From the NCBI GenBank assembly GCA_021463195.1, contig JAJTXZ010000002.1, positions 62,001 through 126,000 of the forward strand: a stretch of DNA of 64,000 nt, written 5' to 3'. The notes below the pieces were generated by a model. That model ran no database searches, was not told the origin of the DNA, and was given only the letters and a program-made list of their open reading frames with translations. A program made the translations under genes and the position numbers. Of this stretch, positions 1 to 64,000 are shown one piece after another. This DNA comes from Anaerolineae bacterium (GTDB lineage Bacteria > Chloroflexota > Anaerolineae > UBA4142 > SHND01). Numbering within the stretch: position 1 is the first letter of the stretch; each line of letters begins with the position of its first letter.

Positions 1-350
1 CCGATGAGTTCGTCGTCAATGACGGATTGGCCCGTGTTATTGCGCGTCACATAATATGCTTTAATTGCGACGGCTTCTACGCCGTTACGCACTGCGGCGG
101 TTTGGATCGCGGTCAAAACTTGACCGTTGGTTGCGCGGCAAATTTGATTGTTGATGCAGCCGGTATTGGGCTGCGCCAACCGTTGTCCGCCGGCGTACGC
201 GGCGGCATCCACCGCATTTTGCACTTGGCGGCGCTGGGCATAGACATTTCCGCCGTCTACTGCCAGAGCCATAAATGCCATCAAGGCAGCCAAGCCGAGC
301 GCTATCAAAATCATGGATTGCCCATGTTCCTGAGAAACTGTTTTGTTCAT
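1..350 (-). CDS. TadG-like pilus/secretion protein, N-terminal part (runs off left edge)
   Basis: Read on the minus strand from ATG at 350, the frame stays open to the window edge for 116 codons. The start is MNKTVSQEHGQSMILIALGL, followed by a hydrophobic segment (about residues 13-32) and then DGGNVYAQRRQVQNAVDAAA. This is the arrangement of the TadE/TadG-like N-terminal domain: a prepilin-like membrane segment followed by the D-G-G and QxxxDAAA motifs. A GGGAGA stretch just upstream of ATG serves as ribosome site. The two TadE-like genes directly upstream on the same strand support a tight-adherence (Flp pilus) or related surface locus. The C-terminal VWA-type or other domain is not in the window, so the full role is unknown. 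Confidence 0.75.
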   Translation of the reverse strand, partial: MNKTVSQEHGQSMILIALGLAALMAFMALAVDGGNVYAQRRQVQNAVDAAAYAGGQRLAQPNTGCINNQICRATNGQVLTAIQTAAVRNGVEAVAIKAYYVTRNNTGQSVIDDELI

Positions 351-367
351 GTTCTCCCTACCTTTGC

Positions 368-907
368 CTAAGGATCAATTCGCATTACCGCCTGGCTTGA
401 TACCCATATCGGTCCCAAAAATGTCATACTACCGCCGTTAATCCAAGTAACACCTAAAGTAGGCACTGGCGCGCGGAATTCGACGCGCACCGAGATTTGA
501 GCATTGGGGACTCGCTCCGCCACATTGGTCGGCTCAACCGTAATCTCCAGCCCATCGCTATCTATATTTTCATTCGCGTTTTTAGCCTTGCAAGCGGCAA
601 CGCTGCCGCCCAACATTACGCTGCTAGAACAAATCGCATTTTGAATTTGAGAATACGAAGCCGTAGGGTTGCCAATAATAAATCGCGCTCCTTCGCGCGC
701 CGCCGAAACTGTGGTCAGCCAAGCAAAAAAGACAACCGCGAAACCAAGAAAGCCAATAAAGAGCATAATAAAGATTGAAAAGGTCAACGCAAACTCGACC
801 ATCGCTTGAGCGTTTTCTGCGGACGCCGCGGCGCGGCGGCTGGGCGTGCTACGCTGCCGCGCGCGCTGCCAAATTAAACCAACGAGTGTTTGACGCTTCA
901 TGGACAT
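368..907 (-). CDS. TadE-like pseudopilin-type membrane protein
   Basis: 179 residues. A basic N-terminus is followed by QAMVEFALTFSIFIMLFIGF, the typical TadE start: conserved E in a hydrophobic helix at about residues 35-57. Next comes AAREGARFI, the conserved A-R-E-G-A-R segment of the TadE family. The rest is a short extracytoplasmic domain with paired cysteines. TadE-like proteins are minor pilins of the tight-adherence system. The gene overlaps the preceding tadE-like gene; an inner ATG at 901 would form a 4-bp ATGA overlap and is an equally good start. It is followed after 17 bp by the TadG-like gene, so the three are likely one transcript. Confidence 0.8.
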   Translation of the reverse strand: MSMKRQTLVGLIWQRARQRSTPSRRAAASAENAQAMVEFALTFSIFIMLFIGFLGFAVVFFAWLTTVSAAREGARFIIGNPTASYSQIQNAICSSSVMLGGSVAACKAKNANENIDSDGLEITVEPTNVAERVPNAQISVRVEFRAPVPTLGVTWINGGSMTFLGPIWVSSQAVMRIDP

Positions 908-1425
908 GCTACCGGGTCATACGTATTCGCTTCGCGAATCGGCATCGAAACGCCATATTGAATCCGATAGGACGAAGGCAACCCAAACCTTCCGACGAGC
1001 GGCAGATTTATCCCGCTCGTAAAAGTCGTCAGCGAATAGGTAACAGTGGTGGTGATAGGGCAGTTCTTTCCCACGTCGTTGGGACGAATTGTCGGCGGCG
1101 TGATCGTCAAGTTGTCATCCACATCCAAACCCAAGGCGATCGCTTCCGCTTTGATACGGTCCACATAACTGGTGCAAATCTCTTGGTCAATGCTGCAATT
1201 CTTTAAATCAGCTTCATTACGCAGCTCTGGATGCAGCGTGGCATACACCGCGCCTTCGCGCGCGGCATTAATCATTCCAATATACACAGTGAACGCCTGC
1301 GCCAATTCAAACGCCGCAATCAGCAAGAGCAGCAGCAAGGGAAAAGTAATTGCCATCTCCGCCAAACTTTGCCCATGCTCTGATTTTGCCGCGCGCTGAT
1401 TTTTTTTCGCGAAACGCTTTATCAT
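898..1425 (-). CDS. TadE-like pseudopilin-type membrane protein
   Basis: 175 residues. It starts with a lysine/arginine-rich stretch, then GQSLAEMAITFPLLLLLLIA (the glutamate-containing TadE helix, about residues 19-45) and MINAAREGAVYATL, the A-R-E-G signature. Cysteines C-S-I-D-Q-E-I-C and a C-terminal Cys suggest an oxidised exported domain. First gene of the three-gene tad-like block in the window. Its upstream region contains a palindromic repeat but no clear promoter. Family assignment is from motifs; the exact pilus role is inferred. Confidence 0.8.
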   Translation of the reverse strand: MIKRFAKKNQRAAKSEHGQSLAEMAITFPLLLLLLIAAFELAQAFTVYIGMINAAREGAVYATLHPELRNEADLKNCSIDQEICTSYVDRIKAEAIALGLDVDDNLTITPPTIRPNDVGKNCPITTTVTYSLTTFTSGINLPLVGRFGLPSSYRIQYGVSMPIREANTYDPVACP

Positions 1426-1768
1426 TTACATAAAAAAAGAGTTAGGTGGAGACCCCGCGAATTTCCCCCCTAACCCGCTTGTCCGCCAGAGCTCTGTTCT
1501 CGAACAGTCAGGTTCTATCGCGCCGGTCGCTTGCGCCAAACTCTGATGGAATTTATCTACTTGCGCCAATTACATTATATGTACAATTCGCTGTACCGCA
1601 ATAAGAAAACGGTACTTGTGCCAAGCGCAACCTGCGCATCCTTGATTTTTAAATCCGCGTGTCGCGCGCCGCGTATTAGAGCGAATTCCTGTTTGGTCTA
1701 GGGTAAAAGACCCTTTGGGTTTCCGAAAACCCAAAGGGTCTGTCCCCTAAACCAAATCGGAAACTGGT
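1426..1768. other. gene-free stretch with one dispersed palindromic element
   Basis: No open frame with coding character. The only structure seen is the palindromic element at 1682-1772. The rest is unremarkable mixed sequence between the minus-strand tad-like block and the minus-strand histidine kinase. Confidence 0.6.
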
Positions 1769-1772
1769 CTAG
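1682..1772. repeat. dispersed palindromic element, copy A
   Basis: The core at 1708-1741 is a hairpin: AGACCCTTTGGGTTT, a short loop, then AAACCCAAAGGGTCT. Outside it lie GAATTC-CTGTTTGGTCTAG on one side and CCCCTAAACCAAATCGGAAA-CTGGTCTAG on the other, forming a second imperfect palindrome. The reverse complement matches the copy at 18692-18791 almost throughout, so the unit is about 90-100 bp rather than just a terminator stem. It has no coding capacity. Confidence 0.8.
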
Positions 1773-2827
1773 TTTGATGGAATGACCACGCGCACGCGCG
1801 TCCCGCGTCCGGTGGCGCTCTGATAATTGATGGCGCCGCCGAGCATCTCGATGCGTTTTTCCAAAGTGACCAGACCGGTGCTGCCGCGCTCGCGCGCGCG
1901 CGCCAAAACCGACGCGGCGTCAAACCCGCTGCCGTCATCTTCTACAATCAACGTAATCGGTTCCGCATTCAAATCCAACGTCACCTGCACACGCGAAGCG
2001 TGCGCGTGTTTGGCGACATTGGTCAACAATTCCTGAATCGCGCGAAAAATCGTGACTTCGATATACGGCGCCAGCGTGCGGTCGCCATTCAAATTTAGCG
2101 TGACCGGCAGCTTGTTCACCGTTTCAAATTGCTGCGTGTAACGGCGAATGGTGGGCAGCAGACCGAGATCGTCCAACATCATCGGACGCAGCGCAAAGAT
2201 AAAATCGCGCACGCGTTGAAACGTGACATTGGCGGACGTTTTTAATTGACCCAATTCCGTGCGCGCTCGCGCCGGCTCGGCGTCAAACAACCGTTCCACG
2301 ATTTCCGCTTGCAGAATCAGATTCGTCAACGATTGCGCCGGCCCATCGTGCATCTGCTGCGCCAGCCGCTGCCGTTCCGCCTCTTGCGCTTCAATCGTCT
2401 GAATCACCGCGTCATGGTCCGAGACCGTATGCCCCGGCGAACTTTCGCCCTGTTCCACGCTCATCGTCTCTGCCATCCGCGCGGTCAAGTCATGCAAGCG
2501 TCGCATCTGCTGAATATAATTATCGAGCTGGCGATGCTTGCCTTGAAACTGTTCGAGCTGCGAGCGCATCAGCAGCAATTTCAACTGCGCGTCGCGTTCG
2601 CTCGCATAAGTTTGTCGCACATCTTCGCGCGTATAAGAATCAAAATTGGCTTCCACCTGCCGCAAGCGCGCGGACATTTCATTCTGTTTCTGCGTTTGCC
2701 GCTCGATTTCACTAGTGGTCTGTCGAATCAACACTTCGATTTCGCGCAGCTCGATACGCAGCTGTTCAATATCGGTCAACAATTCAGTGGCGACCGTTTG
2801 GGCGTGTGCCAGAGTTTCGGATGGCAT
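1769..2827 (-). CDS. DegS/NarL-type sensor histidine kinase (cytoplasmic)
   Basis: 352 residues from ATG 2827, chosen because AAGGAA lies about 8 nt upstream; an earlier in-frame ATG at 2887 would overlap the regulator gene. The first ~130 residues are charged and coiled-coil-like as in DegS sensors, without membrane segments. The HisKA_3 box is EAERQRLAQQMHDGPAQSL with phospho-acceptor His160. The HATPase domain follows, with ELLTNVAKHAHA (N box), VEDDGSGFD (G1) and GSTGLVTLEKR (G2). It should autophosphorylate and pass phosphate to a NarL-type regulator. The regulator gene immediately upstream (32-bp gap) is the obvious partner. Confidence 0.9.
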   Translation of the reverse strand: MPSETLAHAQTVATELLTDIEQLRIELREIEVLIRQTTSEIERQTQKQNEMSARLRQVEANFDSYTREDVRQTYASERDAQLKLLLMRSQLEQFQGKHRQLDNYIQQMRRLHDLTARMAETMSVEQGESSPGHTVSDHDAVIQTIEAQEAERQRLAQQMHDGPAQSLTNLILQAEIVERLFDAEPARARTELGQLKTSANVTFQRVRDFIFALRPMMLDDLGLLPTIRRYTQQFETVNKLPVTLNLNGDRTLAPYIEVTIFRAIQELLTNVAKHAHASRVQVTLDLNAEPITLIVEDDGSGFDAASVLARARERGSTGLVTLEKRIEMLGGAINYQSATGRGTRVRVVIPSN

Positions 2828-2859
2828 AATCAATTCCTTTAGCGCGACACGTGGCGCAT

Positions 2860-3702
2860 CTACTCCGTATCCTGTAGACGAATCCAACCGCGTCGCAGCG
2901 CGTACACGGCGGCTTGCGTGCGGTCATTCACCGCGAGTTTACGCAAAATCGAAGTCATGTGATTCTTTACCGTTTGGCGGCTAATGCCCAGCTCTTTGGC
3001 GATTTCTTTGTTGCTCAACCCGCGCGTAATCAATTTCAAAATTTCCATTTCACGCGCCGAGAGCGCGCGAAAGGTATCTTCCAGTTCGCTTGCGGCGCTC
3101 GCCTGCATTGACTCGAATTCATTAATGAGCCAGCTAGCGACTTGCGGTTTTACAAAAACGTCATCGTCAATCGCGTATTTGCCATGACTCACCGTGCGAA
3201 TCGCTTGGAGCAATTCGCTGGGCGCGACCTCTTTGGGAAAATAGCCGCTCGCGCCCGAACGCATCGCTTGCAGCATCTGTTCATCGTCGTGATACGCGGT
3301 CAAAATAATCACCGCCAAATCGCCGCGTTCAGCGGTCAATTCGCGCGTCGCCTGCATGCCGTTGACCAACGGCAAATTAATATCCATCAAAACGACTTGG
3401 GGGCGCAGCGCGCGCGTCAAATCCAATGCTTGTTGTCCATCCTGCGCCTCGCCGACAACTCGAATTGAATCTTCCAATTCGAGCAACCCGCGCAAACCGC
3501 CGCGAAAAACGGGGTGGTCATCCACAATCAACACCGCGATTTTTTCGGATTCATCCGTCGGTGGCGCGGCGCTTTGGTCCAGAGGTTGAGATTTAGCGCG
3601 TCGCGTTTTCTTTGGACTTGGCGCGACGCGGGCGTCGAGTTGTTTCTTCTTGACGGGCGTGACTTGGACGCGCGCGCGGCGCGGTGTGGTTGCTTCGCTC
3701 AT
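2860..3702 (-). CDS. NarL/FixJ-family response regulator
   Basis: 280 residues. Residues 1-52 are a basic, proline-rich extension (VKKKQLDARVAPSPKKTRR) not usual for the family. The receiver domain (about 55-175) has DD at 61-62, phospho-acceptor Asp107 in VVLMDINLPL, T in ILTAYH and K in YFPKEV. The C-terminal LuxR-type HTH is at about 215-270 (LSAREMEILKLITRGLSNKE ... QTVKNHMTSILRKL). ATG 3702 has AAGGGGGG about 10 nt upstream. The gene overlaps the 3' end of the upstream kinase by about 110 bp, and a second kinase follows, so the regulator is flanked by two candidate partners. Confidence 0.92.
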   Translation of the reverse strand: MSEATTPRRARVQVTPVKKKQLDARVAPSPKKTRRAKSQPLDQSAAPPTDESEKIAVLIVDDHPVFRGGLRGLLELEDSIRVVGEAQDGQQALDLTRALRPQVVLMDINLPLVNGMQATRELTAERGDLAVIILTAYHDDEQMLQAMRSGASGYFPKEVAPSELLQAIRTVSHGKYAIDDDVFVKPQVASWLINEFESMQASAASELEDTFRALSAREMEILKLITRGLSNKEIAKELGISRQTVKNHMTSILRKLAVNDRTQAAVYALRRGWIRLQDTE

Positions 3703-4414
3703 CGTTGGATTGCCCCCCTTGAACTTGGGAATCGCGCGTGTGACCGTGATACGGAATCCTTGCCGACACGCGCACGCCCTGTCCCGCTTCGGAAAATAAT
3801 TTCAACTGTCCGCCCAATAATTCTACGCGGTCGCGCATGATAATCAAACCGAGCTGTCGCCTTTTCGTGATTTGGGCCGGCCGCGGCGCAAAGCCGCGGC
3901 CATTATCTTGAATTTCGAGCCGCACAAACGCGTCGCCGCGCGTCAATTCGATTTTCACGCGCGTCGCTTTGGCGTGCGCGTCCACATTCGCCAGCGCTTC
4001 TTGCAGCGTCCGAAACAACGCCAGCTCGATGGCGCGCGGATAGCGCGCGTGAAAATCTTTGCAGCTCTTGCATTCGACGCGCAAACCGGTGCGTTCGCCG
4101 AACTGGTCAATATATTGCCGCATACTCGCGCCGAGCCCCATTTCATCCAATAACGGCGGCTGCAATTCGGCGACCAAATCTTTTAATTGCGCCAGCCCCG
4201 CGCGCAATTCCACGCGCAGCGCCGCCAAGCCGTTAGCGGCGACCTGGGGATTTTGTTCCAACAGCGGCAGCGCATACTCTACTTCCATGAGCGTATTTGC
4301 CAAAATTTGACCTGGCCCGCTCATCAAGGCCTGTGCCATCTGTTGACGTTCCTCTTCTTGGAGCTGCAAAAAAATTGTCGGTTCAAGAATCTGTGACGGC
4401 GTTTTATTCACCAT
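3593..4414 (-). CDS. NarL-type sensor kinase lacking the phospho-acceptor histidine
   Basis: 273 residues from ATG 4414, preceded by GGGAGAC; the open frame extends 240 nt further upstream but without family similarity. The segment QEEERQQMAQALMSGPGQIL aligns with the HisKA_3 box (normally E-R-R-x-I-A-R-E-L-H-D-G-x-G-Q) but has Met31-Ser32 where His-Asp is expected. The ATPase domain looks intact: TLQEALANVDAHAKA, LEIQDNGRGF, QLGLIIMRDRVELLGG. The C-terminal ~35 residues are basic and low complexity, and overlap the regulator gene. It may be an ATPase-only partner of the neighbouring kinase or use another residue. Confidence 0.85.
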   Translation of the reverse strand: MVNKTPSQILEPTIFLQLQEEERQQMAQALMSGPGQILANTLMEVEYALPLLEQNPQVAANGLAALRVELRAGLAQLKDLVAELQPPLLDEMGLGASMRQYIDQFGERTGLRVECKSCKDFHARYPRAIELALFRTLQEALANVDAHAKATRVKIELTRGDAFVRLEIQDNGRGFAPRPAQITKRRQLGLIIMRDRVELLGGQLKLFSEAGQGVRVSARIPYHGHTRDSQVQGGQSNDERSNHTAPRARPSHARQEETTRRPRRAKSKENATR

Positions 4415-4523
4415 GTCTCCCGCAATCGCGCGCGAAAAAAAACACCAGCGTTTTTGACGCGGCAAAAAGTATAACACCGCGCGCGGACGCGCGCAAGGGG
4501 CGTTTTGTCCTAGCGCAGCTTTT

Positions 4524-4620
4524 GAGCTAGAGCCGAGTCCATTTTGATTTGTGGGTAAACCTTTCGCGTTTCCGAAAACCCGAAAGGTCTTGCCCCGCAA
4601 ACGAATTAGGAATTCGCTCT
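4524..4620. repeat. dispersed palindromic element, copy B
   Basis: The core hairpin at about 4556-4590 uses the CCTTTCG/CGAAAGG version of the stem. The borders match copy F2 at 48314-48408: CTAGAGCCGA at one end, CAAACGAATTAGGAATTCGC at the other. It lies upstream of the minus-strand kinase and ahead of the etfBA promoter. Confidence 0.75.
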
Positions 4621-4713
4621 CGGAGACAGCCCCTGTCGGTTTTTGGAAATCCAAAGAGGCGAGTAACTCGCGCGTGGAACCAAATTAGCGCCGCATTGAA
4701 ACGATTTTCAATC

Positions 4714-4741
4714 TTGCATTCGCTATCATTTTAGAGATAAT
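4714..4741 (+). promoter_or_regulatory. candidate promoter for etfBA
   Basis: TTGCAT (4714-4719), 16 bp, GATAAT (4736-4741) resembles a vegetative promoter about 55 bp upstream of etfB. Confidence 0.5.
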
Positions 4742-4752
4742 AGTCGTGTGCA

Positions 4753-4767
4753 TGACGCAGTGCGTCA
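4753..4767. promoter_or_regulatory. perfect 15-bp palindrome in the etfBA leader (candidate operator)
   Basis: TGACGCA-G-TGCGTCA is a perfect inverted repeat placed about 11 bp downstream of the -10 hexamer and 29 bp ahead of the etfB start. Position and symmetry suit a dimeric repressor site; the protein is unknown. Confidence 0.4.
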
Positions 4768-4796
4768 GATTTGGCAATTTTTTCAAGGAGTGACGT

Positions 4797-5588
4797 ATGC
4801 CCTATAACATTGTTGCGCTGCTAAAACGTGTTCCCGATACCGAGAGCAAAATCACCTTGCGCGATAACGCGGTGGTGACCGAAGGGTTAAATTTTGTGCT
4901 GGACCCCTATGGCGAATACGGTTTGGAAAAAGCGCTGCAACTGGTGGAACAACACGGCGGCAAAGTGACCGCGGTCTTGTGCGGCCCCGCCGATGCCAAA
5001 GAAACAATTCGCAAAGCGCTCGCCGTCGGCGCGGACGACGCGGTGCATCTCAGCGACCCTGCTTTTGAGGGCGGCGACGCCGCCGCGACCGCCCGCGTTC
5101 TCGCCGCCGCGCTCAAGCAAATTCCGTTTGACCTAATTTGGTCCGGTAAACAAGCGGTGGACCAGGACAACGCCCAAGTCCCCGAACGCGTCGCCGAGCT
5201 GCTCGATTTGCCGCACGTCAACAGCGTGATTGAATTCACTCTCGCCGCCGACGGCAAAACCGCGCGCTGCGTGCGCGAAGTGGACGGCGAACGCGATGTC
5301 ATGACGACGACGTTGCCCGCGATTTTCACCGCGCAGCAAGGTCTCGGTGAATTGCGTTATCCTTCGCTCAAAGGCATCATGGGCGCGAAAAAGAAACCGA
5401 TTACGGATTGGAACGCCGCCGCGTTGGGTTTGGATGTCGCCGCCGTCGGCGCGGCGGGCGCAAAATTCCAAGTGATTCAACTCGAACCGCCGCCCGCGCG
5501 GCCACCGGGAAAAATTATTCCGGGCGACGCGCAGACCGCCGCGCAAGAATTGGCGCGTCTCTTGCACGAGGAGTCTAAAATAATCTAG
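4797..5588 (+). CDS. etfB: electron transfer flavoprotein beta subunit
   Basis: 263 residues, usual EtfB length. ATG 4797 follows AAGGAG at good spacing. Family features visible: N-terminal IVALLKRVPDTESKITL, NPYGE-like LDPYGEYGLEKAL, VGADDAVHLSD, GKQAVDQDNAQVPERVAELL (the AMP/adenine-binding signature region) and a C-terminal PPPARPPGKII tail. EtfB pairs with EtfA to carry one FAD plus AMP and passes electrons from acyl-CoA and other dehydrogenases to a quinone reductase. etfA follows after 88 bp; no dehydrogenase or ETF-quinone oxidoreductase lies beside it. Confidence 0.95.
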   Translation: MPYNIVALLKRVPDTESKITLRDNAVVTEGLNFVLDPYGEYGLEKALQLVEQHGGKVTAVLCGPADAKETIRKALAVGADDAVHLSDPAFEGGDAAATARVLAAALKQIPFDLIWSGKQAVDQDNAQVPERVAELLDLPHVNSVIEFTLAADGKTARCVREVDGERDVMTTTLPAIFTAQQGLGELRYPSLKGIMGAKKKPITDWNAAALGLDVAAVGAAGAKFQVIQLEPPPARPPGKIIPGDAQTAAQELARLLHEESKII

Positions 5589-5676
5589 CGAATCGCGTAT
5601 CGTCTTGGATCTCGCGCGGAGCCGCATGCCGCTTTGCGCCAGAGTCCGGCGATAAACGTTTCGCGAAATAAAAAAC

Positions 5677-6654
5677 ATGTCCAACAATATTTTGATTATC
5701 GCCGAAGGACGCGCGGACGGCCTCAAAAAAGTCAGTTTTGAATTGGTGAATGTCGCGCAACCGCTCGCCGCCGCGTTAGGCGGCGCGGTGCAAGGCGCGG
5801 TGGTCGGCAGTAATGTCGGCGCGTGGGCAAACACCCTCGCGCAAACCGGCGTGACGCAAGTGTATGTCGCCGATGACGCGGGGCTGCAAAACTTTGCGCC
5901 CGAAAGTTACACCACCGCGCTCGCCGCGCTGATTCACGCCGCGCAGCCCGCCGTCGTTCTATTCGGCGCGACCGGTTGGGGCAAAGAGGTCAGCGCGCGC
6001 GTTGCCGCGCAGCTCGATTGGGGTCTCGCCACCGACTGCACCGCCGCGCAAATCGTGAACGGCGCGCTTGTGTTGACGCGCCCCGTTTACGCCGGCAAAG
6101 CGATCGCGCAGGTCCAGGCGAAAAGTTTTCCGATTATGGCGAGCATCCGCCCGAATATCGCGCCGCCAGCAGAGACGAATAAAACCGCCGCGCCGATTCA
6201 AGCGGTGACAATCACCTTAAAGGAACCGCGCGCTCAAGTCGTCGAGACGGTCGCGCAGCAAAAATCCAAAGTGGATTTGGGCGAAGCGAATGTGGTCGTC
6301 GCCGGCGGACGCGGCGTCAAGGGGCCTGAAGGGTTCGCGCCGTTGAACGAATTGGCGGATACGTTGAACGCCGCGATTGGCGCATCGCGCGCGGCGGTGG
6401 ATGCGGGCTGGATTGATTACACGCATCAAGTCGGTCAGACGGGCAAAACGGTCGCGCCCAAACTTTATATTGCGGCGGGCATCAGCGGCGCGATTCAACA
6501 TCTCGCTGGCATGTCGTCGAGCAAAGTCATCGTCGCGATCAATAAAGATCCCGACGCGCCGATTTTCAAAGTCGCCGATTACGGCATCGTCGGCGATTTG
6601 TTTGACGTGGTGCCGGCGCTGAACGCGGCAATCAAAAAAGAACAGGGCAATTAA
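5677..6654 (+). CDS. etfA: electron transfer flavoprotein alpha subunit
   Basis: 325 residues, normal EtfA length. The N-terminal half contains FGATGWGKEVSARVAAQLDW and ASIRPN. The C-terminal FAD domain has VVAGGRGVKGPEGFAPLNEL, GASRAAVDAGWI, QVGQTGKTVAPKLYIAAGIS and AINKDPDAPIFKVADYGIVG, all standard FAD-binding stretches. With EtfB it forms the soluble heterodimer. The 88-bp gap after etfB has no terminator; a strong bidirectional terminator follows the stop. Confidence 0.96.
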   Translation: MSNNILIIAEGRADGLKKVSFELVNVAQPLAAALGGAVQGAVVGSNVGAWANTLAQTGVTQVYVADDAGLQNFAPESYTTALAALIHAAQPAVVLFGATGWGKEVSARVAAQLDWGLATDCTAAQIVNGALVLTRPVYAGKAIAQVQAKSFPIMASIRPNIAPPAETNKTAAPIQAVTITLKEPRAQVVETVAQQKSKVDLGEANVVVAGGRGVKGPEGFAPLNELADTLNAAIGASRAAVDAGWIDYTHQVGQTGKTVAPKLYIAAGISGAIQHLAGMSSSKVIVAINKDPDAPIFKVADYGIVGDLFDVVPALNAAIKKEQGN

Positions 6655-6692
6655 AAAATTTCAGCGCGGCGAATTTGTAATTTGCGCGCAAC

Positions 6693-6738
6693 GCAATAAA
6701 AAAAACCTTTGGAGCTTTTCCAAAGGTTTTTTTATTGC
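6693..6738. terminator. bidirectional terminator between etfA and the PI-lipid operon
   Basis: GCAATAAAAAAAACCTTTGGA, loop GCTTT, TCCAAAGG followed by T7ATTGC. The inverted repeat has A-rich and T-rich flanks, so it can end transcription on both strands between convergent genes. Confidence 0.9.
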
Positions 6739-6773
6739 GCCGATTTGGATTAAACGCGCGACAGAAAAAAATT

Positions 6774-7370
6774 TTACGCGTCCAATTTTTGTTTGGTCAA
6801 GCTGATGCGCTGTACGGCGGTGAGATTCGAGAGAACCGCCAAAAGGGCAAGCGCGACGACGAGCGCGTTCGGTCCAAAAAATAGCGTGCCGAATAATCCC
6901 AAAATCAAAATAATCATTCGTTCCAAACGCGTGAACCAGCCCTCCTTGAGTTGCAAGCCGACGGCTTCCGCGCGCGCGCGCGTGTAACTCACCAGCAACG
7001 CGCCGAGCAATGCCACGCTCGCTAATACAATTATCCAACGATTATTGTATTCAATCCCGCGCCATACGAGCGCCAACATCAATACGCCGTCCGCGTAACG
7101 GTCGAGGGTCGAATCCAAAAACGCGCCGAACTTGGTGACGCGCTGCGTCAAGCGCGCGAGCGCGCCGTCCGTCGCGTCAAAGCCCGCGCCAAAAATCAAC
7201 AATAGCGCGCCTAACGCTTCATAGCCCAGCGCGATGACCAACGCGATGGCGCATACAAGCAAAAAGCCAATGACCGTCAGCAGGTTGGGGGTCAAACCCA
7301 GCCGATTGAAAAAAACGGCGACGGCATTTAGAAAAGCGCGCGCGCGCGCGCGCGCCCATTCGGTGAGCAT
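6774..7370 (-). CDS. CDP-alcohol phosphatidyltransferase, probably PI-phosphate synthase-like
   Basis: 198 residues, several hydrophobic helices. The CDP-alcohol phosphotransferase signature D-G-x2-A-R-x8-G-x3-D-x3-D is visible as DATDGALARLTQRVTKFGAF then LDSTLDRYAD (about residues 66-95). In this operon with inositol-phosphate synthase the best reading is transfer of phosphatidyl from CDP-diacylglycerol to inositol-1-phosphate, giving PI-phosphate in the membrane. The motif alone does not separate this from PgsA-type glycerophosphate transfer. The start overlaps the stop of the upstream oxidoreductase by one base (TAATG). Confidence 0.85.
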   Translation of the reverse strand: MLTEWARARARAFLNAVAVFFNRLGLTPNLLTVIGFLLVCAIALVIALGYEALGALLLIFGAGFDATDGALARLTQRVTKFGAFLDSTLDRYADGVLMLALVWRGIEYNNRWIIVLASVALLGALLVSYTRARAEAVGLQLKEGWFTRLERMIILILGLFGTLFFGPNALVVALALLAVLSNLTAVQRISLTKQKLDA

Positions 7371-8500
7371 TATGAATTATCCTTTGCGCGCGCGGGTTGA
7401 AAAAAAGATAGCGCCGATGGCGCGCTTGTGTCGGTGACCATACGCGCGATCGTTTCGCCAACTGCCGGGGCAACGGCGAACGCGTTCGCGCCGAAACCGG
7501 CGGCGACGAACAATCCCGCCGCGCCGGGCATTTGGCCCAGCATTGGCAAGCCGCCCGCGCCTACGCTGTATACGATAGTATGCGCGCGTTTGGGCGGCGC
7601 GCTTGGCGTCGACCAAACGCGCGCGACAAATTCCGAAACGTCGCGCGCGATATCGGGCGCGACATATTCGTCGAGCGCATCGAATTGAAGCGCTTGCGGC
7701 TGTGGTGAAAGCATGCCCGCCGCGCTCAGATGATAAGGATGCGGACGCAGAAAAAATTCGCCATTGACATCCCAAAACAACGGATGTCCTTGCGTCATAT
7801 TCGGCGGTTGTTCATAAAATAATATCGCGCCGCGTTGAAATTGCAGCTGGGTCGTCAGTCCGATGGTCGCCAACGTCTTGTCCGTCCAACCGCCCGCCGC
7901 CACAATCACGAGCGGCGCCTCATATTCGCCGGCGGTGGTGAGCGCGCCGCGCACGCGACCCTGCGCGAGCAAGATTTGTTTGACTTGGGCGCCGGTGGCG
8001 ATTGTCAAACCGCGTTGACGCGCGGCTTGGGTCAAACGCTGGGTCATTTGCGCCGCGTCGGCATAGCCCGCGCGCGGCGTGAACAAGCCGGCGTAAAGTT
8101 GCGGCGAGACGCCGGGGTATTGCGCCGCCAAGGCGCCGCGCGCCAAAGTGGTCACCTCGCGCGCGTCGGACGCGAACATTTGCGCGTGCGCGAAAATTTT
8201 TGCCGCGTCGGTGGCGCCGCCAAGTAGCGCCGCGCCGGTGGAAACAAATTCGCTTTTATTGGCGCCAAGCAATTCGGCGGCGCGCGCGTAAAAGGCGTAA
8301 CTGTCCAACGCGAATTGGATTAGCGTTGGATGCGCTTGAAACGGATGAACCAAGCCCGCGCTGCGCCGCGTCATGCCCGCCGCGAGCGGACCTTTTTCCA
8401 AAAGGGTCACGCGTAAATTGCCCGCGCGCGTCAAGGCGAATGCAATCGCCGCGCCAATGACGCCCGCGCCAATCACCAGCACATCGCCTATCTGTTTCAT
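7370..8500 (-). CDS. FAD-dependent oxidoreductase, D-amino-acid/glycine oxidase fold
   Basis: 376 residues. The N-terminal Rossmann motif is VLVIGAGVIGAAIAFALTRA with acidic LLEKG after the second strand. DAO-family features continue: SAGLVHPFQ, IVAAGGWTDK and the C-terminal GLFVAAGFGANAFAVAPAVG. This family oxidises secondary amines or glycine-like substrates. The substrate cannot be told from sequence, and its place in a lipid operon is unexplained. ATGA overlap with the upstream glycosyltransferase implies translational coupling. Confidence 0.85.
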   Translation of the reverse strand: MKQIGDVLVIGAGVIGAAIAFALTRAGNLRVTLLEKGPLAAGMTRRSAGLVHPFQAHPTLIQFALDSYAFYARAAELLGANKSEFVSTGAALLGGATDAAKIFAHAQMFASDAREVTTLARGALAAQYPGVSPQLYAGLFTPRAGYADAAQMTQRLTQAARQRGLTIATGAQVKQILLAQGRVRGALTTAGEYEAPLVIVAAGGWTDKTLATIGLTTQLQFQRGAILFYEQPPNMTQGHPLFWDVNGEFFLRPHPYHLSAAGMLSPQPQALQFDALDEYVAPDIARDVSEFVARVWSTPSAPPKRAHTIVYSVGAGGLPMLGQMPGAAGLFVAAGFGANAFAVAPAVGETIARMVTDTSAPSALSFFQPARAKDNS

Positions 8501-9690
8501 TCACTCGGAGCCAAAATAAGACGCTGCCAGACGCGGCGCGAGAACGAAGCGCGCTTGGCTGCTTCGCGTCGGGTGGGAAGCAAGTCGTGATAATACGCCA
8601 ACACCTGTTCGGCAATATGCGTCCAATCATATTGCGCGGCGGTGCGGCGACCTTGCTCCGCCATGCGCTGACACGTTTCCGGGGCGGACATCAAGTTGAC
8701 GATAGCGTGAGCGAGCGCGTTCGAGTCTTCAGGCGGCACGAGCGACCCTTCCGCGCCGTTGGTCAAGACGAGCCGATAGCCCGCAATATCGGATGCCACA
8801 ATCGGCAAGCCGGCGGCCATCGCTTCAAGCAGCACAATGCCAAAACTTTCAAAGCCGGTGGAGGGCGCGCAAAACAAATGCGCGGTGCGATAATAGCGCG
8901 GCAACATTTCACGCGAGACATACCCCACAAAATGCACGCTCCGCAAGCGATGCGCGCGCGCATAGCGAATAAACGGCGCTTTATCGGCGTCTTCGTACGC
9001 GCCGACCACAATCAAGCGCGCGTCGGGAAAGAACTGTTTGATGAATGGGAACGCGCGGATGAGATGATGAAATCCTTTGCGCTTGTCCAAACGTCCGACG
9101 AACAAAATATTGGGGCGTCCATCATGAAAACGTTCAATTGGACGCACCTTTGGACTGGCAAAGCGTTGAAAATCAATGCCGTTGGGAATAATGCGATAGT
9201 CGCCGGGAAATTGCGCCAGCGTAAAATCGCGCACGGCTTGCGAAACGAAAATGCGTCCGTTCAATTTGTTGTACACCGGACGCAGCAGCGGCCGCGCCAT
9301 TTGATACATCGTATTTGTTTCGCGGTACGCGTGAAAGGTGCCGATGTTAACGGCATGCGAATGGCGCAGCACAATCGGGCAGAGCGGCGGCGCGGCGGGT
9401 TCGTGCGCATGCACAATATCAAATTGTTCTTCGCGGAGAATTTTTTTGATGCGGCGGTATACTTGCGGCGCGATAGTCACGCGCACATTCGAGCCGCTAA
9501 ATGGAAACGTTCGCACCGCGCCGCTGACTTTGATGACATTATCCTCAAGCGGTTCTTGGTCTTGGCTTGACGCCGCGAGGATGCGCGTGTCATAGCCGCG
9601 GCGGCGAAACTCGCGGTCCAGCTGCATGATATGTTCGGTGACGCCGCCGGGATACGGATAATCGTACGGCGTGACGAGCGCGATTTTCAT
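8497..9690 (-). CDS. GT4 glycosyltransferase, PimA-like (phosphatidylinositol mannosyltransferase-like)
   Basis: 397 residues, GT-B fold. N-terminal MKIALVTPYDYPYPGGVTEH has the glycine-rich acceptor loop typical of PimA and related GT4 enzymes; VHAHEPAAPPL and RIIPNGIDFQRF follow. The donor half carries ILFVGRLDKRKGFHHLIRAF and the E-x7-E motif in ESFGIVLLEAMAAGLPIVAS. Context (Ino1, CDP-alcohol transferase, two acyltransferases) matches the actinobacterial PI-mannoside region, so mannosylation of PI on the inner membrane face is likely. Sugar specificity is inferred. Confidence 0.85.
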   Translation of the reverse strand: MKIALVTPYDYPYPGGVTEHIMQLDREFRRRGYDTRILAASSQDQEPLEDNVIKVSGAVRTFPFSGSNVRVTIAPQVYRRIKKILREEQFDIVHAHEPAAPPLCPIVLRHSHAVNIGTFHAYRETNTMYQMARPLLRPVYNKLNGRIFVSQAVRDFTLAQFPGDYRIIPNGIDFQRFASPKVRPIERFHDGRPNILFVGRLDKRKGFHHLIRAFPFIKQFFPDARLIVVGAYEDADKAPFIRYARAHRLRSVHFVGYVSREMLPRYYRTAHLFCAPSTGFESFGIVLLEAMAAGLPIVASDIAGYRLVLTNGAEGSLVPPEDSNALAHAIVNLMSAPETCQRMAEQGRRTAAQYDWTHIAEQVLAYYHDLLPTRREAAKRASFSRRVWQRLILAPSE

Positions 9691-9697
9691 GGATGAA

Positions 9698-10435
9698 TCA
9701 AGCGCGGCGCGTCAGCGCGCGGCGCAAATGGCGCGCAGGCAATTTGACGAGGGCGCGATAACTTTGCCGCGGCGCAATGCGCGCGAGCTCGAGCGCTTCG
9801 CGCCGCGTCCAAAAATGGCCGTCGGCGCGCGTTTGCCCCGCGCGCAAACTGTCCAACCACGCTTGCGCGGTGTGCCCTTGAAAATGGGTGACGCCTGTGC
9901 CAATCATGCCGAGCGTATGCGCGTCGCTGCCGCCAGTTTCGGGGAGTCGAAAAACCGACGCGTTCAAACGTTTTGTTTTGGCGACGGTCACTTGGCCCGC
10001 GATGCTCGGATTCAGCGCTTCGATGCCGTCGAAATACACTTCAGGCGCGCGGTCATTGAGAATTCGTAAAATGCCGCGCTGCCCGACGCTGCGAATCAAC
10101 CAACTCATTGGATGTGGAATGATGGCGACGCCGCCTTGCGCGTGAATCTGCGCGATGCTCCAATCGAGGCGCTGCAACGATTTAATCGGTTTGGAAATGC
10201 CGAGCGCGAGCAAATGTCCCTCGCGCGTCGTGACTTCCATGCCGGTCAAAACTTGGAAACGATATTTTCTTTTTGCCGCGAGTTCTTGCGCCGCGCGCGC
10301 GCCGTCGAACATATCATGGTCGGTGATAGCAATCACATCCAAATCCGTTTTGTATTCGACGTATTCAAAAATTTCCGCGACCGACGCCATGCCGTCGCTG
10401 TGCTCGCTGTGAATATGTATGTCGGCTTTGCCCAT
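9698..10435 (-). CDS. PHP-domain phosphoesterase
   Basis: 245 residues. The PHP metal motifs are clear: ADIHIHSEHSDG (residues 4-15), VIAITDHDMFDG, GMEVTTREGHLLALG, IIPHPMSW and GGSDAHTLG near the end. These bind two or three metals and hydrolyse phosphate esters (nucleotides, oligoribonucleotides or histidinol phosphate in known members). In this operon a role on inositol- or glycerol-phosphate is possible but not shown. 7 bp from the glycosyltransferase gene that follows. Confidence 0.85.
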   Translation of the reverse strand: MGKADIHIHSEHSDGMASVAEIFEYVEYKTDLDVIAITDHDMFDGARAAQELAAKRKYRFQVLTGMEVTTREGHLLALGISKPIKSLQRLDWSIAQIHAQGGVAIIPHPMSWLIRSVGQRGILRILNDRAPEVYFDGIEALNPSIAGQVTVAKTKRLNASVFRLPETGGSDAHTLGMIGTGVTHFQGHTAQAWLDSLRAGQTRADGHFWTRREALELARIAPRQSYRALVKLPARHLRRALTRRA

Positions 10436-10446
10436 TGTTCGCGTGC

Positions 10447-11355
10447 CTATTTATCGCCTTGCGCGCCGAGTTCTTTGTCCGCTTCCCATACCGGTTGGAA
10501 CATTAACCATTGGTCGGGATATTGACGAATCCAGTATTCCAAACGCGCGACAATTTTTTCAACCGCCGCGCGCGTGTCGCGCGCCAAATCGCCGGTGCGT
10601 TCCAATTCCAACGGCGGTTCAATCGCGACCGCGCAGCGATTATTGTCGAGGCGGCGAATAAAACCGAGAATTAACGGCGCGTGAAATTTTACCGCTAGCG
10701 CCGCCGCGCCGTCCGGCAGCTGCGCGGGCGCGCCAAAAAAATTGACGATGGGTCCGCTGCGCGTCGGGTCCAAATCAATCGCCAACCCCAGAATCGCGCC
10801 CGCGCGCAATTTTTTTAAAATGACGCGTCCGGCGGTGTCCGATGGCACGAGCTCGATGCCTTGCGTCGCGCGCTGCTGCGTGATCAATTCAAATACGGCG
10901 GGCGGCTCGAGCCGTTCGACTGGCACGACCACTTCGTGTTTATTTTTAAAATGCAGCGCGGTCAGATTCACAAACATATTGAAATTGCCAAAGTGCGCGC
11001 TGCCGCCCGCGATGCCTTTGCCCAACGCAATCGCGGCGTCAAGATATTCCAAACCCGTGACCGAATCCAACTGCGCCCACACTTGCGCTTCGGTCAAGCG
11101 ATGCGAACGAAAGAGGTCAAAATAATTTTTCATCAAGTTGCGCAGCGCGCGCTGCGTCAGACGCGCCCTGTCGGCGCGCGGCGCGTCGGCGCCCAAGATG
11201 CGGGTTAGATTTTTTTCAAACGCGCGGCGCGCGCCGGTGTTGAAATAAAACGCCACGTCGCCCGCGCGCGCAAACAGCCAATAACCAAATTGTTCCGGCA
11301 AGCGCGGCACAGACCAAATCGCGAAACGATAGAGCCATAATGTCAACGTATCCAT
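10447..11355 (-). CDS. lysophospholipid acyltransferase family (LpxL/PatA-like), HX4N variant
   Basis: 302 residues, typical for the LpxL/HtrB-PatA family. The catalytic block reads GGSAHFGNFNMFV: the usual HX4D is H-F-G-N-F-N here, with Asn in place of Asp. Later blocks are present (LGLAIDLDPTRSGPIVNFFG, the glycine/proline acceptor block) as well as the C-terminal YWIRQYPDQWLMFQPVWE. Actinobacterial PatA acylates the mannose of PIM next to pgsA and pimA; the same neighbours here suggest PI-glycolipid acylation. The lost Asp may lower activity or mark a different mechanism. Confidence 0.82.
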   Translation of the reverse strand: MDTLTLWLYRFAIWSVPRLPEQFGYWLFARAGDVAFYFNTGARRAFEKNLTRILGADAPRADRARLTQRALRNLMKNYFDLFRSHRLTEAQVWAQLDSVTGLEYLDAAIALGKGIAGGSAHFGNFNMFVNLTALHFKNKHEVVVPVERLEPPAVFELITQQRATQGIELVPSDTAGRVILKKLRAGAILGLAIDLDPTRSGPIVNFFGAPAQLPDGAAALAVKFHAPLILGFIRRLDNNRCAVAIEPPLELERTGDLARDTRAAVEKIVARLEYWIRQYPDQWLMFQPVWEADKELGAQGDK

Positions 11356-11371
11356 ACGCGCGCGTGGGTCG

Positions 11372-12301
11372 TCACTTTAAAGGCGAAGCGGTTGAATCGG
11401 CCGCGCGCGTCAGCGGCTGCCATACGCGGCGATAGATGTACCATTGGTCAGGATATGCTTGAATCATTCGTTCAAAACTGGCGGCGATTTGGCGCATGAC
11501 GTTATGTTCGGCTTGCGGGCGCGCGAGATCGGGCGAGAGATAGAACGGGCCATCCAGATGGACATGAATCTCTTTGTCTTTGCCATTGTGCGCGAAAATG
11601 CAAAACAGCGGCGCGTGATAACGCTGCGCCAGAATTAAAGGATTGGAGGGGAAAAGCGTCGGCTCGCCAAAAAAAGTGACCGGCGCGCGATGAATCTCTG
11701 TAAAACCATCAATGCCGATATCGAGCATAAAGCCGACGATTTCTTTGCGCTTGAGCGCCTCGATAATTTTGCGCGGCGCGCGGTCGTACGGAATCAAATG
11801 CATTCCATGTTGACTGCGCAGCCGCGCGAGATATTCAAACAAATCTTCCGGCTTGATCGTTTCCGCCGCAATCGTCAAAGGGCGATAACGCTTTATCGTC
11901 GCGGGCCCCGCATAATCCATATTGCCAAAATGAATGGACACCATGATCAATGGATGTTCACGATTTTGGAGAACGGCTTCGATTTCGGGACTGACATGAA
12001 ACTGCACGCGCTGATTGAGCTCGTCGGCTGTGACGCTCTCGTACCGCAAGAGATGGAGCAAATAGACAGTGTAATTGACGAACGACGCGCGCGCGACGCT
12101 GCCTACTTGCGGATGACGCGGCGGCAGCTGCAAGACGCGCGCGAAATTTTCGCGCGTAATGCGGCGTTTGTTGCGCATGGCGTAATAGCTGGCAACGCCC
12201 AACCCGCGCGCGATTTTTTCGGCGAGCGCGGGCGGCAGCGCTCCCATCACCTCGCTCATTGTTTGCCAAACTAGAAATCCCGGACTCATTGCGGATGCCA
12301 A
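11372..12301 (-). CDS. lysophospholipid acyltransferase family (LpxL/PatA-like), HX4D intact
   Basis: 309 residues, about the same length as the next gene and clearly a paralog. The catalytic motif HFGNMD (HX4D) is intact in MVSIHFGNMDYAG. Acceptor blocks VGFMLDIGIDGF and VTFFGEPTLFPSNPLILAQR follow, and it ends with MIQAYPDQWYIYRRVWQPL. It sits between ino1 and the HX4N paralog. Two acyltransferases in the operon fit two acylation steps on a PI-mannoside-type lipid, but acyl donor and position are inferred. Confidence 0.85.
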   Translation of the reverse strand: MASAMSPGFLVWQTMSEVMGALPPALAEKIARGLGVASYYAMRNKRRITRENFARVLQLPPRHPQVGSVARASFVNYTVYLLHLLRYESVTADELNQRVQFHVSPEIEAVLQNREHPLIMVSIHFGNMDYAGPATIKRYRPLTIAAETIKPEDLFEYLARLRSQHGMHLIPYDRAPRKIIEALKRKEIVGFMLDIGIDGFTEIHRAPVTFFGEPTLFPSNPLILAQRYHAPLFCIFAHNGKDKEIHVHLDGPFYLSPDLARPQAEHNVMRQIAASFERMIQAYPDQWYIYRRVWQPLTRAADSTASPLK

Positions 12302-12325
12302 ACTGGCGCGCAGCTCTGTCAGCGC

Positions 12326-13465
12326 TTAGCCCTTGATAAAATCTTCAACCATTTGGCGCGCAACGTCGTCGGGAAATTGTTGCGGCGGCGATTTCATAAA
12401 ATAGGAACTGGGCGCGAAAATCGCGCCCGCGATTTTGCGGTCCAGCGCGATTTTCGCGCAGCGCACCGCGTCAATCACCACGCCCGCGCTGTTCGGCGAA
12501 TCCCACACTTCGAGTTTTAATTCCACGTTCAATGGCACATCGCCAAAGGTGGTGCCTTCGAGCCGAATGTACGCCCATTTGCGGTCGTGGAGCCACGGCA
12601 CATAATCGCTGGGGCCCACATGCACATTGTCGGACGGCAATTTATAATCGAGCATCGAAGTGACCGCGTTCGTCTTGGAAATTTTTTTCGATTCAAGTCG
12701 TTCGCGTTCGAGCATATTCAAAAAGTCGGTATTGCCCCCAAAGTTCAACTGATAAGTGCGGTCGAGCCGCACGCCGCGGTCGCGGAACAAGCGCGTCAAG
12801 ACGCGATGCGTAATCGTCGCGCCGACTTGGGATTTGATGTCGTCGCCGACCACCGGGACGCCCGCGTCTTCAAAACGTTTTTGCCAATATTTTTCGCGCG
12901 CGATGAAAACCGGAATGCAGTTGACGAAACCGACGCCCGCGCGCAAAATTTGTTCAACGTACCATTTCGTCGCTTCTTCCGAACCGACGGGCAAGTACGA
13001 AATGACGACATCGGTTTTGGTGTCCTTGAGAATTTGAACGACATCGGCGGTGGCGCCCGGCGCTTTTTCAATCACCTGCGAAAGATATTTGCCAACGCCG
13101 TCATGCGTCATGCCGCGATGAACCGGGACGCCCAATTTCGGCACGTCGGTGAATTTGAACGTATTGTTGGGCGCGGTATAAATCGCTTCCGCCACATCTT
13201 TGCCCACTTTGTTTTTGTCAATATCAAAGGCGGCGACAACTTCAATATCGCCGACGTGATAACCGCCCAACACGGTGTGCATCAATCCGGGGACGGGGGC
13301 ATCCACCGGCGCATCCTGATAATAATGAATGCCCTGCACGAAACTGCTCGCGCAGTTGCCGACGCCGATAATCGCGACGCGCACTTTGCGCGAACGTTTC
13401 GCGGGGGTTGTCCTAGTTCCAGTTTCTTTGGTTGCAGTTCCTTTAACGCTTGCTTTGCTTGGCAT
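12326..13465 (-). CDS. ino1: myo-inositol-1-phosphate synthase, actinobacterial type
   Basis: 379 residues. The NAD-binding loop is [20 protein letters not shown] (about residues 30-50). Family segments [60 protein letters not shown] and [20 protein letters not shown] contain the catalytic lysines. It isomerises glucose-6-phosphate to inositol-1-phosphate, the first committed step to phosphatidylinositol. A low-complexity Lys/Thr-rich N-terminus (about 28 residues) precedes the domain. AGGGAGA lies ahead of ATG 13465. First gene of the seven-gene operon. Confidence 0.95.
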
Positions 13466-13760
13466 TCAATTCTCCCTACGGCATAAAAAATTTTGCGCGC
13501 GACGAATCTAAATTTGCCCGCGCGCTATCCGAGTTTTGTGATTCGAGCGCAGTTGTTTTATTCGCGAGTTTGAGGAGCGCTGCGTTGAAAAAAGCGCCAG
13601 CCAACCGCGTTTATATAATATGACTGTTTGACTTTATGCGCAAAATGAATTTTGCGCGCCGCGCATTTGCCCAAGCCAACTTTTGATTTCATCAAGGGCG
13701 CTGCCGTCCAAAATTTTTGGAAACGCGCGCGGCGGAATAAAACCCAAGCGCGTATGCGCT
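13466..13760. other. gene-free spacer upstream of ino1
   Basis: No frame with recognisable protein. It must hold the promoter of the minus-strand lipid operon, but I see no convincing -35/-10 pair. The sequence is rich in gcgc and a few A/T patches. Confidence 0.4.
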
Positions 13761-14597
13761 TTATGCTTCGATGAGCGCCAAGAGAATCGCGCGCGCGGCG
13801 CGTTCCGCCTGCGGGCGGGTAGGCGCCAAGAGCTCTTCCGCGCCGGCCCACGCGCCGAGAATGACAAGCCCTTCCTTGGCGTCAACAAAGGTGGCGGGCG
13901 TGAGCGTGTAAAACGTTTTTAATTTGGCGTATATTTTTTCCTCGACGCGCGTCGCGTCAATTTCAAAGAGAACGAGCGCGTCGGTCTTTTTCAAAGTGGC
14001 GGCGAGATCATTTGTTTCTTCGACTTCATAGGCGGTTGCGCGCGCGTCGTCGGTCAAGTCATACGGCATCGAGAGCGCGGCGGGTGTGATAAAGGAAAGA
14101 CGGCTTTCAAAGAGCCCCAACACGCGCGCGAGTGAATGCGCTTCCGCCGCGAACTTTAAGTTACCCAAGAGTCCAATGCGTAAATTTTGCAGCGCGCCTT
14201 GAAGCGTATAAATGGCGTATGCGTCCATCAGCGCGCGCAGCGGATTTTCGCCGATGCCGTCGCCAGCGTTGAGAACGGGCGTCTGGCAAAGCGTCGCGAT
14301 TTCGTTCACGCTGCCTGCGGGCGCGTGACTGACCAGCGCGCAGGACGCGTTCGCCGCGCGAATCTCGCGCGCGATGACGGCAGGCGTGGGGCCCGACGCG
14401 AGCGTCACGCATTCAATTTTTTCATCGCGACAAGTTTTCGCCAAGTCAATCGGAAAGGGCGCGGGCAGATAGGATAGCGCCAACGCGACGCGTTTTTGCG
14501 ATAGACGCGGCGCCGCGCCGTTTTGAATTTCATCCGCGCGCGCGAACAACGCCTCCATGCGCGCGCGCGTCAAGTCGTAGGGCGTGAGCAACTGCAA
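13761..14597 (-). CDS. degenerate aspartate/ornithine carbamoyltransferase-fold protein
   Basis: 278 residues, shorter than PyrB (about 305). The middle matches the aspartate-domain hinge of PyrB: TPVLNAGDGIGENPLRALMD (PyrB has INAGDG-x3-HPTQ-x-LLD), then LRIGLLGNLKFAAEAHSLAR (PyrB: I-x-I-x-GDLKYGR-x2-HSL). The carbamoyl-phosphate S-T-R-T-R loop and the HPTQ motif are missing; the region reads VALALSYLPAPFPIDLAKT and ENPL instead. It is therefore unlikely to be an active carbamoyltransferase. It may be a regulatory or repurposed paralog; no pyrimidine genes are nearby. Confidence 0.65.
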   Translation of the reverse strand: MQLLTPYDLTRARMEALFARADEIQNGAAPRLSQKRVALALSYLPAPFPIDLAKTCRDEKIECVTLASGPTPAVIAREIRAANASCALVSHAPAGSVNEIATLCQTPVLNAGDGIGENPLRALMDAYAIYTLQGALQNLRIGLLGNLKFAAEAHSLARVLGLFESRLSFITPAALSMPYDLTDDARATAYEVEETNDLAATLKKTDALVLFEIDATRVEEKIYAKLKTFYTLTPATFVDAKEGLVILGAWAGAEELLAPTRPQAERAARAILLALIEA

Positions 14598-14841
14598 TAG
14601 AAATACCTCGTGAAAAATCTAGCGCCGCGAACGCAAAGGTGGCGCGCGGCGCTGCGCGATAATTGTATCAAGTGATGCGCGCGATACCAAACGGCGGATT
14701 TTCAGCGCGGGGTTGCGCTTGCGAATGCGCTAGATTCGCCGCAGACTTTTTCTTGTTGACGATCCTCCCGCAGACGACTCGATAATCAAGTCAAACGCGC
14801 GCTTGACTCGAAACTCGAATGCGTCTAACCGCGTCCCGGAA

Positions 14842-14869
14842 TTGACATCCCTGCTTTCTCGCATATAGT
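14842..14869 (+). promoter_or_regulatory. strong consensus promoter giving a near-leaderless transcript
   Basis: TTGACA (14842-14847), 16 bp, TATAGT (14864-14869). The predicted start of transcription (about 14876) is 0-5 nt from the candidate GTG/ATG starts at 14871-14880, so the message is probably leaderless. Confidence 0.7.
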
Positions 14870-14879
14870 TGTGACAGTG

Positions 14880-15872
14880 ATGTTCAGAAACATGTTCGCA
14901 GTGAGCGCGGCGGTTCTGCTGGCGCTCTTGTTTTTTGTCTGGTCTACCCAACCCGCTGCCGCGCTGGATCCGAAATGCGGAATTTTGCCGGACTGCACTT
15001 TTGATGACTTTTATGGAAACGAGGGCGCATGTTCCGGCGTTTGGAAATGCGATAATCCGAGTGGCGTAGGTTTGACTGAGAGCGAAGGATGGCCCAAGGG
15101 CCCGTCGTTGACCTTTGCGGGCGCCGCGCCGTTTGAACGCAAAGTTTTTCAACGCGTCGCCGTGACGCCCGGTAAAGGATATCGTTTTGCCTGTCCGTTT
15201 TGTGTTGTCGCAATCAATGGCATCGGCTCGTCCGATAGTCAAGTGAATCGGCGCGTAGGGATTGACCCGTTCGGCGGCATGGACCCAAATTCGCCCAACA
15301 TCAAATGGTCGAATGATTTTTTTGGCAAAGGTCGTTTTGACGATGATGTATTGCAAGTCAGTGAATACGCGCGCGCCGATCACATCACAGTGGTTATTTG
15401 GGTGAACAATCCGTACGGCGACAAGCATGTGGATGTGTACGTGGATACGGTGGGGTTATTTGAAGACAGCGGTATGCCGCCGATTCAGATCACACAACCC
15501 ACGGTGACGCCGCCGCCACCGCCGCCGACGAATCCACCTACTGCCCAGCCGACGCGCGTGCCGCCGACTGACGCGCCTGAACCGACAGCCGCGCCAACCG
15601 ACGCGCCCGAACCGACAGTCGCGCCAACCGACGCGCCTGAACCGACAGCCGCGCCAACTGACGCGCTCGAACCTACCGACGCGCCGACCGCGCGTCCGAC
15701 GCGCAAAATCGCCCAAGTAGAGCCGGGCGCGCGTCCGACACGCGCGCCGCAAAGCGCGCTGCCCGCGCTGTTTGATAATGTAGGTTTTCTTGCTATTTTG
15801 GGTTGTGGGGGCGTTGTCGGGGCGTTTGTTTTGATTGCCGCCGCGCTGTTTCTTTTGCTCCGCCGCAGGTAA
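14880..15872 (+). CDS. exported surface protein with Pro/Thr-rich stalk and C-terminal membrane anchor
   Basis: 330 residues from ATG 14880 (GTG at 14871 and 14877 are alternatives). A signal peptide (about 1-30, ending QPAAA) leads into a ~180-residue Cys-containing globular domain with no family I recognise. The stalk is built of repeated DAPEPTAAPT-like decapeptides (about residues 225-275). A C-terminal hydrophobic helix followed by LLLRRR anchors it. The domain contains VGIDPFGGMDPNSPNIKWS, which recurs as VDPTGGTDPHSPNVIWG in the next gene, so the two are paralogs. Likely an outward-facing adhesion or binding protein; ligand unknown. Confidence 0.8.
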   Translation: MFRNMFAVSAAVLLALLFFVWSTQPAAALDPKCGILPDCTFDDFYGNEGACSGVWKCDNPSGVGLTESEGWPKGPSLTFAGAAPFERKVFQRVAVTPGKGYRFACPFCVVAINGIGSSDSQVNRRVGIDPFGGMDPNSPNIKWSNDFFGKGRFDDDVLQVSEYARADHITVVIWVNNPYGDKHVDVYVDTVGLFEDSGMPPIQITQPTVTPPPPPPTNPPTAQPTRVPPTDAPEPTAAPTDAPEPTVAPTDAPEPTAAPTDALEPTDAPTARPTRKIAQVEPGARPTRAPQSALPALFDNVGFLAILGCGGVVGAFVLIAAALFLLLRRR

Positions 15873-15884
15873 AGATTACTATTG

Positions 15885-17024
15885 ATGCAAGTATTTTTCA
15901 TGCGTTTTGCTATTTGCCGCGTGCTGGTTTGCGCGCTTGTAGTTCTCACAATCGTTATTCCCGCCACGCTGCGCACGCCGCGCGCGTATGCCGAAGGACC
16001 GTGTACCGCGCGTTCGGATAATCTCACGCGTAACGGTTCCATCAACGATGGATACGACACGCAGTACGGGGTCGTCGCCAATTCGTGGAATGCTTTTATT
16101 TTTGATCGCACGCCGCCGAGTTTTGATTTGGTGGACAATGAGAACGCTGTCGGCGACTCGGTCGGACAGTATTCACAATATATTCACGGCGATGGGGTTG
16201 AGTTCGATGCCGGGATTTATCAGGTCATCGCAGGCACAACGCCGGGGCAATCGTACGATTTCAAGATTGGGTTTGCCATCATGCTGCGCGATATTGGCGG
16301 CGGTCAGAATAAAAAGATTGATGGCGTCGTCGTGCGGCGCGCCGGAGTTGACCCGACGGGCGGGACCGACCCGCATTCCCCGAACGTGATTTGGGGTCCG
16401 GAATGGGACGGGGGCGGATATGGCGCAAGTCTCAACAATCCCAACATGACCATCACGTTCGCGGCGAAAGCGAATCAGGTTACGGTGTTTGCGCGCGCAT
16501 ACAATCGCGGGACGGCGCCGAGCGACAAGGCGTGGTTTGACGTCATGTGTCTTTTGCCGCGCGGCGATATTCCGACGATCCAAATTGAACCCAGTGTGAC
16601 GCCGACGCTGCCCGCGACCGCTGTACCGCCCACTGCCGAGATTCCGCCAACGAATGTGCCGCCGACGCGCGTGCCGCCGACGCCAACGCTCGCGCCGCCG
16701 ACGCCGACATTGGAACCCGCGCAAATTTTAACTGCGACCCCAGAGTCCGTCGCGCAAAAACGTCCGACTGGCACGCCGCCGCCCAAACGCGTGATTCCGA
16801 CGATTGTCGCTTCGAATGATGGCGGCCAAGACGGCGCCTCGAACGCCGGCGGTGGAAATTTATTTCCGCTTGCCGCGATTTTTGGCGCAGTCGGCATCAT
16901 CGCCTTTAGTTTATTGGGCATCGTCGCCGTTGGAGGATTTGCTCTCTGGCGAATCTTTACGCGACGAGGAGGCAGCGCGTTCGAGCCGCAAGAGGCATCG
17001 GACGACCAAAATTATTACCAATGA
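15885..17024 (+). CDS. exported surface protein, paralog of the preceding gene
   Basis: 379 residues. A signal peptide ends near RAYAEG. The ~210-residue exported domain shares the GxDPxGGxDPxSPN-x-xW block with the upstream paralog. A Pro/Thr stalk (VPPTRVPPTPTLAPPTPTLE) precedes a membrane helix (about residues 325-350) and a cytoplasmic tail. Start codon is uncertain between 15885 and 15900. It begins 12 bp after its paralog and overlaps the following epimerase by ATGA, so surface protein and sugar enzymes are co-transcribed. Function not known. Confidence 0.8.
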   Translation: MQVFFMRFAICRVLVCALVVLTIVIPATLRTPRAYAEGPCTARSDNLTRNGSINDGYDTQYGVVANSWNAFIFDRTPPSFDLVDNENAVGDSVGQYSQYIHGDGVEFDAGIYQVIAGTTPGQSYDFKIGFAIMLRDIGGGQNKKIDGVVVRRAGVDPTGGTDPHSPNVIWGPEWDGGGYGASLNNPNMTITFAAKANQVTVFARAYNRGTAPSDKAWFDVMCLLPRGDIPTIQIEPSVTPTLPATAVPPTAEIPPTNVPPTRVPPTPTLAPPTPTLEPAQILTATPESVAQKRPTGTPPPKRVIPTIVASNDGGQDGASNAGGGNLFPLAAIFGAVGIIAFSLLGIVAVGGFALWRIFTRRGGSAFEPQEASDDQNYYQ

Positions 17025-17977
17025 ATTTTTTAATCACCGGCGGCGCGGGTTTCATTGGCACGGCGCTCGCAAATCAGCTCGTGCAAGCTGGGCATGGCGT
17101 GCGGGCGCTGGATGATTTGAGCGCGGGCGACTCACGCGGCTTGGACCCGCGCGTCGTTTTTGCGCGCGGCGATGCGCGCGATGTGCCAAAACTGTGGGGC
17201 TTGCTGCGCGATGTAGATTGTGTCTATCATCTCGCGGCGCGGGTTTCCGTCCCCGAATCGGTCCTTTATCCGGTTGAATACAACGCGGTGAATGTCGGCG
17301 GCGCGGTCGCGTTGATGACGGCGATGCGCGATGCGGGCGTGCGGCGCGTGATTCTCGCGTCGTCGGGCGCGGCGTATGGCGAACAAACGCGACAGCCCGT
17401 TTCCGAAAATGCGGTGATGCATCCGGTGACGCCGTATGCGGTGAGCAAACTTGCGGCGGAATATTATATGCACGCGATTGGCGCGCTGGCAGGCATCGAA
17501 ACGGTGGCGCTGCGAATTTTTAACGCGTACGGTCCGCAACAACAGCTGCCGCCCGCGCACGCGCCGGTCATTCCGCGTTTTTTGCAAGCCGCGTTGAATG
17601 GCAGTTCGCTGGTGATTTTTGGCGATGGCAATCAGGCGCGCGATTTTGTCTATATTGATGATATTGCGCGCGCGCTATGTTTGGCGGCGACCGCGCGCAA
17701 TGTCAATCGCGCGTGCGTCAATATCGGTTCGGGCGCGGCGACGACGATGAATCAACTGGTGGATGAAATCGAAACTCTGTTAGCGACGCGCGTGCATCGT
17801 CTGTATAATGACGAAGGGGGCGCGGGCGTTTCGCGTCTCGTCGCCGATATTTCCCTTGCCTCAAAGTTACTTGATTGGTCGCCGCGCGTCGCGTTGCGCC
17901 AAGGACTGGCGCAGATCCTCAAGCTCGATCCGCGTTTTCAAGCGCGCAGCGCGCAATCCCATGCCGCAACTCATTAA
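17021..17977 (+). CDS. NAD-dependent sugar epimerase/dehydratase (extended SDR, GalE-like)
   Basis: 318 residues. The NAD motif ITGGAGFIGTALANQL is at residues 4-19. The catalytic S...YxxxK appears as ASSGAAYGEQ and PYAVSKLAAEYYM; NAYGPQQQLPPAHAPVIPRF and GDGNQARDFVYIDDIARAL are typical of UDP-glucose 4-epimerase-like enzymes. It acts on nucleotide sugars in the cytoplasm; the exact sugar is not fixed by these motifs. Coupled to the upstream surface-protein gene by a 4-bp overlap and to the methyltransferase by a 17-bp overlap, suggesting a surface glycan role. Confidence 0.9.
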   Translation: MNFLITGGAGFIGTALANQLVQAGHGVRALDDLSAGDSRGLDPRVVFARGDARDVPKLWGLLRDVDCVYHLAARVSVPESVLYPVEYNAVNVGGAVALMTAMRDAGVRRVILASSGAAYGEQTRQPVSENAVMHPVTPYAVSKLAAEYYMHAIGALAGIETVALRIFNAYGPQQQLPPAHAPVIPRFLQAALNGSSLVIFGDGNQARDFVYIDDIARALCLAATARNVNRACVNIGSGAATTMNQLVDEIETLLATRVHRLYNDEGGAGVSRLVADISLASKLLDWSPRVALRQGLAQILKLDPRFQARSAQSHAATH

Positions 17978-18692
17978 GTCCGACCCGTTTGCGGACGCGC
18001 TGGAACAGTTTTATGAAACGGGCAGCGCGTATTTGGAATTGTTGCGCGACGATGGCTATCACAACACGGAAGATGTTGGATGGTATTTCACCAGCTATCG
18101 CGATTTTTGGGCAATCGAAAAACCCGCGTTGAAATTCGCGCGCGGGCGCGTGCTGGATGTGGGCTGCGGCGCGGGACGCATGACGTTGTATTTGCAGCGC
18201 AAGGGCTTGGCTGTCACCGCGCTAGATAATTCGCCGCGTGTCGCCGCGCTTGCCCGCGCGCGCGGCGCGCGCGATGTGCGCGTCGCGTCAGCGTGCGAAC
18301 GATTGCCTTTCGCGCGCGCGGAATTCGAGACGATTCTGTTGTTTGGCAACAATCTGGGCGTTTGCGGCAGCCGCGCGGGTTTGGAAAAAATGCTGCGCGA
18401 ATTTGCGCGCGTGACGAACAAGCGCGCGCGTATTTTGACGACGACGCGCGCGCCGGGGATGTTCAATCCAAAACATCGCGTCTATTGGGAACAGCGGTTG
18501 AAACGCGGTCAGGCATTCGGCGTCGCGCGCTTGCGTTTGAAATTTGGCGCGAGCGAAAAAGAGATAGATTGGTTTTGGATTGCGCCCGCCGCGTTAATGG
18601 AATTGGCGTGGAAGTGCGGTTGGCGCATGGCGGAAATTTTTGGCGACGGACGCGCAGAGGAAGGTTACAGCGCGGTATTGGAAAAACGTTGA
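17961..18692 (+). CDS. class I SAM-dependent methyltransferase
   Basis: 243 residues from ATG 17961. SAM motif I is VLDVGCGAGRMTLYLQRKGL, followed by ALDNSPRVAALARARG, ACERLPFA and TILLFGNNLGVCG (motif II region). This is the Methyltransf_11/25 type, with a small-molecule or cell-envelope target that cannot be named. The stop codon TGA is the first base of a palindromic element (copy C), which may end the transcript of this four-gene unit. Confidence 0.85.
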   Translation: MPQLIKSDPFADALEQFYETGSAYLELLRDDGYHNTEDVGWYFTSYRDFWAIEKPALKFARGRVLDVGCGAGRMTLYLQRKGLAVTALDNSPRVAALARARGARDVRVASACERLPFARAEFETILLFGNNLGVCGSRAGLEKMLREFARVTNKRARILTTTRAPGMFNPKHRVYWEQRLKRGQAFGVARLRLKFGASEKEIDWFWIAPAALMELAWKCGWRMAEIFGDGRAEEGYSAVLEKR

Positions 18693-18791
18693 GCTAGACC
18701 GGTTTCCGATTTGATTTAGGGGACAGACCCTTTGGGTTTTCGAAAACCCAAAGGGTCTTTTTACTGTAGCCCAAACAGGAATTCGCGCTAG
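18692..18791. repeat. dispersed palindromic element, copy C
   Basis: The core hairpin at about 18734-18768 carries AGACCCTTTGGGTTTTCG and its complement, followed by a short T run. The whole 100-bp unit is the reverse complement of copy A with few differences, including the TAGACC-GTTTCCGATTTG and CAAACAGGAATTCGC borders. It directly follows the methyltransferase stop. Confidence 0.85.
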
Positions 18792-18810
18792 ATGGTCGCT
18801 GGCGCGCGTA

Positions 18811-19059
18811 TTATTCTGTCGGCGGCGCGTCGGCGGCGGTATTTTTTTGCAGCAGCGCGCGCGCGGCGGCTTGGTCTTGAGGCGCGACGAGGATACGAAA
18901 TAATCCCAATCCGTCCGTGACAAAGCCGAGCGTTCCCATCGCTTCGTTTTGAAAAATCGCGCGAATGCCTGCCGCTTCCAATTTGCCGCGAATCACTTGC
19001 GCTTCGAGTTCGCCCCACGCGCGATAAACTTCGACCGGAATAATTTCAGCCATTTTCAT
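18811..19059 (-). CDS. DUF2007-type putative signal-transducing protein
   Basis: 82 residues. EVYRAWGELEAQVIRGKLEA and AGIRAIFQNEAMGT followed by RILVAPQDQAAARALL match the small DUF2007 (ferredoxin-like) proteins, which read V-Y-x-A-x3-EA-x2-I-x-G-x-LE. Known members are thought to sense or bind small ligands; function is open. It overlaps the end of trmI by 14 bp and is probably co-translated. Confidence 0.7.
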   Translation of the reverse strand: MKMAEIIPVEVYRAWGELEAQVIRGKLEAAGIRAIFQNEAMGTLGFVTDGLGLFRILVAPQDQAAARALLQKNTAADAPPTE

Positions 19060-19939
19060 CCGTTCCTTGCGTTTGCGTCGCCGCGCGCTCGGCTGTCGCT
19101 TGTTTGAGCGCGCTCCGCTGTTTTTGAAAAAATTTCGCTTCGCGTTTTGTGCGTAGCGGCGTCACGGACGCGGCTACAGGGCGCGCGGCGAGAATAAAGC
19201 CGGTGTGCGCGACCATACGGTCGTCGGGACGCAGACGTTCAGCATTGATTTTATATTTGCGCTGCAACAATTCGCTCACTTCGATTTCGACCCAGTTGCT
19301 CATGCGTTCCATTTCCGCCAACATCTCGCTCACTTGATTTGTCGTTGGCACGAGCGAACCGAAAAAGCCGCCGGGCTTGAGCGCCGCGTGCGCTTGCGCG
19401 AGAAAGAGCCACGGCTCGCGCACGTCGAGAAATAACGCGTCCGCGTTGCGTTCGTCAAAGCCCATGCGGATGTCGCGCTCGCGAAATTCCACATACGGCG
19501 TCAATTTGGCGCGCGCGATATTTTTGCGCGCGTTGGCTTGATGTTCCGCGCGTTCTTCGTACGTATACACTTTGCCGTCTGGTTGAACCGTTTGCGCGAG
19601 CGCCAAAGTCATTGCGCCGCTGCCGGTGCCCGCTTCCACGACGCGCATGCCCGGATGAATGTTCATTTTTAAAAGCAAATAGCCGATTTCTTTGGGATAG
19701 ACGATTTGCGTGGCGCGGCTGACATGCATGATGAGATCGAGCGTAGACGGTTCGAGCAAAATATAACTTTCGCCCAACTGCGTTGGCACGCGCGCGCCGT
19801 ATTCGTATTCCAACAGCGTTTCGTGTTTGATGAAACCGAGATGCGAGTCAAGGCGGACGTTGGGCGTGAGGCGCGTGACAATTCGTTTGCCTTCGGGATC
19901 GAGCAAGAGAATCATGTCGCCGAATTGAGGTTTACGCAT
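19046..19939 (-). CDS. trmI: tRNA (adenine-N1)-methyltransferase
   Basis: 297 residues from ATG 19939. N-terminal GDMILLLDPEGKRIVT is the small beta domain of TrmI. The catalytic domain has YPKEIGYLLLKMNIHPGMRV, VEAGTGSGAMTLALA (SAM motif I), YTYEERAEHQANARKNIAR, DALFLDVREPWLFL and GGFFGSLVPTTNQV. It makes m1A58 in the T loop of tRNA. The C-terminal ~45 residues are basic and low complexity. Divergent from the PucR-like regulator across a 39-bp gap. Confidence 0.92.
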   Translation of the reverse strand: MRKPQFGDMILLLDPEGKRIVTRLTPNVRLDSHLGFIKHETLLEYEYGARVPTQLGESYILLEPSTLDLIMHVSRATQIVYPKEIGYLLLKMNIHPGMRVVEAGTGSGAMTLALAQTVQPDGKVYTYEERAEHQANARKNIARAKLTPYVEFRERDIRMGFDERNADALFLDVREPWLFLAQAHAALKPGGFFGSLVPTTNQVSEMLAEMERMSNWVEIEVSELLQRKYKINAERLRPDDRMVAHTGFILAARPVAASVTPLRTKREAKFFQKQRSALKQATAERAATQTQGTDENG

Positions 19940-19978
19940 GTTTGAGATTATACAATAGTTGTGGTACCATTTTTGCCA

Positions 19979-21229
19979 ATGGATAAATCGAACGAGGTTG
20001 CGCTGTGGACGGACCAAATTGAAATTTATCAGCGGCTCGCGCGTCTTTCCGCCGACGATTTGGGCATCGAGCAGTTAGCGCGCGCGCTCGCGCAGTTTTC
20101 GCGACACGCGGTTTTAATTCAAGACAAACGCTTGCAATATCTCGCGCAAGTTCCGATTGGCGAATTGACAAATTGGGCGGACATTTTGGACGCGCTGCAG
20201 CTGTCCGCGTATTTGCCGCCGGAACTGCACGACCGCAAGCAAGCGCATTTGGTGCAGGAACCGATTACGCAAGTTTTTGAAACGTGCGCGCGTCTCGTGA
20301 TGCCGATTGTGACGCGCAATGTCGCGCGCGGTTATCTTTCGCTCATTTCAAAAAACAGCAAGTTCACCGCGCGCGATCGCGTAATCGCCGCGCAGGGCGC
20401 GCTGGTCGCCGCGATGGAAATGGCAAAGGTGAAAGCGGTGAGCGTCGCCGAAAAAAAATTGCGCGGCGATTTGATTCAAGCGGTGTTGGCGCAAGCCATT
20501 ACTGAAGCGGATGCGATGGGCTGGGCGGAACGCGCGGATTTTCGCAAAACGGGTCCGTTTGTGTTGCTTACGATGCAATGGTTGGGGCGTGAGACGCCTT
20601 CACTGCGGCGTTTGGAAACGATTGTGAGCAGTCAAGTGAAACGGCAGCGCGGCCGCGTCTTGTCGTCGGCGCGCGAAAATGAAATTGTCGCGTTGTATGC
20701 GGTCAACGCGGAACGCGGCACGAGCGAAGCGGAACAATGGGCGGCAACAATTTTGCAGTTGGCGCAAACGGAATTTCCACGCGCGCAGTTGGCGATTGGC
20801 ATCGGTCAGCCAATTGCGCGTTTATGTGACGCGCGCGTTTCATATCGCCAAGCCGCGCAGGCGATGAATTTGGAAGGGCGTTTGCGCCACAACCAACCGC
20901 AAGTGTTTGCGAATCTCGGCGTCTATCGTTTGCTGCTGCCGCTCGCGGAAACGGGCGAACTGCGCGCGTTCGCCAATCAAGTGTTGGGGAAACTGCTGTA
21001 TCAAGAACATTCCAAAGGGCAGTTGCTCGAAACGCTGCGCGTCTATTTTCAAAATCGCGGTAATGTGATGAAAACGGCGCGCGCGTTGTACATTCATCGC
21101 AACACCTTGCTCTATCGGCTCGAACGCATCCGCGAATTGGGCGGATTCGATTTGGATGACGCGGAGACGCGTTTACGTTTGCAACTGGCGCTGCGCGCGG
21201 ATGAATTGACGCGCGTAGAGTCTGAATAA
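19979..21229 (+). CDS. PucR/CdaR-type transcriptional regulator
   Basis: 416 residues from ATG 19979 (GTG at 19961 is an alternative). The middle holds a GAF-like/GGDEF-like region (IVALYAVNAERGTSE). The C-terminus has the HTH_30 domain FQNRGNVMKTARALYIHRNT followed by LLYRLERIRELGGFDLDDAE, diagnostic of PucR/CdaR/SdaR regulators. They bind DNA through the C-terminal helix-turn-helix and respond to a metabolite. No regulated catabolic genes are adjacent, so the ligand is unknown. Confidence 0.85.
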   Translation: MDKSNEVALWTDQIEIYQRLARLSADDLGIEQLARALAQFSRHAVLIQDKRLQYLAQVPIGELTNWADILDALQLSAYLPPELHDRKQAHLVQEPITQVFETCARLVMPIVTRNVARGYLSLISKNSKFTARDRVIAAQGALVAAMEMAKVKAVSVAEKKLRGDLIQAVLAQAITEADAMGWAERADFRKTGPFVLLTMQWLGRETPSLRRLETIVSSQVKRQRGRVLSSARENEIVALYAVNAERGTSEAEQWAATILQLAQTEFPRAQLAIGIGQPIARLCDARVSYRQAAQAMNLEGRLRHNQPQVFANLGVYRLLLPLAETGELRAFANQVLGKLLYQEHSKGQLLETLRVYFQNRGNVMKTARALYIHRNTLLYRLERIRELGGFDLDDAETRLRLQLALRADELTRVESE

Positions 21230-21271
21230 ACGCATTCGTGCTATAATTTTTGTACCCGGAGTCATCATTGT

Positions 21272-21538
21272 ATGCCTAGCATCTTTCGTGAAAAGGGATA
21301 TCGCTTTTATTTTTATGAGGCGGACCTTGATGAACCAATTCACGTTCATGTCGCGAAATCGGGCAGGCATGCCAAGATTTGGGTTCAACCAATCCGCGTC
21401 GCAATAGTAGGGGGTTTTAAACGCCATGAGTTATCCGAAATTCAAAGAATTACGCGCAGGCGAAGCAGCGAAATCAATGCCGCGTGGCGCGATGAGCAAA
21501 ATAAGCGGCAATCTCGCTCTGGTAAAGATCGCAATTGA
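21272..21538 (+). CDS. DUF4160 family small protein
   Basis: 88 residues. MPSIFREKGYRFYFYEADLD, EPIHVHVAKSGRHAKIW and FKRHELSEIQRI match DUF4160 (usually M-P-x-I-x-R-x-x-G-Y-R-F-F-F-Y ... E-P-P-H-I-H-V). These genes often travel as two-gene modules with small DNA-binding-like partners. A TATAAT lies 24 bp upstream of the start and CCGGAG precedes ATG. Confidence 0.75.
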   Translation: MPSIFREKGYRFYFYEADLDEPIHVHVAKSGRHAKIWVQPIRVAIVGGFKRHELSEIQRITRRRSSEINAAWRDEQNKRQSRSGKDRN

Positions 21539-21872
21539 TTCTGACTTTACTCCAATCGTGCCTGTATTGATTCCCCATGTTCGGGATGTACGCATCTTGG
21601 CGCATCAGCTTCATCGGGGCAAAAAAGATTGGCAAGGAATTGCGTTTGGTTGGGAAGCGGAATATCATGCCTCAAAGCAACAAAAACCACCACACTCGAA
21701 AATGGAGTTCACGCCTGCGGAATTTTGGATTGGCGATTCAACGATCTGGGGTTTTTCGATGATGTGGGAAGATGGTGATGAACAGCCACCAAGTGAATCT
21801 CTTTCGGATGAGAATATCGTCAAAAAAATTCAATGGGGTCGTTCCATCAAGCCACGGCTGTCATCGCGTTAA
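21477..21872 (+). CDS. hypothetical protein overlapping the DUF4160 gene
   Basis: 131 residues if started at ATG 21477 (21492 also possible). LVKIAIDSDFTPIVPVLIPH, DWQGIAFGWEAEYHASKQ and EFTPAEFWIGDSTIWGFSMM look like real protein with aromatic-rich strands, but I recognise no family. It overlaps the DUF4160 frame by about 60 bp, as coupled small modules often do. Coding status moderately sure. Confidence 0.5.
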   Translation: MPRGAMSKISGNLALVKIAIDSDFTPIVPVLIPHVRDVRILAHQLHRGKKDWQGIAFGWEAEYHASKQQKPPHSKMEFTPAEFWIGDSTIWGFSMMWEDGDEQPPSESLSDENIVKKIQWGRSIKPRLSSR

Positions 21873-21967
21873 TCTTTCTAACTCGGCTTCCATGATGTAC
21901 ACATTGCACAAAGGAGAATGGCGCGAAATCAGATAATTCGCATGATGCAAGCATTTGTGTAATCTGT

Positions 21968-21973
21968 TACAAT
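21968..21973 (+). promoter_or_regulatory. candidate -10 element of the ilv-leu transcript
   Basis: TACAAT at 21968-21973 with only a weak -35 (ATGCAA, 21945-21950). It would start RNA near 21980, at or 2 nt before the leader-peptide ATG, which has no ribosome site. Confidence 0.4.
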
Positions 21974-21981
21974 CTCTTCTA

Positions 21982-22101
21982 ATGTTATCGCTCGGCATTA
22001 TTATCGTCGTCAGCATTATTAGCCTTGTTGAGGTCATCGTCCTTAGCAACAGGCGTAATATGGTTTTGGCGAACATCGGGAACCGCCCCCGACGACGATA
22101 A
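21982..22101 (+). CDS. branched-chain amino acid attenuator leader peptide
   Basis: A 39-codon frame, ATG 21982 to TAA 22101. Codons 2-21 read L-S-L-G-I-I-I-V-V-S-I-I-S-L-V-E-V-I-V-L: 15 of the first 21 residues are Leu, Ile or Val, the three products of the genes downstream. The frame ends in Arg-Pro-Arg-Arg-Arg. It is followed 24 nt later by a Rho-independent terminator. No ribosome site precedes the ATG; with the candidate -10 just upstream the message may be leaderless. The sequence matches the logic of ilv leader peptides: ribosome stalling at scarce Ile/Val/Leu codons would favour an antiterminator. A small membrane peptide is the alternative, made unlikely by position. Confidence 0.8.
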   Translation: MLSLGIIIVVSIISLVEVIVLSNRRNMVLANIGNRPRRR

Positions 22102-22125
22102 GCGAGCGAACGACGCAGCGAATCG

Positions 22126-22157
22126 AACCCGCCTGAACCAACAGGCGGTTTTTTTTT
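22126..22157 (+). terminator. attenuator terminator of the ilv-leu cluster
   Basis: CCGCCTG (22129-22135), loop AACCAA, CAGGCGG (22142-22148), then nine T. The hexamer CAGGCG also occurs inside the leader peptide gene (22050-22055), so it can pair with the 5' arm (22130-22135) instead and block the terminator. A second upstream pairing, TCGTCGTC (21994-22001) with GACGACGA (22091-22098), is also possible. Confidence 0.85.
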
Positions 22158-22221
22158 GTTTTGCGGCGGCAAACGTTGACAGCAGCGGCGAATTTTCAAA
22201 TTCAGCAGCCCTTCAATGTCG

Positions 22222-22248
22222 AAGGTAGGCGATTATGCCTACCTTTTT
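22222..22248 (+). terminator. second terminator-like hairpin in the ilv leader
   Basis: AAGGTAGGC (22222-22230), six-base loop, GCCTACCTT (22237-22245) and a further T run. It lies between the first terminator and the small ORF at 22274; it may be a second attenuation point or may merely insulate that ORF. Confidence 0.65.
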
Positions 22249-22273
22249 GTTTTGCTCCAAAAGGAGGAGCGCA

Positions 22274-22504
22274 ATGTTTCATTCACGTTATTCAGAGATG
22301 GAAATGGACCAATGGCAGGATGCGTGCGCGGAATCGGCTCGCGCCAAGCATGACGCGACGCGTCATCATGGCGCGCGCGCGGCGATGGCAAAGGGTCAAG
22401 CGGACAAAAATATGACGCGCAGCGCCGCTGCCGCAATGCCGACGGAATTGCCCCAGCACGACGATTGGGCGAGCGAATGTTTGTTTGACTGTTACAACGG
22501 TTGA
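22274..22504 (+). CDS. small hypothetical protein in the ilv leader region
   Basis: 76 residues. An excellent ribosome site AAAGGAGGA sits 6-7 nt ahead of ATG 22274, better than that of most genes here. The sequence is hydrophilic, rich in Ala, His, Met and Asp (MEMDQWQDACAESARAKHDA, ATRHHGARAAMAKGQADKN) and ends DDWASECLFDCYNG with two Cys. No family recognised. It lies between the attenuator and ilvB, so it is made only when attenuation is relieved. It could be a regulatory or metal-binding peptide. Confidence 0.55.
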   Translation: MFHSRYSEMEMDQWQDACAESARAKHDATRHHGARAAMAKGQADKNMTRSAAAAMPTELPQHDDWASECLFDCYNG

Positions 22505-22525
22505 CGGACGTTCGGTCGCCCTTTA

Positions 22526-22612
22526 TTTTCGATTTATGATTTGTGATTTCTGATTTGCGAACGCACCGCATAAAAATCATAAATCGAAAATCCGAAATCA
22601 TAAATTCGAAAC
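22526..22612. repeat. self-complementary quasi-repeat spacer 1 (before ilvB)
   Basis: Built on the word GATTT(A/G)TGATTT. TTTTCGATTTATGATTT (22526-22542) is a perfect 17-bp match to AAATCATAAATCGAAAA (22574-22590), with further weaker copies on both arms. It forms a long hairpin 30 bp before ilvB. Confidence 0.85.
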
Positions 22613-22622
22613 GGAGTTACTC

Positions 22623-24326
22623 ATGCCCAAATTAGCAGGCGCGCAGATTTTGTGGGAATGTTTGGTCCGCGAAGGCGTGGACACGGTGTTTGGTTATCCG
22701 GGCGGCGCGATTTTGCCGTCGTACGACGCGATGCTGCAATATCCAATTCATCATGTGCTGGTGCGGCACGAGCAGGGCGCGTCGCACATGGCGGATGGTT
22801 ACGCGCGCGCGTCGGGACGCGTCGGCGTTTGCGTCGGCACGAGCGGACCTGCCGCGACGAATATGGTCACGGGGCTCGCGACAGCGATGATGGATTCTAT
22901 TCCAGTGGTCGCCATCACCGGCCAAGTCGGCACCAAAGTGATTGGCAGCGACGCGTTTCAGGAGACGGATGTGACAGGCGTTACGCTGCCGGTCACAAAG
23001 CATAATTATCTCGTGACACACGTTGAAGATTTGGCGGAAACGATTCGCGAGGCGTTTTATATCGCGCGGCACGGGCGCCCGGGCCCCGTGCTGATTGACA
23101 TTCCGAAAGATGTGCAGTTGGCGCAAACGGAATTTGAATATCCGACGCATCCGATTCATTTGCCGAACGAACGCTTGCTCGAAAAATACGTGCCGCAAGA
23201 ATATTTTGCGCGCGCGGCGGAAATGATCGCGGCGGCGGAACGTCCGGTGATTCTCGCGGGACATGGCATTTTGTTGAGCGGCGCGATGGACGAGGTGATG
23301 GAGTTTGCGGAAAAGACCAATACGCCGATCGCGCTGACGCTGCTCGGCATCGGCGGTTTTCCCGCGGAGCATCCGTTGTGTCTTGGCATGATGGGGATGC
23401 ACGGCGGCGTGTATGTGAACGAAGCGATTCAAAATGCGGACCTGCTGCTGGCGATGGGAATGCGTTTTGACGACCGCGTGACCGGCACGTTGAAAACGTA
23501 TTCGCCGCATTCCAAAAAAATCCATTTCGAAATTGACCCGACGGAAATCAACAAGAACGTCAAGGTGGATTTGCCGCTGTTGGGCGATTTAAAAGAATCG
23601 CTAACCAAGTTGAATCCACTGGTGCGCGCGAAACGCCATGACGCGTGGTGGGAACATTTGCGCCGCGCGATGCAAGCGGATCCGATTCGCGATGTGTTGG
23701 ATTGGGAATCGCCCGATGGTTTGATGAGCGAACATGTGGTTCACGATATTTGGACCGCCACGCAGGGCGACGCGATTGTCGTGACTGATGTGGGGCAGCA
23801 TCAAATGTGGGAAGTGCAATATTACTTGCACAATAAACCGCACACGCTCATCACCAGCGGCGGACTCGGCACGATGGGTTTCGCGCTGCCCGCCGCGATT
23901 GGCGCGAAATTCGCGCAGCCCGACAAAGAGGTGTGGGTGATCGCGGGCGATGGCGGTTTTCAAATGACGATGGCGGAACTCGCGACCATCGTGCAGGAAA
24001 AAATAAAAATCAATGTCGCGATTTTGAACAACGGTTATCTCGGCATGGTGCGCCAATGGCAGGAATTTTTCTATGACGCGCGCTATTGCGCGACGCCGAT
24101 TTTTTCGCCCGATTTTGCCAAAGTCGCGGACGCGTATGGCATTCCCGGTTATGTTGTGGAAAATCGCGATGACGTGATGCCGATTTTGGATGAGGTGCGC
24201 GCGTCGCCCGGACCTGCGGTGATTGAATTTCGCGTCAAGATGGAAGACGCGGTGTATCCGATGGTGCCCGCCGGCGCGAGTTTGCATGAAATGATTAAAC
24301 GGGAAAAAGTTCCGCAATCGGTTTAG
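22623..24326 (+). CDS. ilvB: acetolactate synthase, large (catalytic) subunit
   Basis: 567 residues, normal length. Residues follow the TPP-enzyme order: N-terminal GVDTVFGYPGGAILPSYDAM and VRHEQGASHMADGYARASGR (catalytic Glu in RHEQ); FAD region AMGMRFDDRVTGTL; TPP-binding GDGGFQMTMAELATIVQEKI followed by NVAILNNGYLGMVRQWQEFF. It condenses pyruvate to acetolactate, or pyruvate with 2-oxobutyrate, the first common step to Val, Leu and Ile. First enzyme gene after the attenuator; the regulatory subunit follows. Confidence 0.97.
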   Translation: MPKLAGAQILWECLVREGVDTVFGYPGGAILPSYDAMLQYPIHHVLVRHEQGASHMADGYARASGRVGVCVGTSGPAATNMVTGLATAMMDSIPVVAITGQVGTKVIGSDAFQETDVTGVTLPVTKHNYLVTHVEDLAETIREAFYIARHGRPGPVLIDIPKDVQLAQTEFEYPTHPIHLPNERLLEKYVPQEYFARAAEMIAAAERPVILAGHGILLSGAMDEVMEFAEKTNTPIALTLLGIGGFPAEHPLCLGMMGMHGGVYVNEAIQNADLLLAMGMRFDDRVTGTLKTYSPHSKKIHFEIDPTEINKNVKVDLPLLGDLKESLTKLNPLVRAKRHDAWWEHLRRAMQADPIRDVLDWESPDGLMSEHVVHDIWTATQGDAIVVTDVGQHQMWEVQYYLHNKPHTLITSGGLGTMGFALPAAIGAKFAQPDKEVWVIAGDGGFQMTMAELATIVQEKIKINVAILNNGYLGMVRQWQEFFYDARYCATPIFSPDFAKVADAYGIPGYVVENRDDVMPILDEVRASPGPAVIEFRVKMEDAVYPMVPAGASLHEMIKREKVPQSV

Positions 24327-24330
24327 ATAA

Positions 24331-24385
24331 AGTAGCAAGTAGTAGGTAGTAGGGTCTCCCTGCTGTGTGCTACCTGATACCTGAC
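24331..24385. repeat. self-complementary quasi-repeat spacer 2 (ilvB-ilvN)
   Basis: Words AAGTAGTAGGTAGTAGGG then CCCTGCTG..GCTACCTGATACCTG: GTAGG repeats followed by their complement CCTAC-type copies, giving an imperfect hairpin that fills the gap. Confidence 0.7.
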
Positions 24386-24394
24386 ACATAAAAC

Positions 24395-24958
24395 ATGAAA
24401 CATACTCTAGTCGCTCTCGTTCAAGACAAACCCGGCGTGCTGAATCGCGTCGCATCGTTGTTTCGCCGCCGCGCGTTTAATATCGAATCGCTGACGGTCG
24501 GACACACCGATCAGCCGCATGTTTCGCGCATGACGATTGTGATTGATTCCGACAACACGAGCGCGCAGCTCGTCGAAGCGAATCTGGCGAAATTGGTGAA
24601 CGTGATTGATATTCAAGATGTCACGCAGCAAGAAACGATTTCGCGCGATTTGGCGTTGATTAAAGTGCGCGTGGACGCGGCGGGACGCGCGGAAATCGCG
24701 CAGCTCGCGGAAATTTTTCGCGCGAAAATTGTGGACGTGGCAAATGATTCCGTCGTCGTCGAAGCCACCGGCGATGAAGACAAAATTGACGGACTCGTCG
24801 AATTGCTGCGTCCCAAAGGAATTTTGGAAATGGTGCGTACCGGACGGATTGCGATGGTGCGCGGCAATCAGGCGCGCAAGAATACGAACGGTCATTACAA
24901 CGGCAATGGCAACGGCAACGGACATGTCGCGCGTGATGTGGGCGTGAGTTCGGTGTAG
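24395..24958 (+). CDS. ilvN: acetolactate synthase, small (regulatory) subunit
   Basis: 187 residues. The ACT domain starts TLVALVQDKPGVLNRVASLF followed by RRRAFNIESLTVGHT, the standard IlvN/IlvH beginning. The second half has RDLALIKVRVDAAGRAEIAQ and FRAKIVDVANDSVVVEATG. It binds valine-type effectors and tunes IlvB. The last ~30 residues (NTNGHYNGNGNGNGHV) are an Asn/Gly-rich tail not typical of the family, possibly from repeat growth in the DNA. Confidence 0.94.
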   Translation: MKHTLVALVQDKPGVLNRVASLFRRRAFNIESLTVGHTDQPHVSRMTIVIDSDNTSAQLVEANLAKLVNVIDIQDVTQQETISRDLALIKVRVDAAGRAEIAQLAEIFRAKIVDVANDSVVVEATGDEDKIDGLVELLRPKGILEMVRTGRIAMVRGNQARKNTNGHYNGNGNGNGHVARDVGVSSV

Positions 24959-24960
24959 CA

Positions 24961-25018
24961 AGAGATTGGAGATTGGGGATTAGAGATTAGAGACTGGAGA
25001 TTCTCGCCTCCAATCTCT
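24961..25018. repeat. self-complementary quasi-repeat spacer 3 (after ilvN)
   Basis: GAGATTGG/GAGATTAG words; AGAGATTGGAG (24961-24971) pairs perfectly with CTCCAATCTCT (25008-25018). Starts two bases after the ilvN stop. Confidence 0.85.
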
Positions 25019-25128
25019 AACTTTGCTTTCGTTTGGCGGCGCCTTGAAAATAAAATTACACTCGCTTACAATCTGCACGGCTCTGCTCGTCGTTGAGCTA
25101 TCACAATTCATCAAGGAGTGTAAAAATT

Positions 25129-25467
25129 ATGGATCCGTTTATCGGCGAAATTCGTCTCGTTGGTTTTACTTTTGCCCCGCAAGGTTGGGCATTTTGCAAT
25201 GGACAGCTCATGTCCATCGCGCAAAACACCGCGCTCTTTTCGCTGCTCGGCACAACGTATGGCGGCGATGGGAAAACAACTTTTGCGTTACCCGATTTGC
25301 GTGGGCGCGCGGCAGTTGGCTTTGGACAGGGCAACGGACTGCAAAATTATCAGCCGGGCGAGACGTGGAGTGTCAACGGCGGCGCGGATCAGCGCAGTGG
25401 TTCGGTGAATATGCTCGGAATGAATTACATCATCGCATTGCAAGGGATTTTCCCGCCGCGAGATTGA
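25129..25467 (+). CDS. phage tail-collar domain protein (microcystin-dependent-protein-like)
   Basis: 112 residues from ATG 25129 with CAAGGAGTG upstream. MDPFIGEIRLVGFTFAPQGW, AFCNGQLMSIAQNTALFSLL, GTTYGGDGKTTFALPDLRGR are the standard Phage_Collar/MdpB beginning. Family members are usually 150-200 residues, so this copy is short at the C-terminus (ends IIALQGIFPPRD). Such proteins form tail-fibre-like trimers. It has no link to amino acid synthesis and sits between ilvN and ilvC, presumably by insertion. Confidence 0.85.
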   Translation: MDPFIGEIRLVGFTFAPQGWAFCNGQLMSIAQNTALFSLLGTTYGGDGKTTFALPDLRGRAAVGFGQGNGLQNYQPGETWSVNGGADQRSGSVNMLGMNYIIALQGIFPPRD

Positions 25468-26556
<1,089 letters not shown>

Positions 26557-26559
26557 AAC

Positions 26560-26613
26560 GAGACTGGAGACTGGAGACTAGAGATAAGTCTCCAGTCTCC
26601 AGTCTCCAATCTC
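26560..26613. repeat. self-complementary quasi-repeat spacer 4 (ilvC-leuA)
   Basis: GAGACTGGAGACTGGAGACT (26560-26579) and AGTCTCCAGTCTCCAGTCTC (26587-26606) form a perfect 20-bp stem with a 7-base loop. The whole ilvC-leuA gap is this element. It lacks a T run immediately after the stem; TTTT follows 8 nt on. Confidence 0.9.
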
Positions 26614-26617
26614 TTTT

Positions 26618-28240
26618 ATGTCAGATTACGTTCGCATTTTCGACACTACCCTCCGCGACGGAGAACAATCGCCCGGCGCGTCATTGACGAGCGCGGAAAA
26701 ATTGGAAATCGCGCGACAACTCGCCAAACTCGGCGTGGATATTATCGAGGCGGGATTTCCTGCCGCGTCGCCGGACGATTTGGAGGGCGTGAAACAAATC
26801 GCGCAAGAGGTCGGGAATCCTGTTGACTCGAACGCGCGCGTGCCAATCATCGCGGGGCTTGCGCGCGCGAACAAGAATGATATTGACAAAGCGTGGGAAG
26901 CGGTGAAACACGCGCGTCAGCCGCGCATCCACACCTTTCTCGCGACGAGCGATATTCATTTGAAATACAAATTGAAAATGTCGCGCGAAGAGGTTGTCGA
27001 GCGCGTGCGCGAGATGGTGAGCTATGCGAAAACGTTTTGCGATGACGTAGAATTTTCGCCCGAAGACGCGGGGCGCAGCGATCCCGAATATCTGCTTGAA
27101 GTTTTAGAAGTGGCGATTCGAGCGGGCGCGACGACGTTGAACATTCCCGATACCGTTGGTTACACGACGCCGCAAGAATTTGGCGCGCTGATTAAAGGAT
27201 TGATTGAAAATACACCGGGCGCGGAGCAAGTGGTTTGGAGCGTGCATTGTCACGACGATTTGGGACTCGCCACTGCGAACACGCTCGCGGGCGTGACGAA
27301 CGGCGCGCGCCAAGTCGAAGTGACGATGAACGGCATCGGCGAACGCGCGGGCAATACATCGCTCGAAGAAGTGGTGATGGCGATACACACGCGTCCCGCG
27401 CTGTTCGGCTTGCAGCACGGCATTGACACAACACAAATCGCGCGCGCATCGCGGATGGTTTCTAATTTCACAGGGATTCCGGTTCAGCCCAACAAAGCCA
27501 TCGTTGGCGCCAACGCGTTCGCGCACGAGGCGGGGATTCATCAAGACGGCATGTTGAAAAATAACATGACGTACGAAATTATGAAACCTGAAACGGTTGG
27601 CGTGAACGCCTCGCGTTTGGTGTTGGGCAAACATTCGGGACGGCACGCGCTCAAGGCGCGCTTTGACGAACTTGGTTACAACTTGTCCGACGACGAACTC
27701 GACCAGGCGTTCGCGCGTTTCAAAGAATTAGCGGACAAGAAAAAAGTCATCACCGACGCGGATTTGGAAGCGCTCGTTTCGGATGAAATCGCGTCATACA
27801 ACGAATTGTATTCGCTCGATGGAATGCAAGTTGTCTGCGGCACGATGGGGATGCCAACCGCGACAGTGCGCTTGCGAGACCCCGAAGGCAAATCGCACAC
27901 TGTCGCCGCGATTGGCACGGGACCCGTTGACGCGGTGTACAAAGCGATTGATGCGATTGTGAATTGTCCTATAACGCTGCTGGAATTCAACATTCACGCG
28001 GTCACGGAAGGGATTGACGCGCTCGGACAAGTGACGGTTCGCATTCAAGCCAAAGACGCGCAAACGCGGATGGACGCGCTGCGCGAAATCGCGCGCACGC
28101 GCACGTTCGGCGGTTACGGCGCGGACACGGATATCATCGTCGCGAGCGCGAAAGCGTATCTCGCCGCGCTGAATAAATTATTGATTGTGATGCAAGCGCG
28201 AGAGAATGCGATGAGCAGTGAAGTGGCGTTGATGGCGTGA
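26618..28240 (+). CDS. leuA: 2-isopropylmalate synthase
   Basis: 540 residues. [20 protein letters not shown] (HMG-CoA-lyase-like signature), [34 protein letters not shown] (metal His pair) and [15 protein letters not shown] (second signature) are intact. The C-terminal LeuA allosteric domain (about 395-520) has [20 protein letters not shown]. It condenses 2-oxoisovalerate and acetyl-CoA, the committed step to leucine, and is probably leucine-inhibited through that domain. Same strand as ilvC with only spacer 4 between. Confidence 0.96.
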
Positions 28241-28248
28241 GGAACTTT

Positions 28249-28740
28249 CTATTCGCCAGCGCGGCGGAGGGCATCGCGAAGCATTGACTCGCTCATGCGA
28301 AAACCTTTATTGCGTATCGTTGCGAGGAGTGGGGATATTGCAGTAACAAGACCTTTTTGCTTGGCCGCCAGAAGAATGCCAATGGTACCGATTATCTCAA
28401 GATTATTCTCTTTTGCGACATCACGCGCGGCACGGTCGTCGAGAATTATGCGCGAGAGGGGACTATTTAGCCCAAGGGAGATAGCTTCCAGCTCGCCTTG
28501 TCCAAGTTCAGTATAGCGACGCAAGTGTTGTGCAATCGAAATTTGCTCAATGCTGACCCAATCCATTGCCTCAAGACGCGGTATTTTCAGCCCCAATTTT
28601 TCCCCTGACCGCAACTCTGTTAGAACGCCTTGAGGCACATGCACTCGACTATACAAATCTCGCAGCAAATTTATTTGTTCGATTTGGTGCAGATAGAATA
28701 AGGGTGATGTATTCGAAATGACAAAATCATCTTGAGGCAT
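28249..28740 (-). CDS. PIN-domain toxin-like protein (DUF3368/VapC-like)
   Basis: 163 residues from ATG 28740, which overlaps the stop of the upstream partner by 14 bp. PIN features: N-terminal FVISNTSPLFYLHQI (first acidic position is Asn instead of Asp), GQGELEAISLGL (Glu) and IILDDRAARDVAKENNLEII (Asp). It is a putative Mg-dependent ribonuclease toxin; the Asn in the first motif could weaken catalysis. It lies on the minus strand between leuA and leuC, 9 bp from the leuA stop. Confidence 0.8.
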   Translation of the reverse strand: MPQDDFVISNTSPLFYLHQIEQINLLRDLYSRVHVPQGVLTELRSGEKLGLKIPRLEAMDWVSIEQISIAQHLRRYTELGQGELEAISLGLNSPLSRIILDDRAARDVAKENNLEIIGTIGILLAAKQKGLVTAISPLLATIRNKGFRMSESMLRDALRRAGE

Positions 28741-28981
28741 TAATAAAGTCCTGTTCGAGTTCTTCAGGGGTGAGGTCAAAGACAGGAACACCGTAATCGC
28801 CGACGCGCTTTAAAAAGAGGACGCGTGGAATGCCCGCTAATTCTGCTGCCCGTCCAGAAGAAATACGTCCTAACTCGAACAGCTTGGCGGCGGCTGCCAT
28901 CCGAAACTCGGATTCAAATTCGCGCGTTGACAGATGAAGTGAAGTTGCAAGCTCTTCAGGATAATCTATTGTGATTGTCAT
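28727..28981 (-). CDS. UPF0175 family protein, antitoxin-like
   Basis: 84 residues from ATG 28981. It reads TITIDYPEELATSLHLSTRE, FRMAAAAKLFELGRISSGRA and AELAGIPRVLFLKRVGDYGV, the UPF0175 pattern with a predicted helix-turn-helix (SSGRAAELAGI). UPF0175 genes are frequent partners of DUF3368 PIN genes. First gene of this two-gene module, antisense to the ilv-leu genes. Confidence 0.8.
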   Translation of the reverse strand: MTITIDYPEELATSLHLSTREFESEFRMAAAAKLFELGRISSGRAAELAGIPRVLFLKRVGDYGVPVFDLTPEELEQDFINASR

Positions 28982-29027
28982 CTTTCTGCTCCTACAAAGA
29001 GTGTAAGACAAATCAAGAGAATCGTCA

Positions 29028-30440
<1,413 letters not shown>

Positions 30441-30471
30441 AGGGCAGTGATACGGTGCAAGGAGGCGAACA

Positions 30472-30813
30472 ATGGAAACGTGCGTTAATTGCGGACAAAT
30501 GACAAAAGGCAAGACATTCAAACTCAGCCGTTATATGCGTTACCCCTTGGGCGTTGTCTCAATTGTGCGAACGAAAGAAGGTTACGTTCCTTTATGTGAT
30601 AAATGTAATAACTACTTTGAGATGGCAAATGTATTTCGATCTGGTGGATTTGTTTTATTCGTCGCCTCGGTTTTCGTCGGTGGACAGATAGCCTTTTCGA
30701 TCAATGTAGTGCTGGGACTAATTGTCGGTCTCATTTTGGCAATTGTTGGATTACTTACGGTTGCTCGTGGTAGACGCAGATTTTCGCAATTGGAGAGAAA
30801 AGTCGGCTTCTAA
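30472..30813 (+). CDS. small zinc-ribbon membrane protein, unknown function
   Basis: 113 residues. METCVNCGQMTKGK and VPLCDKCNNYF form a C-x2-C...C-x2-C ribbon (residues 4-7 and 44-47). Two hydrophobic helices follow (about 57-75 and 79-98), then a basic tail. GGAGGCGAACA precedes the ATG. Base composition is more AT-rich than its neighbours, suggesting recent arrival between leuC and leuD. Confidence 0.65.
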   Translation: METCVNCGQMTKGKTFKLSRYMRYPLGVVSIVRTKEGYVPLCDKCNNYFEMANVFRSGGFVLFVASVFVGGQIAFSINVVLGLIVGLILAIVGLLTVARGRRRFSQLERKVGF

Positions 30814-30926
30814 CAGGAATAGCAGAGTTTGAGTATTACGGAAAATAAATTTGCATCAACTAGAATATGAAACTCGTATTGGCCCACCAATGCGAAATAA
30901 TCTATGAAATAAGCAATACGAACGAG

Positions 30927-31517
30927 ATGGAACCCATCAAATCATTCAAAGGCAAAACAATTCACCTCCCCAACACCGACGTTGACACCGACCAAATCAT
31001 TCCCGCGCGTTATTTGAAAGTGACGGATAAAAAGGGTTTGGGCGACGTTGTGTTTTACGATTGGCGGTATGACGCGGCCGGCAATCCGAATCCCGAATTT
31101 TTGTTGAACAAACCGCACGCGGCGGGCGCGACGATTCTTGTCGCGGGACACAATTTCGGCTGCGGCAGTTCGCGCGAACATGCGCCGTGGGCGTTACAGG
31201 GCTTTGGTTTTCAAGCCATCGTCAGCACGCAATTCGCCGATATTTTTCGCAACAATTCTTTGAAAAATGGTTTGCTGCCCATCGTCGTTGATAAAGCCAC
31301 GCACGAGCAACTGCTTGACCTCGCCGTCGAAGACCCCGATTTGCAACTTGAAGTGGATCTCGAAACGCAAACGCTCACGCTGCCCGACGGACGCCGCGTC
31401 GAATTTCCGATTGATTCATTCAGCAAAGAATGTTTGTTGAATGGCGTGGATGAGTTGGGGTATTTGATGCGGCAGAGAGATGTGATTGAGGAATACGAAA
31501 GAGCGAATGGGAAATGA
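30927..31517 (+). CDS. leuD: 3-isopropylmalate dehydratase, small subunit
   Basis: 196 residues from ATG 30927; a 20-codon upstream extension is in frame but not part of the family. IHLPNTDVDTDQIIPARYLK, ILVAGHNFGCGSSREHAPWA (swivel-domain signature) and SFSKECLLNGVDELGYLM are diagnostic. Partner of LeuC. The unrelated membrane-protein gene and about 110 bp separate it from leuC, unlike the usual direct leuC-leuD pairing. Confidence 0.95.
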   Translation: MEPIKSFKGKTIHLPNTDVDTDQIIPARYLKVTDKKGLGDVVFYDWRYDAAGNPNPEFLLNKPHAAGATILVAGHNFGCGSSREHAPWALQGFGFQAIVSTQFADIFRNNSLKNGLLPIVVDKATHEQLLDLAVEDPDLQLEVDLETQTLTLPDGRRVEFPIDSFSKECLLNGVDELGYLMRQRDVIEEYERANGK

Positions 31518-31581
31518 GACGGCAGACGGCGGACAGCGGACGGCAATGTATTGTCGTCTGTCGTCCGTCGTCCATCGTCAG
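31518..31581. repeat. self-complementary quasi-repeat spacer 5 (leuD-cimA)
   Basis: GACGGCAGACGGCGGACAGC on the left and TCGTCTGTCGTCCGTCGTCC on the right: repeats of a (G)ACGGC/GTCGTC word pair, folding on themselves with several G-U pairs. It fills the gap from the leuD stop to the cimA start. Confidence 0.8.
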
Positions 31582-31586
31582 TTTTT

Positions 31587-33155
31587 ATGCAAATCCAAAT
31601 CTACGACACGACTCTCCGCGACGGCACGCAGCGCGAAGGATTGTCATTAACCGCAAACGATAAATTACATATCGCGCAGCTGCTCGATGAACTCGGCGTC
31701 GCGTATATCGAAGGCGGTTGGCCCGGCTCGAATCCGAAAGACGTCGAATTTTTTCAACGCGCGAAATCCTTAAGGTTAAAAAATGCGCGCATCGCCGCGT
31801 TCGGTTCAACGATGCGCGTCGGCGGCAATCCTGAAGACGACGTGAACATTCGCGCGTTGATTGACGCGGAAACGCCCGTCTGTACGGTAGTGGGTAAAAC
31901 GTGGACGCTGCATGTTGAAGAGGTGTTGCGAACATCGCACATGGAAAATTTGAGAATCATTCGCGAATCGTTGGCGTACTTGAAATCGCGCGGGCGCGAA
32001 GTGATTTATGACGCGGAACATTTCTTTGACGGCTTTCGCGCGAATTCCGAATACGCGTTGGCGACATTGAACGCGGCGTTGGAGGGCGGCGCGGATTCGA
32101 TTACGTTGTGCGATACGAACGGCGGCAGTTTGCCTTGGCAGATTCAAGACGCGGTAAATCAAGTGCGCGCGAAATTTCCGAACGCGGTGATTGGAATTCA
32201 CACTCATAATGACGGTGAACTCGCGGTGGCAAATTCGCTCGCGGCAATTCAAGTTGGCGCGTCGCAAGTGCAAGGTACAATCAACGGCTATGGCGAACGC
32301 TGCGGCAACGCGAATTTGATCGCCATCATCGCGGATTTGGAAATCAAGATGGGGTATCAGTGTTTGCCCGAAGGAAACATGGAGAAACTGACGACGATTG
32401 CGCGCAGCGTCGCCGAAATCGCCAACATTGCGCCGGATGATTTTGCCGCGTATGTGGGGCGCAACGCGTTCGCGCACAAGGGCGGCATTCACGTCGCCGC
32501 GCAGCGCCGCAATCCGATGGCGTATCAGCACATTGACCCCGAATGGGTGGGCAACGCCACGCACGTCGTCGTTTCAGAATTGTCGGGGCGCGGCAATTTG
32601 TTGAGCAAAGCGGACGAGTTGAATTTGAAATTGGACGAACAAGATGCGCGCGTGTCGCGTGTCTTGCAACAAATCAAAGATAAAGAGGCGGCGGGTTATC
32701 ATTTTGAAGGCGCGGACGCGTCGGTGGAATTGTTACTGTTGCGCGCGGATGAAAATTACACCCCCCCCTTTGAATTGATTGATTACATGACTGTCGTCGA
32801 GCATCGGCAGGGGCGCGGCATGGTGGCGGAGGCGAGCGTCAAATTGCGCGTGAACGGCGAAATCGTTCACACGGCGGCGGAGGGCAACGGTCCCGTGAAC
32901 GCGATGGACATTGCGACGCGCAAAGCATTGGCGCAAAAATTTCCCGCGCTCGAAAATTTTTCGCTCGTGGATTACAAAGTCCGGATTCTCGACGGACATG
33001 CCGCGACGGGCGCGACGACGCGCGTTTTAATTGAAACGGCGAATCACAAACGACGCTGGAGTACGGTAGGCGCGTCAACGAATATCATTGACGCGAGTTG
33101 GTTGGCGCTGCAAGACGCGATTGAATATGGGATTACGGCGGCGAGTCGGGACTAG
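31587..33155 (+). CDS. cimA: citramalate synthase
   Basis: 522 residues from ATG 31587. MQIQIYDTTLRDGTQREGLS and YIEGGWPGSNPKDVEFFQRA mark the CimA branch of the isopropylmalate synthase family (LeuA has QSPG at this position). It also has GIHTHNDGELAVANSLAAIQ and NAFAHKGGIHVAA, and ends with a LeuA-type dimer domain. It joins pyruvate and acetyl-CoA to citramalate, giving 2-oxobutyrate for isoleucine without threonine when LeuC, LeuD and LeuB act on it. Its place between leuD and leuB fits this. Confidence 0.94.
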   Translation: MQIQIYDTTLRDGTQREGLSLTANDKLHIAQLLDELGVAYIEGGWPGSNPKDVEFFQRAKSLRLKNARIAAFGSTMRVGGNPEDDVNIRALIDAETPVCTVVGKTWTLHVEEVLRTSHMENLRIIRESLAYLKSRGREVIYDAEHFFDGFRANSEYALATLNAALEGGADSITLCDTNGGSLPWQIQDAVNQVRAKFPNAVIGIHTHNDGELAVANSLAAIQVGASQVQGTINGYGERCGNANLIAIIADLEIKMGYQCLPEGNMEKLTTIARSVAEIANIAPDDFAAYVGRNAFAHKGGIHVAAQRRNPMAYQHIDPEWVGNATHVVVSELSGRGNLLSKADELNLKLDEQDARVSRVLQQIKDKEAAGYHFEGADASVELLLLRADENYTPPFELIDYMTVVEHRQGRGMVAEASVKLRVNGEIVHTAAEGNGPVNAMDIATRKALAQKFPALENFSLVDYKVRILDGHAATGATTRVLIETANHKRRWSTVGASTNIIDASWLALQDAIEYGITAASRD

Positions 33156-33156
33156 A

Positions 33157-33221
33157 GACTGGAGACTAGAGACTGGAGACTAGAGACTCTTTTGTAATCT
33201 CCAGTCTCCAGTCTCCAATCT
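33157..33221. repeat. self-complementary quasi-repeat spacer 6 (after cimA)
   Basis: GGAGACTAGAGACTGGAGAC repeats face TCTCCAGTCTCCAGTCTCC; the same word family as spacer 4. It leads straight into the leuB remnant at 33224. Confidence 0.85.
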
Positions 33222-33223
33222 TT

Positions 33224-33286
33224 ACTCTCCCCGGCGACGGCATCGGACCCGGTGTGACGCACGAAGCGGTGCGCGATGTTGCATAG
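33224..33286 (+). pseudogene. 5' remnant of leuB
   Basis: In one frame this reads [20 protein letters not shown]-stop. Positions 33227-33275 match the intact leuB 5' end (34729-34777) at 45 of 49 bases, including the whole LPGDGIGP nucleotide-binding beginning. It lacks a start codon and stops after 20 codons. It sits right after spacer 6, where leuB would be expected, and the MFS gene then separates it from the intact leuB. Confidence 0.85.
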
Positions 33287-33316
33287 TGAACGCTCTCTAA
33301 CGCGGCGAGAAATGAA

Positions 33317-34585
33317 TTGAAAAAATCGTTTAACTTGGCGGGTTTGCCATTTCATTACGCGTATGTTATCGCGGCGGTGACGTTTTTCGCGCTGCTGGCG
33401 TCGGCGGGAGTACGCAACGCGCCGGCGGTGATTATTAAACCGCTCGAAGCGGAATTCGGCTGGAGTCGTTCCGCGATTTCATTGGCGATTGCGGTCAGCT
33501 TGCTTTGGTTCGGCGTGGGCGCGCCGTTGGGTGGAACACTCGTCGAAAAATTTGGACCCAAGCGCGTTTTTCTTGGCGCGCTTTTCACCATTCAAATTGG
33601 TTTGTGGGGAATGCTTGCGTTCACCACAATGTTCGGCTTGTATTTCTTTTGGGGCGTTGTCGTCGGCATCGGCACGGGCGCGGCGACGAATGTATTGGGC
33701 GCGACGATTGCGATTCGGTGGTTCGAAAAATACCGCAGTCTTGCCGTCGGATTTTTTGGCGCGGCGACGGCGGCGGGGCAGTTGCTTTTTTTGCCCACGC
33801 TCATTTCTATCAACGCGAGCGACGGCTGGCGCATGGTAATTGAAGTATTGGCGCTCGCGATTTTGATAACGATGCCGCTGGTGTTTTTGCTTTTGCGCGA
33901 TACGCCGCAAGAGATAGGTTTGCGCGCGGTGGGCGCGGCAGCCGTTCCGCATGAAACGGCAAACGCGCGTTTGGGAAAATCACTGCCGATGCGCATGGCG
34001 CTGCGCTCGCGCGATTTTTGGCTGCTCGCCGCGAGTTTTTTTATTTGCGGATACACAACGAACGGTTTGATTGGCACACATCTCTTGCCGCACGCGGTAG
34101 AACATGGTTTTACGGATACGGTGGCGGCGAGCGCGTTGAGTTTGATGGGCGCGATGAATATCATCGGCACGCTCGCGTCGGGTTGGTTGAGTGACCGCTA
34201 CGATAATCGTATCTTGCTGGTATTTTATTACAGCAGCCGCGCGGCGACGTTATTATTCTTGCCCTTTATTGGCGATTCGCTCGGACTGTTTGGTTTTACG
34301 TTGCTGTATGGACTCGATTGGGTTGCCACTGTGCCGCCCACGGTGAATCTCACTTTGCAAGCGTTCGGCGAAGCGTCAGTCGGCAAAGTATATGGCTGGA
34401 TTTTCTTTACGCACATGGTCGGCGCGGCGACGGCGGCGTATCTCGGCGGCGTGGTGCGCGATACGTTTGGCGATTATACCTTTGCGTTTTTCTCTGCCGC
34501 CGCGTTGGGCTTTATCGCGGCGGGATTTTCGTTGGGCGTGAAACGCAGACAGCCGCGCGCGCTTGCGGGCGCGATGGGAGAATAG
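33317..34585 (+). CDS. MFS transporter (OFA/monocarboxylate-type)
   Basis: 422 residues, 12 predicted membrane helices. Start is TTG 33317; the nearby ATG at 33312 is out of frame and stops at once. Features: [40 protein letters not shown], the loop [19 protein letters not shown] (MFS motif A region) and [18 protein letters not shown] in the second half. This resembles oxalate/formate or monocarboxylate carriers. A keto-acid or other carboxylate substrate is a guess. It interrupts the cimA-leuB junction. Confidence 0.85.
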
Positions 34586-34591
34586 GGCAAA

Positions 34592-34706
34592 GTTCAAAGT
34601 TTCAAGTTCAAAGTTTCAAGTTCAAAGTTTCAAGTCAAAATCGCGTATCGCAAATCGTCACTATCGCACTATCGCACGATTGCACTATCGCACTGAATCG
34701 CAAATC
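34592..34706. repeat. quasi-repeat spacer 7 (MFS-leuB)
   Basis: Three tandem copies of the 14-nt unit TTCAAAGTTTCAAG are followed by several copies of the 7-9-nt word GCACTATC / GCACGATT. The last word is shared with spacer 8. It is more direct-repeat than hairpin in this case. Confidence 0.85.
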
Positions 34707-34710
34707 AAAA

Positions 34711-35784
34711 ATGAATTCCCATATCGTAATTCTCCCCGGCGACGGCATCGGTCCTGACGTGACGCACGAAGCGGTGCGCGTGTTGAAAAGCATCGCGGAA
34801 AAATTCGGACATCAATTTAGTTTTGAACAACAACTCATCGGCGGAATCGCGATTGATGAAACGGGCAGCGCGCTTCCGGATGAAACATTGCGCGCGTGTT
34901 TGAACGCGGACGCGGTGTTGTTGGGCGCGGTGGGCGGACCGAAATGGGATGACCCAAAAGCAAAGACACGTCCCGAAGATGGCTTGCTTGCGATTCGCAA
35001 AGGATTGGGATTGTTTGCGAATTTGCGTCCGGTGAGACCACATCCCGCGCTCGCGTTCGCGTCGCCATTGCGCGAAGAAAAAATTCGCGGCGTGGATTTT
35101 ATTGTCGTGCGCGAATTGACGGGCGGCTTGTATTTTGGCAAACCGAAAGAACGTCGCCAAGAAAATGGACGCGTCAGCGCGGTGGATACGCTCGAATATC
35201 ACGATTACGAAATTCGCCGTATCGTGGATTTGGGTTTCAAACTTGCGAGCGCGCGCAAGAAAAAATTGGCGAGCGTTGATAAAGCAAATGTTCTTGCGTC
35301 GTCGCGTTTGTGGCGCGAAATCGCGAGCGAGATGCACGCGGATTATTCCGATGTGAAATTGGACCACGTTCTCGTTGACACCGCCGCGATGCGCCTCGTC
35401 ACCGCGCCCGCGTCGTTCGATGTCATCGTCACCGAAAATACGTTCGGCGATATTCTCACCGATGAAGCGGCGGTGTTGGTGGGTTCGATGGGTTTGCTTC
35501 CGTCTGCCTCATTAGGCGAAGGGACAAAAGGATTGTACGAACCGATTCACGGTTCCGCGCCCGACATTGCGGGCAAAGGAATCGCGAATCCACTCGGCTC
35601 GATTTTGAGCGTGGCGATGTTGTTGCGTCATTCGTTGAAATTAGAAAACGAAGCGAATGCGATTGAACGCGCGGTGGATGAAATGCTGCACGACGGCTGC
35701 CGCAGCGCGGACATTGCGCGCGAGGGCGAGAGAGTGTTGGGGACGGGCGAGATGACGGAGGAAGTGATAAAGAGAGTGCGATAG
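34711..35784 (+). CDS. leuB: 3-isopropylmalate dehydrogenase
   Basis: 357 residues from ATG 34711; the frame is open upstream but [20 protein letters not shown] is the true family start. [71 protein letters not shown] and [20 protein letters not shown] carry substrate, metal and NAD residues. It oxidises isopropylmalate (and methylmalate for the CimA route). A second, degraded copy of its 5' end lies 1.4 kb upstream. Confidence 0.96.
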
Positions 35785-35785
35785 T

Positions 35786-35884
35786 GGTGTAGTGCGATAG
35801 TGCGATAGTTGAAACCAAACGGTTTCGCACTATTGCACTATCTCACGATTGCACTATTGCGCTATCTCACGATTGCACTATTGC
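35786..35884. repeat. self-complementary quasi-repeat spacer 8 (leuB-pheA)
   Basis: Left arm TAGTGCGATAGTGCGATAGT, right arm many copies of GCACTATTGCACTATCTCAC-type words. The final copy runs into the ATG of pheA (TTGCACTATG). Confidence 0.85.
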
Positions 35885-35887
35885 ACT

Positions 35888-36700
35888 ATGCGTATAGCAT
35901 TCCAAGGCGAGCCGGGCGCATATTCGGAAGCGGCGGCGATTGAACATTTTGGCGCGGAGATTGAAACGTTGCCGTGTGAATCGTTCGACGCGTTGTTTGC
36001 CGCCGTCGCGTCGCAACACGCCGATTTCGGAATGGCGCCGATTGAAAATTCGCTCGCGGGCAGCATTCATCAAAATTACGATTTGCTCGCGCGGCATGAA
36101 TTGCATATTGTCGGCGAACATGTCTTGCGCGTCGAACATTGTTTGATTGGCGCGCCCGAGACGACGCTGAACGACATTCGACTGGTTATTTCGCATCCGC
36201 AGGCGTTGGCGCAGTGTGACCAATTCATTCGCGCGCACGGCTGGAAACGCGAGGTCGTGTACGACACAGCGGGTTCGGTGAAAATGCTGCGCGCGTCGGG
36301 CGCGCGCGATACAGCGGCGATTGCGTCGGCGCGCGCGGCGCAAGTGTATGCGATGCAAATTTTGCAGCGCAATGTCGAAGACAATCCGCAAAACTATACG
36401 CGTTTTTTGGCGTTGGCGCGCGGACCCGTCGAACCGACGCCGCCGTGCAAGACTTCGATTGCGTTCACGCTGCGGAATGCGCCGGGCGCGTTATTCAAAG
36501 CGTTGAGCGTCTTTGCGCTGCGCGACATTGATTTGACCAAAGTCGAATCGCGGCCGCTGCCGGGAACGCCGTGGGATTACATCTTTTATGTGGATTTTGC
36601 GTCAAGCGCGCATGTGGAACGCGGCAAGCGCGCGCTCGACAATCTGTCGGAAATTACGACGACGCTGCGCGTATTCGGCTCGTATCCGCGCGCGAAATAA
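35888..36700 (+). CDS. pheA: prephenate dehydratase
   Basis: 270 residues from ATG 35888, the monofunctional PheA size. The dehydratase domain starts MRIAFQGEPGAYSEAAAIEH; GMAPIENSLAGSIHQNYDLL and the catalytic TRF in NYTRFLALA follow. The C-terminal ACT domain is TSIAFTLRNAPGALFKALSV followed by the Phe-binding segment DLTKVESRPLPGTPWDYIFY. It makes phenylpyruvate and is expected to be feedback-inhibited by phenylalanine. Placed between leuB and ilvE, the aminotransferase that could also act on phenylpyruvate. Confidence 0.95.
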   Translation: MRIAFQGEPGAYSEAAAIEHFGAEIETLPCESFDALFAAVASQHADFGMAPIENSLAGSIHQNYDLLARHELHIVGEHVLRVEHCLIGAPETTLNDIRLVISHPQALAQCDQFIRAHGWKREVVYDTAGSVKMLRASGARDTAAIASARAAQVYAMQILQRNVEDNPQNYTRFLALARGPVEPTPPCKTSIAFTLRNAPGALFKALSVFALRDIDLTKVESRPLPGTPWDYIFYVDFASSAHVERGKRALDNLSEITTTLRVFGSYPRAK

Positions 36701-36707
36701 TTTCTAC

Positions 36708-36752
36708 TTTATGATTTTTGATTTATGATTTCCTGAAATCAAAAATCATAAA
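36708..36752. repeat. self-complementary quasi-repeat spacer 9 (pheA-ilvE)
   Basis: TTTATGATTTTTGATTT (36708-36724) pairs perfectly with AAATCAAAAATCATAAA (36736-36752): 17 bp, 11-base loop. Same word family as spacer 1. Confidence 0.9.
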
Positions 36753-36778
36753 TTAGAAATCGAAAATAGGGGCAATTC

Positions 36779-37726
36779 ATGGAATCGAAATTTACGTGGA
36801 TGGATGGACGGCTCGTGCCGACGGCGGAAGCGAACGTTCCGTTTTTGACGAACGCGCTGCATTACGGCACGGCGGTCTTTGAAGGGATTCGTTGTTACAA
36901 CACGGAACGCGGACCCGCGATTTTTCGCCATCGCGAACACATGGAACGTTTGGTTAATTCGATTCAAGTGTTGGGCGTGCGCGAGTTGGCGTACTCGGTT
37001 GACCAATTGATGCAAGCCGCGCGTGAAACGGTGCGCGCGAATAATTTTACCGAGTGCTATATTCGTCCCTTGATCTATGCGGCGCAGGGCGGTTTTAATC
37101 TGGTCATTGACAATGCGACGATCGGCGTCGGCATCGCGGCGTGGTTCTGGAAAGATTATTATGGACCCGAAGCGTTGGCGAAAGGGGTGCGCGTGAATGT
37201 GTCGAGTTTTACGCGACATCATCCGAACGTGATGATGACCAAAGCGAAAATTTCGGGCAATTACGCGAATTCGTTTCTCGCGCGCACCGAAAGCATGCGG
37301 CTCGGTTTCGACGAAGCGATTATGCTCGACCCGACGGGCTATGTGGCGGAATGTTCGGGCGATAATTTGTTTATGATTCGCGGCGGGAAAATTTATACGC
37401 CGACGCGCATGACGGTGCTGGAAGGGATCACGCGCGATTCGCTCATCACGATCGCGACGGATTTGGGATACGACGTCATCGAACAGCCCTTGTCACGCGA
37501 CCAACTTTATATCGCCGACGAAGTATTTATGACCGGCACAGCGGCGGAAGTGGTCGGCGTGCGCGAAATTGATTTTCGTACCATCGGCGAAGGCAAAACA
37601 GGTCGAATTACGACCATTCTCCAACGCGTTTTCCATGCCGCCGTGCGCGGCCAAGAGCCGCGTTACGCCGAATGGCTTGACCCGGTGAATTTGCCTGTTA
37701 CGACGATAGCAGCTCCGGCAGAGTAA
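36779..37726 (+). CDS. ilvE: branched-chain amino acid aminotransferase
   Basis: 315 residues, class IV PLP fold. MESKFTWMDGRLVPTAEANV, ALHYGTAVFEGIRCYNTERG, MMTKAKISGNYANSFLARTE (PLP lysine in TKAKISG), GFDEAIMLDPTGYVAECSGD and DEVFMTGTAAEVVGVREIDF match IlvE. It performs the last transamination for Val, Leu and Ile. AGGGGC lies ahead of the ATG. Last gene of the cluster, closed by a terminator; the integron cassette array starts 21 bp after that terminator. Confidence 0.96.
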   Translation: MESKFTWMDGRLVPTAEANVPFLTNALHYGTAVFEGIRCYNTERGPAIFRHREHMERLVNSIQVLGVRELAYSVDQLMQAARETVRANNFTECYIRPLIYAAQGGFNLVIDNATIGVGIAAWFWKDYYGPEALAKGVRVNVSSFTRHHPNVMMTKAKISGNYANSFLARTESMRLGFDEAIMLDPTGYVAECSGDNLFMIRGGKIYTPTRMTVLEGITRDSLITIATDLGYDVIEQPLSRDQLYIADEVFMTGTAAEVVGVREIDFRTIGEGKTGRITTILQRVFHAAVRGQEPRYAEWLDPVNLPVTTIAAPAE

Positions 37727-37745
37727 AAAGCTCAGACGAAAAAAT

Positions 37746-37782
37746 AAAAACACCTGCGCTCGATTGGAGGGCAGGTGTTTTT
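37746..37782. terminator. bidirectional terminator after ilvE
   Basis: AAAAACACCTGC ... GCAGGTGTTTTT, with T-rich sequence on both sides. It closes the ilv-leu cluster and would also stop cassette transcription coming from the right. Confidence 0.9.
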
Positions 37783-37797
37783 GTTTTGAGAGGAAAT

Positions 37798-37929
37798 AGC
37801 TAACGGTTGGCGTTAGTGGTGGTGGGGCGGGCTGGGATTCGCTCCGAGAGCAGGAAAAACCCAAAGCCAGAAAAATGCTTGTCGAAGCCGCTGAATCCCC
37901 ACCATCCACTGCACGCTGTGTTGGCACGC
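37798..37929 (-). repeat. attC recombination site of integron cassette 2
   Basis: Read on the minus strand: R'' GCGTGCCAAC at 37929-37920, then GCGTGCA, about 100 bp of imperfect palindrome including CCTGCTCTCGGAG, then CTAACGCCAACC and R' GTTAGCT at 37804-37798. R'' is the exact 10-base complement of the cassette's own first bases plus the preceding G (GTTGGCACGC), the hallmark of a gene cassette. Crossover point is between 37804 and 37803. The site abuts the ilvE terminator region and is the last in the array. Confidence 0.85.
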
Positions 37930-37945
37930 TCTTGACCTCAAGACT

Positions 37946-38275
37946 CTACTTGCTGTTAAGAACTGATTGCAAAACGTCGGTAACCCAACTATTCAGACTC
38001 TTGTTTTTTAATTTTGCCTGAATATAGGCTTTGCGGTGTAGTTCTTCAGGTAAACGTAAAACAAACTTTCCTGAAAACGGTTTTTCAGGCGATTCTTTTC
38101 GTTTAGCGCAAAAGGCAAGATAATCATCAACCGATTCTCGAAATGCCGTTTGAATTTCATTAACGCTTTCGCCTTCAAAAGTAATTACATCACGGACATT
38201 AATTACTTCCCCATACAAAATGCCCACTTCATCATCAATTTCAATTTTACCGATATAACCTTTATATTCCATCAT
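37946..38275 (-). CDS. hicB: HicB-family antitoxin
   Basis: 109 residues. The N-terminal half is the HicB partial RNase-H-like fold: YKGYIGKIEIDDEVGILYGE, VRDVITFEGESVNEIQTAFR and ESVDDYLAFCAKRKESPEKP. The C-terminal half is a ribbon-helix-helix-like DNA-binding segment (GKFVLRLPEELHRKAYIQAK). It should bind HicA and repress its own operon. A 4-bp ATGA overlap couples it to hicA. The stop lies 17 bp before the attC, as in standard cassettes. Confidence 0.9.
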   Translation of the reverse strand: MMEYKGYIGKIEIDDEVGILYGEVINVRDVITFEGESVNEIQTAFRESVDDYLAFCAKRKESPEKPFSGKFVLRLPEELHRKAYIQAKLKNKSLNSWVTDVLQSVLNSK

Positions 38276-38526
38276 GGCTTTACTCCTGCCGCTTCGAGAA
38301 AGCGGCGAACAGACTTTACTGCGCCTTTGTTTGTTTCTTTGCGTGGGTGAGGGCGATGAAAAACAGCGCGAACATCTTTCAACGCAACACGCACTCTTGA
38401 GCCATTACCTTCTGAAATTTCAGCGCCCAAAGCAGTGAATAAAGACTCGACATCACGCCAAAGAATATTTGCTCGCTCTGGCTTCTCGAAAATGGCTTCA
38501 AGGGTTTTACGGTGTTTGTTATCCAC
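38272..38526 (-). CDS. hicA: HicA-family mRNA interferase toxin
   Basis: 84 residues. It has the HicA dsRBD-like features: HRKTLEAIFEKPERANILWR, LFTALGAEISEGNGSRVRVA, then the catalytic His in VFHRPHPRKETNKGAVKSVR and the closing RRFLEAAGV. It cleaves mRNA when free of HicB. It is the first gene in its cassette, about 86 bp from the cassette border, with an A/T-rich leader that could hold a promoter. Confidence 0.9.
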   Translation of the reverse strand: MDNKHRKTLEAIFEKPERANILWRDVESLFTALGAEISEGNGSRVRVALKDVRAVFHRPHPRKETNKGAVKSVRRFLEAAGVKP

Positions 38527-38606
38527 AATGAAATAATATCAGAAAACGATACTGTAAGCAAGGGCGTTTTTGCTATGATTTTCAAAACTAAATTTTGCAA
38601 GGGGCG

Positions 38607-38736
38607 TGCCAACGGTGTGCGTTAGCGGCGGGTGGGCGGGACGAGATAAAACTCCGAGAGCAGGATTTGTTCGGGCGTAGGAAAATGCCTGAAAATGGCG
38701 CAGAATCCCACCCGTCAAGTGCACGCTTTGTTCGGC
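38607..38736 (-). repeat. attC recombination site of integron cassette 1
   Basis: Minus strand: R'' GCCGCCGAAC (ending at 38730), AAAGCGTGCA, CGGGTGGG pairing perfectly with CCCACCCG, internal CCTGCTCTCGGAG shared with the other attC, then CGCTAACGCACACC and R' GTTGGCA at 38613-38607. R'' is the exact complement of the cassette's own start GTTCGGCGGC at 39416-39407. About 130 bp, and alignable along its length with the second attC. Confidence 0.87.
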
Positions 38737-39415
38737 GGCTTTTCATTTTTCACCAGCCTTTGCGCCTGCCCATTTCAAGAGGGATTTTGAAAAACGCAAA
38801 CTTAACTCGTCTCCGTGTTTTTCAATTATTTCTGATATTTCCTGAAATGTGATGACATTATCTTGCTTGTTAGGATTATTTGGCTGAATGTAAACTATCT
38901 GGATAACATAATTGGCTTGTGCAATTTCAAAAGTTCCATTTTCATCAATGACAATAAATCCCAAATCTTGTAATAAACCTAGCAGATACTCGTACTTTTT
39001 CTTGCTGTTAGTCGCTTTATATATTTTGCGGACACCATCCAGTAATTCAACCAGCCCTACTTCTTTTGCTCTCTCCAAATACCAATCTTGCTTATCTCGT
39101 CGTGAGCCTTCATCGGTTTTGAGTTCGACCAATATTATTTTGCCGCTCGCTTTTGCAAAATAATCAACCTTGAAAGATTTATTGATGTCTATATCGTGAT
39201 GAATTGTTCCAACACGAATAGGAAATTCTGGTATTACGCCTTCGACTTTTGCGCCAAACTTACAAGACAAAATTTCTGGAAGATATATTGAAAAGAAAAT
39301 ATCAGCACGCCTTTCCAGTTGATATGCTGGTAAGTTTCTCCATACATCCATGTTATCGAAGATGGCATTTATGCGTGACATGGTTTTTTACCTTGTTGTG
39401 CCGAGTGCCGCCGAA
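38613..39415 (-). mobile_element. integron gene cassette 1 (nuclease-like gene)
   Basis: 803 bp. It begins TTCGGCGGCACTCGG at the attI junction (crossover between 39416 and 39415), carries one gene, and ends with the attC at 38607-38736. First cassette next to the integrase. Confidence 0.85.
38743..39381 (-). CDS. cassette-encoded PD-(D/E)XK nuclease-like protein, unknown role
   Basis: 212 residues. KVDYFAKASGKIILVELKTD gives an Asp, then E-x-K on the next strand, the core of PD-(D/E)XK nucleases. The rest (DNMDVWRNLPAYQLERRADI, GVRKIYKATNSKKKYEYLLG) is helical and matches no family I know. It is more AT-rich than the flanks. Only 34 bp separate its ATG from the cassette border, and the stop is 6 bp from the attC. 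It might be a restriction or defence-type nuclease; the activity is inferred from one motif. Confidence 0.7.
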   Translation of the reverse strand: MSRINAIFDNMDVWRNLPAYQLERRADIFFSIYLPEILSCKFGAKVEGVIPEFPIRVGTIHHDIDINKSFKVDYFAKASGKIILVELKTDEGSRRDKQDWYLERAKEVGLVELLDGVRKIYKATNSKKKYEYLLGLLQDLGFIVIDENGTFEIAQANYVIQIVYIQPNNPNKQDNVITFQEISEIIEKHGDELSLRFSKSLLKWAGAKAGEK

Positions 39416-39563
39416 CTTGGGATTAAGCGTCAAGATGACGTATAATACGCGTTGGACGCGCTTTATACGTCATCTTGACGCTGTAATGCTTATATGCGCC
39501 AAGTATATCGTCGTTTTTTGGAGTGTCAAGCATTTTTGAACCCAATCAAATCGGGACGGGAAT
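39416..39563. other. attI and intI promoter region
   Basis: 148 bp between the first cassette and intI. It holds the attI crossover GTTCGGC (minus strand, 39416-39410), the long palindrome at 39426-39482 and an A/T-rich stretch that should contain the integrase promoter. No exact LexA-type box is obvious. Confidence 0.7.
39426..39482. repeat. 57-nt near-perfect palindrome at attI
   Basis: AGCGTCAAGATGACGTATAA (39426-39445) and TTATACGTCATCTTGACGCT (39463-39482) are exact complements. After a 2x2 mismatch the pairing continues CGCGT/ACGCG around a 3-base loop. It can form a 25-bp cruciform or RNA hairpin. It lies 10 bp from the attI crossover and 82 bp ahead of intI. Confidence 0.9.
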
Positions 39564-40526
39564 ATGGCACAACAACCGAAACTCCTTGACAAAGTACGGG
39601 AACTTTTGCAACTCAAACACTATTCGCCCAAAACCGAAGAATCCTATGTCAACTGGATTCGACGATATATTCGGTTTCACAACCTGAAACATCCGCGCGA
39701 GATGGGCACGGCAGAGGTGGAGACATTCCTGTCGCACTTGGCGGTGCAAGGAAAGGTAGCCGCTTCGACGCAAAATCAAGCGTTGAGCGCGCTCTTGTTT
39801 CTGTATCGCGAGGTTCTCGGAATTTCTCTCGGTGAACGTCTGCGCGTTGTCCGCGCCGAGAAGCCCGAACTCTTGCCGACCGTCTTGAGCAAAAAAGAAG
39901 TGGCTGCGCTCCTCGCGCAACTCTCTGGAATGACGGGGCTGATGACGCGCCTGCTTTATGGCAGTGGGCTGCGTTTGACTGAATGTATCACGCTGCGCGT
40001 CAAAGACATTGACTTGAAACAAAACCAGATCCTTGTGCGCGCCGGCAAAGGGGAAAAAGATCGCGCCACGCTTTTGCCCAGCAGTCTGCTCGAACCTTTG
40101 CGTGAGCATTTGGCATGGCGCAAAGAATTGCATCAGACTGATTTGGCGCGGGGCTATGGTTACGTTGCGTTGCCTTTGGCGTTGGAACGAAAATATCCCA
40201 ATGCCCCGCGGGAATATCACTGGCAATTTGCTTTTCCTTCAGAGCGTCTTGTTTATGACGCAAAAACAAAACACACGTATCGCTGGCATACCAGTCCAAG
40301 CACTTTGCAGCGCGCGGTGCGCGATGCTGCGCGCGCGGCGAAAATCTCCAAAATAGTGGGTCCGCATACGTTTCGCCATAGTTTCGCGACCCATTTGCTT
40401 GAGAACGGCTATGATATTCGCGCCGTTCAAGAATTGCTCGGACATAAAGACGTTCGTACCACAATGATTTACACGCACGTCTTGAATCGCGGACCCAAAG
40501 GTGTTCGCAGTCCCCTCGACGCATAA
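39564..40526 (+). CDS. intI: integron integrase (IntI-type tyrosine recombinase)
   Basis: 320 residues. N-terminal SAM-like core-binding domain: [20 protein letters not shown]-type (here [12 protein letters not shown]..), [18 protein letters not shown]. Catalytic residues: Arg137 in [10 protein letters not shown], His268-x2-Arg271 in [14 protein letters not shown], His294 in [10 protein letters not shown], Tyr303 in [10 protein letters not shown]. The extra segment [20 protein letters not shown] (about 202-221) is the IntI-specific insertion absent from XerC/D and phage integrases. It recombines single-stranded attC hairpins into attI. It diverges from the cassettes with attI between, the usual integron layout. 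Confidence 0.93.
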
Positions 40527-40614
40527 CAAGGCGCGGTTTCCATCCCCATCGCCTATCGCCGCGCACTCAATCATCTTGGATCATCTTTAGCGCTGACCTT
40601 CTCCAACCAATCCG

Positions 40615-40721
40615 CTAGTATTCTGTCAACGTGATATTGCATAGTTACATGTTCAAGACCTTTCAGGTTTTCGGAAACCCGAAAGGTCCAAGCTCGCAGA
40701 ATCAGATTGACAAAATACTAG
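40615..40721. repeat. dispersed palindromic element, copy D
   Basis: Core CCTTTCAGGTTTTCGGAAACC / CGAAAGG (about 40658-40688). The outer ends CTAGTATTCTGTCAA and TTGACAAAATACTAG are inverted repeats of each other, a different border from copies A-C but with the same CTAG end. Confidence 0.7.
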
Positions 40722-40748
40722 TTTGCCGCAAGTTTTTCCATCATTGTC

Positions 40749-40783
40749 AAGACACCTACTCGCGCATTTAGAGCAGGTGTCTT
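40749..40783. terminator. terminator-like hairpin between intI and the DUF1801 gene
   Basis: AAGACACCT ... AGGTGTCTT with TTGTCTTTG after it; a 9-bp stem and a broken T run, between convergent genes. Confidence 0.55.
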
Positions 40784-40804
40784 TTGTCTTTGCCGCAGCA
40801 GCCC

Positions 40805-41257
40805 TCAACTCACCGCCTTTTTTACAAGCGCGCGAATCTTTTTCTCTTCCGCGTCGGTCAACTCTTTCATCGCAAAAGATGCCGCCCACATGTTGCCATC
40901 GTCGAGTTTTGCCAAGTCGGTGAATCCAAGCGTCGAGTACCTTGTGCCGAACTTGCTCGCTGCTTGAAAAAAACAAACGACCTTTCCGTCGGCGTTGGCA
41001 TACGCGGGCATCCCGTACCACGTTTTCGGCATGAGGTTTGGCGCGGTGACTTGGACAATCTCATGAATTTGCTTTGCAAGGGAGCGATCGGGTTCGGGCA
41101 TTTTGGCGATGGCCGCAAGCAGAACTTTTTCCCCTTCGGCTTTGTTCTTGCTCATGCGTTCTTCCGCTTTCATCTCTTGCGCGCGTGCCTTCATCGCGGT
41201 TTTTTCATCGTCCGACCAAACGTTGGCTGACTTGGTTTTTTCGTTTTTTGCGCTCAT
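40805..41257 (-). CDS. DUF1801 family protein (YdhG/iron-chaperone-like fold)
   Basis: 150 residues. The DUF1801 core is visible: KQIHEIVQVTAPNLMPKTWY, GMPAYANADGKVVCFFQAAS, FGTRYSTLGFTDLAKLDDGN and ASFAMKELTDAEEKKIRALV. The N-terminal ~55 residues are highly charged and repetitive (K/E-rich). The function of the family is unsettled. It is divergent from the marR-type gene, which may control it. Confidence 0.8.
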   Translation of the reverse strand: MSAKNEKTKSANVWSDDEKTAMKARAQEMKAEERMSKNKAEGEKVLLAAIAKMPEPDRSLAKQIHEIVQVTAPNLMPKTWYGMPAYANADGKVVCFFQAASKFGTRYSTLGFTDLAKLDDGNMWAASFAMKELTDAEEKKIRALVKKAVS

Positions 41258-41291
41258 GGAATTCTCCTTGTTTTGCCCAAGCGGTTCATTT

Positions 41292-41304
41292 TGCCTTTAA
41301 GGCA
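41292..41304. promoter_or_regulatory. 13-bp palindrome between divergent DUF1801 and marR genes
   Basis: TGCCTTTAAGGCA is a perfect inverted repeat about 35 bp upstream of the DUF1801 gene and 55 bp from marR, followed by A/T-rich TTATATAATAAAG. Position suits a MarR-type operator. Confidence 0.45.
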
Positions 41305-41358
41305 TTTAGTTATATAATAAAGATACTTGAAAATCGAGATATTGTCAAGGGGGCGGCA

Positions 41359-41826
41359 ATGGCGAAATCCGCAAAAACCGACTTGAAGAAACGCGCGCTG
41401 AGCGCGGTGGCAGAATATGGCGTCAACTTGACGCTGTTCCGCAATGCGATGAGTGAATGGGCGGGGCTGAATGTAACCGATATGGAATGTCTCAGGATTC
41501 TGTTCCTCAAAGGGGTTGCCACCCCTTCGGAACTCGCCAAGCATACGGGGCTCACTTCAGGCGCGACGACAGCGATGCTGGACCGCCTTGAAAAGGCGGG
41601 CTTGATTGTGCGACGACCCAATCCCGACGACCGACGCGGGTTTCTGATTACGCCCGCGCAAGGGGGCGCTGAAAAAGCCGCGTCGTGGTTTGAATCGGCA
41701 AGAAAAGCGCAAGCCAAATTGATTGCCAGTTATTCAGACAAGGAACTGGCAATCATTGCGGATGCGTTTGAACGCATTACGGAAATATGGAAACAAGAGT
41801 GCGCCAAGCTGCGGCGAACCGAGTAG
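41359..41826 (+). CDS. MarR-family transcriptional regulator
   Basis: 155 residues from ATG 41359 after AAGGGGG. Winged helix: DMECLRILFLKGVATPSELA, KHTGLTSGATTAMLDRLEKA (recognition helix) and GLIVRRPNPDDRRGFLITPA (wing with the D-x-R-D/R-G motif typical of MarR). It binds DNA as a dimer and probably regulates itself and the divergent DUF1801 gene. Ligand unknown. Confidence 0.92.
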   Translation: MAKSAKTDLKKRALSAVAEYGVNLTLFRNAMSEWAGLNVTDMECLRILFLKGVATPSELAKHTGLTSGATTAMLDRLEKAGLIVRRPNPDDRRGFLITPAQGGAEKAASWFESARKAQAKLIASYSDKELAIIADAFERITEIWKQECAKLRRTE

Positions 41827-41851
41827 GAGATTTTTTCAGATGAGGCGCGCG

Positions 41852-41889
41852 AAAAAAAAACCGCGCTCATGAGCGAGCGCGGTTTTTTT
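41852..41889. terminator. bidirectional terminator after marR
   Basis: A9-CCGCGCTC, loop, GAGCGCGG-T7: strong stem with A and T runs, between convergent genes. Confidence 0.9.
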
Positions 41890-41931
41890 GTTTTGACAAA
41901 AGAACGTGAACGACGCGTCAAAGCGCATCGT

Positions 41932-42162
41932 TTATTTTCGCCAATAGTTGTTCGCGGCGGCGACGGTTTGAAAATTGATGGCGATAACTTGGGATGCCGC
42001 GGTGAGTGAATCCGCCGAATTCGCGTAATCGGGGCGAAGTTTCTTGAGTGTTTCTACATCGGGCTGGGTGTATTTGACGCCGCGTCGGCTGAGCGTAATC
42101 GCAAGTTCAAAACCTTCTTGCGGGGTTGCGGTAATCAATGTGTTGAGCCATTGCTCGGTCAT
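41932..42162 (-). CDS. small hypothetical protein, 76 residues
   Basis: MTEQWLNTLITATPQEGFEL, AITLSRRGVKYTQPDVETLK, then DYANSADSLTAASQVIAINF and a C-terminal AANNYWRK. TGGAGGA precedes the ATG at good spacing. Size and acidic-helical start faintly recall leader-peptide-like (Nif11-type) proteins, but the match is too weak to claim and no modifying enzyme is nearby. Stands alone between two gene-free regions. Confidence 0.6.
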   Translation of the reverse strand: MTEQWLNTLITATPQEGFELAITLSRRGVKYTQPDVETLKKLRPDYANSADSLTAASQVIAINFQTVAAANNYWRK

Positions 42163-42469
42163 GGTTTAATCCTCCAATAAATATTATTCCGAGTAGCTAA
42201 AGTTGATTAACATTTGTAACCGCAAAGCTGCGTGAATCAAATAAAAATTAGCGCAGTTTCGCGTGGATTCGCGGTTGCGGAGCAATTCTTTCGGATGATT
42301 TGTCAAGCAACTTTGGTGAAACGGATTGGTCATAAGCGCGTCAAACTTTTGCGACGCCTCGCTAGTTAGAGAATAAAACGCGTCATAACTTACTTGGTTC
42401 GGCGGCGAAAAAAATTTTTTCCGCGCAGCGGCGCGTAACCTTTACACGCGCCGCAAATTATTCTCTTGT
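42163..42469. other. gene-free stretch
   Basis: About 300 bp without coding frames or clear repeats. An A/T-rich patch near 42165-42200 probably carries the promoter of the small minus-strand gene. Confidence 0.4.
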
Positions 42470-43303
42470 TTAACGCGTCTGCGCGAGCAGCCACTCGATG
42501 CCCGGATAATTTTCGCGCGTGAGAACGTACTTGGGCGCGTACGAACCCCATTTGGTCCCGCCGCGAAAAGCCGCCACAAACTTGTCTCGGTCAAGCACGC
42601 GCCGCCCGCCGAGCGCGCCAACCCCGCGCGCGAACAATGGGTCAGGAACGCAGCTTGCAGTAGGTCCGACGACGGCGAAATGCCGCGCGCTGCGGCAGGC
42701 GGCGAGAACGTCGTCCAAAGTATCGTTGAGCATGACTGTGCAGGTACTGATAATCTGGCTGCAATCAAGCAGCTCGGCAGGATCGAGGGTCACGCGGAAA
42801 TGCGCTTCGTCGCGCACGAGCGCGCGATTGAGTTCAAGCGCCGTCAAGCGCGCGCCCGCGCGTTCGATGATTGGAATCAGCGGCATAAACAGTCCAATCA
42901 TCCCGATATGTTCGCCGCGCTGCGGAACGATTGCGCCGAGTGAATCAGTGTTCGCGGGCGGCGTCCATTGCGCGCGCGTGAACAATCCTTGCGAAAGCGC
43001 GTTGATGGCTGCGAAACCGAGCGCGCGGTCAACCGGCGCGCGGCTCGCAAAACCGCGCGCGAGCGTCATGGCATCCATGTCGGATCCATTCAACGCGTCG
43101 CTGCGTTCGCGCAGCGGCGCTTCGGTGTTTTCAAGTTGAATATAGCTGAGCCCGATGGAACCGTCTTGCAGTTCGAGCGCGCAAAAGCCGGTCGCATTAA
43201 TATCGTCTGGCGGCAGATGCAGCGCGCGGACGCGCGGCGAGCCAAGCCGCGCGGCAATGCGCTCGGCAAGCTCGACATAGATTTTAGAGATTGGTTCTAT
43301 CAC
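42470..43303 (-). CDS. DUF364 protein with DUF4213 N-terminus (putative metal-chelating Rossmann fold)
   Basis: 277 residues. The N-terminal part is enolase-like (DUF4213); the C-terminal part carries GAIVPQRGEHIGMIGLFMPL, DPAELLDCSQIISTCTVMLN and GPTASCVPDPLFARGVGALG, typical of the DUF364 heavy-metal chelation family. Members are found near molybdenum or nitrogenase-related genes elsewhere, but none is here. Cytoplasmic; function unproven. Confidence 0.75.
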   Translation of the reverse strand: MIEPISKIYVELAERIAARLGSPRVRALHLPPDDINATGFCALELQDGSIGLSYIQLENTEAPLRERSDALNGSDMDAMTLARGFASRAPVDRALGFAAINALSQGLFTRAQWTPPANTDSLGAIVPQRGEHIGMIGLFMPLIPIIERAGARLTALELNRALVRDEAHFRVTLDPAELLDCSQIISTCTVMLNDTLDDVLAACRSARHFAVVGPTASCVPDPLFARGVGALGGRRVLDRDKFVAAFRGGTKWGSYAPKYVLTRENYPGIEWLLAQTR

Positions 43304-43367
43304 GAATAATCGTTTTCGCGCGACAGGATAGCTTTTTGATTTTTTGATTTCGCCAAACTTGCCAGCA

Positions 43368-43450
43368 GCTAGTGTTAGCGGCGGCGCGGCGTAAACAAAA
43401 TTCCGAGAACGAAAAAAACTGAAAGCGAGAAACTTGGCGCATAATCCTCG
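43368..43450 (-). repeat. attC-like fragment outside the cassette array
   Basis: Plus strand: GCCAGCAGCTAGTGTTAGCG, GCGGC, ..ATTCCGAGAACG..CTGAAAGCGAGAAAC, TTGGCGCATAATCC. It parallels the cassette-1 attC blocks GCCAACGGTGTGCGTTAGCG, ACTCCGAGAGCA, CTGAAAATGGCGCAGAATCC in the same order and spacing. The end complementary to the stem is lost, so if it is an attC it is decayed. Confidence 0.45.
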
Positions 43451-43517
43451 CTACAGGCGTATTATACCTAAACTCGATGGGTATAAATTTTTGGCGCGGA
43501 TATTTCGCGCGCGGCGT

Positions 43518-45350
43518 CTATCTCATTCCGCCCTTGCCAATGACAGTCACCGACTGCGTGAGCGTGAACGTTGTAAATTCTTCGCCGGGCGTGTACGCGC
43601 CGTCGAGATAGAGACCGTTGGCCGCGACGCCTGTCGCGCTGCCGCCAAGAAATACGCTGTACGTTTCGCCCATTGTGAGTTGCGACGAAGAAAAGGCGAG
43701 CGATTGAAATTCTTTGGTCGGCGCAAAAGTGAGAATATTTTTGCCCGCGCTATTTTGGATGTGAATTAGCGTGCCGCCCGGCAGCGTTTTGCCAAAATGA
43801 ATGAGCAGCGAATTTTGGCTCGATGTGGCATCGCCCGATGTTTGCGCCATGCCCGAACTGCCCGCCGCGATCAGCGTTCCGCCGCTGATACTGAACGCCG
43901 CGTCATAATCCACCGCGCCATTCATCCGCACGGTCGGACCGTTAATGACGACGGTTCCGCCGGTCATTTGAATCGCGCCGTTCGCGTCGAGTCCGTCGCC
44001 GGTCGCGTCAATCGCGATATTGCCGCCGTGAATATAGAGAAACACTCTGCCGGTGTATGCGGAAAAATCGGGCAGGCGCGACGGTCTGCCCATTCCGCCG
44101 CCGTCGCCGCTCGTGTCGGGGTCTTTGGCATTGATGGCGTCGTCGCTCGAAACAACGCGAATGTCGCCGCCGTTGAGCGTAATCACCATTCCTTCGATGC
44201 CTTCGTTCGATTGGGTGATGTTAATTTTCCCCGCGTTGATTTCCAAAGTCGTCTCGGTGTTAATCGCGTCATCGCCGGTGGCGAGCGTGAATTCGCCGTC
44301 ATTGATTTTGAGCGTGCCTTTGGAATGCAGCGCGTCGTCCGCCGCATTGATGTTAAAGACGCCGCCGTCAATTTCGAGATGCGCGCCAGCTTTGATGCCT
44401 TTGGCGGAAACATCTTCGTCCAACTTGGCGTTGCTGCCGCCGCCCGTCGTGAGATTGAATTCGCCGTTGGCGATCGAGACGACGCTCTCGGCGGTCAACG
44501 CATCGCCGCCGCTTGTGATATTCAGTTTGCCGCCCTCGACGGTGATGTATCCTTTATTCGCGTCTTTATCATTGTCCGCTTTCAAACCATCGCCTTGCGC
44601 GTTTACGACGAGCATGCCATTTTGCACGACGATAAAATCTTTGCCGCGCATTCCATCGTCCGCCGCGGTGACGGAAATTTTGCCGCCGGCAATCGTCAAG
44701 CCCGCTTTGCTCGCGATGCCGTCATTGAAATTGCCCTGCGCCGTCAGCGCGCCATTGCCAATGATGGTCAAATTATTTTTGCTAAACAATGCCGCGTTCG
44801 GTTCATCTTCGTCCGCATTTTCAAAAACATACGCGCTCGCGTCGGAAATAAAATTTTCGGAATTGTCGGCGAGGTAAAGGATGGTTTCGTTCGCTTTGGC
44901 AATGTACAACGGCGCGCTTGTCGAATTGGCGAGACGGACGCCATTTAAAATGAGTTGCACCGGTTTTTCGTCGGTGGTGTTGACAATGATTTGTCCGTCG
45001 TTCAATGCGCCGCGCAACTCATAACTGCCGGCGGCGGTGATTGTCGCACGCGTGCCGTTCACTTGCACGCCCGCGTTGTTCGCCGTGATGGAATCGCCGT
45101 TCAAAGTAATTGGCACGATGCTCGCGGGGTCAATGCTACGCGTTGGCGCGTTCGTAGCCGCCGGGACATCCGTTACGGAAACTGTTGGCGCGGTGACTGT
45201 TTGCGTGGGGCTTGCTGGCGCGTTCGAAATTTCCGTCGGCGGGATGGGGACGCCGGTGGGCGGCGTTTGAACTGTTGTCGCCTGACACGCGGCGAGAGTC
45301 AGTCCGATGAACATCGCGGCTAACCAAAAAATAAATTTATTTTGTTTCAT
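43518..45350 (-). CDS. carbohydrate-binding beta-helix lipoprotein (Cthe_2159/DUF4353-like)
   Basis: 610 residues. The lipoprotein signal MKQNKFIFWLAAMFIGLTLA ends in the lipobox LAAC (Cys21). A Thr/Pro linker (to about 75) follows. The body is a long run of ~20-residue right-handed beta-helix turns with repeated G-D-G/A-D-D-A motifs: DGIASKAGLTIAGG, ADDGMRGKDF, GDGLKADNDKDANKG, ADDALHSKGTLKINDG, GDAINTETTLEINAGKI. This matches the polygalacturonate-binding Cthe_2159 family, whose acidic turns bind calcium. Probably anchored outside and binding acidic polysaccharide; binding target inferred. Confidence 0.85.
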   Translation of the reverse strand: MKQNKFIFWLAAMFIGLTLAACQATTVQTPPTGVPIPPTEISNAPASPTQTVTAPTVSVTDVPAATNAPTRSIDPASIVPITLNGDSITANNAGVQVNGTRATITAAGSYELRGALNDGQIIVNTTDEKPVQLILNGVRLANSTSAPLYIAKANETILYLADNSENFISDASAYVFENADEDEPNAALFSKNNLTIIGNGALTAQGNFNDGIASKAGLTIAGGKISVTAADDGMRGKDFIVVQNGMLVVNAQGDGLKADNDKDANKGYITVEGGKLNITSGGDALTAESVVSIANGEFNLTTGGGSNAKLDEDVSAKGIKAGAHLEIDGGVFNINAADDALHSKGTLKINDGEFTLATGDDAINTETTLEINAGKINITQSNEGIEGMVITLNGGDIRVVSSDDAINAKDPDTSGDGGGMGRPSRLPDFSAYTGRVFLYIHGGNIAIDATGDGLDANGAIQMTGGTVVINGPTVRMNGAVDYDAAFSISGGTLIAAGSSGMAQTSGDATSSQNSLLIHFGKTLPGGTLIHIQNSAGKNILTFAPTKEFQSLAFSSSQLTMGETYSVFLGGSATGVAANGLYLDGAYTPGEEFTTFTLTQSVTVIGKGGMR

Positions 45351-45455
45351 GCTGCGCTCCGTTTAAATCGAATTGTTCTATTTGCGTTGGAGTGTAGCGG
45401 AAACAACTTGGCATGAGGTTAATGCGAGATGAGGAATTTGTTGGCGCGGGCGCGG

Positions 45456-45806
45456 TTACGCGGTCGGAGGTTTGTCGTAACCATCATGCCACGCGAAATA
45501 GTTCGCCAAAAAAACGGCGTGCGCCAGACCGCGCGCGTGGAGGAACGGATGCTTGGTTTTCAAAGTTTGCGTCATCGCGCTATTTCCGATGACACGCTCG
45601 CCGCCGCGTTCGGCAAGCTCATAAACTGTAGCAGATACGCGTTTCATTTCTTGCAACACAAACGCGATTTCATCCGTTGAGAGTTGTGGAAATTCGGACT
45701 GCAAGCGTTCGTGTCGTTCGATGAGCCGCTGCGGACCAAACTCTTGGTAAATGACGAATGCTTGGTCGAGTGTTGCGTCAGAAAGATTCATTATGCCGCG
45801 CCGCAA
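45456..45806 (-). CDS. hypothetical helical protein
   Basis: 116 residues (ATG 45791 is an alternative start). LDQAFVIYQEFGPQRLIERH, ERLQSEFPQLSTDEIAFVLQ and FLHARGLAHAVFLANYFAWH look soluble and helical; no family recognised. It begins 6 bp after the upstream membrane-protein gene ends and is probably co-transcribed. Confidence 0.6.
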   Translation of the reverse strand: MRRGIMNLSDATLDQAFVIYQEFGPQRLIERHERLQSEFPQLSTDEIAFVLQEMKRVSATVYELAERGGERVIGNSAMTQTLKTKHPFLHARGLAHAVFLANYFAWHDGYDKPPTA

Positions 45807-45812
45807 AAAATT

Positions 45813-46598
45813 TTACAGTTTGATGATGGCTTGGGGCGTGGCTGAAATATAGCAGCCGCGCACGATGCCGTTGAACGACAAATACGGCAAAGATTTTACC
45901 GAGCCATTTCTTGCCCAACTTGAAACAATGCCCGACGTTTCAAAGAACCCTTCATTATTTCTACCATAGGCATCTATCGTCAGAAAAGTGTCCACGCGTT
46001 TTCCCGTAAATTTATCAACCAGCAATCCCAAACCATCCGAGATGGGATAAATGGCGCCGCGATCTATCGCGACCGCGATATTATCTTCGGGAATATAAAA
46101 ATCGGCGAGCGTTTCGTCCGTGGCTTTATTGATAACGAATAAAGTAATCGCATGGGCGGGCTGGTCGTAATCAAGCGTTGCGACAACCGCCACATCTTCA
46201 TCGGCGTTGATTAGAATGCCGGTCTCGTTATGCGGGAGCGGATACGCGAGTTGAAATGGGAGATTGTTTCGCGTATAGGTTCCGTCGCAATAGGCCGGAA
46301 GTGTAACGTCGGTGGTAAAGAAGCGAATGAGAACGACATAAACAAAGATAAAGAGAATGAATACACCAACAAAAGTTATTCCGCTCGAATGCAGAAAAAT
46401 GCCAACTCGGCGCGCTGGATTGCCCAACGCGTCAAGGATGCCTGCGACCGCGGGCCCGCCCAAAAAAGCCAATGCGGCGAAAATATAAAATTGTGAACTG
46501 GGCGCGCGCAGCGCTTGCAGATATACAAAACCGCACAGGATGCTCACGCCTAATCCGACAGCGATGCCTGCGCGCAAAAAGGGTGTGGCTTGGTTCAT
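45813..46598 (-). CDS. membrane-anchored protein with exported beta domain, unknown
   Basis: 261 residues. Three hydrophobic segments (about 8-28, 38-58 and 68-92) precede a ~165-residue domain rich in beta strands (ETGILINADEDVAVVATLDY, ADFYIPEDNIAVAIDRGAIY) presumably outside the membrane, with two Cys. No recognised family. Operon with the next small gene. Confidence 0.6.
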   Translation of the reverse strand: MNQATPFLRAGIAVGLGVSILCGFVYLQALRAPSSQFYIFAALAFLGGPAVAGILDALGNPARRVGIFLHSSGITFVGVFILFIFVYVVLIRFFTTDVTLPAYCDGTYTRNNLPFQLAYPLPHNETGILINADEDVAVVATLDYDQPAHAITLFVINKATDETLADFYIPEDNIAVAIDRGAIYPISDGLGLLVDKFTGKRVDTFLTIDAYGRNNEGFFETSGIVSSWARNGSVKSLPYLSFNGIVRGCYISATPQAIIKL

Positions 46599-46622
46599 AT
46601 TAAAACGCCGCCGGCGCGTTCG

Positions 46623-46724
46623 CGCTAGTTATGGCGGATTCTAATTTGATTCAAGGTGGTAGACCCAAAGGGTTTTCGAAAACCCTTTGGGTCTCTCTTA
46701 ACCCAATCGGAATCTGCCGTAATC
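46623..46724. repeat. dispersed palindromic element, copy E
   Basis: Core AGACCCAAAGGGTTTTCG facing CGAAAACCCTTTGGGTCT; note the inner stem is in the opposite sense to copy A. Outer borders GGCGGATTCTAATTTGATT and AATCGGAATCTGCC are inverted repeats. Begins with CTAG. Confidence 0.75.
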
Positions 46725-46793
46725 AACGCTCTGCCGAAAGACAAGTTTCTCGAACTTGGCTGCGCTCGATTTGTTGGGCGTCTATTCAGCCCG

Positions 46794-47009
46794 TTACCAG
46801 CGCAACTGAAATTCTACCTCATTCGTATCGTCGGAGCGTTCATGTTCAATGCTAAAACTTGCGTTGGCTGGAATATATAACCGTTCGCCCGCAATCTGAA
46901 TCTCGAATGCTTGGCCCGCTTCGAGTGAATCTGCCAGCCGACGCAGCTTGGCGACAAATTCTTGGATTGAATAAACCTTTTCAATATCACGTTCGGATTT
47001 GTCAGACAT
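46794..47009 (-). CDS. amphi-Trp domain protein
   Basis: 71 residues from ATG 47009 with AGGAGA upstream. RDIEKVYSIQEFVAKLRRLA, DSLEAGQAFEIQIAGERLYI, PANASFSIEHERSDDTNEVE and a closing FQLRW match the amphi-Trp domain (short alpha-beta protein ending in E-x-E-L-x-W). Known members are small and often next to redox or nucleotide proteins; role unknown. Confidence 0.8.
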   Translation of the reverse strand: MSDKSERDIEKVYSIQEFVAKLRRLADSLEAGQAFEIQIAGERLYIPANASFSIEHERSDDTNEVEFQLRW

Positions 47010-47230
47010 GGGGTCTCCTGAAATGTAAATTTGTATGCGAGGCGCTGTATGCCCGCTTTCCAAATTTTACTTGTACTCGCTTGTCGGGTCAAACAAATTT
47101 ATCGCTTTTTATTTTTTCCATGTTCCCCATTCAATGAGAACCACGCGTCCGAGTGATTTTCGCAAGTTCCCTTTGGGGCGATTCGATTTTTGCCCGTATA
47201 GCTTGATTGTGAAGCGTCATGGATAGCGCG

Positions 47231-48184
47231 TCACGAATTCTTCATCCCCATCGGGCGCGCTTGGACGATTGTAATTTCGTCATCCGCGATAGCCCACTCG
47301 ATGTCTTGCGGCGCGTTGAAAAAGGTTTCCAATCGTCGCCCGAGCGCGGCGAGTTCTAAAATTTGCGCGTCGCTCAAAGAAGCGGTCTCGGCGTCCGCTT
47401 CGGCGATAACTTGCTCCTCCACCTGTCCGCCTTCGCCGACGATTAACTTGACCGTTTGCTCCGCGAGGTCGTGGTCGGTGATTTCGTTTTTGCTCTGGTC
47501 AAACACAAACGCGTCGGGGCGGAAACGCGCGTTGGTGATGGGGACGCCTAGCCCAAAGACGGATTTGATTAACATTTCGGCGGGGTCGCCGCTCATCGGA
47601 TGCCGCGTATATAAAACGCCCGCGCTGTCTGCGCGAACCATTGGCTGGACGAGGACCGCGAACGCGGGTTCGGTCTGAACGATTTTTTTGCGCCAGCGAT
47701 AATACATAGCGCGCGAATTCCACAGCGCCGACCATGAACGCGCGATCGCGCGTTCGATTTCGTCAACGCCGACAAGTCCCAGATATGCCCGCGCGACGCC
47801 CGCGCCGAACGAAGTCGCCAAATCATCGGACGCGGGCGAAGAGCGCGCGATGAGCGACGCGCGTTCCTGTTCGTTCAATAACGCCAGCGCGGTTTCCAAT
47901 TCCGCGCGCAGCGTATCGGGCAGCGCCTGCGCTTGAATCCAATCGCGAATTTCGGTCGCGGCGGCTTCCAACTCGGCGGGGTCGTTGATGACCGCGTCCG
48001 TCAAATACGCCGCGATTTTTTCGCGCAGCGGCGCGATGAACGGCGCGTACGCTGCGGTGGTGAGCGCAAAGCCATTGGGCACGCGATAGCCCGCGCGCTG
48101 CAATTCGCCAAGCGCGGCGGCTTTGGCGCCAACCAGCGCATTATTCTGAAAACCGCATTGGGCGAGAGGTAAAATATATGACAT
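47231..48184 (-). CDS. standalone PEP/pyruvate-binding (ATP-grasp) domain protein
   Basis: 317 residues from ATG 48184. It matches only the N-terminal nucleotide-binding half of PEP synthase, PPDK and rifampin phosphotransferase: NNALVGAKAAALGELQRAGY, RVPNGFALTTAAYAPFI, SLIARSSPASDDLATSFGAG, YRWRKKIVQTEPAFAVLVQP, AGVLYTRHPMSGDPAEM and QDIEWAIADDEITIVQARPM. The phosphohistidine swivel and PEP/barrel domains are absent and do not follow in the next DNA. It could act with a separate His-domain protein encoded elsewhere. Confidence 0.8.
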   Translation of the reverse strand: MSYILPLAQCGFQNNALVGAKAAALGELQRAGYRVPNGFALTTAAYAPFIAPLREKIAAYLTDAVINDPAELEAAATEIRDWIQAQALPDTLRAELETALALLNEQERASLIARSSPASDDLATSFGAGVARAYLGLVGVDEIERAIARSWSALWNSRAMYYRWRKKIVQTEPAFAVLVQPMVRADSAGVLYTRHPMSGDPAEMLIKSVFGLGVPITNARFRPDAFVFDQSKNEITDHDLAEQTVKLIVGEGGQVEEQVIAEADAETASLSDAQILELAALGRRLETFFNAPQDIEWAIADDEITIVQARPMGMKNS

Positions 48185-48252
48185 TAGAAAAAAAAACGCG
48201 CGACGGGCGTCATTGCAAAACAAGCTATAGATCTTCAGGTTTGATTTTGCAA

Positions 48253-48300
48253 GTCATGTCAAGACCTTTCGAGTTTCCCGAAACTCGCAGAGTCTGACAG
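48253..48300. repeat. dispersed palindromic element, partial copy F1
   Basis: AGACCTTTCGAGTTTCCCGAAACTCGCAGAGTCT-type hairpin (about 48263-48295) with an imperfect stem, immediately beside full copy F2. Confidence 0.55.
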
Positions 48301-48313
48301 TCCAAAACCTTTT

Positions 48314-48408
48314 CTAGAGCCGATTCCACTTTGATTTGCGGGTAGACCTTTCGGGTTTCCGAAAACCCGAAAGGTCTCGCCCCTACAAACGAATTAGGAA
48401 TTCGCTCC
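48314..48408. repeat. dispersed palindromic element, copy F2
   Basis: Core AGACCTTTCGGGTTT / AAACCCGAAAGGTCT at 48343-48376; borders CTAGAGCCGATTCCACTTTG and ACGAATTAGGAATTCGCTC shared with copy B. Confidence 0.8.
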
Positions 48409-48448
48409 AAGCTTCTATAGCGCGGCGCGTGCAATGACGCCCAGCGCC

Positions 48449-49330
48449 CTAATCATTCGGATTGGTCATGAGTTTGACGTAAATTTCTTCGAGCGCGGAT
48501 TCTTGCGCCGCAAGGTCAACGAGCGTCCAGCCGCGCGCGGAAATTTTTTCCAACATCGCGGTCAGGTCGTCAATCTCGTGCGTGTGATACAAATAATTGT
48601 CATCGCGGCGCGCGTACGTCAGCGTTTCGTTCGCGCGAAAGGCGATTTGAAATTCGCGTTTGCCGAGATTCGCGCGAATCGCTTCCATCGTGTCAAAGAC
48701 GAGCAATCTGCCGTTTTTGAGAATCGCCACGCGGTCGCATACTGATTCGACGTGAAATAAATTGTGCGCGCTGAGTAAAATCGTTTTTTCGGAATGGCGC
48801 AGCGATTTCAAATATTGGATAATGAAAAACGACGTTAACGGGTCCAAACCCGAATTCGGTTCGTCCAAAATGAGCAGCAGCGGATCGTGCAGCAAGGCGC
48901 GCGCGATCGCGACTTTGCGCTTCATGCCTTTGGAATATTCGCCGATGAGTTTTTCGGGATTTTGCAGCTGCAGCGAGGTCAACAGCTCGTCAATGCGTCG
49001 GCGCGCGTGCGCGCGCGGCATGTTATAGAGTTCGGAGAAAAACATCAAATATTGCCGCGCGCTCATGTTTTCGTACAACGGACTCTCTTCGGGCAAATAG
49101 CCGATTTGACGTTTGAGCGCGACGCCGTGCTTTTGAATGTCGCGGCCATTGATATAGACTGTGCCTGTCGTCGGCGCGATCAAACCCGCAATCATTTTGA
49201 GCGTGGTGCTTTTGCCCGCGCCATTGTGTCCGATAATGCCAATGATTTCGCCGGCGGCGGCGCGAAATTCGAGGTCTTGCACGGCGGTGAAACCGTGATA
49301 TTGTTTAGTGACGTGATCGAGATGAATCAT
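48449..49330 (-). CDS. ABC-2 type exporter ATP-binding protein
   Basis: 293 residues. Walker A GIIGHNGAGKSTTLKMIAGL (about 31-50), Q loop QIGYLPEESPLYENM, signature YSKGMKRKVAIARALL, Walker B LLLILDEPNSGLDPL, H loop TILLSAHNLFHVESVCDRVA. It belongs to the multidrug/copper/lipid exporter class. It lies divergent to two permease genes 36 bp away, its likely membrane partners. Confidence 0.93.
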   Translation of the reverse strand: MIHLDHVTKQYHGFTAVQDLEFRAAAGEIIGIIGHNGAGKSTTLKMIAGLIAPTTGTVYINGRDIQKHGVALKRQIGYLPEESPLYENMSARQYLMFFSELYNMPRAHARRRIDELLTSLQLQNPEKLIGEYSKGMKRKVAIARALLHDPLLLILDEPNSGLDPLTSFFIIQYLKSLRHSEKTILLSAHNLFHVESVCDRVAILKNGRLLVFDTMEAIRANLGKREFQIAFRANETLTYARRDDNYLYHTHEIDDLTAMLEKISARGWTLVDLAAQESALEEIYVKLMTNPND

Positions 49331-49366
49331 AATTCGGCGCTATGTGTATTGTAAAGAGATATAGTT

Positions 49367-50950
49367 ATGCGACAAATTTGGACCATTGCGTTGCGCGAAG
49401 TATTTCGCGTGCGACGGCGTTTTAGCGGCGGCGTTTCGACGGTATTGGTTTTGCTGCTGCTCGCCGCGTTAGCCGCGCTCGGCTGGGCGCTGCGCGACAC
49501 AATGACGCTCGGCTATGGCTTGTATCGCGTCGGTGTGATGGGCGACGCGGCGGAAATCCGCGATCCACGCTTTGTCGTGATGCCGGTGACGACATCGAAC
49601 GCGCAAACGTTGTTGGCGCAGCGCGCGGTGGATGTCGTGATTGACGGCGACGCTGTGTCGGCGCGCGCCGACAATAAATCGCAATACGCGTTGGGCGCGT
49701 TGAAACGCTATCTGTCGAAACAAACGCTAGTGGAGCTCGCGGCGACGCAGGAAATGACGCGCGCGTTTCCGCTGCGCGTTCAGCTATACGACATGGACGC
49801 GCCGCAGCGCGCGCCGCAAGCGCCATTCATCCCTTCGCTGCAAACGCCGCCGACGCCGTTCGGCCAAGTGATTACCGCGTTCTTGTACATTATGCCGTTG
49901 ACGTTCATCAGTATTTTTTTCACTTCGAGTTTCATGGAAGAAAAAATCAAGCGGCGGCTTACTGTATTGTTGTCCGCGCCCATCACGCCATTTCAAATTA
50001 TCATGGGCAAGATGCTGCCGTATCTCTGTTTTGCGGTCGTGATGACGGCGCTGATCGCGTGGCTCACGCGCGCGCCGATTCCGCTCGCGCTCGCGATTTA
50101 TATGCCGACCGCGTTATTTATCTTTGCGATTTATTTGATGGTGCCGTTGTTTTATCGCACCTTCCAAGACACCACCTTTATCTCGATGTTTGTGACGACC
50201 ATGACGGCGGTCTATTTGGTATTTCCCGCCATGTTCACGGATATGTCGGAATTGGCGTACATGTCGCCGCTGACGCTCGCCGTGAAAATGTATCGCGGCG
50301 AACCGTTCGGTTTGCAGGAATATCTTTTTCCGTCCGCGCCGATGGCGCTGTTATTTGGCGTGACGGTGTTTGTCGCGTCGCGTTTGCTGCACGAAGAATT
50401 TTTAATGACCTATCACGCGCTCACGCGCAAATTCGCGGACGCGCTGTATTGGATTATTGACCGACGGCGGCCGGCGCTTTCGATTTTCTTGATGAGTTTC
50501 GGTTCGATTCCGGCGGTGTATCTCGCGCAGTTGATAATTTTGGCGCTTGCGACGAATTTGTCCGCGCGCGCGCTGCTGCTCGCGGCGCTGCTCGCGGCGG
50601 CGACGCTCGAAGAAGTGGTCAAGACGATGGGTATTGCGGTCTTGATCGAACGCGGCGAGGCGCCTTCGCGACGCCACATCGCGCTGTGGGCGTTTTTGTC
50701 CGCGCTCGGATTTTTAATTGGCGAAAAATTATTGACGCTCGTTTCGGTGAGCGTAGTGTCGCAAGCGTTCTTGGCTCAAGCGCTTTTCAGCGGCGGCTTT
50801 TTGCTCGTGCCGTTGGCGGCGCATTTCTTGTTTACCGCCGTCGTCGTTTTGCTTTACGCGCGCTTTCGTCCGCCGTATGTCGTCGCGTTGGCGGCGGGAA
50901 TTATTTTGCACACGTTGTACAACGCGCTGCTTTTGGGAGGCGCGTTGTGA
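49367..50950 (+). CDS. ABC-2 permease fused to a PrsW-like intramembrane protease domain
   Basis: 527 residues. Residues 1-350 form an ABC-2 permease: an N-terminal helix, an exported loop, then a helix cluster containing SIFFTSSFMEEKIKRRLTVL and LSAPITPFQIIMGKMLPYLC. From about 375 a second helix bundle has LEEVVKTMGIAVLIERGEAP, FLIGEKLLTLVSV, HFLFTAVVVLLYARF and ILHTLYNALLLGGAL. The E-E-x2-K, E and two H motifs fit the PrsW/glutamic intramembrane protease group. Such fusions link export with proteolysis of membrane proteins. Overlaps the next permease gene by 4 bp. Confidence 0.8.
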   Translation: MRQIWTIALREVFRVRRRFSGGVSTVLVLLLLAALAALGWALRDTMTLGYGLYRVGVMGDAAEIRDPRFVVMPVTTSNAQTLLAQRAVDVVIDGDAVSARADNKSQYALGALKRYLSKQTLVELAATQEMTRAFPLRVQLYDMDAPQRAPQAPFIPSLQTPPTPFGQVITAFLYIMPLTFISIFFTSSFMEEKIKRRLTVLLSAPITPFQIIMGKMLPYLCFAVVMTALIAWLTRAPIPLALAIYMPTALFIFAIYLMVPLFYRTFQDTTFISMFVTTMTAVYLVFPAMFTDMSELAYMSPLTLAVKMYRGEPFGLQEYLFPSAPMALLFGVTVFVASRLLHEEFLMTYHALTRKFADALYWIIDRRRPALSIFLMSFGSIPAVYLAQLIILALATNLSARALLLAALLAAATLEEVVKTMGIAVLIERGEAPSRRHIALWAFLSALGFLIGEKLLTLVSVSVVSQAFLAQALFSGGFLLVPLAAHFLFTAVVVLLYARFRPPYVVALAAGIILHTLYNALLLGGAL

Positions 50951-51981
50951 AACCATTTTGGGCGTTGCTAAAACGCGAACTCGCGGCGGTGGCGCGCGAA
51001 CGCACGATTTTGATCGCGGTGTTGATTCAATTATTCATCGCGTCGTTTTCGTCCGCGCTGCTGTTGGGCTTGTTGTCGTTGTACGATCCGGAATCGGTCA
51101 GCATCACGGGGCGCGTGAATTTGAGCGTCGGCTTGGTCGGCGAAAATACCGCCGCGCTGGCGGAGGCGCTCCAAGCGCGCGGGATGCAGCTGGTCTATTT
51201 TGAAAATCTGGAAGAGGCGCGCGCGGCGTACGCGCGCAATCAAATCGAGACCGTTATCGCGATGCCGGATGCGTCGCAGGAACTTGTGACGCTGCGCTTG
51301 TATTTGCCGCATCTGGAAACGCGCGCGTCGGTGATCCAGCTGGCGCTGCAAGAACCGCTCAAGCAGTACGAAAATACATTGCGACTGCAAAACGGCGTGC
51401 CGGTGCGTTACACCGATTTAAAGGGACAACCACCAACGACCTTTGAATTTTTATATTCCATCATTCTGCCGGTGCTGTTATTCTTTCCCGCGTTCGTCGC
51501 AGGCAATTTGGTCGCGGATTCGTTGTCGGAAGAGTTCGAGATGAATACGCTCGAAACGTTGTTGACGACGCCGCTATCGTGGCTGGCTATCGTCGGCGCA
51601 AAGATTTTCTCCGCCATTATTCTGGCGCTGTTGCAATGCGCGTTGTGGCTCGCGCTGCTCTCTTTTAATCGCGTCGAATTATTCAATATTCCGTTGCTGC
51701 TTGCGATGGGCGGCTTGCTTGCGGCGATGTTTGGGACGCTGGCGGCGTTTGTGGCGGTCTATTTTAAAAATCGCGAACAGGCGCAATTTGTATACGCGTT
51801 ATCGCTGATGGGGCTGCTCGGCGCGAGTTTTTTGGCGGGTGTCTCGCCGTTGACGACAATTTCGCGTTTGGCGATCGGCGATGTATATACGGGCGTGGGG
51901 GATGTTTTATTGTTTGGCGGTATCGGCTTGGCGCTGTGGTTGATTTTGGCATGGATGCTGCGACGACGCGACGCGCGTTAG
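50947..51981 (+). CDS. ABC-2 type permease
   Basis: 344 residues from GTG 50947 (ATG-less start; GTGA overlaps the previous stop). One N-terminal helix, a ~140-residue exterior domain (LSVGLVGENTAALAEALQAR ... ASVIQLALQEPLKQYENTLR) and five C-terminal helices, with the ABC-2 coupling segment LSEEFEMNTLETLLTTPLSW. It pairs with the fused permease and the divergent ATPase as a heteromeric exporter; substrate unknown. Confidence 0.88.
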   Translation: MKPFWALLKRELAAVARERTILIAVLIQLFIASFSSALLLGLLSLYDPESVSITGRVNLSVGLVGENTAALAEALQARGMQLVYFENLEEARAAYARNQIETVIAMPDASQELVTLRLYLPHLETRASVIQLALQEPLKQYENTLRLQNGVPVRYTDLKGQPPTTFEFLYSIILPVLLFFPAFVAGNLVADSLSEEFEMNTLETLLTTPLSWLAIVGAKIFSAIILALLQCALWLALLSFNRVELFNIPLLLAMGGLLAAMFGTLAAFVAVYFKNREQAQFVYALSLMGLLGASFLAGVSPLTTISRLAIGDVYTGVGDVLLFGGIGLALWLILAWMLRRRDAR

Positions 51982-51996
51982 AAAAAAAAAAGAGAG

Positions 51997-52090
51997 CGGG
52001 AGTAGATGGGAGTCGAACCCACCCAAGACGGTTCCACCGCCTCGCAACGGTTTTGAAGACCGCGAGACCCACCGGGACCTAGCTACCCCC
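51997..52090 (-). tRNA. selC: tRNA-Sec (anticodon TCA)
   Basis: 94 nt on the minus strand. An 8-bp acceptor stem GGGGGTAG/CTACTCCC plus discriminator G, D stem AGGTC/GGTCT, anticodon arm GCGGT-CTTCAAA-ACCGT with TCA at the centre, long variable arm GAGGCGG/CCGTCTT, and T arm GTGGG-TTCGACT-CCCAT. The 8-bp acceptor stem and large variable arm are specific to tRNA-Sec. CCA is not encoded. UGA therefore codes for selenocysteine in this organism. No selA, selB, selD or recognisable selenoprotein lies in the window. Confidence 0.95.
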
Positions 52091-52170
52091 AAAAGAATCC
52101 GCGCCACGCGCTATGCTACCCGCGATGCGCGATTTGTCAATTCGCATTTCGTTTGCGACGAATTTCACTT

Positions 52171-52199
52171 TTGAATAAAAAAATAGTTTATGCTATAAT
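52171..52199 (+). promoter_or_regulatory. promoter of the Rieske/cytochrome b operon
   Basis: TTGAAT (52171-52176), 17 bp, TATAAT (52194-52199); perfect -10 and optimal spacing. Leaves a leader of about 145 nt before the Rieske gene. Confidence 0.75.
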
Positions 52200-52348
52200 T
52201 CACGCCATTCGAGCTTACGCATCATTTCCTCAAGCGTCAAGATTGGAATTTCAAATAGCACGGTTCACAAAGAACAATTACAGTGTTCAGCGCGCCGCAA
52301 ACAGCGGAGATAGTTTGTTGCGCCTGAAAACGAGTGTGGTGATAAATT

Positions 52349-53014
52349 ATGGGTGAAGCAAAAGCGACTGCGCCAAACGTCGGCTCTGCCAAAGCGGCGC
52401 CAGCGAAACCGGCGCCGGCCGCAAAACCGGCTGTCAGTCACGGCGAAGCCAAAGGGGTGGGTCCCACTGCTGCGGAACTGGCGGCGATTCAAGCGCCCAT
52501 GACGCGGCGCGAATTTTTGAACTATGCCTTTCTCGGCAGTCTCGGCATTTTTCTCGTTACGCTCGGCGGCGCCTTTTTTGTTTTTGCCTTGCCGCGTTTT
52601 GGCGAAGGCGAATTTGGCGGCATGTTCACTTTGGGCGCGGCGGATGCAATCATTCCGCCTGCCGCGGACGCGCCGCGCGCCAACACCTCCGCCCGCGCAT
52701 GGATTGCCAACACGGACAAAGGGGTTTTGGCGTTGTACAATGTGTGCGTGCATCTGGGCTGTTTGTACGCTTGGATGGATGTGACCGACCGCTTTGAATG
52801 TCCGTGTCATGGTTCGCAATACCAAAAAGACGGCACGTATATTACGGGCCCCGCGCCGCGCAGTCTGGACCGTTTCGCCATTCGTTTTACGGATGCGAAT
52901 GGAACGGTGCTTGCTGAAACCGACGCGCATGGCGACCCGCTGCCCATTCCTTCGCCCGACGCGATTTTAGTGGTGGATACGGGCAAGATTATTCAAGGCG
53001 CGTCGCACGGCTAA
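52349..53014 (+). CDS. Rieske [2Fe-2S] protein of a bc-type complex
   Basis: 221 residues. An Ala/Pro/Lys-rich cytoplasmic start (1-48), then a Tat-like anchor MTRREFLNYAFLGSLGIFLV (twin Arg 53-54, membrane helix about 59-81). Cluster ligands: CVHLGC (C133, H135) and CPCHGSQY (C151-C153-H154), the two boxes of cytochrome bc/b6f Rieske proteins with the disulfide cysteines. It takes electrons from quinol and passes them to cytochrome c outside the membrane. First gene of a three-gene operon. Confidence 0.95.
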   Translation: MGEAKATAPNVGSAKAAPAKPAPAAKPAVSHGEAKGVGPTAAELAAIQAPMTRREFLNYAFLGSLGIFLVTLGGAFFVFALPRFGEGEFGGMFTLGAADAIIPPAADAPRANTSARAWIANTDKGVLALYNVCVHLGCLYAWMDVTDRFECPCHGSQYQKDGTYITGPAPRSLDRFAIRFTDANGTVLAETDAHGDPLPIPSPDAILVVDTGKIIQGASHG

Positions 53015-53092
53015 ATTTTTAAAACCAAACCCTGCGATTTCAGAATACACCGCGACTCGTACGCTTGATGCGTCCAGCCGGAGGAATCAGAG

Positions 53093-55111
53093 ATGGGATT
53101 GTTCAATCGTCAAGTAAAGAAAAAGCCAGAGAATGGGCAGAGCTCCCTCGAAGGAAATGGGCATCCCGCCAATGGCGATGCCCAAACCCAGCCGCCGCTG
53201 CCCGATGACAATGGCGCGGAATTGTTTGATGTAAAAACCGCGCCGACCTTGTCGGAACGGTTGGGCGACGCCGCGCGGACGCGCTCGCCGCACGCGATCA
53301 AGGCGTTGATGCCCTGGCTTGACAAGGCGCGCTCCAGTCCCGAAGGGCGCGCGGAATTTATTGACAAGACAAAAGAAGTCGCGTGGGTGCAGGCGGATAA
53401 TACCGTACGCGCCATCAGCGCGGGCATGGGCATCGCGGATACGCGCGCCTTTTTTCGCGGCGACCCGCCGATTGAAAAACCGAACCCGCGTTACAAAGTC
53501 CACGTCAACGCGTTTTTCGCGCATCTGCGTCCCAAATATTACGAAAAGGCATCCACTAAATTTTCGCACACGTTCGCGCTCGGTTATCTAAGCTTGTACA
53601 TGTTTATGCTAGAGACCATCACGGGGGTTATCTTGATGGTGTTTTACACGCCGTCCGACCGCCGCGCGTACGAAGACATTATCAAAATCATGAGCGAAAT
53701 CCCATACGGACAGCTCATGCGCGATTTGCATCGCGTCGGCGCGGAATTGATGGTGTTAATTGTGGTCTTGCACATGACGCGCGTCTTTTTAACGGGCTCA
53801 TTCAAACCGCCCGCGCGCGGCTTTACGTGGCTCACTGGCGTCGTGCTGTTAATTTTGACCTTTGCCTTGTCATTCAGCGGTTACTTGCTGCCGTGGGACC
53901 AACTCGCCTATTGGGCGGTCACCATCGGCACTTCGATGGCAAAGTCCGTGCCGCCGAAAGAAATCGTCGGTTACTTTTCAAACCTCATCATGCGCGGCGG
54001 CGATACCATCAATCAAAACGGGTTGTTGCGTTTTTATTTGATGCACGTCTTTGCGCTGCCCGCGATTACACTGGTGTTGATTTCGGTGCATTATTATCGC
54101 GTCGCGCGCACGCATGGCATTTCGCTGCCGGCGGCGGATGAAGAAGATCCGGACCCCGCCGTGCGTAAAGCCGCCAAAGAACGCATTGATTATTTGCCCG
54201 AACTCTTTACGCGTGAATTGTTGTGGGCGGCGATTACGACCTTTTTGGTCGTGGTCTATTCCGCATTCGTCTTTCACGCGCCGCTTCAGGAACACAGCAA
54301 TCCGCTGCATACGCCATTGCACACCACCGCGCCTTGGTATTTCTTGTGGATTCAAGGATTGCTCAAAGACGCGTTCGTGCTGCCCGCCATTCGCGCGCTC
54401 GACCAACTCTTGATTGCTATCGCGAATATGTTTGGCGCGAATTTGGGAGAAGGCGCCACCATCATCGTCCCGTTCTATGACAGTCCCGCGTGGATGGGCG
54501 TCATTATTCCCACTATGATTATTCCCGCGCTGTTTCTGGGCGTGCCGTATATTAACGAATGGTGGGAAAAATTCTGGGGCAGCAAACCGAGTCGGCAACT
54601 GCTCAAAAATCGCAAAGGCACCGTCGTCGTCGCGATTCTTTCGACCGTCTTTATGCTTGTCATTTGGTATCAAGGCACGCCGTTCTTTGGCGTGACCGCG
54701 CCGCCCGCTATCGAAATCGGACAGGCATTCTTGCCCGAAGAAGGTGTGCTGCCGCCCGTCCCCTTGGTGCCGGATGATTGGGGCCCATTGCGCCGTCTCG
54801 GTTATGCCAATTTGCCTGATGGCGAATATGATCTCGCAGATTACGCGACGCCCAAAGCGACCTATACTGAATTTGAACGCATTCTCGCCGGCATTCAACA
54901 AGAGATTATAAAACGCGGTCAAGAGTGGGAACGCGGCGACAAGGTGCGCGGCCTTCCGAATCCGAGCGGCACACTCAAGATTGAACAGTGGCAACCTAAT
55001 GGGTTAAAGCGGATTGACCTCGTTATTACTTGGGACAAGGGTATCGTTACGCCCACCGATACGGGGCAATATGTCCGCACGGTGTTTTTGCACCAGGACG
55101 CGCGATATTAA
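53093..55111 (+). CDS. cytochrome b (b6 plus subunit IV fused) of a bc-type complex
   Basis: 672 residues, far longer than normal cytochrome b (about 400). About 145 residues of soluble sequence precede the first helix. Haem ligands are seen in RDLHRVGAELMVLIVVLHMT and LMHVFALPAITLVLISVHYY; SFSGYLLPWDQLAYWAVTIG lies between them. The subunit IV part has TTAPWYFLWIQGLLKDAF, with APWY instead of PEWY at the quinol site. A ~150-residue C-terminal soluble region follows. GGAGGA precedes the ATG. Confidence 0.94.
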   Translation: MGLFNRQVKKKPENGQSSLEGNGHPANGDAQTQPPLPDDNGAELFDVKTAPTLSERLGDAARTRSPHAIKALMPWLDKARSSPEGRAEFIDKTKEVAWVQADNTVRAISAGMGIADTRAFFRGDPPIEKPNPRYKVHVNAFFAHLRPKYYEKASTKFSHTFALGYLSLYMFMLETITGVILMVFYTPSDRRAYEDIIKIMSEIPYGQLMRDLHRVGAELMVLIVVLHMTRVFLTGSFKPPARGFTWLTGVVLLILTFALSFSGYLLPWDQLAYWAVTIGTSMAKSVPPKEIVGYFSNLIMRGGDTINQNGLLRFYLMHVFALPAITLVLISVHYYRVARTHGISLPAADEEDPDPAVRKAAKERIDYLPELFTRELLWAAITTFLVVVYSAFVFHAPLQEHSNPLHTPLHTTAPWYFLWIQGLLKDAFVLPAIRALDQLLIAIANMFGANLGEGATIIVPFYDSPAWMGVIIPTMIIPALFLGVPYINEWWEKFWGSKPSRQLLKNRKGTVVVAILSTVFMLVIWYQGTPFFGVTAPPAIEIGQAFLPEEGVLPPVPLVPDDWGPLRRLGYANLPDGEYDLADYATPKATYTEFERILAGIQQEIIKRGQEWERGDKVRGLPNPSGTLKIEQWQPNGLKRIDLVITWDKGIVTPTDTGQYVRTVFLHQDARY

Positions 55112-55183
55112 TCACGCGTCGAACGGCCCGGACCCGTTAGCGGTTCGGAGCAAACGAGTCGAACACACGAGGATTCTGAGCGT

Positions 55184-56041
55184 ATGTCTGTTCAATTCAA
55201 GATTTTGATGGGGATTTTGGTGACGGCCGCGACGGTTGTCGTGATGCTTTTATATGGTATCAATGAAGACAACCGAATGAACCAATATCAAAAGAATTTC
55301 GCGGGTCGCAGCATTCAGGTTGGCGCGGAATATTACGAAACGTACTGTATGACGTGTCACGGCGAACGCGGCGAAGGCATCGCTGGCAAAGGTCCGCCGC
55401 TCAATCGCACCGATTTATTGGACCTAAAAGGCACGCCGTACCTCAAGGCGATTGGCTGGGGCGGCACGACGGCGGATTTTCTGCACAATACAATCGCGGC
55501 AGGTCGTCCGCAATTTTCAAAATTTTACGAGGATGAAAGTTATCAGGCGCATATGCCGACCTGGAGCGAAGATTTTGGCGGTCCGCTACGTCCCGATCAG
55601 GTTGTCTCGTTGACCAATTTCATTCTCAACTGGGCGCCGGGTGAATATGAGCCGGTGGTGGCGCCAGTGACGCCCACGCCAGGCCCGACGGCAACGCCGA
55701 TTCCGCCCGAAGAAATTCTCAAGGCGATTCCGTTCCCGATGCCGCCCAGCGACCAAACTTTGGCTTCGGGCAAGGATGTATATACAAAGTATTGCCAGGC
55801 ATGTCACGGCGAAAATCGTGATGGCAAGGGCCCCGGCGCAGCCGGTATGGCGAAACCGCCGCGCGATTTCGTTGACTGCGCTGGAATGGCTACGCTAGGT
55901 TTTGTGACGCATCACGACGCAGTGGCAAACGGCATCCCCGCGAACGGAATGCCGGCATGGGGTAAAAAACTTTCCAACGAAGAAATCTGGCAAGTCATTA
56001 TGTACGAGCGCGAACCCTGCAAATTGTTCACGCCGCAATAA
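55184..56041 (+). CDS. membrane-anchored dihaem cytochrome c
   Basis: 285 residues. The uncleaved N-terminal helix (about 5-24) anchors two cytochrome c domains: CMTCH (C55-H59) with HMPTW as Met region, and CQACH (about 208) with NGMPAWGKKLSNEEIW. The domains are joined by a Pro/Thr linker (APVTPTPGPTATPIPPEE). It is the likely electron acceptor of the Rieske protein, replacing cytochrome c1. Third gene of the operon, closed by a strong terminator. Confidence 0.94.
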   Translation: MSVQFKILMGILVTAATVVVMLLYGINEDNRMNQYQKNFAGRSIQVGAEYYETYCMTCHGERGEGIAGKGPPLNRTDLLDLKGTPYLKAIGWGGTTADFLHNTIAAGRPQFSKFYEDESYQAHMPTWSEDFGGPLRPDQVVSLTNFILNWAPGEYEPVVAPVTPTPGPTATPIPPEEILKAIPFPMPPSDQTLASGKDVYTKYCQACHGENRDGKGPGAAGMAKPPRDFVDCAGMATLGFVTHHDAVANGIPANGMPAWGKKLSNEEIWQVIMYEREPCKLFTPQ

Positions 56042-56058
56042 GAGCTCTGGTAAAGAAT

Positions 56059-56103
56059 GCCCCCGAATGTACAAGCGCTGCATTCGGGGGCGTTGTCTTT
56101 TTT
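56059..56103 (+). terminator. terminator of the bc operon
   Basis: GCCCCCGAATG ... CATTCGGGGGC (11-bp stem) followed by GTTGTCTTTTTT. It overlaps the first codons of the longest reading frame of the next gene, so that gene must start further downstream. Confidence 0.9.
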
Positions 56104-56137
56104 GGACAACGCTTTCGCAAAAATTTTTTCGATATTC

Positions 56138-57820
56138 ATGGTCTGGTTTTCCCCGCGCGCGCGTTTTATGCTCCTGCTTGTTCTGGCGCTATTCTGTTTT
56201 GGCGCCGCCATTGGCGCGTTGGCGTTGCCGCAATATCTCACGCCGCCGCCGCCCGCCTTTCAACCGCGCCGCGCGTTCGCCAATACCGATGTAAATCCAT
56301 TCGGCGCAAACTTTTTTCTCGAGCGCGAAGTGGAAGCGTGGAAACGCGAGCGCACAGTCCAAATGGCGCGTGAAGCCGGCATCGGTTGGGCGCGCCAAGA
56401 ATTTATCTGGGCGGAAATTGAACCCGAACCGGGCATTTATAATTGGAGCAAATACGACGACATTGTGGATCTGTTCCGCCGCAATAATATTCGCGTTATT
56501 GCGCGTCTCGACCGTCCGCCGCAGTGGGCGCGCGTTAACGCGAGCGGCACGGGCTCGTCAGGACCGCCCGATAATTTTGAAACGTATGGAAAATTTGTCA
56601 GCGAGTTTGTCAAACGCTATCAAACTAAAATCACGTATTTGCAAATCTGGAATGAACCGAATCTAGGGCGCGAGTGGAATGACGCGCCGGTGGACCCCGC
56701 CGCGTATACGCGCCTATTGAAAATCGCGTACGAGAACGCCAAAGCGGTGGATCCGAATGTATATCTCTTGAGCGCGCCATTGGCGATTACGTTGGGCGAA
56801 CCGCTGGCGCCCAATTCATCGCAATATCGCAACATGAACGATTTGCGATTCTTGGAGGAAATGTACGCGGCGGGCGCGCAAAAATATTTTGATATCATGT
56901 CGGCGAACGCTTTCGGTTTGGGCAGCGCGCCCGATGACCCGCCGAATCCCGGCACCTTGAATTTTCAGCGCGTGCTGCTAGCGCGCGCGGTCATGGAGAA
57001 ATTTGACGATGCCGCGAAACCCATCTGGATTTTGGAATATGGCTGGAACGCCGCGCCCGATTCCATTCCTGACAGCCGCTTGATTTGGGGCCGCGTGACG
57101 GAAGAACAGCAGGCGGAATACACTGTGCGCGGGATTCAACTCGCGCGCGAGAATTGGCTTTGGGCGGGTGTCTTGAGTATCTGGTTCTTTCGCCAAGTTG
57201 GCGACATTCCGCCAAGCAATCCCGAATATTTTTTTCGCATGGTAGACGCGGATTTCGCGCCGCGCCCCGTTTACTTTAGCGTGAGCGAAGCGTCCAAACC
57301 GCAGCGCGTCGCCAATCCGGGTGAATACGAAGAAACGAATCCCGCCTTGACGTTCAGCGGCGATTGGCTGCATCAAACCGACGCCAATGCGTTCGGCGCG
57401 CAATATATTCGCGTCGCCGAACCGCTTTCTAATACGTCAACGGCGGACACTGCCACCCTGCGCTTTTATGGCGAAACGGTGGATTTAATCGCGCGCCGCG
57501 CGCCCGGCGCGGGACGCGTGTGGGTCACGCTGGACGGCAAGCCGGTGAATGGTTTGCCGCGCGGCGCGACAGGCGAATCGTTTGTCGAACTGGCGAGCGC
57601 GCAAACCGAATGGCGCGCGGTCTTGCCGGTCGCGCGCAATCTGGCGCGCGGCGAACATACGTTGGAACTGCGCGCGGACGGCGCGGTCAATCTCGATGGT
57701 TTTCAGGTCGCGCCATTGACGCGCGCGGAACCGCCGTGGCTATGGATTGGAATTTTTGGCGGCTTGGGGCTTGTATGTATGGGCGCGGCGGCGAGCCAAC
57801 GTCCGCGCAGGCAAAGGTAA
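56138..57820 (+). CDS. membrane-anchored glycoside-hydrolase-like protein (clan GH-A, GH39/GH5-like)
   Basis: 560 residues from ATG 56138 (56168 possible; the first ATG at 56057 lies in the terminator). An N-terminal helix (FMLLLVLALFCFGAAIGALA) is followed by a TIM barrel with QEFIWAEIEPEPGIYNWSKY, ITYLQIWNEPNLGREW (acid/base Glu) and PIWILEYGWNAAPDS (nucleophile Glu). After it come a beta-sandwich-like domain (TLRFYGETVDLIARRAPGAG) and a C-terminal membrane helix. Probably outward-facing; substrate unknown. Confidence 0.8.
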   Translation: MVWFSPRARFMLLLVLALFCFGAAIGALALPQYLTPPPPAFQPRRAFANTDVNPFGANFFLEREVEAWKRERTVQMAREAGIGWARQEFIWAEIEPEPGIYNWSKYDDIVDLFRRNNIRVIARLDRPPQWARVNASGTGSSGPPDNFETYGKFVSEFVKRYQTKITYLQIWNEPNLGREWNDAPVDPAAYTRLLKIAYENAKAVDPNVYLLSAPLAITLGEPLAPNSSQYRNMNDLRFLEEMYAAGAQKYFDIMSANAFGLGSAPDDPPNPGTLNFQRVLLARAVMEKFDDAAKPIWILEYGWNAAPDSIPDSRLIWGRVTEEQQAEYTVRGIQLARENWLWAGVLSIWFFRQVGDIPPSNPEYFFRMVDADFAPRPVYFSVSEASKPQRVANPGEYEETNPALTFSGDWLHQTDANAFGAQYIRVAEPLSNTSTADTATLRFYGETVDLIARRAPGAGRVWVTLDGKPVNGLPRGATGESFVELASAQTEWRAVLPVARNLARGEHTLELRADGAVNLDGFQVAPLTRAEPPWLWIGIFGGLGLVCMGAAASQRPRRQR

Positions 57821-57827
57821 CGCGAAA

Positions 57828-58373
57828 ATGAAACGCTTGCGCTATTTGGTTTTAATTTTGTGCGCGTTGACGAGTGGTTTCGCGGCGGCGGCGTGTAACG
57901 CGCCCAAAACAGCGAATATCGAAAACGCCAATCCGATTCCGCCGTTGGCGACAGCCGCGCGCGCGACGCTGGAATCTGAATCAACGCAAACGCCGCGCGC
58001 GGCGACATCCATGCCCACGCGGCAAACAGCGTCTGTCACGCCCACGCGCCGCGCGAAAACCGCCACGGCTACACGACCGACAACGCTTAATGGTTTCAAA
58101 ACTATCGCGCGCGCGGACTTGCCGCCCGAAGCGCTTGAAACGCTCAAGTTAATTCAACGTGGCGGACCATTTCCGTATCGTCAGGATGGCCAAGTATTTC
58201 AAAATCGCGAAGGCATCTTGCCCAAACAAAAATCGGGATATTATCACGAATACACGGTCGAAACGCCCAGCTCCAAGGACCGCGGCGCGCGCCGCATTGT
58301 GACCGGCGCCGCGCGCGAATTTTATTACACCGACGACCATTACAATTCGTTTCGCATCATTCTTGACCCATGA
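57828..58373 (+). CDS. barnase-like ribonuclease, exported lipoprotein
   Basis: 181 residues from ATG 57828. Signal MKRLRYLVLILCALTSGFAA ends in a lipobox AAAC (Cys23). A Thr/Arg/Pro linker runs to about 85. The C-terminal ~95 residues match microbial RNase N1/barnase: LPPEALETLKLIQRGGPFPY, FQNREGILPKQKSGYYHEYT, VETPSSKDRGARRIVTG and FYYTDDHYNSFRIIL, with the catalytic Glu (HEYTVE), Arg (ARRIV) and His (DDHYNSF). It is followed, with a 4-bp overlap, by a barstar gene. Confidence 0.88.
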   Translation: MKRLRYLVLILCALTSGFAAAACNAPKTANIENANPIPPLATAARATLESESTQTPRAATSMPTRQTASVTPTRRAKTATATRPTTLNGFKTIARADLPPEALETLKLIQRGGPFPYRQDGQVFQNREGILPKQKSGYYHEYTVETPSSKDRGARRIVTGAAREFYYTDDHYNSFRIILDP

Positions 58374-58801
58374 GCATATTACAACGCGCGCTCACGCAGG
58401 CGCGCACTCCCAGCGTATATCGTTTTGACTCGCGCGCGACGGTCGAATTTTTGCGGCATGAAACGGACGCGGCAGGTTGGCGTTTGTTTTATCTCGACGG
58501 CGCGCACGCGCGCGACAAGAAATCATTTTTGGACCAAGCCGCGCGCGCGATGGATTTTCCCGATTATTTTGGACGCAACTGGGACGCGTTTGAAGAGTGC
58601 GTAAATGATTTAGCCTGGGCGCCCGCGACGGGATACATTCTGTTGTTTCAAGCGCCCGAGCGGCTTGTCAAAAACGCGCGCGCCGATTGGGAAACCGCCA
58701 TCGAAATTTTGTCCACCGCCAGCGAGAATTGGGCTGAAGTGGGTGTGCCATTTTACATTTTGCTGCGCGGCAAAATCCCCGACGAATTTCCGTCGTTATA
58801 A
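58370..58801 (+). CDS. barstar-family ribonuclease inhibitor
   Basis: 143 residues. The barstar core is visible in WRLFYLDGAHARDKKSFLDQ, AARAMDFPDYFGRNWDAFEE and CVNDLAWAPATGYILLFQAP. The F-P-x-Y-F-G-x-N-W-D-A stretch is diagnostic. It is cytoplasmic and should block the barnase-like product encoded just upstream. ATGA overlap couples the two. Confidence 0.9.
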   Translation: MSILQRALTQARTPSVYRFDSRATVEFLRHETDAAGWRLFYLDGAHARDKKSFLDQAARAMDFPDYFGRNWDAFEECVNDLAWAPATGYILLFQAPERLVKNARADWETAIEILSTASENWAEVGVPFYILLRGKIPDEFPSL

Positions 58802-58815
58802 AAGATTTCCAAATA

Positions 58816-58842
58816 AAAAGGTCGCGTTCGCCGCGACCTTTT
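58816..58842. terminator. bidirectional terminator between barstar and the glycosyltransferase operon
   Basis: AAAAGGTCGCG, loop TTCGC, CGCGACCTTTT: 7 GC-rich pairs extended by A-T pairs, between convergent genes. Confidence 0.9.
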
Positions 58843-58844
58843 TA

Positions 58845-60782
58845 TTATTCCTCCACGCGCAAAACTCCAATATCGGCGGGACCCAATTCGCTCCCATCTT
58901 GCGCATCATACGCTATCAGCGTGAGTGTGTAATCGCCCGGCTCGAGCTGTGGGTCGAGCGCAAACTCGAATTCGTCTTGCAAAATTTCGCGCGCGCGCCA
59001 ACGCGTCGGCGGATATTCGTCCGCGCCCGGCACATGGTCGTTTCCTTGCGCAACCTTGTCGCCGTCGCGTTGCAAGCGGGCGCTGAATTTATAGGGGCGC
59101 GTCAACGACTTGAGCGGTTCGTATTGCAGCGCCAGCGTAAACGATTCGCCGGGCAGCGCCTCGCCGTCAATGATTTGCCAACCGCGCACGCGCAACGTAT
59201 CGCTCAACACCGCGTCGCTCGCGTTTTCCAACGCGGGCAGCGGCAGCGCGTGAATTTTCCATAAACCGTCTTTGGTTTCCGCGACAATATATTTCATAAA
59301 CAACGCCGGCAACGGTTTTAACGCATAGAGCGTTCGCTCCGACGCGGCGACGCGCGTGACGAGCGCAATCACATTGTCGTACTGCGCGTCCGCCGCGATT
59401 TTGGGAAATACGCCGCGCAAATCGGTCCGTTTGTTTTCGACATATTGCAAATAATACAGAGGCGTCATTTCGTCGCGGTCATTGGAAATCAAAATCGCGC
59501 CGGACGGTAGGTCCGCTTTTAACAAATTCTCCCATTGCGTGCGCGTGGCGGTGTCCAACCGATGATTTTGGTATGTAAAATTATTGAAAAAATTTTGCAG
59601 GGGGAGCAGCGCGAAAAACGCCAGCAGCGCGATCGCGGGCAGCGTGCTGGCGCGCGTGAATGGATGCGCGCGCAAAAGGTGAACGCATCCGGCAATGCCC
59701 TCTGCCACCAGCAAGCACGCGAAAAAATACGCGGGCGTATAGTAATCGGCAATGTCGCCGATGTGATAGACGCTCGCGAACAAAATGAACGCGCCCAAGC
59801 CGTACAAGCTAAATGCCGCCAGCGCGAATTTGCGTCGCCACCACAGCGCGCCCAAGCCAACTAACGCGGTCAGCGCGCCGAGCCAGTTGAATTCATACAC
59901 CAACTGCGTCGGCAGCTGGCGCAGCGCCGCGATACTCGCGTCGTCCCACGCGACCTCGCTCGCAAAGCTCGCGCCGAATAAAACCTGCAACCAACCGCGC
60001 GGCGTATTTTCAAAAATCACGATCGGCGCGGCCGGCGCAATGTCCAACGTCGCGTACGGCGTCGCGCCCGCGCGCAATGGAATATAGAGATACAACAGCA
60101 GCGGAAGCGCCGCGACACCGAGATACGGCAGCGCGCGTTTCAACCATTCCAGCGGTTGGCGCCGCCATTCCCATGCCTGTTCCGCAAACAATGCCGCGAA
60201 CGCGGGAACGAGCAGCAGGGTCATGCGATGATGCGTGAGCGCCAAACCGAACACGAGCGCGAAAGCGAAAGCGTATGCGCGGCGCGGCTGCGCGCGCCAC
60301 AACAAACCCAAGAGCGTCAACAGCGCGACGAAAAAAGTGTTGAGCGCGTACACTTCGGCGCGCGTCGCCTGCGCCCATACCAGCGGCGACACCGCGAACG
60401 TCAGCGCCGCAATCATTGCCGCGCCGCGCGCGCGTGTGACTTGGTAGAACGCGAGAAACGCCGCGCCTACCGCTAGCCCTGACCAAAACGCGGAAAATAG
60501 ATTCAGCCGATACGCCGGGTCGCCGAATGGCAAGAGATGCTGCCATACACCGCCGAGCAGGAGATATAACGGATAGCCCGTCGGATGCGCGAGCCAAAAA
60601 CCCCACGCCGCGAATTGCAATTCGCCCGCGTCGCCCGATAGAACGGATGGATACGCGGTGCGCCAATAGAGCAACAGCGCGCCGATGGTGACGAACGCGC
60701 ACAACAACGCGGGGCGCGCGGCAAATTCTTGAACGCGCGTCAAAAATACGGTTGGACGCGCTGTCGCCAAAGTCGAACTCAT
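58845..60782 (-). CDS. DUF2723 membrane protein, glycosyltransferase-like
   Basis: 645 residues with about 11 membrane helices in the first 430. The DUF2723 start is LYWRTAYPSVLSGDAGELQF, AAWGFWLAHPTGYPLYLLLG, then TRAEVYALNTFFVALLTLLG. The acidic D-x-G-E in the first outside loop is the catalytic-type motif of GT-C enzymes. The C-terminal ~200 residues are soluble and beta-rich. Likely uses a lipid-linked sugar on the outer face of the membrane. 10 bp behind the larger glycosyltransferase gene. Confidence 0.85.
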   Translation of the reverse strand: MSSTLATARPTVFLTRVQEFAARPALLCAFVTIGALLLYWRTAYPSVLSGDAGELQFAAWGFWLAHPTGYPLYLLLGGVWQHLLPFGDPAYRLNLFSAFWSGLAVGAAFLAFYQVTRARGAAMIAALTFAVSPLVWAQATRAEVYALNTFFVALLTLLGLLWRAQPRRAYAFAFALVFGLALTHHRMTLLLVPAFAALFAEQAWEWRRQPLEWLKRALPYLGVAALPLLLYLYIPLRAGATPYATLDIAPAAPIVIFENTPRGWLQVLFGASFASEVAWDDASIAALRQLPTQLVYEFNWLGALTALVGLGALWWRRKFALAAFSLYGLGAFILFASVYHIGDIADYYTPAYFFACLLVAEGIAGCVHLLRAHPFTRASTLPAIALLAFFALLPLQNFFNNFTYQNHRLDTATRTQWENLLKADLPSGAILISNDRDEMTPLYYLQYVENKRTDLRGVFPKIAADAQYDNVIALVTRVAASERTLYALKPLPALFMKYIVAETKDGLWKIHALPLPALENASDAVLSDTLRVRGWQIIDGEALPGESFTLALQYEPLKSLTRPYKFSARLQRDGDKVAQGNDHVPGADEYPPTRWRAREILQDEFEFALDPQLEPGDYTLTLIAYDAQDGSELGPADIGVLRVEE

Positions 60783-60792
60783 GGATTATGAT

Positions 60793-63561
60793 TTATTCCA
60801 CGCGCAGCCATTCCACCGCGATACTTAGGGGCCGATTATCCAACGCGTGTCCGACGCTGACCGCGCTCGCGCCTTCGCCCGTTTGTTCCAAACCGTTCGG
60901 TTTGCCTTTGACGGCGATGAACGCGTGGGTGTGTCCATCGTGTCCGCGCAGATTTGTTTCGAGTCCGAGCGATTGAATCGCCGCCGCCGCTGATTCGCCC
61001 AGCATTGCCGTCGCGTCCTCTTGCGCCGCGCCGACCACAATCATCCCGTCGGGAATTTTAGAAATAAATTCGCGCAGCGCGCGCGATTCTAAAATGCTCG
61101 TGCCGCCCGTATCAAAATTTTTCGCGTCCAACACGCGACCCGTCTGCGGATCAATCACCGCGAGATTGTAGCCGCGCCGCAGCGGCGAGACTTCAACCTC
61201 GTTTACTTTGATCGAACCAAACTCGGGCGTGCTGGTGACTGTAATGTCCACTGGACTGGTGACGCCTGTGCCGCCGATTTCAAAATGCGCGGGCAGCACG
61301 TCACGCGGGCGCGCCACGTAACCAAAATCCAAAGCCAATTCGTTCAGACCATATTTCACCGCATCGCGCGGCAAGGTGATTTTGTATTCGTCCCAGCCCG
61401 CGTTCATTGTAACGCGCGGCAGCGTCTTGCCATTCAAGGTAATGGCAAAAGATTGCGGCGCGCTGTTTGGATATATAAACGGCAGCGCGCGCAGCGTCAA
61501 GGTGTAATCGCGCGATTCGCGCAGCGGCACGTACAGAATCGCTTGCTGCTGCGTCGCCCAACTCGCGTCTGCGTCGGCGATGCGTTCGACGGGCAGCCAA
61601 CCCGCGCCTTGATTGAGCAGCGCCATTTCATCGCTGAACTGAACTTGATAGGGAAAGGATAACGGCGTTTGCTGAATGCGATATGCCGTCGTGCCGTCGC
61701 GGTCATACATTTTTTCGCCCAGCGGCAAAACTTGTTGCGCGTATTCGGTCACGCGGTCCCGCGTGTCGCTCCACGGCGGACGATTTGGAATGGGCGCGTT
61801 GACGACGAGATAACGCATGTCAAAAAAGTTGACGAGCTGTTGCGCGCGCGCGCGGTCTTGCTGCAAGGTTGCGTCGTCTACATTCTGATAGGTTTCGAGC
61901 GCGATGATAGATTTGATCACCGGCAGCCGCGCGAAATAATCAAAGAGCGACGGCGGATTGCGTTCGAGTTGTCCAGTGATGATAAATTTTTCCGAGACGG
62001 TTTGATAATATTGCGTGCGCGTGTCTTCGGCGCCGATGGTGCCAAAGGAATTGCGCCAACCGAGCGGCAGAGCCAGCACCGTAAAGTCGCCCGGCTCTTG
62101 CCGAATCTGTTGGTAAATTTCCGGCACGCGCGCGTCCGAGAGCGTGATGGGGACTGGAATGTGTTCAAAAATCAAAACGACCGCCAGTAAACCGCAAACA
62201 CCCAATGCCAACCAATTTGACCCGGCGCGCGGCGGTCTTGCAAGACGTTCCATCAACCAAAATGTGCCGTACGCGATTAACGTCGCGAGCGCGAATAGGA
62301 CGAGAATCGAAAACCGATTCGGCACGCGATTTTCTTTTAACAGCGGAATGTAATGCAAAATTAAAAACGGCAGCGGCACGGTGGTCGCGAGGCCATCGAG
62401 GTCAAATTCCGCGACGCCGTTGATATGCAAAAGCGGACCTAACGCGAGAATGGCAAAGCCCAACGCAATCGCCGCCCACATGCGGACTTTGCGAAAGTAC
62501 AAGGCGGTGCCGACGATCGCGAGGATGACCGTGATATAGCCGACAAAAAAAGTGTTAATGTCGCTGAATTGCGAGATGCCTTGCCGCACCAAATCGAGCT
62601 CTTGTTCCCAATGCCGATTCAGCGGATGCAAACTAATCGGCGTGAAAAAACCGTACAGATCCACCAACAATTTTTCGGAATGGCCCCAGCCCGGCAATTT
62701 GTAACCGCTGTTAAAAATTTCGTTGAGGGTGGGGAGCAGCAAGGGCGCAAAAAAGAGCGCCGCGCTGACTCCTAAAATGCCCATTCGCGCCAAAGCCGAC
62801 GGCGATTGTTTCAAAAGCCGCCATTCAAAAACCAAGACTGCGAGCGTTAACAGAACGAGCAGCACGCCGTTCGACAATTCCGCGTACATCGCGAGCGCGG
62901 CGAACAAGCCCGCCAGGATTGGAAAACGCCATCCGGGATGCAGCAACGTTTTGACGAAAAATAACATATAGAATGGAATGAATTCGATGGCGAGAATATT
63001 ATAGTGTCCGAGCGCGGCATAGACCCAACGATTCGAGGAAAAGGTCCACACGATGCCCGCGAGAAACGCGGCGAGCGTGATGAGCCAGGGCGACGGATTT
63101 TGCGGCGCGGCGCGATATCCTTGCTGCTGCCAAAGACGGAATGAGACGCGCAATAAATACGCGGCAAACAAATACATGCCATACGCGCTTATGACAAACG
63201 AAAAAAGCACGAGCGTGTTTTGCGCCGGCACGATGCCAAAGGCAAAATAGAGCGGCTGCAAGAGAATTACGTGCAGCAAGGTATAGGCGTACAAAATCAA
63301 ATTCGTGCCTTGCGGATAAAATAACCAAGCGGTGTAAAACGGATTAATGCCGCGGTCAAAGAGCGCGAATTTGAACCACCAGTTGTTCCACGTCTGAAAC
63401 ATTTCATCGAACGCCCAAGTGGGGCTGCCGATTAAATGGTCGCCAAAATGGAGGATGAGCGGATAGGTTGTAAGCAGCGCAATGAGCGTATAGAGAACGA
63501 GAACCGCGAGGTGCGTCCGCAGAGTCGAATTTGAATTCATGTTACTTGCTGTATAATTCAT
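60793..63561 (-). CDS. giant membrane glycosyltransferase-like protein with C-terminal ILEI-like domain
   Basis: 922 residues (ATG 63540 is an alternative start). The N-terminal ~470 residues hold about 12 helices; the first outside loop has GDHLIGSPTWAFDEMFQTWN, a GT-C type acidic loop. After soluble beta-rich parts, residues about 790-900 read RRGYNLAVIDPQTGRVLDAK, NFDTGGTSILESRALREFIS, KIPDGMIVVGAAQEDATAML and GHDGHTHAFIAVKGKPNG. This matches the interleukin-like EMT inducer (ILEI/FAM3) fold, known from animals and some bacterial surface glycan proteins. Probably modifies cell-surface glycans; acceptor unknown. Confidence 0.8.
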   Translation of the reverse strand: MNYTASNMNSNSTLRTHLAVLVLYTLIALLTTYPLILHFGDHLIGSPTWAFDEMFQTWNNWWFKFALFDRGINPFYTAWLFYPQGTNLILYAYTLLHVILLQPLYFAFGIVPAQNTLVLFSFVISAYGMYLFAAYLLRVSFRLWQQQGYRAAPQNPSPWLITLAAFLAGIVWTFSSNRWVYAALGHYNILAIEFIPFYMLFFVKTLLHPGWRFPILAGLFAALAMYAELSNGVLLVLLTLAVLVFEWRLLKQSPSALARMGILGVSAALFFAPLLLPTLNEIFNSGYKLPGWGHSEKLLVDLYGFFTPISLHPLNRHWEQELDLVRQGISQFSDINTFFVGYITVILAIVGTALYFRKVRMWAAIALGFAILALGPLLHINGVAEFDLDGLATTVPLPFLILHYIPLLKENRVPNRFSILVLFALATLIAYGTFWLMERLARPPRAGSNWLALGVCGLLAVVLIFEHIPVPITLSDARVPEIYQQIRQEPGDFTVLALPLGWRNSFGTIGAEDTRTQYYQTVSEKFIITGQLERNPPSLFDYFARLPVIKSIIALETYQNVDDATLQQDRARAQQLVNFFDMRYLVVNAPIPNRPPWSDTRDRVTEYAQQVLPLGEKMYDRDGTTAYRIQQTPLSFPYQVQFSDEMALLNQGAGWLPVERIADADASWATQQQAILYVPLRESRDYTLTLRALPFIYPNSAPQSFAITLNGKTLPRVTMNAGWDEYKITLPRDAVKYGLNELALDFGYVARPRDVLPAHFEIGGTGVTSPVDITVTSTPEFGSIKVNEVEVSPLRRGYNLAVIDPQTGRVLDAKNFDTGGTSILESRALREFISKIPDGMIVVGAAQEDATAMLGESAAAAIQSLGLETNLRGHDGHTHAFIAVKGKPNGLEQTGEGASAVSVGHALDNRPLSIAVEWLRVE
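63531..63557 (+). promoter_or_regulatory. candidate promoter of the DedA-like gene
   Basis: TTGAAT (63531-63536), 15 bp, TATAAT (63552-63557). Short spacing, but a perfect -10 sits 10 bp ahead of the GTG. Confidence 0.4.
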
Positions 63562-63566
63562 GGCTT

Positions 63567-64000
63567 GTGAGATTTAAAAATACAAATGCGCGGGCGTGGC
63601 TGCCGCAGTTCGCGTTATTGGGCGCGGCGGTGGCGGCGTATTATTTTGCCGCGCAGCTCGGCTGGGTTCCTGCCAATCCGCTCGCATGGTTGTTTGAAAT
63701 CGGCGACCGCGTCAAAGAAGAGTTGCCCAAATACGGCATCCTCGCGCCGGTGGTATATGCGTTATTTTACGCGCTGCAAATTGTTATCGCGCCGATTCCC
63801 GGCGCGCCCCTGTCGTACACCGCGGGCTATTTGTTCGGTCCTGTTAGCGCGTCGCTTTTTTCCATGTTTGGTATTATGCTCGGCGGCGCGCTGGCATTCT
63901 GGTTGGCGCGGCGTTTGGGTTGGCCCCTGATTGAAAAAATGGCGCCGTCGAGTTGGATTGAACGTTGGCGCAATCTCGCGGCGGTCAATTCTTCATTTAC
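63567..64000 (+). CDS. TVP38/DedA-like membrane protein, N-terminal part (runs off right edge)
   Basis: 144 codons to the edge, from GTG 63567; the nearby ATG at 63560 is in another frame and stops. Helices: LPQFALLGAAVAAYYFAAQL, APVVYALFYALQIVIAPIPG, then the SNARE-associated/DedA core APIPGAPLSYTAGYLFGPVS and FGIMLGGALAFWLARRLGWP. The family moves lipids or undecaprenyl-phosphate across the membrane in known members. A TATAAT at 63552-63557 lies just ahead, giving a possible leaderless start. Divergent from the giant glycosyltransferase gene. Confidence 0.85.
   Translation, partial: MRFKNTNARAWLPQFALLGAAVAAYYFAAQLGWVPANPLAWLFEIGDRVKEELPKYGILAPVVYALFYALQIVIAPIPGAPLSYTAGYLFGPVSASLFSMFGIMLGGALAFWLARRLGWPLIEKMAPSSWIERWRNLAAVNSSF

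Follow-up and report, generated by a model that had tools for sequence, protein, structure and literature searches.

A predicted leader-peptide attenuator upstream of the ilv–leu genes of an Anaerolineae bacterium, and related leaders across the class

In an Anaerolineae bacterium (genome G000, 4.7 Mb; nearest named relative Anaerolineae bacterium SJ719, Chloroflexota), a run of branched-chain amino acid (BCAA) genes is preceded by a short open reading frame (ORF) rich in Ile, Val, and Leu codons and by an intrinsic terminator. This raises the question of whether the two elements act together as a switch that senses the products of the genes downstream. The stretch analyzed in full (64,000 nucleotides; hereafter the window) encodes, on the + strand, the acetolactate synthase large subunit (ilvB; 22623–24326; NCBIfam TIGR00118, 6.4e-219, above cut-off), which is the first enzyme gene downstream of the leader, followed by the acetolactate synthase small subunit (ilvN; 24395–24958; NF008864/TIGR00119), ketol-acid reductoisomerase (ilvC; 25528–26556; NF004017), 2-isopropylmalate synthase (leuA; 26618–28240; NF002086/TIGR00973), and the large (leuC; 29028–30440; TIGR00170) and small (leuD; 30867–31517; TIGR00171) subunits of 3-isopropylmalate dehydratase. 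A phage tail collar domain protein is encoded between ilvN and ilvC (25093–25467, + strand), and a UPF0175/DUF3368 gene pair resembling a toxin–antitoxin module lies between leuA and leuC (28249–29257, − strand). Because this pair is on the opposite strand, control of leuCD by the leader is uncertain, and leuC and leuD may be on a separate transcript.

The leader ORF (21982–22101, + strand) has 39 codons, with Ile/Val/Leu sensor codons at positions 6–21, and its translation is MLSLGIIIVVSIISLVEVIVLSNRRNMVLANIGNRPRRR. The preliminary description of this locus had noted 15 Leu, Ile, or Val residues among the first 21, and translation of the ORF confirms this count at the N-terminal end. When the window was scanned for Ile/Val/Leu-rich ORFs (at least 8/14) followed by a terminator no more than 60 nt away, this leader was the only case on the + strand (11/14), with one weaker case on the − strand (9/14); in six dinucleotide-shuffled versions of the window there was a single match in total, and none with 11/14. 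The leader RNA has a folding z-score of −5.0 against shuffles. In same-genus genomes the ORF has a conserved C-terminal RPRRR. Codons 15 and 21 are both CTT (Leu) and do not vary within the genus, although only 13 of 186 Leu codons in the downstream genes are CTT.

Upstream of the ATG there is a candidate extended −10 element, TGTTACAAT (21965–21973, + strand; read directly from the sequence), with the hexamer TACAAT at 21968–21973; TACAAT or TAAAAT occurs at the equivalent place in most same-genus sequences. This element would place the transcription start approximately 2 nt before the leader ATG. No recognizable −35 element was found for this candidate promoter, and the window leader has no Shine–Dalgarno sequence before its ATG. 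TACAAT stands 8 nt ahead of the ATG, which suggests that in the genus of the window transcripts may be almost leaderless. A leaderless start was rejected as a class-wide property, because only 7 of 123 class leaders have a −10-like hexamer ending 4–10 nt before the ATG, compared with 39 in which such a hexamer lies 11–35 nt upstream; a Shine–Dalgarno core is present in 23 of the 123. The leader ORF is probably translated, for which the whole-codon indels described below provide indirect support.

The ORF is followed, as previously described, by an intrinsic terminator (22129–22157, + strand; CCGCCUG-AACCAA-CAGGCGG), comprising a stem (22129–22135/22142–22148) and a U-tract that extends to 22157. 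For each leader, we looked for the strongest pairing partner of the terminator 5′ arm and loop, and at most loci a single strong segment stood above shuffles, its core resembling GGUUGGG or GGCUUGGG. In the window this antiterminator 5′ strand is GGUUUUGGCG (22062–22071, + strand; codons 27–30), which forms a duplex of −15.5 kcal/mol with the terminator arm, including one U–U mismatch. Its 3′ strand (22130–22139) is itself the terminator 5′ arm and loop, so that the two helices are mutually exclusive. Across 39 aligned Anaerolineae loci, 82.6% of cells in the antiterminator helix are paired, with 34 double-change cells and a covariation of 0.240, against 0.018–0.108 when the strands are slid by one to three columns; none of 500 shuffles matched it. 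The terminator helix (93.8% paired, 44 double-change cells, covariation 0.465) likewise loses score when slid. Shuffle-based counts of this kind are inflated by the relatedness of the loci; more weight therefore rests on the slid controls and on the codons, which provide independent evidence.

An alternative for the antiterminator had been put forward in the preliminary description, in which the same attenuator would operate through pairing of CAGGCG, within the peptide ORF, with CGCCUG (22130–22135). CAGGCG does repeat part of the terminator 3′ arm, exactly at 22050–22055, and it is invariant and complementary in the seven genus and order sequences examined, with one exception (an A–C mismatch at locus L014). 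At that locus, however, the terminator has become CGCCCG with CAGGCG unchanged, yet GGUUUGGGCG still pairs. The CAGGCG helix is paired in 98% of cells within the genus and order vs. 43% in the rest of the class, and outside the order no class sequence comes within one mismatch of this pairing. In the window, CAGGCG is sequestered in a local hairpin, GCCUUGUUGAGG/CCUUAGCAACAGGC (22022–22055, + strand), that is present in minimum free energy (MFE) folds whether or not a ribosome mask is applied, and it pairs with the terminator arm at a probability of no more than 0.03 in every modeled ribosome state. We therefore reject CAGGCG and regard this version of the switch as very unlikely; the proposal of an attenuator for the branched-chain genes is otherwise strongly upheld by conservation, covariation, folding, and gene context. 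By eye, a hairpin is seen at the equivalent position in several class-level leaders.

The effect of a ribosome on the antiterminator at 22062–22071 was modeled by folding the window transcript with a 31-nt ribosome mask at each codon. Folding was stopped at 22141, ahead of the terminator 3′ arm, since a completed terminator dominates when the whole leader is folded to equilibrium; the values are equilibrium calculations that stand in for kinetics. The comparison suggested earlier, with and without a ribosome on the sensor codons, gives antiterminator probabilities of 0.88 and 0.01, respectively. The probability is 0.86–0.88 with the A site at any of codons 4–15, intermediate or low (0.02–0.55) at codons 16–22 in the version that allows pairing on both sides of the ribosome, and 0.00 at codons 24–34. 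A ribosome at the stop codon gives 0.85 if RNA flanking it on both sides may pair, and no antiterminator if folding is limited to RNA downstream of it. When the complete terminator is included in the equilibrium fold, the highest antiterminator probability is only 0.25 (codon 9), and the model therefore requires kinetic trapping before the 3′ arm exists. None of 300 synonymous recodings of the peptide matched the contrast between stalled and other states of the real leader. Among the 39 loci, the median antiterminator probability is 0.01 with no ribosome, 0.73 with a ribosome on Ile/Val/Leu codons, and 0.01 at the stop codon, and 28 of the 39 gain more than 0.3. In the model, then, a ribosome on the sensor codons favors the antiterminator and other states do not, the exception being a ribosome held at the stop codon. 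In the modeled ribosome-free MFE fold, the segment around the stop codon (GACGACGAUAAGCGAG; 22088–22105, + strand; nearly invariant in the genus) blocks the antiterminator by pairing with the region of the Ile/Val codons (GCUCG..AUCGUCGUC).

The leader shows those hallmarks of a leader-peptide attenuator that sequence and modeling can test: its ORF has many codons for the amino acids of the downstream ilvB, ilvN, ilvC, and leuA, and an intrinsic terminator with compensatory changes lies between this ORF and the first structural gene. We infer that it is very probably a classical ribosome-mediated transcription attenuator that senses the charged tRNAs of Ile, Val, and Leu. While these amino acids are plentiful, the ribosome would pass the sensor codons and cover 22062–22071 while the terminator is synthesized, allowing the terminator (22129–22157) to form. 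When they are scarce, the ribosome would stall on codons 6–15 and melt the stem that joins the Ile/Val codons to the stop region; the freed 22062–22071 would then pair with 22130–22139, and RNA polymerase would continue toward ilvB. With no ribosome, the long-range stem would persist and termination would be the default. Stalling, its cotranscriptional kinetics, and the extent of read-through into the ilv–leu cluster are predicted steps.

The terminator ends 466 nt before ilvB, and a second terminator and a 76-amino acid ORF lie in this interval. The region 22205–22250 (+ strand) contains a second conserved terminator (22221–22246), the 5′ arm of which overlaps a CCUUC/GAAGG hairpin; this competing hairpin is preceded by GGAC/GUCC in most relatives. 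The element occurs once per genome and only in the genus of the window, and it is a possible second attenuator. The 76-amino acid ORF (22274–22504, + strand) has a good ribosome-binding site and is conserved in same-genus genomes, starting with MFxSRYSEMEMxQWQ and ending with ASECLFDCYNG, although the end differs at locus L023. It has no Pfam or NCBIfam match, and outside the genus only weak chance matches were found in the class sample. Just before ilvB (22520–22610) there is an AT-rich imperfect inverted repeat (GATTTATGATTTGTGATTTC ... ATCATAAATCGAAAATCCG), with similar sequences in some same-genus genomes.

The leader and terminator are present upstream of ilvB in all five other same-genus genomes, in line with what the preliminary description anticipated for orthologous leaders. 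In these, the reading frame is preserved via whole-codon indels, and the Ile/Val/Leu run, the AGGCGUAAU..GGUUU segment, and the stop-codon region are nearly invariant. More widely, a small Ile/Val/Leu-rich ORF followed by a terminator was found at 55 of 110 ilvB loci across several phyla (the 55 include two contigs seen twice), whereas a reverse-strand control gave 2 weak cases. A separate attenuator group is formed by seven ilvB loci, mostly from Acidobacteria (L034, L036, L038, L060, L083, L096, and L097), that have a Val-rich leader with a GGCCATCATCC terminator; the two that were run against Rfam (L036 and L096) gave no match.

A covariance model of the antiterminator–terminator core (R1) finds a match in 219 of the 296 class genomes at E ≤ 0.1, a loose cut-off at which chance would give a match in approximately one genome in ten. 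The ilv leader is the one good match in G000 (2.5e-10, against 0.038 for the next). We inspected 103 matches, mostly with E below ~2e-4. A recognized ilvB, ilvC, ilvD, or ilvE follows in 59, all of which have mixed Ile/Val/Leu leaders; a further 22 also have mixed leaders, but the motifs used recognized no gene there. With the same core, Leu-rich leaders precede leuA (L123, L201, and L167) and leuS (L207 and L208), and an Ile-rich leader precedes the citramalate synthase gene cimA (L170); three representatives were compared with NCBIfam.

It is this agreement of codons with pathway that most strongly favors ribosome stalling over two other explanations of the locus. In one, the ORF would encode a small, hydrophobic membrane peptide that acts in its own right, the hairpin would be the terminator of that gene, and ilvB would have a separate promoter downstream. 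The peptide is indeed hydrophobic and then basic, a large gap with a second terminator and a small ORF precedes ilvB, and there is a weak promoter-like site (22501–22529), which is no more than chance expectation. Against this, the antiterminator–terminator pairing covaries, the switch depends on codon choice and not on the peptide alone, the peptide sequence is poorly conserved class-wide while Ile/Val/Leu content and context are retained, and codon identity tracks the downstream gene, including Leu-rich leaders before leuS; we consider a membrane peptide improbable. In the other, a riboswitch or protein-binding attenuator would sense its ligand directly and the ORF would be incidental, as the existence of conserved alternative RNA structures might suggest. 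Conservation, however, is concentrated in the antiterminator–terminator core and sensor codons, with no large aptamer, the encoded amino acid changes with the controlled gene, and there is no match to an Rfam family: the window has nothing above the gathering threshold except tRNA-Sec (the selenocysteine tRNA gene at 51998–52090, − strand, 70.6 bits), 20 related loci gave no match, with chance matches only at lax thresholds, and no T-box riboswitch covariance model matched. Direct ligand sensing is thus scarcely credible, and a ribosome-mediated attenuator is retained.

On balance, we favor, with moderate confidence, a class-wide Anaerolineae family of such attenuators with a shared core (a GGUUUGGG-type strand vs. 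CCxCCCAAxCC), in which sensor codons would be exchanged according to the controlled gene (Ile/Val/Leu for ilvB/C/D/E; Leu for leuA and leuS; Ile for cimA), and which in the genus of the window would stand in tandem with the second, genus-specific candidate attenuator. The mechanism itself is unsurprising. Ribosome-mediated attenuation of BCAA genes is documented chiefly from Proteobacteria, Actinobacteria, and some Firmicutes; with such a family, its range would take in the majority of the genomes sampled from a large class with few cultured members. Sensor codons that change among ilv, leuA, leuS, and cimA would allow targets to be annotated from sequence and offer a natural series for testing attenuator evolution. 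The switch is of a known type, and its class-wide distribution in Anaerolineae is apparently undescribed: our literature search found no description of a leader attenuator in Chloroflexota, although a prior mention is possible in Lopatovskaya et al. 2010 (cited in PMC4833913), which is reportedly a broad survey of attenuation.

In Escherichia coli, the leaders of ilvB and ilvGMEDA (ivbL and ilvL) encode peptides rich in the end-product amino acids and form mutually exclusive antiterminator and terminator structures. The window leader differs from these, in a comparison of general features rather than of sequence, in that its antiterminator strand lies in codons 27–30 of 39, well ahead of the stop codon. 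A 2010 paper (PMC2965389) stated that, until its own case in Firmicutes, systems with leader peptides were established in Proteobacteria and Actinobacteria alone. The ilvB-OMG RNA motif, found upstream of ilvB in several phyla, has been reinterpreted as possible BCAA uORF attenuators; the peptides described for it are also threonine-rich (PMC10272879), whereas the window peptide has no threonine, and the window leader stays below the gathering score of every Rfam family.

In its predicted operation the leader resembles ilvB attenuators of Actinobacteria. As in the window, Mycobacterium tuberculosis ilvB1NC (PMC13236596) and predicted actinobacterial ilvB leaders (PMC1262725) have a BCAA-rich uORF, an intrinsic terminator, and ilvB as the target, with an antiterminator favored by ribosome stalling, as proposed here. 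M. tuberculosis ilvB1NC has transcript, ribosome, and mutant data, while the Chloroflexota leader is a prediction from sequence and modeling; in Streptomyces coelicolor, codon substitutions left ilvB regulation unaltered (PMC1262725), so resemblance alone is no proof of mechanism. Unlike the ilvBNC attenuator of Corynebacterium glutamicum (ilvB-II motif uORF; PMC10272879, PMC11857589), the window leader has no Rfam match, encodes a longer peptide (39 codons), includes Ile, and pairs its antiterminator with the terminator 5′ arm and loop via a GGUUUGGG-type core, which was not encountered in the C. glutamicum accounts consulted. The two are alike in having a leader ORF with Val and Leu codons upstream of ilvB, three hairpins (anti-antiterminator, antiterminator, and terminator), and an antiterminator strand early in the leader, and a leaderless leader mRNA, discussed for C. 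glutamicum, is also possible for the window leader.
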